A DNA stretch of 36,128 nt, taken from assembly GCA_021647505.1 (NCBI GenBank), contig JAKIUN010000039.1, positions 1-36,128 of the forward strand, given 5' to 3'. The DNA is from Gammaproteobacteria bacterium. GTDB lineage: Bacteria > Pseudomonadota > Gammaproteobacteria > SZUA-152. The position numbers were made by a program, and so were the translations under genes. Under the pieces are notes generated by a model. The model searched no databases. It worked only from the letters and a program-made list of their open reading frames with translations, and was not told where the DNA came from. Shown piece after piece: positions 1-36,128 of this stretch. The stretch's first letter is position 1. Each line of letters starts with the position of its first letter.

Positions 1-151
1 AGATTCAGACCGTCAAGTCAAATGCCAGGGGTTATCGTTCATTCGATGGATTCAGAAATAGCATATTGTTTTATTGTGGTGGCCTGAAAATGGCCCCATA
101 GGCCTTCACACAATTCTTCGAAGAACCTCCAAAACATGAGGTTACAAGACC

Positions 152-533
152 ATGACACCATCAAACGATCCAATATTCAAGTGCGATTATCAGACCCATC
201 TGCAACACCTTAAACTGAAAGGCCTGCAACCCAGCCTATGCACGTGCCATCCGCCGTATCGGTGACTATTTTGACTACCAGCTCCATGATCTCTCCGAAG
301 CGCAGCTGCTCGATGACTTCTCCGATCTGCTCAGCACCCACTCATGGAGTCCGTTAAGCTCGATTTGTATGGCCTGAAGTTCTTTTACCAGCACGCGCTG
401 AATAAACCCTGGGTGAATATCAACCTGATCAAACCACTCCGTGCCATACGGTTGCCGGACATCGTGACGATTGAGGAAGCGACAAGCTTTTTTCGGGCAA
501 CCCATACGCTGAGCTACCGGGTCTCGTATTTCT
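152..533 (+). pseudogene. N-terminal remnant of an IS91-associated tyrosine recombinase
   Basis: Reading from the ATG gives a start of the form M-T-P-S-N-D-P followed by DYQTHLQHLKLKGLQP, then the frame is lost. A second frame continues with YARAIRRIGDYFDYQL and SEAQLLDDFSDLLSTHSW, and a third with VKLDLYGLKFFYQHALNKPW and LPDIVTIEEAT. From memory these blocks match, in order, the SAM-like core-binding domain of the tyrosine recombinase often found beside IS91-type transposases. There are at least two frameshifts and a small deletion after QP. The match fades near S-Y-R-V, so the whole catalytic domain with its R-H-R-Y residues is absent. It is a dead fragment. Confidence 0.72.
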
Positions 534-592
534 GTATTTCTCTGTGTATTTCTCTGTATTTTGACCCTGTATTTCTGTGTATTTCTGTATTA
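524..592. repeat. Low-complexity TGTATTTCT repeats
   Basis: Five or so imperfect copies of tgtatttct with short spacers follow directly where the recombinase similarity ends. Slippage or an illegitimate junction at the truncation point would explain it. No function is apparent. Confidence 0.6.
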
Positions 593-613
593 GCTAGGTA
601 GATTTAACTAAAT

Positions 614-991
614 CTAGTTTGATTTAAATAAATCCTCACATGTATCACATACAAAGTAGTTGGTATTCTGGCCACACTTTATTTGACCTGTAGCACCAGC
701 ACGAATTTCCCATTCGCAGTTTATAGATTTATACTTTAATGTCCCCTCTATATAACATGGTGCATAATTGTAGTAATCATGCACTATTTTATAATCAACT
801 TCCCGGGCTTTCAGGAAAAATTCTCTTGCCTCGCTATGACTTAGATCTACATCTGAAGGGCGGCAACGCTGAATATCTTCCGAACCAAAATCAGCTACAT
901 ACACATCTGTGATTTTGTTATTTTGAGGGCTTATGTTTGCACAAGAAGCCAAAAATATAGAAAATCCAGCAACAATTGACTTGGCACTCAT
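614..991 (-). CDS. Small lipoprotein coupled to the amidase gene
   Basis: The product is about 125 residues. It has a short hydrophobic N-terminus ending in the lipobox L-A-S-C, so it should be exported and lipidated on that Cys. The mature part is Cys-rich (C-R-P, C-Y-I, C-E-W, C-G-Q and C-D-T-C near the end), which suggests disulphides in the periplasm. I do not recognise the family. The chosen start ATG overlaps the stop of the upstream amidase gene by the 4-base ATGA, typical of translational coupling; an ATG two codons earlier is also possible. Being paired with an amidase, it could be an inhibitor or immunity protein, but that is only inference from position. Base composition is AT-richer than in the flagellar genes. 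Confidence 0.6.
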   Translation of the reverse strand: MSAKSIVAGFSIFLASCANISPQNNKITDVYVADFGSEDIQRCRPSDVDLSHSEAREFFLKAREVDYKIVHDYYNYAPCYIEGTLKYKSINCEWEIRAGATGQIKCGQNTNYFVCDTCEDLFKSN

Positions 992-1329
992 TTCCAAACC
1001 GCCGTACTTGCCTCACCAGGATTTTTATATGAGACTTCTGGGTGTTTGTATACATCGCTAGACGTAAGACTAAAGTGATTATAAAGTTCGCTTATTAACC
1101 ACTGAAGTGACATATTCTGTTGAGCTGTGATGATTTGGTATGTTTTTTTATCTATGTGTTTTCCAACTATTTCTATACCAATAGAATCGCCATTCACTGG
1201 GTAACGATGAGGATATGATTTGGTACGTTCATGAGCGTCAAGCGCTTTAATCTGATTGACCCAAGACATAGAAAGTATTTGGCTCCTCGCTGTTTCAAGT
1301 GGGTAGATCGAACTCCAGTTTTGCACCAA
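988..1329 (-). CDS. Truncated N-acetylmuramoyl-L-alanine amidase (Amidase_2-like)
   Basis: The 113-residue product contains the second half of an Amidase_2/peptidoglycan-recognition fold: D-S-I-G-I-E-I-V-G, then TAQQNMSLQWLISELYNHF, then DVYKHPEVSYKNPGEAS. The His in KHPEV fits the second zinc ligand. The first half of the domain, with the first zinc His (usually in an H-H-T motif), is missing. The given start is a TTG, and the frame stays open upstream into a 17-bp inverted repeat without amidase similarity. The gene is therefore probably N-terminally truncated and inactive, or a rearranged fragment. It is followed by, and overlaps, a lipoprotein gene. A full-length relative would cleave the amide bond between the glycan and the stem peptide of murein. 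Confidence 0.6.
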   Translation of the reverse strand: MVQNWSSIYPLETARSQILSMSWVNQIKALDAHERTKSYPHRYPVNGDSIGIEIVGKHIDKKTYQIITAQQNMSLQWLISELYNHFSLTSSDVYKHPEVSYKNPGEASTAVWK

Positions 1330-1350
1330 TGAGGTAGGCCATTGAGAAAA

Positions 1351-1412
1351 AATAGGGGACAGACCACAGTTTAGTCCATATCTCTCATGAAAACCGTGGT
1401 CTGTCCCCTATT
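1351..1412. repeat. 17-bp perfect inverted repeat (REP/RAYT-type)
   Basis: AATAGGGGACAGACCAC at 1351-1367 is matched by its exact reverse complement at 1396-1412, with a 28-base loop. The AGGGGACAGACC core is one I associate with palindromic repeats near REP-associated tyrosine transposases in gammaproteobacteria. No transposase gene is present. It lies just upstream of the truncated amidase and directly beside the 236-bp repeat. Confidence 0.7.
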
Positions 1413-1418
1413 GTCCGG

Positions 1419-1654
1419 CATCCGCCGTATAACAAGAAAATTTCCGCAAACGCCGTATAGCTCACCTATACGGGATGATATCCGGCACTTGCAGTCTATT
1501 ACTCCTTTCCTGATTTCGACAATACCCGGCAGACCATTGATTAACAAGCGTTATTCATATCGATACGAAATGCAAGGGTAATTATACGGCTTTTGCCTCG
1601 ATATCATCGGTTTTGGCGTGCTATACGGCGATTGCCGTATAGCACGCGGATATC
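1419..1654. repeat. 236-bp direct repeat, copy 1, with nested GCCGTATA palindromes
   Basis: This segment recurs at 2683-2918 with the same length and three base differences. It holds six GCCGTATA or TATACGGC motifs in both orientations. A perfect 14-bp hairpin sits at the right end (arms GCGTGCTATACGGC and GCCGTATAGCACGC around GATT), and an 8-bp hairpin lies near the left end (CCGTATAG and CTATACGG). GATGATATC and GATATCATC form a third, nested inverted pair. No protein is encoded. The strong folding and the position beside isolated genes make a recombination site or a small non-autonomous element plausible. Confidence 0.85.
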
Positions 1655-1657
1655 AAA

Positions 1658-1729
1658 GTTAAAGGGGTAGTTAAAGGGGTAGTTAAAGGGGTAGTTAAAG
1701 GGGTAGTTAAAGGGGTAGTTAAAGGGGTC
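1658..1729. repeat. 12-bp tandem repeat, six units
   Basis: Five exact units of GTTAAAGGGGTA are followed by a sixth, GTTAAAGGGGTC. The sixth unit is also the beginning of the following 45-bp and 110-bp repeats, so the array looks like slippage expansion at the edge of that repeat. Confidence 0.9.
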
Positions 1730-1807
1730 AGAGCCCTTTAAGGGGTCGAGATGGAAGAGCGAGTTAAAGGGGTCAGAGCCCTTTAAGGGGTCGAGATGGA
1801 AGAGGGG
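1718..1807. repeat. 45-bp tandem duplication
   Basis: Positions 1718-1762 and 1763-1807 are near-identical copies that each begin GTTAAAGGGGTCAGAGCC and run through CGAGATGGAAGAG. The second copy merges into the longer 110-bp repeat. The GGGGTCAGAGCCCTTTAA core recalls the palindromes linked to RAYT-type transposase relics. Confidence 0.8.
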
Positions 1808-1872
1808 AATGCCCAATGCTTTCCGGATTACGCTACACTCCATCAAATAAAGGGCTTTGACCCCTTTTGATC
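1763..1872. repeat. 110-bp direct repeat, copy 1 (RAYT-relic-like)
   Basis: It is repeated at 3239-3348 with one base difference. It starts GTTAAAGGGGTCAGAGCCC and ends with AAAGGGCTTTGACCCC followed by TTTTGATC. The two ends are therefore rough inverted versions of each other (GGGGTCAGAGCCCTTTA against AAAGGGCTTTGACCCC), as expected for a non-autonomous palindromic element. No intact reading frame is present. Confidence 0.82.
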
Positions 1873-1935
1873 AGAGTCTCACAAGACACCGATATGACCC
1901 GCCCGATCATAAATCAAAAACCTGACCCTCTGGCT

Positions 1936-2652
1936 CTATTCTATGTTCTTGATTCTAATAAAACTTATTACTACCGACGCCATGTGTATAAATTCCCCTA
2001 TCCGATCCTCGTCATTGGAAGGAGAAGATAATTCACGAATAGATACATGAATTTTATAAGCACTAGATACATACTGCTTTGCAAAATCCTGGTATTTTTT
2101 TCTTAAAGTAATGCGCTTATTCTGGGCATCATTAGTATTTATCGATTTATCATCGACTACAATAAATCCCAGACATGCTATTTTCAGGTGATTGGGTCCC
2201 CTTGTATCGGAAAGCTCCATTAATACCTTATTACGTTTTAGATCAGCCTTTAAATGATAAGAACTTGACACAAGTTTCAGCTCAACAACCGAGCGCGATA
2301 CTTTTAATATAGACTTTTTTACGTCAAAGATTGTAATGTCAATACGTTCGCGCCCATTCCTGCCACTTCTAGAAGGAACCTTCCTTTTCTTAAATGGGAG
2401 TGGAGGGACACAAAAGCAGTGGGAAGCCACGTCATTAGCGCGTTCTTCCATATTTAATATAAGTCCAGTTAACCCGCTGTCTTTTATAAAACGACTAGCT
2501 ATGGATTCTCCAACTTTTACTGTTGCAAGATATTCAGGTTTAACCAATGTTGATGGGTCATCATTTATAAAAAAACCAAAAATCCACGCATCGTATAAAC
2601 CACGATGAATGGAACTGATCATTCTAAAACAAGAGCAGACACTATCTAGCAT
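1936..2652 (-). CDS. Unknown protein with possible PD-(D/E)XK nuclease core
   Basis: The 238-residue product has no family I recognise. Its centre reads R-I-D-I-T-I-F-D, then a short spacer, then V-V-E-L-K-L. An acidic residue on one strand followed by E-x-K on the next is the pattern of PD-(D/E)XK nuclease-like folds, so nuclease activity is possible but unproven. No signal peptide or membrane segment is seen. The ATG has no clear ribosome-binding site. Ten bases upstream is GTTAAGC, which fits the integron core consensus GTTRRRY, and the gene lies between the two copies of the 236-bp repeat. It is AT-rich compared with the flagellar genes. Both points suggest a mobile cassette-like gene. 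Confidence 0.55.
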   Translation of the reverse strand: MLDSVCSCFRMISSIHRGLYDAWIFGFFINDDPSTLVKPEYLATVKVGESIASRFIKDSGLTGLILNMEERANDVASHCFCVPPLPFKKRKVPSRSGRNGRERIDITIFDVKKSILKVSRSVVELKLVSSSYHLKADLKRNKVLMELSDTRGPNHLKIACLGFIVVDDKSINTNDAQNKRITLRKKYQDFAKQYVSSAYKIHVSIRELSSPSNDEDRIGEFIHMASVVISFIRIKNIE

Positions 2653-2682
2653 TGTTATTTTTGCTTAACGCTTAATATACGA

Positions 2683-2918
2683 CATCCGCCGTATAACAAG
2701 AAAATTTCCGCAAACGCCGTATAGCTCCCCTATACGGGATGATATCCGGCACTTGCAGTCTATTACGCCTTTCCTGATTTCGACAATACCCAGCAGACCA
2801 TTGATTAACAAGCGTTATTCATATCGATACGAAATGCAAGGGTAATTATACGGCTTTTGCCTCGATATCATCGGTTTTGGCGTGCTATACGGCGATTGCC
2901 GTATAGCACGCGGATATC
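2683..2918. repeat. 236-bp direct repeat, copy 2
   Basis: It matches 1419-1654 in length with three substitutions and the same hairpins. On its left lies the start of the 238-residue gene (GTTAAGC core and ATG). On its right is a 108-bp stretch leading to the first integron-integrase fragment. Together with copy 1 it brackets about 1 kb. Confidence 0.85.
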
Positions 2919-3026
2919 TCACCAACATCAGGCGCATACCTTGACAGCCCTTCATTCTTATTCTTCAATATATCTGTATAAATACACAGCTATTTAGAGG
3001 AGGGACAAATAACGCACAGAACGCGC

Positions 3027-3190
3027 TTGATAGATCAAGTTAAGGCCGCAATTCGAGTACGGCACTATAGTCGCAAGACAGAGAAGGCTTACTGCTACTG
3101 GAGTCGGCTCTTTATCCGCTTTCACCACTACCGCCATCCGTCTGAGATGTCCGAGCCGGAGGTCTCTTTCTCAGCTTTCTGGATTAGCCT
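3027..3190 (+). pseudogene. Integron-integrase-like N-terminal fragment 1
   Basis: About 50 residues, starting I-D-Q-V-K-A-A-I-R-V-R-H-Y-S-R-K-T-E-K-A-Y, then YWSRLFIRFHHYRHPSEM and S-E-P-E-V. This is the start of the SAM-like DNA-binding domain of IntI/XerC-type integrases, whose usual pattern is DQVRxxIRxxHYSxRTExAYxxW followed by FIxFHxxRHPxxM. Similarity stops after S-E-P-E-V, a few bases before the 43-bp repeat. The catalytic domain is absent. The TTG start and upstream AGGAGGG are original-looking, but the gene is dead. Confidence 0.72.
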
Positions 3191-3229
3191 ATCACCTAAA
3201 AACACCCACTTTTGGCACCATTAATCCTT
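3187..3229. repeat. 43-bp direct repeat, copy 1, at an integrase breakpoint
   Basis: It begins CCTATCACCTAAAAACACCC and ends ACCATTAATCCTT. A second copy with two central differences is at 4381-4423. Both copies sit at the 3' end of a truncated integron-integrase fragment, so this looks like the boundary of the element or rearrangement that truncated them. Confidence 0.8.
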
Positions 3230-3238
3230 AGTTACTTA

Positions 3239-3348
3239 GTTAAAGGGGTCAGAGCCCTTTAAGGGGCCGAGATGGAAGAGGGGAATGCCCAATGCTTTCC
3301 GGATTACGCTACACTCCATCAAATAAAGGGCTTTGACCCCTTTTGATC
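3239..3348. repeat. 110-bp direct repeat, copy 2 (RAYT-relic-like)
   Basis: It is identical to 1763-1872 except for one base (GGGGCCGAG in place of GGGGTCGAG). It lies 9 bases after the 43-bp repeat and is followed by a T-arm-like sequence in a region with no gene. Confidence 0.82.
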
Positions 3349-3443
3349 TGATCCCTTCCCCGGACGGGACTTGAACCCGCTAGATTGATCGCCGGTAACG
3401 GCGTGCGACCTGACCCTTTTTTTCGCGCCGGCTGTATTTTCCT

Positions 3444-3924
3444 TGTTAGCTGTAATTCTCATGACTAATTTTGATTTCCCTTTATTACTTCAATCTCCAC
3501 AAGACAACTAACCCCAACAGTTGCTTTGGCAAGCATAAGCCACCCGATCATTACCTTGAATGGTTTCTCATAACCTTTGAATTTCCAGCAATAAATACGT
3601 TCTCCCGGCTTAGCGGTTTGAGTATGGTGAGCCTTTTTCATTTCTCCTTTTAATGTTCGCTTCTTTTTTGTGTTTTTATTATAAAAATCTGCGTCAAGAG
3701 TAGGGTTGCCATGTGTATCTGGATCAGACCAATCTAAGCGAAGAACGATGCTGTCATTTTCGAGATCAAATGGTTCAAAAAAATGACAAACACTATTTTC
3801 TTTCGTTTCTAACTCTACCACTTTTCCAGTAGTCGAAAATTCCACTTTCGCCCACGCGATATGACTCTCTAATTCTCCTCGTTTGATAGAATTCAACACT
3901 CACCTCTGATTTGTACAGCTAACA
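3444..3924. repeat. 11-bp inverted repeats bracketing a single gene
   Basis: TGTTAGCTGTA at 3444-3454 and its exact reverse complement TACAGCTAACA at 3914-3924 lie close to either end of the 144-residue gene at 3465-3899. GTTAGCT and AGCTAAC resemble the GTTRRRY/RYYYAAC integron core sites with one mismatch each. This could be the residue of cassette boundaries. Confidence 0.55.
3465..3899 (-). CDS. Unknown 144-residue protein, cassette-like
   Basis: I do not recognise the family. The product is soluble-looking, with no signal peptide or membrane helix until a mildly hydrophobic stretch near the C-terminus (V-M-I-G-W-L-M-L-A). It is rich in Lys, Glu and aromatic residues. The start chosen is GTG at 3899 with G-A-G-G-T-G-A just upstream; a TTG one codon later is possible. 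It is a single gene isolated between inverted 11-bp repeats in the integron-like debris, AT-richer than the flagellar genes. An intact, well-spaced reading frame with a ribosome-binding site suggests a real gene. Confidence 0.5.
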   Translation of the reverse strand: MLNSIKRGELESHIAWAKVEFSTTGKVVELETKENSVCHFFEPFDLENDSIVLRLDWSDPDTHGNPTLDADFYNKNTKKKRTLKGEMKKAHHTQTAKPGERIYCWKFKGYEKPFKVMIGWLMLAKATVGVSCLVEIEVIKGNQN

Positions 3925-3925
3925 G

Positions 3926-3994
3926 AGTAATAACTGGAATATTTTCCACCATATCACTCCCTAATAGAGGGATAATATTCCAGCTATTCTTACT
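3926..3994. other. Imperfect hairpin beside the cassette-like gene
   Basis: Left arm CTGGAATATT (3934-3943) pairs with AATATTCCAG (3974-3983). The pairing extends outwards imperfectly with unpaired bases, and an inner stem TCCCT/AGGGA closes the loop. It starts directly after AGCTAAC. An imperfect palindrome with bulged bases next to an AAC core is what an attC site looks like, but the opposite core is not evident, so a decayed attC or a simple hairpin are both possible. Confidence 0.45.
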
Positions 3995-4080
3995 ATTGAG
4001 CCACAAAACCTGGAAAATCTTATCCATTTATTGTCTTTGCTTTGGCATTTTCCACTTATTGTGGTATTAAGTTGCGCACA

Positions 4081-4382
4081 ATGGAAAACAACCCAAAATT
4101 ACCCAAAATTCCGCCCCAACCCTTCTCTGAGGCTGATGGATCAAGTCCGGGAGGTGCTGCGTTATCATCATTACGCATACCGCACCGAGCAATCTTATTG
4201 CCAGTGGATATTGCGTTATATCCGCTTCCATGGTGGAAAGATACACCCAAAAGAATTCGGCTCACAGCATGTCGAACGGTTTTTATCCAATCTTGCCACT
4301 GTGGATAAAGTGTCAGCTTCTACCCAGCGCCAAGCGCTTAATGCGATTGTTTTTCTTTATCGGGAAGTTCTCCATAAAAGCC
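4081..4382 (+). pseudogene. Integron-integrase-like N-terminal fragment 2, frameshifted
   Basis: The ATG gives M-E-N-N-P-K-L-P-K-I-P-P-Q-P-F. The frame then shifts by one base and continues as LRLMDQVREVLRYHHYAYRT, EQSYCQWILRYIRFHGGKIH, HVERFLSNLATVDKVSASTQ and RQALNAIVFLYREVLHK. This is a clear IntI-type core-binding domain, ending in the A-S-T-Q-x-Q-A-L-N-A-x-x-F-L-Y-R-E-V-L motif. A normal integron integrase is about 320 residues; here it stops near residue 100, at the 43-bp repeat, so the R-H-R-Y catalytic part is lost. The fragment differs in sequence and breakpoint from the one at 3027, so the two are not a simple duplication. Confidence 0.78.
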
Positions 4383-4423
4383 CTATCACCTAAAAACACC
4401 CACTTTTGCTACCATTAATCCTT
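4381..4423. repeat. 43-bp direct repeat, copy 2, next to the parP end
   Basis: It is the same sequence as 3187-3229 apart from two bases in the middle. It lies between the integrase fragment and the parP stop codon, leaving only 17 bases of other sequence. On the minus strand each copy reads as AAGGATTA followed by a nine-codon frame M-V-(A/P)-K-V-G-V-F-R and a stop. The conserved frame may be chance. Confidence 0.8.
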
Positions 4424-4440
4424 GAAAAGGTGCAGCGGGA

Positions 4441-5481
4441 TCACCCATCCTCGAGCTTGAGTCCCTCGGCCAGCTGCGCACTGAGATTATCGATGTCCAG
4501 CACCGCACACATCTGTTCCACGGCGGTTCCGGCCAACCAGGGGCGCTTGCCACGCTCACCGCGCCAACGCACGCCATCGGGCGACAGCGTCAATACCTGG
4601 GCAATGGCATCGACGGCCAGGCCCCACCGGCCAGCGTCAATGAGCACCACATATTTCACCCGTTCCAACACCGGACGGGCATCGGCAATACGCCCGTCGG
4701 GCATGATGATCTGTGCCGTGTCGATGATGCGCACATTCTGTCCACGGTTGGGTAGCAGACCCATGAACCAGTCGGCATAGCCCGGCAGCCCGGTGAGTTC
4801 ACCCGGCCACTCGACGATGCCGTGCAGCCGTTCCAGCGGCGCGGCCAGAGTCAGCCCGGCCACTGTAAAGGTCAGGCACTGGAAGCTGTCACTGGCCCAG
4901 GAGGGTGCCTCGGCCTTCACCACGGCTCTGCGGCGGGGCTCTACCACTGGCTCATCGATGCTGGCAGCGGACGATACTTCCGGGGCTGCCTGGAAGGTGG
5001 GCTGCCTGTCCGGCACGGCTGCCGGGGCTGCTTCGGCCAGCGGAATGGGTTCTGCCGGCAGCGACGGTACAGGCACCACCGATGGCTCGGCCTGCCGTCT
5101 GTCCCGCGTGTTTTCCGGCACCGTCCCGACGTCGGGATGCTCCATGAGTAAGTGGGGCAGCAATGACGGCCCGACAAGGAGTGGCAATACCCGATCAGGC
5201 TCCACAAAGGGACGGGACATCACGGACTGCTGCACGGCCATTTCCTGCCTTGAAACGGGAACCAGCGGTGACGCAGTGGGAGCATCGTCGACAGGGCGTG
5301 ATTCCGCAGGCGACGCACTGGTGGCGTCAGCACTGACACCAACGGAGGTTTCAGTGGAAGTCTCAAGAGGGGCTGCCTCCGGCACCTCCGCAGGAAGATC
5401 CATCAACAGGGAGTCCAGATAAAAACCCAGCGCCTCCTGTGGCTCGGCGAGAGAGGATGAATCCGGGCGCTTGCCAACCAT
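4441..5481 (-). CDS. parP: ParP-like CheW-domain protein of polar chemoreceptor arrays
   Basis: The 346-residue product has a long Pro/Ala/Ser-rich, probably disordered N-terminal part (about residues 15-200) and a CheW-like domain from about 205 to 340. That domain begins S-F-Q-C-L-T-F-T-V-A-G-L-T-L-A and contains P-G-Y-A-D-W-F-M-G-L-L-P-N-R-G. In Vibrio and Pseudomonas, ParP joins the ParC ATPase to CheA and the receptor arrays at the cell pole through its C-terminal AIF domain. The start ATG overlaps the parC stop (TGATG), and the order motC-motD-parC-parP supports the call. cheW, the usual next gene, is missing: accessory DNA begins 17 bases after the stop. Confidence 0.85.
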   Translation of the reverse strand: MVGKRPDSSSLAEPQEALGFYLDSLLMDLPAEVPEAAPLETSTETSVGVSADATSASPAESRPVDDAPTASPLVPVSRQEMAVQQSVMSRPFVEPDRVLPLLVGPSLLPHLLMEHPDVGTVPENTRDRRQAEPSVVPVPSLPAEPIPLAEAAPAAVPDRQPTFQAAPEVSSAASIDEPVVEPRRRAVVKAEAPSWASDSFQCLTFTVAGLTLAAPLERLHGIVEWPGELTGLPGYADWFMGLLPNRGQNVRIIDTAQIIMPDGRIADARPVLERVKYVVLIDAGRWGLAVDAIAQVLTLSPDGVRWRGERGKRPWLAGTAVEQMCAVLDIDNLSAQLAEGLKLEDG

Positions 5482-6299
5482 CAGCGCACCGCAGCTACCG
5501 GCACCGCCCCCGGCCCGGCCACACTGTGCGTACCATCGGCGAGCAGATCCTGCATCAATCCGGCATAGGCGAGCGAACCGCGATCCTTTGGCGCCTTGAG
5601 AGTCAGCGGTATGCCCAGGCGACTGGCCTCGCGAAACTGGGTATCAACCGGAATCACCGAACGCCAGAGATGTTCGGCAAAGCGCTCACGCAACAGACGC
5701 AGGGTGCCGGTGGAGGCGCGGGTGCGTGGATCGTACATGGTGGGAAGTATGGTGTAGGCCGGTACCTTGTGGCGTGCGCGCTGGATCATTTCCAGGGTAC
5801 GCAACATGCGCTCCAGCCCCTTCACTGCAAGAAATTCCGTCTGCACCGGAATGATCAGGTGTTGGCAGGCCGCCAGGGCATTGATCATCAGCACCCCCAA
5901 CTGTGGCGGGCAGTCGATGAGCACGAATTCATAACGATCAGCCAGCCCATGCAAGGCCTGAGTGATCACCAGTCCCATGCCGTCGGTGGCCCCCAACTGG
6001 CGATCCAGGGTCGCCATCGCCGTGGCGGCGGGAATCATATCCAGATTCTCAAAGCCGGTGGAACACACCACCCGCGCAGGCGACAGCGCCTGAGCCGATT
6101 TTTTGGCCTGAAACAATTGATATAGACTGCTCTCCTGCGTATCCGGGTCGAGGCCAAAATAGGCCGACATGGAGCCGTGGGGATCCATGTCCAGCAACAG
6201 GGTGCGATGCCCGTCACGCGCCAGCACACCTCCCAGGTTAACCGCCGTGGTGGTCTTGCCAACACCACCTTTCTGATTCGCCACCGCCCAGATCTTCAT
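5481..6299 (-). CDS. parC: ParC-like ParA-family ATPase for polar chemotaxis arrays
   Basis: The 272-residue product starts with the deviant Walker A motif K-G-G-V-G-K-T-T at residues 10-17, then D-M-D-P-H-G-S at about 37-43 (switch I) and L-I-D-C-P-P-Q-L-G (Walker B/switch II). It lacks the DNA-binding N-terminal extension of chromosomal ParA. In Vibrio, ParC places new chemosensory arrays at the pole together with ParP. Its position between motD (ATGA overlap) and parP (TGATG overlap) is the conserved one. The C-terminal tail (after about residue 250) is Gly/Ala/Pro-rich and not conserved. Confidence 0.88.
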   Translation of the reverse strand: MKIWAVANQKGGVGKTTTAVNLGGVLARDGHRTLLLDMDPHGSMSAYFGLDPDTQESSLYQLFQAKKSAQALSPARVVCSTGFENLDMIPAATAMATLDRQLGATDGMGLVITQALHGLADRYEFVLIDCPPQLGVLMINALAACQHLIIPVQTEFLAVKGLERMLRTLEMIQRARHKVPAYTILPTMYDPRTRASTGTLRLLRERFAEHLWRSVIPVDTQFREASRLGIPLTLKAPKDRGSLAYAGLMQDLLADGTHSVAGPGAVPVAAVR

Positions 6300-7243
6300 A
6301 AGCCCCCCCCACCTGTCGTCGGGGTACGGGCAGGTGGCAACAGGTTTATCGGTGGTGCGAAACCGCTGCCCTGCGTCGTTTTTTGCCGGCCTGCATTACT
6401 TGCCGCCTCCGCCTTGCGTTTACCGGCCAGAGACTCCTCCAATTGTTCAATGCGATTGGCGCGCCGAGCAATGGCATCGGACTGGACAATGATGTTGATA
6501 CGACGATTTTTCTGCCGGCCTTCTGCGGTCTGGTTGCTGACAATGGGCTTGTACTCGGCATAGCCAATCGCCGACAGATGTTTGGGCGGAATACCGGACT
6601 GGGTAAACAGGTGCACCACACTGGCGGCGCGCGCTGCCGACAACTCCCAGTTAGATGGGTAGGTCGGAGTGCGGATGGGCACATTATCGGTAAACCCTTC
6701 CACCTGAATATAATTGGGAAACTCCGCCAGTATCCCGGCAATCTTTTCCAGCACCGGACGCGCCTGCCGCGACAGCCCCGCACTGCCACTCTTGAATAAA
6801 ATACTCGATTTAATCTCTATCTCTACCCACAGATCATTGTTTTTCACCCGGATCAAATCCTCATCGATCAGCGGCGCAAGACTGCGTCCGACCTGATCCG
6901 ATATCCTGCTCAGATTAAGACGATCCTCTTCGCTGGGCTGCGGCCCGGACGGTGCATTAGGATACGGATTGTTGCGGCTGATAGGGTTCGTATCACGGGA
7001 CATCATGTCACGTTCCAATATCGGTGGCCGTAGGGGGCTGGAAAGCTTTATCGGCAACCCGGCACGGGTCGGGTCGAAGGCGGCGGAAATGGAATCGGAC
7101 AATACCCGATACTTGCCTTCGTTGACCGCAGAAATGGAATACATAACAACAAAAAAGGCGAACAGCAGGGTAATGAAGTCGGCATAGGATACCAGCCAGC
7201 GTTCATGATTTTCGTGTTCTTCCGGTTTTTTTCTGCGCGCCAT
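6296..7243 (-). CDS. motD: Flagellar stator protein MotD (MotB family)
   Basis: 315 residues. A single membrane helix at about 15-40 carries the ion-binding Asp in S-Y-A-D-F-I-T-L-L-F-A-F. A linker follows, and then an OmpA-like peptidoglycan-binding domain (about 150-260) with V-E-G-F-T-D-N-V-P-I, N-W-E-L-S-A-A-R-A and G-Y-A-E-Y-K-P-I-V. Seven basic, acidic and polar residues before the helix keep the N-terminus inside. It forms the stator with MotC, anchored to the murein. A 21-base gap separates it from motC. I cannot tell H+ from Na+ use from the sequence. Confidence 0.93.
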   Translation of the reverse strand: MARRKKPEEHENHERWLVSYADFITLLFAFFVVMYSISAVNEGKYRVLSDSISAAFDPTRAGLPIKLSSPLRPPILERDMMSRDTNPISRNNPYPNAPSGPQPSEEDRLNLSRISDQVGRSLAPLIDEDLIRVKNNDLWVEIEIKSSILFKSGSAGLSRQARPVLEKIAGILAEFPNYIQVEGFTDNVPIRTPTYPSNWELSAARAASVVHLFTQSGIPPKHLSAIGYAEYKPIVSNQTAEGRQKNRRINIIVQSDAIARRANRIEQLEESLAGKRKAEAASNAGRQKTTQGSGFAPPINLLPPARTPTTGGGGL

Positions 7244-7264
7244 GACTATCTGCAGCCCCTATGC

Positions 7265-8005
7265 CTAATCAATAAAGCCCTGCAATTTACTTTCGATATT
7301 GCGCGGGTTCTCGCCCTCGGCAATAGAGATCACGCCCTCGATCATCATTTCGTGCATCTGCGACTGGGCATGCACCAAGGCTTTGAGCTTGCCGGCAATA
7401 GGCAGAAATAACAGGTTGGCCAAACCAATGCCATAGATGGTGGCGACAAAGGCGACGGCGATACCACTGCCCAGCTTGGATGGATCGGCGAGGTTCTGCA
7501 TCACATGAATCAGGCCCATAACCGCACCAATAATACCGATGGTCGGGCTGTATCCACCCATGCTCTCGAACACCTTGGCCGCCTGTACGCCGAGGTGTTC
7601 CTTGGCATCCAGTTCCACTTCCATGACCCGACGGATCACTTCCGGTTCGCTGCCATCGACCAGCAGTTGCAAGCCTTTTTGGGCGAAGGTATCGGCCTCA
7701 TTTTCGGCAATGTCCTCCAGCCCCAGCAGGCCTTCCTTGCGGGCAATATTGCTCCACTCGAGAATCTTGGCAATCGCCTCCTGACCTTGCAGCTTGGGCG
7801 GGACAAAGACCCACAGAGCCATTTTCAGTGAACTCATGAACACCCGCAGCGGCGACTGAATCATCACCGCGCCCACCGTACCGCCCATAACAATCAACAT
7901 CGCCGGGCCGTTGATCAGCGAGGTGACATGACCACCTTCCAGGATCTGGCCGCCGAGAATGGCGCCAAAACCAATGATCAAACCAAGCAGTGTCAGGATA
8001 TCCAT
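7265..8005 (-). CDS. motC: Flagellar stator protein MotC (MotA/PomA family)
   Basis: The 246-residue length is normal for the short MotA class (MotC/PomA). Four membrane segments are visible: about 5-22, 32-50, 150-172 and 182-203. The large cytoplasmic loop between the second and third should contact FliG. The third helix contains G-G-Y-S-P-T-I-G-I-I-G-A-V-M-G-L with the conserved Pro, and the fourth begins G-I-A-V-A-F-V-A-T-I-Y-G-I-G. It conducts ions with MotD to drive the rotor. Its place between cheB and motD is as in Pseudomonas. Confidence 0.93.
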   Translation of the reverse strand: MDILTLLGLIIGFGAILGGQILEGGHVTSLINGPAMLIVMGGTVGAVMIQSPLRVFMSSLKMALWVFVPPKLQGQEAIAKILEWSNIARKEGLLGLEDIAENEADTFAQKGLQLLVDGSEPEVIRRVMEVELDAKEHLGVQAAKVFESMGGYSPTIGIIGAVMGLIHVMQNLADPSKLGSGIAVAFVATIYGIGLANLLFLPIAGKLKALVHAQSQMHEMMIEGVISIAEGENPRNIESKLQGFID

Positions 8006-8027
8006 AATGAGTGTTAACAGACCCTGG

Positions 8028-9152
8028 TTATTTTATCCGCGCCAAGGCATTGCCGATCTTTTCCAACGGCAGCACCTGTTCGGTAATGCCGGCCTCGACG
8101 ACAGCCGCCGGCATGCCGTAGACCACCGACGTCGCCTCATCCTGGGCCCAGATTTTTGCACCGCCCTGTTTCATCAGCCTGGCACCTTCACGGCCGTCGG
8201 CACCCATGCCGGTCAATACCACGGCGAGTGTCTGCCCCGCCATCTGTTCGGCAATGGAGCTGAATGTCACATCGACACTGGGTTTGTAATTTTGCCCCGG
8301 CTCAGGCTCGGTAATTCTGATACGCATCTGTCCTACCCTGCCTTCTAACGTCATTTGTTTACCTCCGGGCGCCAGCAGCGCCAGTCCCGCTTCCAGTCGG
8401 TCACCATCCGCCGCTTCACGGACGCGGATGGCACAGGATTTATCGAGGCGCTGCGAAAAAGCCTTGGTGAAACTGCCCGGCATGTGTTGAATCAGCAAAA
8501 TCGGCACCGGGAAGTTTTGCGGCAATTCCGACAGCACTTTTTGTAAGGCCACCGGACCACCGGTCGAGGTACCAATGGCGACCAGCTTGATCCGCCCAGG
8601 AGCTAATTCACCACCGGGCACCGCCCGCCTGTCCGTCACGCCTGCGGAAGATTTTGCCAATACAGCCGTTGCAGTCTGCACACCCGCTGAGAACAACGGG
8701 TTCGTTACAGCAGTAGATACCGATGCTGCCGGCATCTGCCGCGGACGTGGCAACCGCCGGCTGCCCACCGCCCGAACCCGCTCACACAGTACACGGCAGG
8801 CCTCTTCGCGATCACGCGAAATATCTTCAAAACGTTTCGGTAGAAAATCGGCAGCACCCGCCTCCAGCGCATCCAGTGTGGCCTGGGCGCCCTCGGTGGT
8901 CAGGGAGGAAAACATCAGAATGCCTGTGGGCCGGCTGGCCATGATTTTTCGCGTTGCGGTGATACCATCCATAATCGGCATTTCCACATCCATGGTAATA
9001 ATATCGGGCCGCAAACGGTTGGCCATCTGCACCGCCTGCTCGCCGTTCTCCGCACTGCCGATTACCTTGATCTGCGGATCTGACTCCAGCATTTCGGTGA
9101 CGCGTCGACGAAAGAATCGCGAATCATCCACCACCAGGACGCGGATGGACAT
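8028..9152 (-). CDS. cheB: Chemotaxis methylesterase CheB (flagellar cluster)
   Basis: 374 residues. The receiver domain (1-120) has acidic pair D9/D10 and phospho-acceptor D55 in I-T-M-D-V-E-M-P. An Ala/Pro-rich linker of about 60 residues follows. The esterase domain (about 190-372) contains the nucleophile Ser in G-T-S-T-G-G-P, the His in L-L-I-Q-H-M-P and the Asp in T-G-M-G-A-D-G. Phosphorylation by CheA activates removal of methyl groups from receptor glutamates. The reading frame ends in L-A-R-I-K. It follows cheA with an 11-base gap. No cheR accompanies this cluster. Confidence 0.95.
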   Translation of the reverse strand: MSIRVLVVDDSRFFRRRVTEMLESDPQIKVIGSAENGEQAVQMANRLRPDIITMDVEMPIMDGITATRKIMASRPTGILMFSSLTTEGAQATLDALEAGAADFLPKRFEDISRDREEACRVLCERVRAVGSRRLPRPRQMPAASVSTAVTNPLFSAGVQTATAVLAKSSAGVTDRRAVPGGELAPGRIKLVAIGTSTGGPVALQKVLSELPQNFPVPILLIQHMPGSFTKAFSQRLDKSCAIRVREAADGDRLEAGLALLAPGGKQMTLEGRVGQMRIRITEPEPGQNYKPSVDVTFSSIAEQMAGQTLAVVLTGMGADGREGARLMKQGGAKIWAQDEATSVVYGMPAAVVEAGITEQVLPLEKIGNALARIK

Positions 9153-9163
9153 GGTGGCCCGCC

Positions 9164-11206
9164 CTATATGCGGCGGACGTATCTCTGCATCAACCCCGGG
9201 ATATCGAGTATCAGCGAGATGCGCCCGTCGCCTGTAATCGTCGCACCGGCCAATCCTTTCATACCGTGCAGCAAGGCCCCAAGGGGTTTGATAACCACTT
9301 CTTCCTGACCGATCAGTTGGTCGACAACGAAACCAACACGCTGGGCGCCGATACTGACCACCACCACGTGCCCTTCCTTTGGCAGCTCTTCGTAAGAGGC
9401 GCCAGCGACCAGCCAGCGACGCAGATAAAACAGCGGCAGGGCCTTATCGCGCACCACCACCACCAGCTGGCCGTCAACGATATTGGTGCGGGTCAGGTCG
9501 AGATGGAAGATTTCATTCACACTGGCCAACGGCAGGGCGAATATCTGATCCTCAAGCATAACCATGAGTGTTGGCATGATGGCCAGTGTCAGCGGCACCT
9601 GAATATTGATAATACTGCCACGACCCAGCTCTGAATCGATCACTACGGTACCGTTCAATTGCTCGATGCGGGTCTTGACCACATCCATGCCCACACCACG
9701 CCCGGAGACATCGGAAATTTCCACTTTGGTGGAAAAACCGGGGGCAAAAATCAGGTTGTAACAATCACGATCTTCCAGACGGGCGGCGGCGTCCTCATCC
9801 ATCAGGCCTTTGATCACGGCCGCCTTGCGCAATGCATCGGGATCCATACCCTTGCCATCATCCTGGATCGTCAGGGTGATATGATCGCCCTCTTGTTCGG
9901 CACTCAGAATCACCGAGCCGGCACGTGGTTTGCCGGCCTTAACACGCTCTTCCGGCAATTCGATACCGTGATCGACGGCATTGCGCACCAGATGCACCAA
10001 TGGATCGGCCAGCGCCTCCACCAGATTCTTGTCCAGGTCGGTTTCTTCACCCTGCATTTCCAGGCTGACTTCTTTTTTCAGGCTACGCGCCAGATCCCGC
10101 ACCACGCGTGGAAAACGGCCAAAGACTTTTTTGATCGGCTGCATGCGGGTCTTCATCACCGCCGATTGCAGGTCGGCCGTCACCACATCCAGGTTGCCAA
10201 CCACCTTGCTCAGCTCTTCATTTTGTGTGGTCAGTTCCAGTGTCGCCATGCGGTTACGCACCAATACCAGCTCACCCACCAGGTTCATGATGTCATCGAG
10301 ACGCTTGGTATCCACCCGCACTGTGGTTTCGGCCGTGGCAGATTCCTTGGCGGCCGTTTTCGCCTTGGCCTTTGCTGCAGGCTTATTTTCTTTAGTAGGT
10401 TTGCTTTCCGTAGCCGCTGCGGGTTTGTTTTCCGCCGCAGGTTTGGTTTCTGTCTTTTGCGACGCCGTCTCGGCGACGGCCTTGTCGGCCGCCGACACAC
10501 CCGCAGGCTTGCCTGCGCCATGCAGCTGATCCAGCAGGGCCTCGAATTCATCTTCACTGATCTCTTCACCAGCCGGTACTGGAGGAATTGGCAGTGGCGC
10601 TTTCGCCGCAGACGATCCGTCAGCCGTGGTACCCGCGGGTTTGTCACCCGGCACACCGCTGTGCTTACCTTCACCATGCAGTTGGTCCAGCAAGGCATCG
10701 AATTCTTCCTCACTGATTTCTTCACTGCCACCCACCACCGCAGGTACTGCTACATCAGCGGATTCGAGCAACTGATCAAAGGCTTCATCCGCCGCATCAG
10801 GCGCAGCGCTTGCGACCTCCCCTTTGAGCAGATTTTCGAGACCCAACAACATACCGGCCTCGGCATGCTCCGGTTCCTGCCCTCCACGCAGGGTGTCAAA
10901 CTGTGTATTCAACACATCCAGCACCGGCAGCATGATATCCATCAGCTGCGAATTGACACTCAACTCATCGTTACGCAGGGCGTTGAAGACATCTTCGGCA
11001 CGGTGGCAAAGACCCACCATCGCATCGAGACTGAGAAAACTGGCACCGCCCTTGATGGTGTGAAAACCACGGAACACGGCATTCAGCAATTCCTTGTCAT
11101 CGGGACGCAGCTCAAGATCGACCAGCTGCTCGTTGAGTAATTCGAGGATCTCTCCGGCCTCAACCAGAAAGTCCTGTAAGAGTTCTTCGTCGTCATCAAA
11201 CGCCAT
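9164..11206 (-). CDS. cheA: Chemotaxis histidine kinase CheA (flagellar cluster)
   Basis: 680 residues. The HPt domain carries the phosphorylated H49 in G-F-H-T-I-K-G-G. A linker (about 105-290) has no classical P2 domain but holds two copies of a helix of the form E-E-I-S-(E/D)-(E/D)-E-F-(D/E)-A-L-L-D-Q-L-H-G at about 158-175 and 211-228, a weaker version upstream, and then a Lys/Ala-rich stretch. The P3 dimerisation helix pair starts V-D-T-K-R-L-D-D-I-M-N-L-V-G-E-L. P4 has the N box (L-V-H-L-V-R-N-A-V-D-H-G), D-D-G-K-G-M-D and G-R-G-V-G-M-D-V-V-K. The CheW-like P5 fills about 540-680. It phosphorylates CheY and CheB in response to receptors. Confidence 0.95.
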   Translation of the reverse strand: MAFDDDEELLQDFLVEAGEILELLNEQLVDLELRPDDKELLNAVFRGFHTIKGGASFLSLDAMVGLCHRAEDVFNALRNDELSVNSQLMDIMLPVLDVLNTQFDTLRGGQEPEHAEAGMLLGLENLLKGEVASAAPDAADEAFDQLLESADVAVPAVVGGSEEISEEEFDALLDQLHGEGKHSGVPGDKPAGTTADGSSAAKAPLPIPPVPAGEEISEDEFEALLDQLHGAGKPAGVSAADKAVAETASQKTETKPAAENKPAAATESKPTKENKPAAKAKAKTAAKESATAETTVRVDTKRLDDIMNLVGELVLVRNRMATLELTTQNEELSKVVGNLDVVTADLQSAVMKTRMQPIKKVFGRFPRVVRDLARSLKKEVSLEMQGEETDLDKNLVEALADPLVHLVRNAVDHGIELPEERVKAGKPRAGSVILSAEQEGDHITLTIQDDGKGMDPDALRKAAVIKGLMDEDAAARLEDRDCYNLIFAPGFSTKVEISDVSGRGVGMDVVKTRIEQLNGTVVIDSELGRGSIINIQVPLTLAIMPTLMVMLEDQIFALPLASVNEIFHLDLTRTNIVDGQLVVVVRDKALPLFYLRRWLVAGASYEELPKEGHVVVVSIGAQRVGFVVDQLIGQEEVVIKPLGALLHGMKGLAGATITGDGRISLILDIPGLMQRYVRRI

Positions 11207-11215
11207 GATCGTTCC

Positions 11216-11983
11216 TCAGAAGCCCAGGCTCGATAGCAAGTCATCCACTTCGTCCTGGCCAGACACCAGATCACTCTTGCCCACACCCGGGATTGCCGGG
11301 CCTGCGGCTTCGATATCGGGCTTTTTGTCTTTACCCGTATCCTTTTCTTCCGTACCTGAAAACTTTGTTCCGGTGATGCGCACCAACTCCACCAGGTTGC
11401 CTTCCACCTCTTCCACCAGCTCGATAACGCGGCTGATGATCTGTCCGGTGAGATCCTGGAAATCCTGCGCCATCATGATTTCATTGAGACCGTCACGAAT
11501 CTCGGAAGTATCCTGTTCGGCATCGGTGAAAAAGGCCTCCAGCTCGGTACTCAGGGCACGAAACTGGTCAATACTCATTTCGCGGCGCTTGAAGTTCTGC
11601 CAGCTATTGCCCAGTTTGGCGATACGCTCAGACAGCTGGTCGCATTTGGGCAGGGTCTTTTCCACCGCGCTCAGAGAACGATCGGCGGATTTCTGTGTCA
11701 GGGTGATCACATGCCGCAAACGGGCACGCGCATCGGGAATCTCGTCTTCGGTCAGCGCATCGAGACGGGTTTCCTGGCTAAAGGAATTCAATGAATCGTG
11801 TAGTTGACGGGTCATCTTGCCAACTTCGTGATAGATGCCCTCTTCGCGAGCCGTGTTGATGAGGCTCAGCAGATTCGTGACCTGTGCTTCATTGCCGGCC
11901 TGCATCTCACGCACCAGCGCTTCGGCATGGGCAAGAACGTCTTCACTGACATCGGTATTGACTGCAACTGTTTCTGTAGACAT
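11216..11983 (-). CDS. cheZ: CheY-P phosphatase CheZ
   Basis: 255 residues, mostly helical, forming the long four-helix-bundle dimer typical of CheZ. The catalytic region reads M-M-A-Q-D-F-Q-D-L-T-G-Q-I-I with the Gln that orients water. A flexible, Lys/Gly/Pro-rich linker leads to the C-terminal CheY-binding helix D-E-V-D-D-L-L-S-S-L-G-F. It removes phosphate from CheY to end the signal. It begins 3 bases after cheY and ends 9 bases before cheA. Confidence 0.94.
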   Translation of the reverse strand: MSTETVAVNTDVSEDVLAHAEALVREMQAGNEAQVTNLLSLINTAREEGIYHEVGKMTRQLHDSLNSFSQETRLDALTEDEIPDARARLRHVITLTQKSADRSLSAVEKTLPKCDQLSERIAKLGNSWQNFKRREMSIDQFRALSTELEAFFTDAEQDTSEIRDGLNEIMMAQDFQDLTGQIISRVIELVEEVEGNLVELVRITGTKFSGTEEKDTGKDKKPDIEAAGPAIPGVGKSDLVSGQDEVDDLLSSLGF

Positions 11984-11986
11984 GTC

Positions 11987-12379
11987 TCAGCCCCCCCCAT
12001 CAACGCGCTCGAAAATCTTGTCAATCTTTTCTTTCAGTGTCTGCGCCGTGAAGGGCTTGACGATATAACCATTGACACCCGCCTGGGCCGCCTCGATGAT
12101 CTGTTCGCGTTTCTGCTCCGCCGTCACCATCAGCACCGGCAGACCGGCCAGCTCGGCATCGGCCCTGACTTCCTTCAACAGATCGATGCCCTGCATGCCG
12201 GGCATATTCCAGTCGGTGACGAGAAAATCAAAACCACCAGCCTTCAATATGGGTAATGCCGTGAGGCCGTCATCGGCCTCCTGGGTATTGGAAAAACCCA
12301 GATCACGGAGCAAATTTTTGATAATCCGCCGCATCGTGGAAAAATCGTCCACAATGAGGATTTTCATGTTCTTGTCCAA
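11987..12379 (-). CDS. cheY: Chemotaxis response regulator CheY (flagellar switch-binding)
   Basis: 130 residues, a single receiver domain. It contains [14 protein letters not shown], the phospho-acceptor Asp in L-V-T-D-W-N-M-P, the switch Thr in M-V-T-A-E and the conserved Lys in V-K-P-F. The F-S-T-M-R-R-I signature is typical of the FliM-binding flagellar CheY next to cheZ. The start used is TTG at 12379 with GGAGG just upstream; an ATG four codons later lies too far from this ribosome-binding site. Phospho-CheY binds FliM and FliN at the motor. Confidence 0.95.
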
Positions 12380-12448
12380 GGGGGCCTCCGCTCCTACTAA
12401 TACTGTTAGTTGTATGACTGTCGACCGTTGCCGGCATTGCCGTGGCGC

Positions 12449-13189
12449 TCAGTCATCATTCCGTGTCCAGTGATTCATGCGTGACTGCAAACGGATCACG
12501 GCCTGGCTGTGAATCTGACAAATACGCGATTCACTGACACCGAGGATGGAACCGATCTCGCGCAGGTTCAGTTCTTCGTCGTAATACAGGGTCATCACCA
12601 GGCGTTCACGCTCCGGCAGGCCGGCAATGGCATCGGCCAGGCTGCGTTTGAAGTCTGCCGACTGCAGCCCTTCTAGCGGCCCCTGCATGCGCTGGCTCAA
12701 GCCCTCAGGGACACCCTGTGATTCCACATTCAGTTCGTCATAGCTAAACACGCGATGGCCGCTGGCATCCTGCAACAACCGGTGATATTCCGGCAGGCTG
12801 ACACCCAGGCCTTCGGCGATCTCCTGATCACGCGCATCGCGGCCGGTGCGGTTTTCTATGTCCTTCACCACCTCGGCCACCATGCGGGCCTTGCGATGCA
12901 CGGAACGTGGCGCCCAATCGTTCTTGCGGATCTCGTCCAGCATGGCGCCGCGAATACGAATACGGGCGTAGGTCTGGAAGCTGGCGCCCTGTGAGGCATC
13001 ATAGTTGCGTAACGATTCCAGCAGACCGATCATACCGGCCTGTATCAGATCATCCTGCTGCACGCTGGGCGGCAATCGCGACATCAGATGGTAGGCAATA
13101 CGCTTTACCAGGGGTGCATGCTGCGCAATCTCATCATTGATGTTCTGGTCGAAGGCCTGTGCCTCCGCGTACATTGCCGCTCCGCTCAT
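12449..13189 (-). CDS. fliA: Flagellar sigma factor FliA (sigma-28)
   Basis: 246 residues. Region 2 has L-V-K-R-I-A-Y-H-L-M, D-L-I-Q-A-G-M-I-G-L-L-E-S-L and F-Q-T-Y-A-R-I-R-I-R-G-A-M-L-D-E-I-R. Region 3 contains R-D-A-R-D-Q-E-I-A-E-G-L-G-V-S. Region 4 ends with L-R-E-I-G-S-I-L-G-V-S-E-S-R-I-C-Q-I-H-S-Q-A. It directs late flagellar and chemotaxis transcription from TAAA-N15-GCCGATAA-type promoters, one of which is visible in this window at 35309-35335. It follows flhG with a 46-base spacer that carries a short repeat of CAGTAACTTAA. Confidence 0.96.
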   Translation of the reverse strand: MSGAAMYAEAQAFDQNINDEIAQHAPLVKRIAYHLMSRLPPSVQQDDLIQAGMIGLLESLRNYDASQGASFQTYARIRIRGAMLDEIRKNDWAPRSVHRKARMVAEVVKDIENRTGRDARDQEIAEGLGVSLPEYHRLLQDASGHRVFSYDELNVESQGVPEGLSQRMQGPLEGLQSADFKRSLADAIAGLPERERLVMTLYYDEELNLREIGSILGVSESRICQIHSQAVIRLQSRMNHWTRNDD

Positions 13190-13235
13190 GACGACGCTCC
13201 TTAAATGGTTACCGGCTTTAAGTTACTGGCTTAAG

Positions 13236-14108
13236 TTACTGGCCTAGGTTTTGCTGACTGGCCATGATCAGCTGTTCAACGAAAAACTCGAGCTGCCCGC
13301 CAGCCGATGCCGGTACGGGCCAACTATCGGCTTTACTGGCCAACTTCTTAAATGCCAGTGCCGACTTGCTTCTGGGATAGGCGTCCACCACCGCGCGCTG
13401 TTTCTGTACTGCCTTGCGCAGATACTCGTCCTCGGGAACCACACCCATGAAGTCCAACGCCACGTCCAGATAACGATCCGTGACTTTGAGAATTTTGTTG
13501 TAGAGTGCCCGCCCGTCCTGCACGCTCTGCACCCGGTTGGTGAGCACGCGGATGCGGCAGATGCCATATTCACGGTTGAGCAGTTTGATCAGTGCGTAGG
13601 CATCGGTGATGGAGGCCGGTTCGTCGCAGACCACCACAATCACCTCCTGTGCCGCCCGCGAGAAGGTCACCACGTTATCGGAGATACCGGCAGCGGTGTC
13701 GATGAGCAGTACATCCGGGGTCACGCTCAGCTCACTGAAGGCGCTGATGATGCCGGCATGTTCCGCACTGCTCAGCCCGGCCATGTTCTGCAGGCCCGAG
13801 GAGGCCGGCACAATGCGCATACCCTGTGGCCCGGTGCAAATGACCTCTTCCAGAGTGCGCTCACCCTTCAACACATGGGACAAATCATAATGGGTGTGCA
13901 AGCCCAGCATCACGTCTACATTGGCCAGGCCCAGGTCGGCATCCAGCAACAGCACTTCCTTGCCCTGTGCGGTGAGGCTCAGCCCCAGATTGACCGTCAC
14001 GTTGGTCTTACCCACCCCACCCTTGCCGCTGGCGACGGTAATAACGCGTACCGGCCGGGGTGTGGTAATGCGGCGCAGACCGGCCGCCTGATCGAGTGCT
14101 TCAGCCAT
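13236..14108 (-). CDS. flhG: Flagellar number regulator FlhG (FleN), MinD-family ATPase
   Basis: About 290 residues from the ATG at 14108, which overlaps the 3' end of flhF by 8 bases; an ATG two codons upstream is an alternative. The frame stays open further upstream inside flhF, but the family start fits M-A-E-A-L-D-Q-A. It has the deviant Walker A S-G-K-G-G-V-G-K-T-N, L-L-L-D-A-D-L-G-L-A-N-V-D-V, and L-L-I-D-T-A-A-G-I-S. In Pseudomonas FleN restrains FleQ and keeps flagella to one; FlhG also stimulates the FlhF GTPase. The C-terminus is the usual amphipathic, membrane-targeting type region. Confidence 0.94.
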   Translation of the reverse strand: MAEALDQAAGLRRITTPRPVRVITVASGKGGVGKTNVTVNLGLSLTAQGKEVLLLDADLGLANVDVMLGLHTHYDLSHVLKGERTLEEVICTGPQGMRIVPASSGLQNMAGLSSAEHAGIISAFSELSVTPDVLLIDTAAGISDNVVTFSRAAQEVIVVVCDEPASITDAYALIKLLNREYGICRIRVLTNRVQSVQDGRALYNKILKVTDRYLDVALDFMGVVPEDEYLRKAVQKQRAVVDAYPRSKSALAFKKLASKADSWPVPASAGGQLEFFVEQLIMASQQNLGQ

Positions 14109-15459
14109 GAGCATTTGCCACCATCCCACTAAAAGCCAGATTAAGTGATTCCTGTTCCAGGCCCTGACTGGTCTGTTGCGCCACCAGTACTGCACGGTTG
14201 ACCAGGGTGTGGGCACGGGCAATATGAATATCTTCCGGTACCCGCTGGCCATCGCTCATATAGGCCACCGGCAGATTGTTCTCCATCACCGTGGAAAGCG
14301 TGCCGCCAAGGCTGGTGGTCTCGTCCATCTTGGTGAGGATGCAACCATCCAGGCGCACCTCCTTGAAGGCCTTTACTATCTCGCGCAAACCGGCACGATG
14401 GGTGTTAGTGGACAACACCAGATAGGTGCGGATAATCGACGCACTGCCGGTAATCATCGAAAACTGTTCGGACAGACGCACATCACGCTGGCTCATGCCG
14501 GCGGTATCGATAAGGATCAGTTCCTTGTCGACGAGCAGCTTCAGCGCCTCCGTCAATTCTTCGCGGGTATTGGCAATGCGCACCGGAATATTCAGAATGC
14601 GGCCATAAGTACGTAACTGTTCGTGAGCGGCGATTCGATAGCCGTCGGTGGTGATCAGCGCCACCTTGTCGCGACCGTGGCGCAGGGCATAGCGCGCCGC
14701 CAGCTTGGCGATGGTGGTGGTTTTGCCGACACCGGTGGCGCCCACTAAGGCCACCACACCCCCTCCATCGAGGCTGTCGGCGGTGTCCAGCGGCACACGG
14801 CTGGCCAGCCAGGCCAGGGCATGACGCCAGACGTTGTCGAAGTCGTCGTGGCCACTGCCCACCTCGTCGGCCACCTGTTGACACAGGGCCGGGCTCAGGC
14901 CCAGCTCTAGCAGGCAGCGGATCAGCTTGGCCTGTAAGGGGTTGCGATGTGACAGGTCGCTCCAGGCGAGGCTGGAGAGCTGTTGTTCGAGCAGGCCGCG
15001 CAGATCCTTGAGTTCGTTCTTCATCTGTTGCAGGATCGGATCCTGCGACCATTCCACCGCCGGCACCGGGCGCGCACTCGGTGTCGTGGCCTTGCGACGC
15101 GGCGGCTCGGCAGGTATTTCCGGGCATGGGATCTCGCTGTCACGCGGCGACTCGGCAGACGCTACATAGGCCTGACGCCCGCCAGCCGGGCGGCTGAGAC
15201 TGATGGTATCCTCGCTCAACAGATCCGCGACAGGTTCACTGGCCAATGCATCCTGTGTCGGGCCGGTGTCCAATAGGCCGTTGCGGGTCGCCGACTCCTC
15301 GGCAGCCAGCAGGGCCTCGTCATAGTCGATGGCGGCAACGATCTCGATGCCACCCACCACCTTCTGGTTGGAGAGAATCACCGCGTCGGCGCCGAGGGCC
15401 TCGCGCACCTGGCGAATCCCCGTCCGCATATCTTTGGCAAAAAAACGTTTGATCTTCAT
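14101..15459 (-). CDS. flhF: Flagellar placement GTPase FlhF (SRP-type)
   Basis: 452 residues. The N-terminal basic B-domain start K-I-K-R-F-F-A-K-D-M-R is followed by a variable Pro/Ala-rich stretch (about 90-150). The NG domain (about 180-445) contains G1 L-V-G-A-T-G-V-G-K-T-T-T, D-G-Y-R-I-A-A-H-E-Q-L, L-I-D-T-A-G-M-S-Q-R-D and the specificity motif T-K-M-D-E. FlhF marks the polar site of flagellar assembly and works with FlhG. It begins 56 bases after flhA. Confidence 0.95.
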   Translation of the reverse strand: MKIKRFFAKDMRTGIRQVREALGADAVILSNQKVVGGIEIVAAIDYDEALLAAEESATRNGLLDTGPTQDALASEPVADLLSEDTISLSRPAGGRQAYVASAESPRDSEIPCPEIPAEPPRRKATTPSARPVPAVEWSQDPILQQMKNELKDLRGLLEQQLSSLAWSDLSHRNPLQAKLIRCLLELGLSPALCQQVADEVGSGHDDFDNVWRHALAWLASRVPLDTADSLDGGGVVALVGATGVGKTTTIAKLAARYALRHGRDKVALITTDGYRIAAHEQLRTYGRILNIPVRIANTREELTEALKLLVDKELILIDTAGMSQRDVRLSEQFSMITGSASIIRTYLVLSTNTHRAGLREIVKAFKEVRLDGCILTKMDETTSLGGTLSTVMENNLPVAYMSDGQRVPEDIHIARAHTLVNRAVLVAQQTSQGLEQESLNLAFSGMVANAHG

Positions 15460-15515
15460 CAGTTCTCGCTACCTCGGTAACTCAGTCCGCCCGGAACGTC
15501 TCGGCGGCGGCTCGG

Positions 15516-17600
15516 TCAAGTCCCCACCGTGGCGGTAATCTTGACCTGCTTGTTATCCGGTATCTCGTTGAACGCCAGCACATGCATATTGGGAATGCTG
15601 TGTCTGACGAAGCGTGCCAGCAATCCCCGCAGGCCGGCTGATACCAGCAGTACTGCAGGATGTCCGGCGGCTTCCTGGCGCTGAGCCTGCTCGGCCAGGG
15701 AACGTTGCAGGTTCTCTGCCAGTCCCGGTTCGAGTCCGCCGGCTTGATCGGCGCCACCTGCCAGGGTCTGCTGCAATAACTGTTCCAACCTTGGATCCAA
15801 GGTCATTACCGACAGATCCGCCCCCATACCACTGATTTTCTGGACAATTGAGCGACTCAGGGCGACCCGCACGGCCGCAGAGAGAACGCCGGGGTCTTGA
15901 CTGTTTGATGCATGTTCCGCCAAGGTTTCGGCGATCGTGCGTATGTCGCGGATGGGAATCCGTTCCTGCAGCAGGTTCTGCAATACCTTCAGCACCACAC
16001 CCAAAGGCAGCAGCTTGGGTACCAGATCCTCCACCAGCTTGGGCGCCGACTTGGCCAGCTTGTCGAGCAGTTGTTGCACCTCTTCGTGACCCAGCAGCTC
16101 GGCAGCATGGCTCTGCAGGATGTGACTGAGGTGGGTGGCGATCACGGTGCTGGCATCCACCACCGTGTAACCCAAGCTTTGCGCCTGGTTACGCTGTGAG
16201 GGATCGATCCACACCGCCTCCAGGCCAAAGGCCGGATCGGTGGTGGCAATGCCGCCGGGAAGGGTACCGAACACCTGCCCGGGATTGATGGCCATGTCAC
16301 GATCCGGGTGGATCTCAGCCTCGCCGACGGGCACGCCCATCAGGGCCAGACGGTAAGTATTGGGCGACAGATCGAGGTTGTCACGGATGTGCACCGAAGG
16401 AATCAGGAAGCCCAGCTCCTGCGACAGCTTCTTGCGTACGCCCTTGATGCGGCCCATCAACTGTCCGCCCTGACTACGGTCGACCATGGGGATCAATCGA
16501 TAGCCCACTTCCAGGCCAATGATATCCACCGGCTCCACGTCGTCCCAGCTCAGTTCCTTGTTTTCCGGCGTGGTCTCCTGCGCGGGTGCCGCCACGGGCT
16601 TATCGGCGCTTTTCTGCCGTCGTTTCGCAATCCACCAAGCGGAGCCACCCGCCATGGCCGCCAGACTCAAAAAGACCAGATTGGGCATGCCGGGGATCAG
16701 GCCCATGGTGCCAATAATGGTGGCTGCCACAGCCAGTGCCTTGGGGTTCTCGAACAATTGCTCGAGCACCTGTCCGCCCATGTCCTGCGAGGCGGAATTA
16801 CGCGTCACCATCAGGCCGGCGGCCGTGGACAGCAGTAATGAGGGAATTTGTGCCACCAGGCCGTCACCGATGGTCAGCAGGGTATAGTTGTGGGTGGCGT
16901 CGCTCATACTCATGCCGTGCTGCAGCATGCCCACCGTCAAACCTCCAATGATGGTGATCACCAGAATCAGGATGCCGGCCACCGCATCACCACGCACGAA
17001 CTTGCCGGCGCCGTCCATGGAGCCATAGAAATCGGCTTCCTGGGTGACCTCGGTGCGACGCTCGCGGGCCTCCTCCTGAGTAATGATGCCGGCGTTGAGG
17101 TCGGCGTCGATGGCCATCTGCTTGCCGGGCATGGAATCCAGGGTGAAACGCGCACTCACCTCGGCCACACGGGTGGCGCCCTTGGTAACCACGACGAAGT
17201 TAATGATCACCAGGATCATGAAGATAACGATACCCACTGCTGTGTTACCGCCGACGACAAATTCACCAAAGGCCTTGATTACCTGCCCGGCAGCATCGGT
17301 GCCGGTATGGCCTTCCAGCAGCACCACACGCGTCGAGGCGATATTCAGTGACAAACGCAGCAGGGTAGCCAACAGCAGAATGGTGGGGAACACGGCGAAA
17401 TCCAGTGGCCGCTTGACGTACACCGACGCCAGCAGGATCACCAGCGCCAGAGAGATATTGAAGGTAAACAGGATGTCCAGCATGAAGGGTGGCAATGGCA
17501 CCACCATCATGGCCAGCATCACCATCACCAGAAGAGGGGCACCGAGCCCGCTACTGGCCAGGCGCTTGGCGCGTTCAATTAATTGGCGGGTATCCATCAC
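15516..17600 (-). CDS. flhA: Flagellar export gate protein FlhA
   Basis: 694 residues, normal length. About eight membrane segments fill residues 20-320, including L-P-P-F-M-L-D-I-L-F-T-F-N-I-S-L-A and the conserved FHIPEP-type stretch with F-A-V-F-P-T-I-L-L-L-A-T-L-L-R-L. After a linker, the large cytoplasmic domain (about 350-694) binds chaperone-substrate complexes. FlhA forms the nonameric export ring of the flagellar type III system. It overlaps the flhB stop by 4 bases (ATGA). Confidence 0.96.
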   Translation of the reverse strand: MMDTRQLIERAKRLASSGLGAPLLVMVMLAMMVVPLPPFMLDILFTFNISLALVILLASVYVKRPLDFAVFPTILLLATLLRLSLNIASTRVVLLEGHTGTDAAGQVIKAFGEFVVGGNTAVGIVIFMILVIINFVVVTKGATRVAEVSARFTLDSMPGKQMAIDADLNAGIITQEEARERRTEVTQEADFYGSMDGAGKFVRGDAVAGILILVITIIGGLTVGMLQHGMSMSDATHNYTLLTIGDGLVAQIPSLLLSTAAGLMVTRNSASQDMGGQVLEQLFENPKALAVAATIIGTMGLIPGMPNLVFLSLAAMAGGSAWWIAKRRQKSADKPVAAPAQETTPENKELSWDDVEPVDIIGLEVGYRLIPMVDRSQGGQLMGRIKGVRKKLSQELGFLIPSVHIRDNLDLSPNTYRLALMGVPVGEAEIHPDRDMAINPGQVFGTLPGGIATTDPAFGLEAVWIDPSQRNQAQSLGYTVVDASTVIATHLSHILQSHAAELLGHEEVQQLLDKLAKSAPKLVEDLVPKLLPLGVVLKVLQNLLQERIPIRDIRTIAETLAEHASNSQDPGVLSAAVRVALSRSIVQKISGMGADLSVMTLDPRLEQLLQQTLAGGADQAGGLEPGLAENLQRSLAEQAQRQEAAGHPAVLLVSAGLRGLLARFVRHSIPNMHVLAFNEIPDNKQVKITATVGT

Positions 17601-18736
17601 TCTTCATCTCGTTTCAGGTCATCGGGGATCGGCATATCGGCACCGAATTCCGGCGCAATACCACCATTGAGGTTGTAATGACGCAACTGGAAGACATAGG
17701 CCAGCACCTGCGCCACGGCCAAAAACAGCCCGGCAGGAATCTCTTCATTTAATTCGGTGTGGTGATATATAGCGCGCGCCAATGGCGGCGCAGAGACAAT
17801 AAGTACATCATTGGCGACGGCAATACGACGGATATGACCGGCCACTTCATCGACACCCAGAGCGACCACGATGGGCGCCGCACTCTTTTCCTGATCGTAT
17901 TTCAGCGCCACCGAATAATGGGTCGGGTTGGTGATCACCACGTCGGCCTTGGGCACCTCTTCCATCATGCGGCGTTGGGCGATTTCCTGCTGGGTCTGGC
18001 GGATCTTGCTCTTCAGCTCCGGACTCCCCTCCGTCTCCTTGAATTCATCCTTCACTTCCTGCTTGGTCATGCGCTGCTGGCGCGAGTGATCCCAGATCTG
18101 AAAAGGCACATCCAGTATCGCCACCAGAATCAATGCGCTGCTGAGCCAAAGCACCATGAAAATCAGTTCGTCGCCGAGGTGGGCGATACCTTTGTTCACG
18201 TCCTCGTAACCCAGGGCTAGAAAAATATCCATTTTGCTGACCAACAACCAATAGCCCACTGCGCCAACCAAGACCAGCTTGATAACAGATTTCACCAACT
18301 CCGCCAGGCTCTTGGCGGAGAAAATCCGCCCCATACCCTTGATGGGGTCGATCTTCTTCAGATCCGGTTGCAGCGGCTTGATACTGAATGACCAGCCACC
18401 CAGCGCCATGGGAGCAAGAATGGCAACAACGACCAGCAGACACATCAGTGGAGTCACCAAGGCCAAGCCGGCGAAGGCTGAATCGGCAAACATACGCAGC
18501 ATCGCCGCAGTATCGAATACGGCCTCACGCTGCAAGCTGAGATTGTTGCGTAGGATTACCTCCAGACCAGTGACCATGCCCTTGCCCAGGAGCAGAAATC
18601 CGGCACAACCCACCAGCATCATGATGACCGTGGTGAGTTCCTTCGAGCGGGCGATCTGTCCCTTGTCACGGGACTCTTGTTTGCGTTTGCCCGTCGCCTC
18701 TTCCGAGCGTTCCTGGCCGTTGTCGTTTTGTGCCAC
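17597..18736 (-). CDS. flhB: Flagellar export switch protein FlhB
   Basis: 379 residues. The charged N-terminus E-E-A-T-G-K-R-K-Q-E-S-R-D-K-G-Q-I is followed by four membrane segments (about 30-50, 85-110, 140-165 and 185-205). The cytoplasmic part contains the autocleavage site N-P-T-H in V-I-T-N-P-T-H-Y-S-V-A-L-K-Y. Cleavage there switches export from rod/hook to filament substrates. It begins one base after fliR. Confidence 0.96.
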   Translation of the reverse strand: MAQNDNGQERSEEATGKRKQESRDKGQIARSKELTTVIMMLVGCAGFLLLGKGMVTGLEVILRNNLSLQREAVFDTAAMLRMFADSAFAGLALVTPLMCLLVVVAILAPMALGGWSFSIKPLQPDLKKIDPIKGMGRIFSAKSLAELVKSVIKLVLVGAVGYWLLVSKMDIFLALGYEDVNKGIAHLGDELIFMVLWLSSALILVAILDVPFQIWDHSRQQRMTKQEVKDEFKETEGSPELKSKIRQTQQEIAQRRMMEEVPKADVVITNPTHYSVALKYDQEKSAAPIVVALGVDEVAGHIRRIAVANDVLIVSAPPLARAIYHHTELNEEIPAGLFLAVAQVLAYVFQLRHYNLNGGIAPEFGADMPIPDDLKRDEE

Positions 18737-18737
18737 G

Positions 18738-19514
18738 TCAACCTCCCGCCAGCCAGCGCATGAATTTGAAGATAATCGTCAGCTGATGACTCACCTGCGC
18801 GGAGATCACATCCATGGTAAGCATCATGATAAAAAAACCCGCCAGAATGGCGATGGGAAAACCTAATGAAAAAATGTTGAACTGCGGTGCCGAGCGGGTA
18901 ACGATGCCGAAAGTCAGGTTGATCAACAACAGCGAGGCGATAGCCGGCAGAGCGATCTGCACCGCACCGGCATACATATTTCCGCCCCACACCGCGAGCT
19001 GCCACATGCCATCGCGGCTGAGGCCATGCATGCCGATGGGCAGGGTTCTGAAGCTTTCCGCCACCACATCGATGAACACCAGATGCCCATCCAGGGCAAA
19101 GAAAATCAGGGTCAGCATAATAACGTAAAACTGACTGATAACCGGCACCGTGGTGCCGGAAGTGGGATCAACCATAGTGGCGAAACCCAGGCCCATTTGA
19201 TAGGCGATGATCTGTCCACCCAGTACAAACATGGCAAAAATCAATCGCAGGGCCAGCCCCATGGCGACGCCGATAATAATCTGGTTAAGGGTGATCAGGA
19301 CGGCCTCGCCACTGAGTGGATCAACCGCCGGTGGTGCGGGTAAGGTCGGCATAATGACCAGGGTGATCATCAGGGCGAAGACCAGTTTGATGCGCGTCGG
19401 AACCGTGCGTGCGCCAAACACCGGCGCCGCCGTCACCAATGCCGCAACACGAAACAGCGGCCAGAGAAAGGCCCCGACCCATGACATGATTTCCGAACTG
19501 GCAAGGGTCATCAT
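18738..19514 (-). CDS. fliR: Flagellar export gate protein FliR
   Basis: 258 residues with six hydrophobic segments spread through most of its length. It contains L-W-P-L-F-R-V-A-A-L-V-T-A-A-P-V-F-G near the N-terminus and L-L-L-I-N-L-T-F-G-I-V-T-R-S-A-P-Q-F-N in the second half, both typical of FliR. It assembles with FliP and FliQ into the export channel. It lies between fliQ and flhB with short spacing, in the usual order. Confidence 0.96.
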   Translation of the reverse strand: MMTLASSEIMSWVGAFLWPLFRVAALVTAAPVFGARTVPTRIKLVFALMITLVIMPTLPAPPAVDPLSGEAVLITLNQIIIGVAMGLALRLIFAMFVLGGQIIAYQMGLGFATMVDPTSGTTVPVISQFYVIMLTLIFFALDGHLVFIDVVAESFRTLPIGMHGLSRDGMWQLAVWGGNMYAGAVQIALPAIASLLLINLTFGIVTRSAPQFNIFSLGFPIAILAGFFIMMLTMDVISAQVSHQLTIIFKFMRWLAGG

Positions 19515-19527
19515 AGGGATACCCCGC

Positions 19528-19797
19528 TTAGCCGATGATCATCGGGATTTCACTGAGCAGGCGCTGGGTGAAATCCATCAGCAAGGTCAACAGCCAGGGA
19601 CCCGCCGCCATCAGGGTAAGAAAGGTGATGCCCAGTTTGGGAATAAAACTCAGGGTCTGCTCATTAAGCTGGGTGGCGGCCTGGAACATACTCACCAGCA
19701 GACCCACGGCCAGTGCCGGCAGAAGAATAATTCCGGTCAGCAACAGGGTAACCTCAAGGGCCTTTTGCGCGATGGTCAATACCATTTCCGGGGTCAT
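19528..19797 (-). CDS. fliQ: Flagellar export gate protein FliQ
   Basis: 89 residues, the standard length, with two membrane helices at about 15-40 and 55-77. It has Q-A-A-T-Q-L-N-E-Q-T-L-S-F-I-P-K between them, the FliQ signature. It packs around FliP/FliR in the export gate. Unlike the rest of the operon, it is separated from fliP by 251 bases that hold a MITE-like insertion, so its expression may depend on read-through. Confidence 0.96.
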   Translation of the reverse strand: MTPEMVLTIAQKALEVTLLLTGIILLPALAVGLLVSMFQAATQLNEQTLSFIPKLGITFLTLMAAGPWLLTLLMDFTQRLLSEIPMIIG

Positions 19798-19814
19798 GAT
19801 TATTTTCCTTTAGC

Positions 19815-20010
19815 GTAATTACTTACACCATGAAGAACATGAAGCGCATAAAGGTTTCACAGGACAAAGCTTTTGATACCCTGCAATGTTTTTGCACTTT
19901 TCAGCACCAATACAATCTGGTCATCAATCAACAATCTATACGATAGCCACAATCAAGGTGAACAGCTTTGTATTCAACCGGTAGTGGGCATTCAAGGTGT
20001 AAGTAGTTAC
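19815..20010. mobile_element. MITE-like element between fliP and fliQ
   Basis: Terminal inverted repeats of 20 bases, with two mismatches, lie at 19815-19834 and 19991-20010. The outer ends are GTAATTACTTACACC and GGTGTAAGTAGTTAC. The hexamer CCTTTA occurs just outside both ends (19807-19812 and 20011-20016), which fits a target duplication. The 196-bp body has no reading frame. Inserted elements of this size without a transposase are typical MITEs. Confidence 0.6.
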
Positions 20011-20048
20011 CCTTTATCGCACGGCCACCCGGGAAGGGATAATTGAAA

Positions 20049-20798
20049 TCAGACGTAAAAACTCGATGCCAGCGTACCCATAATCATGGCCCAACCATCC
20101 ACCAGCACGAACAGCATGATCTTGAAAGGCAGTGAAATGATCATCGGTGACAACATCATCATGCCCATGGCCATCAGTACCGACGCCACCACCAGATCAA
20201 TAATCAGGAAGGGGATAAAAATCAGAAAGCCGATCTGATAGGCAGTCTTCAGTTCGCTGGTAATGAATGACGGCATCAGCAGGGAAAAGGGCACATCGGC
20301 AGGGTCATCAATGGGCTCACTACCGGCGATATCAGCGAACATGGACAGGTCTTTGTCACGCGTCTGCGCCAACATGAATTCACGAAATGGCAGGCTGGCG
20401 CGTTCGAAGGCCACCTTGGCCTCAATCTTTTCATCCAGATAGGGCACCACGGCGTCGTCGTAAACCTGGGTGAATACCGGCGACATGACGAAGAAGGTCA
20501 GAAACAATGCCAGACCAATGAGAATCTGTCCGGACGGCGCCTGCGGCATGCCCACCGCCTGACGCACAATAGCCAGCACGATAATGATACGAGTAAAGGA
20601 AGTCAGCATGATCAGTGCCGCAGGCAGCAGGCTGAAGGCGGTCATCAAGGCCAATATCTGCAGACCCACGCTGTAAGTCTGGCCGCCGTCTTTTTCGGTG
20701 GTCACGGAAAGTATCTGCAAACCGGGCTCGGCCGCCTGTGCCAGACCGGAGAACAGCAAGGCCGATAGGGCAATGATGAACGGGAAACGACCGCGCAT
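20049..20798 (-). CDS. fliP: Flagellar export gate protein FliP
   Basis: 249 residues. It starts with a cleavable signal peptide ending L-A-Q-A-A-E-P-G, as usual for FliP. Four membrane segments follow (about 45-70, 85-115, 185-210 and 220-240). The conserved blocks M-L-T-S-F-T-R-I-I-I-V-L-A-I-V-R-Q-A and P-F-L-I-I-D-L-V-V-A-S-V-L-M-A-M-G-M are present. It forms the pentameric heart of the export channel. Its start overlaps the fliO stop by one base (TAATG). Confidence 0.96.
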   Translation of the reverse strand: MRGRFPFIIALSALLFSGLAQAAEPGLQILSVTTEKDGGQTYSVGLQILALMTAFSLLPAALIMLTSFTRIIIVLAIVRQAVGMPQAPSGQILIGLALFLTFFVMSPVFTQVYDDAVVPYLDEKIEAKVAFERASLPFREFMLAQTRDKDLSMFADIAGSEPIDDPADVPFSLLMPSFITSELKTAYQIGFLIFIPFLIIDLVVASVLMAMGMMMLSPMIISLPFKIMLFVLVDGWAMIMGTLASSFYV

Positions 20799-21265
20799 TA
20801 TCCCAACCCCCGACTTTTCAGTGCGGACTGCATGCGCATAGCAAAACTGGGAACACCCACGTTATCCACCACCGACGCCTCGGCATTACCATCGCCGGAG
20901 GTCAGCGGTTGATCCAGCACATGCAAGGTACGAACCTGACCCGGCGCCACACCTAACACTAACTGTTGATCACCAACCTGTAACAGCACCACGCGTTCAC
21001 GTGTACCCAGCGATATACCACCAATGATCTTCATCTGCCCCTGCACACCACCACGCAGGTTGCCGAAACGCTTCACCGCCCACCCGATGGCGACGATCAC
21101 CGCCAGCACAGCCAGCAAACCGAGAGTGGTCTGTAACAAATGAGAGGTGACATTATTATCCGTCAACACGGTGCTGACCGGGGCCTTCTCCTCGGCAGCC
21201 AGTACCGTCCCGGCGATCAAACCGGTGATGGTGGTAATAATCTGTATCAGCGGCATTTTCATCAT
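20798..21265 (-). CDS. fliO: Flagellar export assembly protein FliO
   Basis: 155 residues. An N-terminal signal-like helix is followed by a membrane helix at about 45-65 (L-L-A-V-L-A-V-I-V-A-I-G-W-A-V-K-R-F). The cytoplasmic domain has I-I-G-G-I-S-L-G-T-R-E-R-V-V-L-L-Q-V-G, the FliO hallmark. It helps assemble FliP complexes. Its start overlaps the fliN stop. Confidence 0.93.
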   Translation of the reverse strand: MMKMPLIQIITTITGLIAGTVLAAEEKAPVSTVLTDNNVTSHLLQTTLGLLAVLAVIVAIGWAVKRFGNLRGGVQGQMKIIGGISLGTRERVVLLQVGDQQLVLGVAPGQVRTLHVLDQPLTSGDGNAEASVVDNVGVPSFAMRMQSALKSRGLG

Positions 21266-21753
21266 TTCAGTTTCTTGATACGTTCCTGGGCACTAATAAC
21301 ATCGGTGAGGCGAATACCGTATTTCTCATTCACCACCACGACTTCACCATGCGCAATAAGCGTTCCATTAACCTTCACGTCCAGCGGCTCACCCGCCAGG
21401 CGTTCCAGCTCCACCACTGAGCCTTGATTCAGTTTCAGCAAATTGCGGATACTGATTTTTGCCGATCCGATCTGCAAACTGATATTAACGGGAATATCCA
21501 GAATCACATCAAGGCTGACATCTTCCAGGGTTTCGCCATTTCCTTCTGCCTGCAGATTTTCCATCGGCGCCTGCTCGACCTTATCGACAGTATCTTCCTC
21601 AGCACTGGCCTGTTCGGCCAACGCATCTCCCCAATCGGCCTCTGCCGAAGCGGCCTCACTCGAGGCCTCTCCTTCGACACTGGTCTGCTCCGCCATGGCG
21701 GCAGCCCAATCATCGCCAGCGCCGCTGTCTTCTGTGTCTGTCGTATCGTTCAT
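21262..21753 (-). CDS. fliN: Flagellar switch protein FliN
   Basis: 163 residues, longer than the E. coli protein because of an acidic, Ala/Glu-rich N-terminal region (about 1-70). The C-terminal SpoA domain (about 80-160) contains V-I-L-D-I-P-V-N-I-S-L-Q-I-G, L-L-K-L-N-Q-G-S-V-V-E-L and V-N-G-T-L-I-A-H-G-E-V-V-V-V-N. It forms the base of the C-ring with FliM and docks the export ATPase regulator FliH. Confidence 0.96.
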   Translation of the reverse strand: MNDTTDTEDSGAGDDWAAAMAEQTSVEGEASSEAASAEADWGDALAEQASAEEDTVDKVEQAPMENLQAEGNGETLEDVSLDVILDIPVNISLQIGSAKISIRNLLKLNQGSVVELERLAGEPLDVKVNGTLIAHGEVVVVNEKYGIRLTDVISAQERIKKLK

Positions 21754-21789
21754 GTGCTTACCTATATATTTTATGTTCTGCTACACATT

Positions 21790-22857
21790 CTATTGATGGT
21801 TCACTGCTCTGACGGGTTCAGGAAGTTGCAGAGGTTCACTGTCCGACTTTCTTTCCAAAACCGGCTGCGCCTCAGGGTTGGATGGCAAGGTGACCTGCTC
21901 GACAACCTTGACGGCCTCATTGCCATTGGAAACTCCATACTTGCCACGAAATACCGGAACCCCCTCGGCACTCACCGTCACCAACTCCGGAATATCCACC
22001 GAAATCACATCACCAGCCTTCATGTCCAGCACATCACGCAGGTTCATTTCTACCTCGGTCAAGACGCAAGAAAGATGCACTTTTGCACTTTTGACTTCTT
22101 CGTGCAGGGAAAACCCCCAGCGCCCATCGGCGTCATCACGATCACTCTGCACACCAGCATCGAGGATCTCGCGCATTGGCTCTAACATTGAATAGGGCAT
22201 CGTGACATGAAAGTCTCCGCCACCGCCTTCGATCTCCACATGAAAGGTCGTCACTACCACCACTTCGCTGGGGCTGACGATATTGGCAAACTGGGGATTC
22301 ACTTCTGAATTGATAAACTCAAAATCCAGATCCATCACTGGTGACCAGGCCTCTTTCAGGTCGATGAAAACCTGGTCGAGGATGATCTGGATCACACGCC
22401 GCTCGGTGGGGGTAAACTCACGGCCTTCGATCTTGGTGTGGAAGCTGCCGTCACCACCGAAATAATTGTCCACCACCATGAACACCAATTTGGGATCGAG
22501 CACGAACAGCGCCGTTCCCCGCAACGGTTTGATACGCACCATATTGAGACTGGTGGGCACAAACAGGCTGTGCACATATTCAGAAAACTTCAGCATCTGC
22601 ACACCACCAACGGAGATTTCTGCACTGCGGCGCAACATGTTGAACAGGCTGATACGGAACAAGCGCGCATAACGCTCGTTGACCATCTCCAGGGTCGGCA
22701 TGCGTCCACGGACGATGCGATCCTGGGTGGTGAAGTCATATTCACGGGCCTCTCCATCGGCAAGGTCATCCTCGGCATCGGTATCGATATCGCTGCTGGA
22801 GACACCGTGCAGCAGAGCATCGATTTCGTCCTGGGAAAGAAGGTCGTTTACGGCCAT
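21790..22857 (-). CDS. fliM: Flagellar switch protein FliM
   Basis: 355 residues. The N-terminal CheY-P binding peptide reads L-S-Q-D-E-I-D-A-L-L-H-G. The CheC-like middle domain (about 50-245) has the FliG-contacting turn E-Y-V-H-S-L-F-V-P-T-S-L-N, and the C-terminal SpoA domain (about 255-330) contains V-D-I-P-E-L-V-T-V. It receives CheY-P and sets rotation direction. The gap to fliL is 18 bases. Confidence 0.96.
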   Translation of the reverse strand: MAVNDLLSQDEIDALLHGVSSSDIDTDAEDDLADGEAREYDFTTQDRIVRGRMPTLEMVNERYARLFRISLFNMLRRSAEISVGGVQMLKFSEYVHSLFVPTSLNMVRIKPLRGTALFVLDPKLVFMVVDNYFGGDGSFHTKIEGREFTPTERRVIQIILDQVFIDLKEAWSPVMDLDFEFINSEVNPQFANIVSPSEVVVVTTFHVEIEGGGGDFHVTMPYSMLEPMREILDAGVQSDRDDADGRWGFSLHEEVKSAKVHLSCVLTEVEMNLRDVLDMKAGDVISVDIPELVTVSAEGVPVFRGKYGVSNGNEAVKVVEQVTLPSNPEAQPVLERKSDSEPLQLPEPVRAVNHQ

Positions 22858-22875
22858 GTCGTCGAATTCCGCCGG

Positions 22876-23412
22876 CTACTGCATCACAAAGCTGGTGAAG
22901 TACACTGCATCCACACCGGCGTCACCGGTCTCTTCTTGCAGAATTTCCTGAATCACAGACAAGGCCTCCTCACGCAAGGCCTCTTTGCCTTCCAAGGTAT
23001 TCACGCTATCGTAAGTCTGGCTGCTGAACAGCAGCATCAAGTTGTTACGGATCACCGGCAAATGCTGTTCAATATACTCCGGCACCTTGGGATCGCGCGC
23101 CATCACCTCCACGGTGATTTGCAAAAAACGTGCGCGCCCCTGGCTGGCGAAATTGACCACAAAAGCGGGATCGATGGGGATGTACACCGCTGGCAAATTC
23201 GCCGTTGAATCACTGTCATCCTCATCATGCCCCCCGTCATGCCCCTCCTCCACAGCGACATGACCGCCACCAGCGCCGGGTAATACGCCGGCAACGAACA
23301 GACCGCCCACGACAAGCACAATGGCGGTCATCAGCGGCAACACGCCGAAGAGAAGGATCTTGGTCACCATCGAGCCCTTAGGCTTTTCCTGGTCCTTGTC
23401 ATCATCTGCCAT
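22876..23412 (-). CDS. fliL: Stator-associated membrane protein FliL
   Basis: 178 residues. A short charged cytoplasmic start and one membrane helix (about 17-42) are followed by a His/Gly/Asp-rich linker. The periplasmic domain includes Y-I-P-I-D-P-A-F-V-V-N-F, V-P-E-Y-I-E-Q-H-L-P-V-I-R-N-N-L and the terminal V-Y-F-T-S-F-V-M-Q. FliL supports torque and stator retention. It is the first gene of the operon and has a sigma-54 promoter upstream. Confidence 0.95.
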   Translation of the reverse strand: MADDDKDQEKPKGSMVTKILLFGVLPLMTAIVLVVGGLFVAGVLPGAGGGHVAVEEGHDGGHDEDDSDSTANLPAVYIPIDPAFVVNFASQGRARFLQITVEVMARDPKVPEYIEQHLPVIRNNLMLLFSSQTYDSVNTLEGKEALREEALSVIQEILQEETGDAGVDAVYFTSFVMQ

Positions 23413-23474
23413 GGCTTTAATTCCTCAATTTCTGTGCAGCTTCGGTACTAAATAGACGTTTACACCTGCCTTAC

Positions 23475-23490
23475 TGCAAATGCTATGCCA
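23475..23490 (-). promoter_or_regulatory. Sigma-54 promoter of the fliL operon
   Basis: On the minus strand it reads TGGCATAGCATTTGCA, with GG and GC elements at the required spacing (-24/-12). Transcription should start near 23464, about 50 bases before the fliL ATG. RpoN-dependent expression of the fliLMNOPQ-type operon is known in Pseudomonas and Vibrio. Confidence 0.8.
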
Positions 23491-23669
23491 CTCGACCATA
23501 GCAACATAACCTCAATATTTTTAATGAGTTACAAATACAGCATTAGGGAATGGCAATTTTTTGACTGGCTGTGGGCGTCCACATAGCCGGAAATCCGTCA
23601 GTTGTATGGAATGGCCGTTGTCGCGACCTGGAGGGTTCGATGGACGAAAAATCTGGACATAGATCGCCG

Positions 23670-23843
23670 GCCAGTAGCCTGGGTTGAGCCTGCGAAACCC
23701 GGGTAATTCAGGCTGTGAAACAGTGTCAGTATCCGCAGTAGCGGGGGATAAATGGTTAACGAGAGGGAGAGAGAAAAGGAGGGGCTTATTGAGTGAGTCT
23801 TCTTTGCTTCCCGGGTTTCGCAGGCTCAACCCAGGCTACTGGC
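23670..23843. repeat. Perfect 34-bp inverted repeat element
   Basis: The arms at 23670-23703 and 23810-23843 are exact reverse complements. The outer part reads GCCAGTAGCCTGGGTTGAGC and the inner part ends GAAACCCGGG. The loop is 106 bases without a gene. AGCCTGGGTTGAGC/GAAACCCGGG recalls a palindromic repeat family dispersed in proteobacteria. The right arm touches the stop codon of the lipoprotein gene at 23843. On RNA the two arms could form a strong hairpin and act as a terminator in both directions. The 108 bases between fliL and about 23520 hold its promoter; 23521-23669 holds nothing I recognise. Confidence 0.8.
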
Positions 23844-24115
23844 TAATCTTTGCTCAGGACGAATAAACCATATGGCAACAAGATTGTGTCAGCGGCAAGA
23901 CATAAGGGAATATCAATGAATTTTACGTATACTTGCCCATAATACTGGTAATCATCAAAGCTTTTATAAAACTTGGTAATAGCGGATTTCGTTCCCGCAT
24001 AAGGGTATAAAGGCTGAGTTTTTGTGGCATGAGTGGCATGTACCTGCAACGTGGAGCAACCCACCAGGAAAAACGTCATCTGCAAAAAGAAAATCGTTGC
24101 CGCTATCCGCATCAT
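23843..24115 (-). CDS. YceK/YidQ-like lipoprotein
   Basis: 90 residues from the ATG at 24115. A signal peptide with lipobox F-F-L-V-G-C-S-T-L leads to a mature domain with P-L-Y-P-Y-A-G-T-K and F-I-D-I-P-L-C-L-A-A-D-T-I-L-L-P-Y. The spacing of Y-P-Y-A-G-T and the D-x-P-x-x-x-x-x-D-T-x-x-L-P-Y block match my recollection of the small YceK/YidQ (DUF1375-type) outer-membrane lipoproteins. Function is unknown. A longer reading to 24211 is possible but would put the lipobox far from the N-terminus. Confidence 0.72.
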   Translation of the reverse strand: MMRIAATIFFLQMTFFLVGCSTLQVHATHATKTQPLYPYAGTKSAITKFYKSFDDYQYYGQVYVKFIDIPLCLAADTILLPYGLFVLSKD

Positions 24116-24249
24116 GGCACTTAACCTTGATGTATTATTTGAAGATAGAGTGGGTGAAAACGCAACATCGCAGGTACCCTTTGGCGTCTCACCTGCCTCC
24201 TCAATCTCCAATGAGCGCCTGTCTCACTTGTTTTGACCAACGAATGAGT

Positions 24250-24552
24250 TCAGACCAAGGAAAACATCTTGTCCAGGTTGGAAATGGACAGCACCTTACG
24301 CACTTCCTGGCTGCAGTTCAGCAGCTGAATATCGGCAGACTCCTCACCGGCAAACTCGCGTAACAGTAACAACATACCCATGGCTGAGCTATCCATGAAG
24401 ATCGTTTGGCTCAGGTCGATAATAAATTTGGTATCAGAGGGCAAATTCCGATAGGCATCGCGAAACTCCGCGTGCAGACTAAAATCAAAACGGCCGGCAA
24501 TAACAATATTCAACTGATCGCCTTGTTCAGAAAGCTGTGTTGTAATCCCCAT
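24250..24552 (-). CDS. STAS-domain anti-sigma factor antagonist, HsbA-like
   Basis: 100 residues from the ATG at 24552, which has AGAAGGAGAA upstream; a longer frame to 24618 lacks support. It is one STAS domain: I-V-I-A-G-R-F-D-F-S-L-H-A-E-F-R-D-A-Y, then F-I-I-D-L-S-Q-T and F-M-D-S-S-A-M-G-M-L-L-L-L-R. The Ser in D-S-S-A is the phosphorylatable site of this family. The sequence recalls Pseudomonas HsbA, which is controlled by the HsbR regulator and binds FlgM or a diguanylate cyclase. The neighbours here are chemotaxis and flagellar genes, so a role in motility control is plausible; no hsbR is in the window. Confidence 0.75.
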   Translation of the reverse strand: MGITTQLSEQGDQLNIVIAGRFDFSLHAEFRDAYRNLPSDTKFIIDLSQTIFMDSSAMGMLLLLREFAGEESADIQLLNCSQEVRKVLSISNLDKMFSLV

Positions 24553-24706
24553 ACCACTCGTTCTCCTTCTCATCGCAGCAGGCAGGCCACCGCCCCAGAC
24601 TCCGCTGATGGTAACCACTTGTTCCCCATAGCATATCTGTTATTAATATTACTATCTATTAATATTATCATCATAAGCGTTGCAATTCCGACAGGGAATA
24701 TCCGGG

Positions 24707-25780
24707 TTAGCCCTTCAACTGTTGCAGGATATGCCCCGGAATCTTAGTCAGGGAAAGCACGCTGTCCACGCAGCCCAGCTTGACCGCCTCGCCCGGCATA
24801 CCCCACACCACACTGCTCTTTTCATCTTGAGCGATGGTCGGCGCGCCAGCCTCCTTCATTTCCTGCATACCCCGCGCACCATCGTCACCCATACCTGTCA
24901 GCAGCACGGAAATGGCGTTCGAGCCCACATTTTGCGCCACCGAGCGGAACAGGACATCCACGGACGGTTTGTGCCGGTTGACTGGCGGGCCATCGTTGAG
25001 ACGACAGATATAACGTGCGCCGTCCCGTTCCACCAGCAGATGCTGGCTGCCGGGAGCGATATAGGCATGACCGGTGACAATCTGCTGTCCGTCTTCGGCC
25101 TCACAAACCGTCATTGCCGAAATACCGTTCATGCGTTTGGCAAAGGGGGCGCTGAAGGCCTCTGGAATATGTTGTGTAATCACCGTCCCCGGCGTATCCG
25201 CTGGCAGACGCATGAGCACTTCCTTGATCGCCTCGGTACCGCCCGTCGAGGCGCCAATGGCAAGAATGCGGTCGGTGGTGCGAAAATGAATGCTGGCTGA
25301 CACCTTGCCAAGCACCGCATCCGCCGAGTGTCGTTCCGACCTGTCATCGGCTGAACTCCGCGTCAGGGCCTGCACCCGGGCACTGGCCGCCGTGCGCACC
25401 TTGGTAATAATCTCTTCGGCATAATCGTCCAGGGTGTGGGCGATATCTGTCTTCGGTTTTGACACAAAATCTACCGCACCCAACTCCAGTGCCTGAAAAG
25501 TAATATCGGCGCCTTTCTCCGTGAGGGTCGAGACCATCACCACCGGCATGGGGCGCAGCCGCATAAGATTACGCAGGAAGGTCACGCCGTCCATGCGTGG
25601 CATCTCCACATCCAGCGTCAGTACATCCGGCTTCAGCGACTTGATACGCTCGCGCGCCACAAAGGGATCTTGTGCGGTACCAACGACCTCGATATCCGCT
25701 GCAGAATTCAGCATCTCGGTCAACACCTGCCGCACCAACGCCGAATCATCGACGATCAGTACCTTGATTTTCCTGTCCAT
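24707..25780 (-). CDS. cheB: Chemotaxis methylesterase CheB (second cluster)
   Basis: 357 residues. The receiver has [12 protein letters not shown] and phospho-acceptor Asp in [13 protein letters not shown] linker of about 40 residues follows. The esterase domain contains [19 protein letters not shown] and T-G-M-G-D-D-G. It should demethylate the cluster's own soluble receptor. It is distinct from the CheB of the flagellar cluster and lies downstream of cheD after a 250-base gap holding a pseudogene remnant. Confidence 0.95.
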
Positions 25781-25784
25781 TGCT

Positions 25785-26030
25785 TCAATTTTCCGATAGT
25801 GAGGAGCCGATGGTCAATTCAATGACTGGCTGCTCTGTGCCCAAAATCACCAATTCCAGCTCCATACCCAGGAGATACTCAAACTGGCCACTGGCATTCA
25901 TTAATGCCTGACAGACAACATCTCTGTCGAGTAACGTACACCGGATACCGGGCTGTCAATTAACGTGCTGGTGAAGTGGGTATCGCCAAATGTTGCAGGG
26001 GCGCCATTATCACCAAGAGAGCTTAACAAT
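25785..26030 (-). pseudogene. Remnant of a surface-protein repeat domain between cheD and cheB
   Basis: One frame reads F-G-D-T-H-F-T-S-T-L-I-D-S-P-V-S-G-V-R-Y-S-T, then breaks. The next frame continues N-A-S-G-Q-F-E-Y-L-L-G-M-E-L-E-L-V-I-L-G up to the cheB start. From memory this matches a domain of the form D-S-x-V-x-G-x-x-Y-x-T followed by T-D-A-x-G-x-F-x-Y-x-x-G-E-x-V-x-F-x-I-G, seen in large secreted proteins of gammaproteobacteria. A frameshift and missing ends make it a fragment that was inserted or left here. Otherwise this gap holds nothing. Confidence 0.42.
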
Positions 26031-26033
26031 TCC

Positions 26034-26681
26034 TTAAAACAGATCGATTTCGCCACTGGCCGGCTGTTGGTCGATCTGTTTCATATAAGCCGTTTCACGC
26101 TCGGCCACGGTGCGGTTGTGCATGTTGCGTAATTTCTTTACTCGCACTAAACCGGTATAGGGGTGAAACAATACCTTGCGAGGATAGATATCACCCACAT
26201 CTTCGGCCACCAGTTTCAGCCCTTCGAGACGCAGATATTCTTCGACGAAACGAATATTTCGCTCCCCCACATTACTGCTCATGGTCTTGCTTAACACCTT
26301 GCCACCACCAAATATTTTTACTTCCAGATTCTTACGCGAGCCGCCGTGCTTGAGAATTTCGTTAATCAATAGTTCCATGGCGTAATTGCCATAACGGGTG
26401 GAAAGACCGCCATCCGAGTCCCAACTGCCACTACCGGAGGACAAGGGCAGCATAAAGTGATTCATGCCGCCGACCTTGAAAATGGGATCATGCACACAGG
26501 CCGAGACACAAGAACCCAGCACCGTGGTGATCACCTCATCCTCGGTAGTCACATAGACCTCGCCAGGCAGGATTTTGGCCGCGTATTTATCGTTAGTTTT
26601 ATCCCAGTAGCGTTTGATTCCTTCGAAACCATCCAGGGCTGGCAGCATATCGCCGGGTGCTTTTGTTTTCGGCAAGGCCAT
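26034..26681 (-). CDS. cheD: Chemoreceptor glutamine deamidase CheD
   Basis: About 215 residues from the ATG at 26681 with GAGAGG upstream. An ATG 14 codons earlier would overlap cheR by 32 bases and has no better site. The catalytic Cys is in V-L-G-S-C-V-S-A-C-V-H-D and the His in G-G-M-N-H-F-M-L-P. R-Y-W-D-K-T-N-D-K-Y-A-A-K-I-L-P-G-E-V near the start is typical for the proteobacterial family. It deamidates Gln on receptors to create methylation sites. It follows cheR by 10 bases. Confidence 0.94.
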   Translation of the reverse strand: MALPKTKAPGDMLPALDGFEGIKRYWDKTNDKYAAKILPGEVYVTTEDEVITTVLGSCVSACVHDPIFKVGGMNHFMLPLSSGSGSWDSDGGLSTRYGNYAMELLINEILKHGGSRKNLEVKIFGGGKVLSKTMSSNVGERNIRFVEEYLRLEGLKLVAEDVGDIYPRKVLFHPYTGLVRVKKLRNMHNRTVAERETAYMKQIDQQPASGEIDLF

Positions 26682-26691
26682 GACGTCCCTC

Positions 26692-27558
26692 TCAATAGAC
26701 TTTGCGGTAGATGGTTTTGCCAATCAGCTTGAAACGGTCACTGACTTTAAACAGGGATTCCGAGTGACCGATGAACAAATGCCCGCCCACCGGCAATAAT
26801 TCGGCATAGCGATCAAACAGCACCTTCTGCGTCGGCTTGTCGAAATAGATCACCACGTTGCGACAAAAAATAAAGTCCAGTGGCCCACTGATAGGCCACT
26901 CTTGCATTAAATTCAACTGCCGAAAGGCGATCAACTCACGCAACGGCGGACGCACCTGCACCATGCCCTCATTATCCGCCTTGCCGCGCAGAAACCAGCG
27001 CCGCAAACGTTTGGGAGAAATACCGTTGACCCGCTCCTGGGTGTAAATACCGCGCTGCGCCGTGGCTACCACATCGGAATCGAGATCGGTGGCCAACAGG
27101 CGGACATCCCAGCCCTTTTCCGGCAGGGTCTCACGCAACACCATGGCAATGGAATAGGGTTCCTCGCCAGTGGAACAACCCGCAGACCAGCAGCGCAGGC
27201 GACGATCCGCCTTGTCCTGCATCAGCTCTGGCAACAGGGTGTCGCGCAAATAATCGAAGTGATGATTTTCGCGAAAAAACGAGGTGAGATTGGTGGTGAT
27301 GGCATTGGTGAAATTTACCAGCTCGCCATCATCCCCCGCTTTCAACAAATTACAATAGTCAGCGAAGTGCTCCTGCCCCAGCTGTCGAAGGCGACGGCTG
27401 AGTCGGCTGTAGACCAGGTTCCGTTTGGCATCATTAAGTACGATACCGGTCTTTTCCGCCACCAGTTGACGGATGAATTCAAAGTCACCATCGGTGAACA
27501 CGAATTCGCGTTCACCTTGCGATACTCTTTCCCGGCGAGCCAGGTTGGCACTGGACAT
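26692..27558 (-). CDS. cheR: Chemoreceptor methyltransferase CheR
   Basis: 288 residues. The helical N-terminal domain (about 15-95) has F-E-F-I-R-Q-L-V-A-E-K-T-G-I-V-L and L-T-S-F-F-R-E. The SAM-binding domain (about 100-285) contains C-W-S-A-G-C-S-T-G-E-E-P-Y-S-I-A-M, L-A-T-D-L-D and F-C-R-N-V-V-I-Y-F-D. It methylates receptor glutamates. The receptor encoded just upstream ends in E-W-E-E-F, so this CheR is expected to tether there through its beta-subdomain, as P. aeruginosa CheR2 does with McpB. Confidence 0.95.
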   Translation of the reverse strand: MSSANLARRERVSQGEREFVFTDGDFEFIRQLVAEKTGIVLNDAKRNLVYSRLSRRLRQLGQEHFADYCNLLKAGDDGELVNFTNAITTNLTSFFRENHHFDYLRDTLLPELMQDKADRRLRCWSAGCSTGEEPYSIAMVLRETLPEKGWDVRLLATDLDSDVVATAQRGIYTQERVNGISPKRLRRWFLRGKADNEGMVQVRPPLRELIAFRQLNLMQEWPISGPLDFIFCRNVVIYFDKPTQKVLFDRYAELLPVGGHLFIGHSESLFKVSDRFKLIGKTIYRKVY

Positions 27559-27582
27559 ATCCGTTTGCTCTCTAATTTTAGA

Positions 27583-30114
27583 TCAGAACTCTTCCCACTC
27601 GCCGTCGCCATCCGCCGCAGGGCGTGGAGATGGAGCTGGGCGGGCGCTGGGACGCGCCACCGGGGCGGGCGCCGGTTGGCTCACGGCCTGCGCCTGTTGC
27701 ACACGTGGCACCGCCGGGGTCGCCGGCTGTACCGCACCGTCGTTGATACGGAAGAAGGCCATACGCTGGCTCATGTCACGTGCCTGATCATCGAGGGATT
27801 CAGCTGCCGCTGCAGCCTCTTCCACCAACGCGGCATTCTGCTGAGTCACTTCATCGAGCTGGGTGATTGCTTTGTTCACCTGCTCAATGCCGATGGATTG
27901 TTCCTGACTGGCAGCGGCAATCTCGGCGACGATGTCGCTCACCTTTTTTACCGACCCAACAATTTCAGTGAGGGTTTCGCCAGAGCGATCCACTAGTTTG
28001 CTGCCCTCGCCAACCTTTTCCACACTGTCACTGATCAATGACTTGATTTCCTTCGCCGCCGAGGCACTGCGCTGGGCCAGGTTGCGCACCTCGGAAGCCA
28101 CGACCGCAAAACCACGACCCTGCTCACCGGCCCGGGCGGCCTCTACTGCGGCATTCAGCGCCAGCAGATTGGTCTGGAAGGCGATCTCATCGATGACGCC
28201 AATGATATCGGCAATCTTCTTGCTGGAGCTGTTGATTTCGGCCATAGCATTGACAGCCTTCTGCACTACCTCACCACCCTGCTCCGCCTGATCGCGGGCA
28301 CCGTTGGCCAGCTGGTTGGCCTGGCGGGCATTGTCGGCATTCTGCTTCACCGTGGAAGTCAGCTGTTCCATGCTGGAAGCGGTCTCTTCCAACGAGGAGG
28401 CCTGCTCCTCGGTACGCTGACTGAGGTCGGTATTGCCCTGAGAGATTTCACTGGCCGCCGAGGTGATACTCTCGGTGGCGACACGAATACCGCCCACGGT
28501 CTCCTGTAAATTATTGACGGAGGCATTCACCGCATTACTGAGCACGGCAAATTCACCCTGATACTCGGTGCTGGCCACTTCCGTCAAATCGCCTTCGGCC
28601 AGGCGGGTCATGACGCTGGAGATATCGCTGATCGGTTCAACGATGGCATCCAGCATGCTGTTGATGCCCTCGGACAGGGTACGAATAAAACCTTGATAGT
28701 GTTCCACATCCAGCCGCTGGCGCAGATCACCATGGGTGGCGGCCTTGATTAATTCCGCCAGCGCGCGCTCGGCTGCCTTTTGCTCAGTGATATCGCGCCA
28801 TTCCACCATATTGCCCATGTACTTGCTCTGACCATCGAGTACCGCCGTGGCGTTTACCTCGAATTCCAGATCAGCCACCTTGATTTCAGCCTTGGCTGGC
28901 AGACGTGAGGGATCGCCCAGCAGGGCACGCTGGTGAGCCGGGTTTTTGTGAAATATATCGATATTCGTGCCCACTAGATTGTGGGCATCAAAGCTGGGGA
29001 AGCGTTTTCGCAGCACATCCTGACGCGCCGCCATCATTCTTACCACTGCCGGGTTGACATAGGTAATATTGAGGTCTTCATCGCACAACATGAGATTGGA
29101 TTGCGAACCATCGACGGCCGACTGCAGTCGCTCCACCTCACGCGCCGCCATGCGCTCCTCGGTGACGTCCTTCCACTGCACGGCATAGCCAAGGTGGCGG
29201 CCGGCGGCATCGGTGAGGGGCCGGGTCTGGTGTTCAAAGATGAAACGGCCAGGGGTGATCTCACCGTGGCGTACATCGTCCGGGCCCATGGCATGAAGGA
29301 TGCGTTTGATGACCTCGGGATCCTTGTGGTAGCGATGGATGCTGCCACCCACCACCGAGTCGACACTAAAGCCCGGCAGGTATTGGGTCAGCTCGTCCTC
29401 TACCGAACTCAACGTATCAAGCGCCTGCTTGTTGATGAAAATGATATTCTCATCAGCATCGGCAATCATGATGTTAATGGGTGAATGTTCAAGAATCGCG
29501 TACATCGCCTCCAGGCTGTTGAGGGCCTCACTGCTGCCCATCACCGATTCCATTTCCTTTTTACTTGCTGCCATCGTCTTCTCCTCCAGGACTTCGTCCG
29601 CTGACAGCATGGTAGCCGCCACGGTATTCAGTGCATTACGCCAGGCATCCGCGACCTTATCGGTCCACAGATCACCGGCAAATTCCGCCATCACGTCGAG
29701 CAATGTCTCCGCTACCGCCGTGTAGTGTTCCTCTTTTGCCCCATAGGCATGGTGCTTTTCGCCCAGCTTCAGCAGGGTCTTGCGCAGCTGGGCCGGGCGA
29801 CGCAGGCTGTTGACCACCAGTTGCAAGGCTGCCAGCAGTTTTTTCTGCTGTTGCAGCGGATCGGTATTGGCGAACATCGGTCGCACCTCGGGAAAGCGCG
29901 CGAATAATTCTTCGTAGAAACGCGCCACCAAAGCTTCGCCTTGCGGCGCCAGAGCGGCAAAAGACTCTTCCAGCAGGGCGACCTTCAGACCGTCACGCCG
30001 CTGGCGACGGGGCTTGAGTTCACTCACCTCTGTGGCCGTGCTGTCCGGCACATCCTCTTGTTTCATCCATGCCAGTGGGTCACCACCCATGGGGCTTTTC
30101 CTGCGCGTCGCCAT
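27583..30114 (-). CDS. Soluble chemoreceptor with globin and two PAS domains
   Basis: 843 residues and no membrane segment, so cytoplasmic. Residues 45-170 resemble the globin of flavohemoglobins and Vitreoscilla hemoglobin. Tyr67 in R-F-Y-E-E-L-F-A fits B10, Phe81 in V-R-P-M-F fits CD1, Gln90 fits E7 and His121 in E-K-H-H-A-Y-G-A fits the proximal F8. PAS domains follow at about 200-315 and 323-445, then a HAMP-like stretch (about 455-520) and the signalling coiled coil (about 525-790) with the tip I-D-E-I-A-F-Q-T-N-L-L-A-L-N-A-A-V-E-A-A-R. The Pro-rich tail ends in E-W-E-E-F, a CheR-tethering pentapeptide. The basic N-terminus (T-R-R-K) could contact the neighbouring ParA. Confidence 0.9.
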   Translation of the reverse strand: MATRRKSPMGGDPLAWMKQEDVPDSTATEVSELKPRRQRRDGLKVALLEESFAALAPQGEALVARFYEELFARFPEVRPMFANTDPLQQQKKLLAALQLVVNSLRRPAQLRKTLLKLGEKHHAYGAKEEHYTAVAETLLDVMAEFAGDLWTDKVADAWRNALNTVAATMLSADEVLEEKTMAASKKEMESVMGSSEALNSLEAMYAILEHSPINIMIADADENIIFINKQALDTLSSVEDELTQYLPGFSVDSVVGGSIHRYHKDPEVIKRILHAMGPDDVRHGEITPGRFIFEHQTRPLTDAAGRHLGYAVQWKDVTEERMAAREVERLQSAVDGSQSNLMLCDEDLNITYVNPAVVRMMAARQDVLRKRFPSFDAHNLVGTNIDIFHKNPAHQRALLGDPSRLPAKAEIKVADLEFEVNATAVLDGQSKYMGNMVEWRDITEQKAAERALAELIKAATHGDLRQRLDVEHYQGFIRTLSEGINSMLDAIVEPISDISSVMTRLAEGDLTEVASTEYQGEFAVLSNAVNASVNNLQETVGGIRVATESITSAASEISQGNTDLSQRTEEQASSLEETASSMEQLTSTVKQNADNARQANQLANGARDQAEQGGEVVQKAVNAMAEINSSSKKIADIIGVIDEIAFQTNLLALNAAVEAARAGEQGRGFAVVASEVRNLAQRSASAAKEIKSLISDSVEKVGEGSKLVDRSGETLTEIVGSVKKVSDIVAEIAAASQEQSIGIEQVNKAITQLDEVTQQNAALVEEAAAAAESLDDQARDMSQRMAFFRINDGAVQPATPAVPRVQQAQAVSQPAPAPVARPSARPAPSPRPAADGDGEWEEF

Positions 30115-30157
30115 TGATTATCTACCCCTGGTTATATTCATCATGCATGGACTGATT

Positions 30158-30295
30158 TTTGCCACGGAGCCACAGAGGACACAAAGCCAAAAAAATCATA
30201 AGAAAATACTCGCCGCCTGTATCACCGGATACGGAAAAAAATTGTTACTTTTATCCATAAATTTTTCTCCGTGTCCTCCGTGTCTCTGTGGTAAA
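30158..30295. mobile_element. MITE-like palindromic element upstream of the receptor gene
   Basis: Inverted ends of 29 bases lie at 30158-30186 and 30267-30295, with several mismatches. The left end reads TTTGCCACGGAGCCACAGAG and the right end is its near reverse complement ending CTCTGTGGTAAA. The CACAGAG-ACAC-GAGGACAC pattern belongs to a widely dispersed intergenic repeat type. The remaining intergenic bases (30115-30157 and 30296-30380) show nothing recognisable, and no terminator hairpin other than this element is seen. Confidence 0.6.
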
Positions 30296-30380
30296 TATAT
30301 CCATAGCAAACACAACCGCTAGCCATTCCAGCAAGAGCTGGAAAAAATACTGATAATCAGCTGCAAAGTCGTTTCGGATA

Positions 30381-31139
30381 TCAATGCCATTGTGACGCCA
30401 CCATTTCCTCTGCCAGCTGGCGGTAATCCTCGGCACCGTGGCTATTATTCTGATATTCAAAAATGGTTTCACCAAAGCTGGGGCATTCGGCCAGTGCCAC
30501 GTTTTCACGGATTGCGGTATCCAGCAGTCGATCCTGAAAATGTTCCGCAAGACGCTCACGCACTTCACGCGCCAGACGGCGCTGGGTATGAAAACGGGTC
30601 ATCACCACCCGGCGCGGCAACGGCCGGCGCAGGGTCTCTTCAACAAAACTCAATGTTTCCATAAAACGCGACAGACTGTGTAGCGCGAGATAGTCGCTGG
30701 AAACAGGAATCAACAATTCCGAGGCCGCAAATAAGGCATTCATACCCAACAGACCAGCCGACGGCGGGCAATCGATAATCACCACATCGTAGCTTTCATC
30801 ACAGGCATCGAGGGCCGTACGCAAACGCATGCCGCGTGCCTTGCCACCTTCGCTGAGATGTTCGACATTCACCAGGCCACGGCCGGCCGGCACCAGGTCG
30901 AGTCCATCACGGGCGTTCAACCGATAGTCAAGCAGAGACGCGCCTTCAAGCAACACCGCATCCATACCTGGCGTTGCCGCATCGACACCCAGCGCCGTGG
31001 TTAGGTGAGCCTGGGGATCCAGATCCAGTGCCAGCACCCGTTGCTTGCCCAGCGCCAAGGCGTGAGCAAGGTTGACGGCGGTGGTCGTCTTGCCCACCCC
31101 TCCCTTTTGATTCATGACAGCGATCACTCTGGCGTCCAC
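30381..31139 (-). CDS. ParA-family ATPase of a chemosensory cluster (PpfA-like)
   Basis: 252 residues. The deviant Walker A K-G-G-V-G-K-T-T is at residues 12-19, D-L-D-P-Q-A-H-L-T at about 39-47, and I-I-D-C-P-P-S-A-G-L-L-G-M-N-A-L follows. No DNA-binding N-terminal domain is present. It lies directly after cheW (1-base gap) and before the soluble receptor. In Rhodobacter sphaeroides the ParA homologue PpfA sits in a chemotaxis operon and splits the cytoplasmic TlpT cluster between daughters. The same role for the soluble array here is inference from the neighbours. No parB gene is seen. It is distinct from the ParC at 5481. Confidence 0.85.
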   Translation of the reverse strand: MDARVIAVMNQKGGVGKTTTAVNLAHALALGKQRVLALDLDPQAHLTTALGVDAATPGMDAVLLEGASLLDYRLNARDGLDLVPAGRGLVNVEHLSEGGKARGMRLRTALDACDESYDVVIIDCPPSAGLLGMNALFAASELLIPVSSDYLALHSLSRFMETLSFVEETLRRPLPRRVVMTRFHTQRRLAREVRERLAEHFQDRLLDTAIRENVALAECPSFGETIFEYQNNSHGAEDYRQLAEEMVASQWH

Positions 31140-31140
31140 A

Positions 31141-31668
31141 TCATTCGTGTTCGATGGCGTTGTCCATCACCGCCAGCTCACCACTATTGAGCAGGTGGTC
31201 AATGTCGAGAATAATCACCATGGTCTCGTCCACTGTGGCCAACCCCTGTACAAAATCCACATTGACCACACTGCCAAAATCCGGCGCCGGCTTGAGTGAT
31301 TCATCCTGCACGTTGTAAACATCGGATACCGCATCCACCACAATACCCATCACCCGACTCTTGCCTTCACGCATGACTTTAAGCACGATAACCACGGTCA
31401 TGGGGCCATATTCCATCGGTTCCAGGCCGAAGCGGCGGCGCAAATCGACAATCGGCACGATGGTGCCTCGCAGGTTTATCACACCGCGGATGTATTCCGG
31501 GGTGTTGGGAATCGGCGTTACCGCATTCCAACCCTTGATCTCCTGTACCCGCAGGATGTCCACGCCATATTCCTCACCAGCAAGAAGAAAAGTGAGAAAC
31601 TGACTGCCATCCACTTCGCCGGTAGCGGCCAGCCCGCTGGCGACCTGTTCTGCTACATCCATCTGCAA
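31141..31668 (-). CDS. cheW: Coupling protein CheW (second cluster)
   Basis: 175 residues, one CheW domain with short extensions. Motifs are F-L-L-A-G-E-E-Y-G-V-D-I-L-R-V-Q-E-I, P-E-Y-I-R-G-V-I-N-L-R-G-T-I-V-P-I-V-D-L-R-R-R-F and V-V-D-A-V-S-D-V-Y. It links receptor tips to CheA. It is the only free-standing CheW in the window: the flagellar cluster has lost its own at the parP end. It lies between cheA and the ParA-type gene. Confidence 0.95.
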   Translation of the reverse strand: MQMDVAEQVASGLAATGEVDGSQFLTFLLAGEEYGVDILRVQEIKGWNAVTPIPNTPEYIRGVINLRGTIVPIVDLRRRFGLEPMEYGPMTVVIVLKVMREGKSRVMGIVVDAVSDVYNVQDESLKPAPDFGSVVNVDFVQGLATVDETMVIILDIDHLLNSGELAVMDNAIEHE

Positions 31669-31699
31669 CTCCCGATAATTCTGTATTTAGGTCGCGCGC

Positions 31700-33769
31700 T
31701 CATGCCGCAGCATTGCTCGCGCGCTTATAACTACCATTCTGCGACAGCTGAATAATGCCGTCGATATCGACGATCAGCGCCACGGTGCCGTCACCAAGGA
31801 TGGTGGCGCCGGAAATGCCCCCCACCTTTTTAAAATTGGTTTCCAGACTTTTTATCACTACTTGTTGTTGGGCCAAAAGGTCGTCCACTAACAGACCGGC
31901 CTGCTGGCCGTGACCTTCCACCACCACCAGCAGGCCGTCTTCCAGGTTAAGACTGTCCGGTTTCAGACCGAAGGTCTCGTAGAGACGGATGACGGGCAGG
32001 TAATCGTCACGTAGCTTATACAGCTCGGCACTACCGGCAATGGCATTGACCCGCACGGGCTCTACCTGCAGGGATTCGATGATGGAAACCAATGGAATAA
32101 TAAAGGTCTGTTCACCCACACGTATCAACTGGCCGTCGAGAATCGCCAGGGTCAGCGGCAAACGGATGGTAAATGTGGAACCATTGCCCGGACGCGATTC
32201 CACGTCGATGGCGCCACCCAGCGCAGTGATATTACGCTTCACCACGTCCATGCCCACACCACGCCCGGAGACGTCACTAACTACATCGGCGGTGGAAAAT
32301 CCGGGCTGAAACAGAAAATCAAATATCTCGGCATCGCTGAGATTGTCATCGCTGTTGGCAAGGCCCCGCTCAATAGCCTTGGCAAGGATGCGCTCACGGT
32401 TGAGGCCGGCGCCGTCATCGCTGATTTCAATGAGGATATTGCCGCCCTGATGATAGGCATTGAGATGTACCGTGCCAGTCTCAGACTTGCCGGCAGCAAG
32501 GCGTTTCTCAGGAGTTTCAATGCCATGATCGACGGCGTTGCGTACCAAATGCACCAGTGGATCGCCGATCTTTTCCATTACCGTCTTGTCCAGCTCTGTC
32601 TGCTCTCCGGACATTTTCAATTCAATTTTTTTCTCCAGCTTTCCGCATAAGTCATGCACCATGCGCGGGAAACGATTAAAGGCGAAACTGATCGGCATCA
32701 TGCGGATACTCATGACGTTTTCCTGCAGCTCACGCGTGTTGCGTTCGAGCTCCGCCAGGCCGTCCTTGAGACGTTCCACCTTATCCATACTAAAGTCTTC
32801 ACCCAGCTGACCTAACATGGACTGGGTAATCACCAATTCGCCCACCAGGTTGATCAGTGCATCCACCTTGTCGATACCGACGCGAATAGAGGAATTTTCT
32901 GACGAGCTGCGCTTCTTGCGCCGATCACCCTGCCGGCGGTCATTATCACTACGGCGTTCCTGTGCCACTGGTGCAGCCTGCACCGGCGTGGGGTTGATTT
33001 CGGCCTCTGTCGTCACGCTCTCCGCAGGCATGTCCTCAAGTGCCTTTTCATCGCCGAGCGGCGTGATACTCAATTCACAATCACCATCCACCCACTCGAA
33101 CACTTCATCGATCTGCTCACGATCGATGCTGCCGTTCAGGCTGACCTCCCAGCTCAGGCAGGCTTCCTCGGGCTCCATATCCACCAAGGCAGGCAGACCT
33201 TCCAGGTTTGCCTTCGGAATCATCTCACCCATATCGGCCAGTTCGCGGAACAGACGCACCACATCGTTGCCAGAGCGCAACATATCGGGAAAAGGTTTAA
33301 AGACAATTTTCCAGCCGCTAGCCGCCGACATGCTGTCTGGAGTCTCCGTTTCGGCCTCGGCTGGCACAGCGGCTTCCGGCGTCGAACCCAGCATGCGATC
33401 CAACCCGGCCTTGACCTCGGCAACCTGTTCAAGGTTGATCTCAAAGCCTTCCTGCGCCCCGGCCAGCATGTCACGGATGCAGTCCACAGAACTGAGAAAG
33501 AGATTAATGGCCTCCTGGGTAACCTCACGCTCACCGGCACGAATCTGATCCAGCAGAGTTTCAACAACATGGGTGAAGTTGCTGATATCGCTGAAGCCAA
33601 AGGTGGCGCTGCCGCCTTTGATGGAATGTGCGGCACGGAAGATGTTGTCAACTTCCTCGGCATCGGCCAGGCCGGGTTGCATTTCCAGCAACACCGCTTC
33701 CATAATGTCCAGCCCCTCCAAACTTTCTTCGATGAAGGTGGCTTTGAACTGTTCCATGTCAATGGACAT
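31700..33769 (-). CDS. cheA: Chemotaxis histidine kinase CheA (second cluster)
   Basis: 689 residues. The HPt domain has H48 in R-A-A-H-S-I-K-G-G. A P2-like domain (about 155-250) begins W-K-I-V-F-K-P-F-P-D-M-L and contains V-F-E-W-V-D-G-D-C-E-L. P3 starts R-V-G-I-D-K-V-D-A-L-I-N-L-V-G-E-L-V-I-T-Q. P4 carries L-V-H-L-V-R-N-A-V-D-H-G-I-E, S-D-D-G-A-G-L-N and G-R-G-V-G-M-D-V-V-K. P5 ends the protein. Compared with CheA1 it has a folded P2 and lacks the repeated E-F-x-A-L-L-D-Q-L helices, so the two kinases may discriminate between their CheY partners. Confidence 0.95.
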   Translation of the reverse strand: MSIDMEQFKATFIEESLEGLDIMEAVLLEMQPGLADAEEVDNIFRAAHSIKGGSATFGFSDISNFTHVVETLLDQIRAGEREVTQEAINLFLSSVDCIRDMLAGAQEGFEINLEQVAEVKAGLDRMLGSTPEAAVPAEAETETPDSMSAASGWKIVFKPFPDMLRSGNDVVRLFRELADMGEMIPKANLEGLPALVDMEPEEACLSWEVSLNGSIDREQIDEVFEWVDGDCELSITPLGDEKALEDMPAESVTTEAEINPTPVQAAPVAQERRSDNDRRQGDRRKKRSSSENSSIRVGIDKVDALINLVGELVITQSMLGQLGEDFSMDKVERLKDGLAELERNTRELQENVMSIRMMPISFAFNRFPRMVHDLCGKLEKKIELKMSGEQTELDKTVMEKIGDPLVHLVRNAVDHGIETPEKRLAAGKSETGTVHLNAYHQGGNILIEISDDGAGLNRERILAKAIERGLANSDDNLSDAEIFDFLFQPGFSTADVVSDVSGRGVGMDVVKRNITALGGAIDVESRPGNGSTFTIRLPLTLAILDGQLIRVGEQTFIIPLVSIIESLQVEPVRVNAIAGSAELYKLRDDYLPVIRLYETFGLKPDSLNLEDGLLVVVEGHGQQAGLLVDDLLAQQQVVIKSLETNFKKVGGISGATILGDGTVALIVDIDGIIQLSQNGSYKRASNAAA

Positions 33770-33834
33770 ATACTAGTTTCCGTATTTCATAAGGTGTGAG
33801 GAGAAAGTCCGCCCGATTATTTTTGTTAAACGAT

Positions 33835-34287
33835 TCATTTCCCACCATCAAAAAAACCACCCAGTGCCTTTTTCAGCCAGCTCTTTTTCCTGTTCAGAAC
33901 TTCATTGGCATAAGGCACATAGTGCCGATCTTCATTTTTGATGTGGTTGGTCAGCCATATCTGCAACTCCGACATGAGCTTTCTGGTAATATCCCGGCCT
34001 TTTTCATGCTCTTTCTTGTAATTCTTGATGTGCGCTATAAATGATTCATGAACCTTTTTATGTGAGTCTGAGAGCGGGTATCCCGCCTGGGTCATTAGGT
34101 CTTCTTCAAAGGCAAAATGGGTGACGGTATAATCAACCAGGCCCATTAAAGTCTGCGTTACCTTGTCATGATCATGGTTCGAGTGAGCCTCATGCAGATC
34201 GTTGATATAATCCACGATGCGCCGATGCTGTCCATCGATGATGTCGATCCCTATTTCGAGAGCAGAATCCCAAACCCAATAACTCAT
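33835..34287 (-). CDS. Bacteriohemerythrin within the chemotaxis operon
   Basis: 150 residues with a full di-iron ligand set: H21, H57, E61, H76, H80, H115 and D120, in the usual H-x3-E, H-x3-H and H-x4-D spacing. It starts M-S-Y-W-V-W-D and ends with a basic tail (N-R-K-K-S-W-L-K-K). Hemerythrins bind oxygen reversibly and may sense it, buffer it or deliver it to methane or respiration enzymes. Here it sits between cheY and cheA, spaced by about 80 and 65 bases, and so probably serves or protects the same oxygen-linked pathway. Confidence 0.93.
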   Translation of the reverse strand: MSYWVWDSALEIGIDIIDGQHRRIVDYINDLHEAHSNHDHDKVTQTLMGLVDYTVTHFAFEEDLMTQAGYPLSDSHKKVHESFIAHIKNYKKEHEKGRDITRKLMSELQIWLTNHIKNEDRHYVPYANEVLNRKKSWLKKALGGFFDGGK

Positions 34288-34366
34288 TTTCTTTTCTCCT
34301 TTACGATTTCACATGACAGAACAAATATTAATCATCGCTTGAATCCGTCTCTGTGGAATGCGGAGA

Positions 34367-34729
34367 CTATCCCATCACCTTTTTGATGGTCGCCAACAAC
34401 TGTTCCGGGTTAAAGGGCTTTACGATCCACCCCGTTGCACCGGCGGCCTTGCCTTCCTGCTTCTTACCCATACCACCTTCGGTGGTCAGCATCAGGATCG
34501 GCGTAAACTTGAAGGCCGGCAGGGTGCGTAATTCGCGGGCCAGGGTGATACCATCCATGCGCGGCATATTGACGTCCGACAGCACCAGATCGAATCGCTG
34601 CCGTTTGGCCAGATCCAGAGCCGCCTGTCCGTCGGCCGCTTCCGTGACCTGATGCCCGGCGCCCCTGAGGGTAAATACCACCATCTGCCGCATTGAGGCG
34701 GAATCATCCACCGCTAAAATATTCGCCAT
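34367..34729 (-). CDS. cheY: CheY-type response regulator (second cluster)
   Basis: 120 residues, single receiver domain with D8/D9, phospho-acceptor D52 in L-V-L-S-D-V-N-M-P-R-M-D-G, T in L-T-T-E-G-G and Lys in W-I-V-K-P-F. It differs from the switch-binding CheY of the flagellar cluster (no F-S-T-M-R-R). T-T-E-G-G and P-A-F-K-F-T-P-I-L-M-L are typical of the second-cluster CheY proteins. It may be a phosphate sink or may act on a non-motor target. Confidence 0.93.
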   Translation of the reverse strand: MANILAVDDSASMRQMVVFTLRGAGHQVTEAADGQAALDLAKRQRFDLVLSDVNMPRMDGITLARELRTLPAFKFTPILMLTTEGGMGKKQEGKAAGATGWIVKPFNPEQLLATIKKVMG

Positions 34730-34814
34730 TAACCTGTCTCCTACCTGCTATTACGGCAGCTTGTAAATCACCCAGTGGCCTGGCGGACTTAAAATGAATC
34801 TGCTCTGGAAATCT

Positions 34815-34841
34815 ATTTCGGCCCATTTTTTTAATCCTTTT
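34815..34841 (-). promoter_or_regulatory. Possible sigma-28 promoter upstream of the second cheY
   Basis: On the minus strand AAAAGGAT, 11 bases, then GCCGAAAT. The -10 element fits GCCGATAA at six of eight positions, and the -35 element fits only partly (AAAG). It is about 90 bases upstream of the cheY ATG. It could give a second entry into the operon. The rest of the 217-base gap (34730-34945) shows nothing else. Confidence 0.35.
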
Positions 34842-34945
34842 TGTTGAATAGCTAAAGCGACTCATCTCAAAAGACCAAGAAAACTGGCGCCAAAATGGCT
34901 GTCCCTCGCAACGACTCCCTAAACCCAGCAGGCTTCCAGCCCAAC

Positions 34946-35287
34946 TCAGGCTGCCTTTGCCTTCAAAACCAATATATCTGCAATACCCAGCAACTCTGCC
35001 GAGCGAATCAACGTGTCCGATGCCGATGTCCACTGCACAGAAATGTCCTGTGAACGCGCATCTTGAAAAAACGCGGTCAACACCTGCAAGACCGCCGTAT
35101 CTGCACGTTCAACAGCGGAACCATCCAGCCTCACGGGGTACTTTGCGGCCAGTGCCTCCAGCAGATGCGCACGCAATTCAGTCACGACAGAGATATCCAG
35201 CATCTCGTCACAGATGATAGAACTCACCGTTTCTGCTTCGCTATTTGAGGCTTTATCACTCACCCATTTGTCCCCGTCGTGGATCAC
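34946..35287 (-). CDS. STAS-domain protein heading the second chemotaxis cluster
   Basis: 113 residues from a GTG at 35287; a GTG eight codons later (V-S-D-K) with GGGGA upstream is an equal candidate. One STAS fold, with Y-P-V-R-L-D-G-S-A-V-E-R-A-D-T-A-V-L-Q-V-L at the phospho-site strand. The usual Ser is replaced by Thr (A-D-T-A), as in MlaB-like STAS proteins. A STAS gene placed first before cheY-cheA-cheW recurs in gammaproteobacterial chemotaxis clusters. What it binds is unknown. Confidence 0.8.
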   Translation of the reverse strand: MIHDGDKWVSDKASNSEAETVSSIICDEMLDISVVTELRAHLLEALAAKYPVRLDGSAVERADTAVLQVLTAFFQDARSQDISVQWTSASDTLIRSAELLGIADILVLKAKAA

Positions 35288-35308
35288 TACATGTGAATCT
35301 CACCACAG

Positions 35309-35335
35309 CTATCGGCAATGGCTTTTAATGCTTTA
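35309..35335 (-). promoter_or_regulatory. Sigma-28 (FliA) promoter of the second chemotaxis cluster
   Basis: On the minus strand TAAAGCAT, 11 bases, then GCCGATAG. This fits the TAAAGTTT-N11-GCCGATAA consensus at 13 of 16 positions, including all core ones. Transcription would start about 15 bases before the GTG at 35287. The fliA gene is in the same window. Confidence 0.78.
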
Positions 35336-35929
35336 GTGGTCTGGATGTTTTTCTGGAGCGTGGGCCAGGATGGGATAAAATACATGCCTGTGTGCTGTGA
35401 TCAAAACAGAGCTGGAGCAAGGATAACTCCGGACAGGCCCCCAACTGTGTATTCCACACCATCAACACCTGGATGATTACTGGCGTCAATAATGGCACGC
35501 TCACTGCCGTCGGATAATCGCCTGATGATCAGCTCAAGAAAAGCATGGCCCACTGGAGGCCGTGCGCCCTGCGAAGCCCCATGCGAACATTGCGCAGCCG
35601 CCAATACACTGTCGACCTGATGGACTTAGCCCATCTTTGAGCACCAGCAAGGAAGAAGCAGAGAAGGGGTCATTGGTGTAGGGTGCTGGTGAACGAGGCA
35701 GGTTGGGGCGAGCGTTTTTTGCGAACCCCAACATGGGACTGATCAGGCTATTTGATCCCTCATTTGCCGAACGACCTCCCAGTTGGTAGGGTGCGTCACA
35801 TGCACTGTTGCTCCGGGTGATATACAAACTCAGATCCTCGACAGGTCTGAAGATAGCGTAAACAAGCAGGGTATATGGGGCACACCCGGCACACTCATCG
35901 ACAAAAAGGAATTGACATGAGGAATTGAC
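35336..35929. other. Region without a recognised gene
   Basis: I see no supported gene in this stretch. Minus-strand frames (for example across 35401-35604 and 35534-35827) overlap each other and have no recognisable domain or ribosome-binding site. One hairpin stands out: GTTGGGG at 35702-35708 and CCCCAAC at 35726-35732, a REP-like palindrome of a type dispersed in proteobacterial intergenic DNA. CACCAGC and GCTGGTG near 35643 and 35684 form another small inverted pair. Confidence 0.55.
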
Positions 35930-36128
35930 ATGACAGAAATACTCATCAGCAGCCAGATATACAACAAACCGCAGTTCAGACAGATGTGTGGCGAACCGCT
36001 GGAAGACTTACACTGCAACGGGCAACACGGCGTCATGTGGGCCTATAGACCCTATACCATCGGCCGGCTATCGCCCGCAGATGGTGGTCTTATCACCCCT
36101 CTTCTCTGTGCTAATCCAAGAAATATTC
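35930..36128 (+). CDS. Unknown protein, open at the right window edge
   Basis: A plus-strand frame starts at the ATG at 35930 after GAGGAA with a 6-base spacer, and it stays open for 66 codons to the end of the window. The N-terminus reads M-T-E-I-L-I-S-S-Q-I-Y-N-K-P-Q-F and later C-N-G-Q-H-G-V-M-W-A-Y-R-P-Y. There is no signal peptide, membrane helix or family I recognise. GGAATTGACATGA is duplicated at the start site, so an upstream ATG followed at once by a stop is also present. It is the only plus-strand candidate gene outside the debris at the left end. Confidence 0.4.
   Translation, partial: MTEILISSQIYNKPQFRQMCGEPLEDLHCNGQHGVMWAYRPYTIGRLSPADGGLITPLLCANPRNI

Follow-up and report, generated by a model that had tools for sequence, protein, structure and literature searches.

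The window, the whole 36,128-nucleotide stretch of gammaproteobacterial contig JAKIUN010000039.1 analyzed here, encodes within a chemotaxis operon a ParA-family ATPase that we read as the positioning ATPase of an F7/Aer2 chemosensory array, with the peptide MGGDPLAWM in the tail of the adjoining receptor as its cargo handle. We give this reading a probability of roughly 0.6. It is built on patterns read directly from the sequences: the linkage of parA to the operon, a conserved motif in the partner protein, the strict tie of that motif to parA, its complementary placement on different host proteins, and parallel changes in the ParA pocket.

A ParA-Type ATPase in an F7/Aer2 Operon

All genes of the operon lie on the minus strand, in the order cheY (34367..34729), bacteriohemerythrin (33835..34287), F7-type cheA (31700..33769), cheW (31141..31668), parA (30381..31139), receptor (27583..30114), cheR (26692..27558), cheD (26034..26723), and cheB (24707..25780). 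The cheW gene is directly 5′ of parA at a distance of 1 bp, and 266 bp (30115-30380) separate parA from the receptor gene, a gene order that confirms the placement of parA between cheW and a soluble receptor gene by the initial annotation. The soluble, Aer2-class receptor comprises an N-terminal tail, a globin, two PAS domains, a HAMP domain, an MCP signaling domain, and a C-terminal EWEEF (27586..27600, minus strand). It has no transmembrane stretch, with a maximum 19-residue hydropathy of 1.26, and among NCBIfam models it matches that of Vibrio Aer2 best, at a score below the model cut-off. EWEEF satisfies the Aer2-like rule for a CheR tether, x-[HFYW]-x2-[HFYW] (PMC7184735). Gene order, the F7-type CheA, and a receptor with an aromatic pentapeptide make this an F7/Aer2-class chemosensory system. 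The F7/Aer2 systems of P. aeruginosa (Che2), V. cholerae (cluster III), and S. oneidensis (Che1) have the same order of Y-A-W-receptor-R-D-B, and their receptors likewise combine PAS/HAMP domains with a C-terminal aromatic pentapeptide. The window differs from these named systems in its receptor globin and in the addition of ParA and the motif, ParA being absent from the excerpted description of the F7 stages (PMC7184735).

Two further observations concern the operon itself. The bacteriohemerythrin gene between cheY and cheA is found in the genus of the window, and, taken with the globin of the receptor, is suggestive of an oxygen or NO input to this F7 system. The gap between parA and the receptor gene contains GAGACACGGAGGACACGGAG and, about 100 bp on, a partly complementary stretch. 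A search of this gap found no inverted repeat, and a repeat family was rejected because the word tested has a single occurrence in the genome.

The parA gene is a complete open reading frame with a GTG start and a 252-aa product that matches Pfam AAA_31 at 1e-42, with additional matches to CbiA, MipZ, and BcsQ. It retains a deviant Walker A motif (KGGVGKTT) and intact DLDPQ and IIDCPPS motifs, and its AlphaFold model (pLDDT 88.6) superposes on Soj/ParA structures with a TM score of about 0.9. With KGGxGK[T/S], the catalytic aspartates, and the Soj fold, the protein is a ParA/MinD-type ATPase, the third in the window as the initial annotation had counted. The other two are paralogues on the same strand, FlhG (13236..14252) and a ParC-type ATPase (5481..6299) that belongs to an F6 system outside the F7 system and is followed directly 3′ by the gene for its CheW-domain partner ParP (4441..5481, minus strand). 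The window ParA is 35% identical to this ParC, and its gene has neither the F6 setting nor the 3′ ParP of parC; no ParB or ParP-like gene lies beside it.

The family-level similarity of the protein, which reaches 39% identity to the Soj of its own genome, might suggest a chromosomal or plasmid ParA that came to sit in the operon by chance. We consider this highly improbable. The genome has an intact Soj-ParB locus on another contig, and the best plasmid match to the window ParA is at 43% identity, with plasmids yielding generic ParAs only. In a quick tree search, 66 che-linked ParAs form one side of a branch (SH-aLRT 96) that parts them from Soj and other ParAs; FlhG and ParC were left out of this final tree since in a first tree with them very long branches displaced rows. 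No close ParA was found in viral contigs, where the matches were distant ParAs only. The place of parA is also conserved over many families: it occupies the same operon slot in genomes of the same genus, in one or more further genera of the family, and in more distant gammaproteobacterial families, and genome contigs extend the linkage to Chromatiales, Methylococcaceae, Piscirickettsiaceae, Marinobacter, and Sedimenticola. A place kept across gammaproteobacterial families means that parA beside the receptor is more than chance. The initial annotation had named as contrary outcome a grouping with plasmid or chromosomal ParAs and a lack of linkage to soluble receptors in relatives; because the clade is separate, the linkage is present in relatives, and the best plasmid match stops at 43%, the opposite pattern was found.

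Of 369 evenly sampled gammaproteobacterial genomes, 38 have a che-type ParA (E ≤ 1e-60), and a score gap parts these from the genomes that have only Soj, which scores at most about 188 bits. F7-type CheA occurs in 92 of the 369 genomes, and 30 of the 38 ParA-bearing genomes are among those 92. In a phylum-wide profile search, a small number of genomes from a different class also gave high-scoring ParA matches; score alone does not part PpfA from Soj in that search. Some members of the ParA clade (loci L171/L195 and L179) have no che genes in the fetched stretch and are followed by a small motif-less STAS protein. At another locus (L066, 6747-7400; Marinobacter halodurans) parA is intact and the receptor that follows seems fragmented, a motif-like N-terminus lying in a different frame; the ParA system may be decaying there.

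A Conserved Motif in the Disordered Receptor Tail

The receptor tail (residues 1-44; 29983..30114, minus strand) is predicted to be disordered over residues 1-40 (pLDDT below 50) and precedes a globin domain that is predicted to be well folded (residues 65-169; 29608..29922, minus strand). Within the tail, residues 9-17 form the candidate ParA-binding motif MGGDPLAWM (30064..30090, minus strand). It is the window form of [ILM]GxDPLAW[ML], and over 82 distinct partners, comprising both receptor fusions and small proteins, the columns read [ILM], G (96%), x, D (96%), P (100%), L (99%), A (82%), W (95%), [ML], x, [DE].

The receptor begins with MATRRK, and the initial annotation had put forward this basic N-terminus as the peptide that stimulates the ATPase. 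One half of that proposal stands, in that the disordered N-terminus is the probable partner of ParA. The other half does not, as column counts over the 82 partners led us to reject a basic tail as the conserved element. Basic residues are usual upstream of the motif in receptor fusions, with a mean net charge of +2.6 over up to 10 residues, and the small partners have a mean of +0.3, with 54% being neutral or acidic in this region (for example, MATTEENDLIGYDPLAWMEAS). MATRRK is not the constant part because so many small-partner tails are neutral or acidic. Text searches for the letters of the motif, covering the running text of openly available papers, returned no relevant match.

The Motif Is Tied to parA

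A degenerate DNA pattern for the motif was run on the 369 gammaproteobacterial genomes with its reversed form as a control. The pattern gave 19 matches in 19 genomes and the control gave 0, and all 19 matches fall at the N-terminus of an open reading frame directly 3′ of a che-type parA. Comparison of F7 clusters with and without a linked parA, a check along the lines of that proposed at the outset, bears out the association: with near copies removed, the motif is present in 56 of 62 with parA and in 0 of 17 without it (Fisher 1e-12). When only loci with a globin-bearing open reading frame are counted, the figures are 27/28 and 0/8 (Fisher 3e-7); both p-values ignore descent, and the set with parA includes the loci where the motif was first seen. 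Eight of the 17 clusters without parA have a receptor with an N-terminal globin, yet none of these carries the motif. One of the parA-less loci (L209) keeps a decayed MNFDPLVSM. Another (L198), from the same family as the window and sister to its clade (99), has a receptor head that is 59% identical and lacks both parA and the motif. On a tree of CheA+R+D+B, used after a CheR-only tree proved too weak, there are four supported independent contrasts; joint change of motif and parA accounts for 3.7 of these and opposite change for none, four being too few to reach p < 0.05.

A few parA-linked loci have no recognizable motif (L065, L073, L099, L125, and L178). In one subgroup (L125, 5992-7689; L178, 2358-4036; L217, 3792-5489), parA is directly followed by cheR and the operon encodes no motif-bearing partner, which must then lie at another site or be missing.

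One Motif on Several Host Proteins

In many lineages the operon has the order cheY-A-W-receptor-W-parA-small protein-R-D-B. Its small protein, about 130-210 aa long, starts with the motif-bearing segment and also has a STAS domain (PF13466). The placement is complementary: in operons with the motif on the small partner, 0 of 35 receptor open reading frames carry it, including receptors with the same globin (L077, L081, L098, L181, and L183). A bridge between the two arrangements is provided by L181, in which motif, globin, and STAS domain are joined in one protein. Because the peptide occurs only with ParA and can sit on different neighboring proteins, it is probably the handle by which ParA grabs its cargo.

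The recurrence of STAS partners raises the alternative that ParA serves the output of the pathway, acting as a switch that sequesters or releases either the receptor or the STAS protein, an anti-sigma antagonist. Such a role would agree with the motif-bearing partner being a STAS protein in many lineages and with the association of F7 clusters with anti-sigma-antagonist genes (PMC7184735). In the lineage of the window, however, the partner is the receptor itself, and STAS proteins could equally be adaptors bound to the array. We therefore regard an output switch as quite unlikely.

Related peptides are also found outside the gammaproteobacteria. In a neighboring ParA group, the downstream open reading frames of Omnitrophota, TA06, and Pseudodesulfovibrio start with RLGSDPLSWI or RLGANPLEWV, and the Pseudodesulfovibrio protein has an Amphi-Trp domain. 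Degenerate forms occur on open reading frames downstream of other ParAs, among them a Nitrospirota protein with a CheW domain, and on proteins encoded next to parA in Acidobacteriota and Atribacterota. As judged from sequence, the motif reaches beyond chemotaxis. We tentatively suggest, at somewhat less than even odds, that [LIM]GxDPLxW[MLIV] is a portable cargo tag for a large non-ParB branch of ParA in many phyla. If this were true, the cargo of a ParA would be assigned by the fusion of one short tag.

Several individual loci in this survey have features of their own. At L108, L112, L129, and L130 (Omnitrophota, TA06, and others), parA is followed by proteins of about 100 aa that start KKxxRLGSDPLSWI. 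In a Latescibacterota locus (L109, 4700-6055), an open reading frame that overlaps the end of parA carries KKSRLGKDPLG close to its start and, on visual inspection, resembles a patatin-type hydrolase. In genome G056 (L049, 4389-6833), a CheA with a globin between its Hpt and dimerization domains (Pfam Globin 4e-19) adjoins parA and a motif-bearing receptor.

Peptide and Pocket Compared with ParA-ParB

The chromosomal ParA (Soj)-ParB pair offers a close reference. It shares with the window system the fold, the Walker motifs, and an N-terminal partner peptide whose hydrophobic residues follow the same register. The M. xanthus ParB helix that binds ParA depends on the hydrophobic residues L11, L15, L18, and I19, which occupy a ParA groove that includes L150 and L152, and stimulation of the ATPase requires ParB R13, a residue in contact with ParA Y81, E82, D110, and E117 (PMC12462528). 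The motif register [ILM]-G-x-x-x-x-A-W-[ML] fits the ParB helix at positions i, i+1 (Gly), i+6 (Ala), i+7, and i+8. The hydrophobic register and Ala are mostly kept, and the position of R13 is F/Y/A in the motif, so that, unlike in ParB, the central Arg/Lys is absent. On the ParA side, an alignment in M. xanthus numbering places Asp at the Y81 position in 58 of 63 clade rows; in these rows the D110 position is mostly R, K, G, or another non-acid, the E117 position is mostly L/I/V, and the L150 position is S/A/T in 63/63. In the window ParA, the L150 position falls in the segment encoded at 30741..30761 (minus strand), where the alignment has Leu changed to Ala. In contrast, Soj and most other ParAs keep the original residues at Y81, D110, E117, and L150. 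Peptide and pocket thus appear to differ from ParB-ParA in matching places, changes that would insulate the pair from the cell's own ParA-ParB. The change at L150 is not a simple counterpart to the Trp of the motif, because ParAs from other phyla with W-bearing partners keep Leu.

DNA-Binding Residues and the Location of the Array

ParA proteins usually ride the nucleoid. In the window ParA, the alignment gives Q and A as the equivalents of M. xanthus R209 and R238. Counterparts of these arginines are implicated in the DNA binding of Soj and PpfA (PMC7229837), and since both are replaced, nucleoid binding by the window ParA may be weak or absent. Other basic residues (RRLAREVR) lie near the lost arginine positions and could take over from them, and in the wider che-linked clade R209 is kept in most other members and R238 is lost in nearly all.

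These residues bear on a close described counterpart, PpfA-TlpT of Rhodobacter sphaeroides, which likewise pairs an orphan ParA in a che operon with a soluble receptor alongside and has no ParB. Che operons with ParA homologues were already described in 2010, and the count for PpfA homologues in such operons was 77 of 206 species (PMC2829493). By analogy, the window system may work like PpfA- and ParB-type systems, the likeness to PpfA being drawn from its published description. A full PpfA-type account, with nucleoid partition of a truly cytoplasmic array and the basic residues of MATRRK stimulating the ATPase as in ParB, seems unlikely to us. PpfA does act in this way with TlpT (PMC3964821, PMC5706961), the receptor lacks a transmembrane stretch, the tails of receptor fusions are usually basic, and charged, disordered partner N-termini are a general rule (PMC10241942). 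However, in 54% of the small partners with the motif, basic residues are missing or offset, the arginines that PpfA is reported to use for DNA binding, homologous to those of Soj, are replaced in the window ParA, and F7 arrays imaged so far are membrane-associated. Cryo-ET of four species, V. cholerae, P. aeruginosa, S. oneidensis, and M. alcaliphilum, shows F7/Aer2 arrays that are associated with the inner membrane and lie mostly at or near the pole (PMC7184735). Aer2 clusters of S. oneidensis are mobile along the cell (PMC9855816). The predicted cytoplasmic array, distinct from the polar one, is therefore not established, because the imaged F7/Aer2 arrays are associated with the inner membrane and often polar, and the DNA-binding arginines are replaced.

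The same images and the same replaced arginines would suit a ParC-like role, in which ParA would place the F7 array at the pole or at the inner membrane near the F6 array instead of distributing it over the nucleoid. The ParC-ParP system, known from Vibrio and present in the window as its F6 system, also employs a ParA-like ATPase to serve a chemosensory array. It differs in being another paralogue in another operon, with the CheW-domain protein ParP as partner and a pole landmark. The distance of the window ParA from ParC and the absence of a ParP-like neighbor argue against this role, as does the lack of a MinD-like membrane helix at the ParA C-terminus as inspected by eye, and we hold it to be as improbable as the PpfA-type account.

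Proposed Mechanism and Outlook

For the preferred reading, in which ParA positions the F7/Aer2 array through the receptor handle, we infer a cycle of binding, ATPase stimulation, and movement along a matrix. ParA-ATP dimers would load on a cell matrix, most likely the nucleoid, and the arrayed receptors would present many copies of the handle. The handles would bind a hydrophobic groove at the edge of the ParA dimer, the groove used by the N-terminal peptide of ParB, and bound ParA would hydrolyze ATP and then leave. The array would follow, or be spaced by, the resulting ParA gradient and so be shared between daughters. With a portable handle that sits on a small STAS protein in other lineages, either the receptor or its companion would be the cargo adaptor. 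McdAB and the other protein-cargo systems of A/D ATPases likewise have a non-ParB partner with a disordered N-terminal tail; their partners have no known sequence kinship to those described here, and the tail in the window is part of the receptor itself.

Although partner tails have been modeled in general as charged and disordered (PMC10241942), array recognition by an orphan ParA has so far been mostly a guess about charged tails. Within the searched literature, four points are new: the specific motif, how strictly it is tied to this ParA, its transfer between receptor and STAS proteins, and the corresponding changes of the ParA groove. A nine-residue putative handle tracks the ATPase genome by genome, changes its host protein, and pairs with a changed pocket. 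The motif gives a sequence route to the cargos of orphan ParAs, and both the choice of cargo and the insulation from the cell's own ParA-ParB would become testable with one short peptide.
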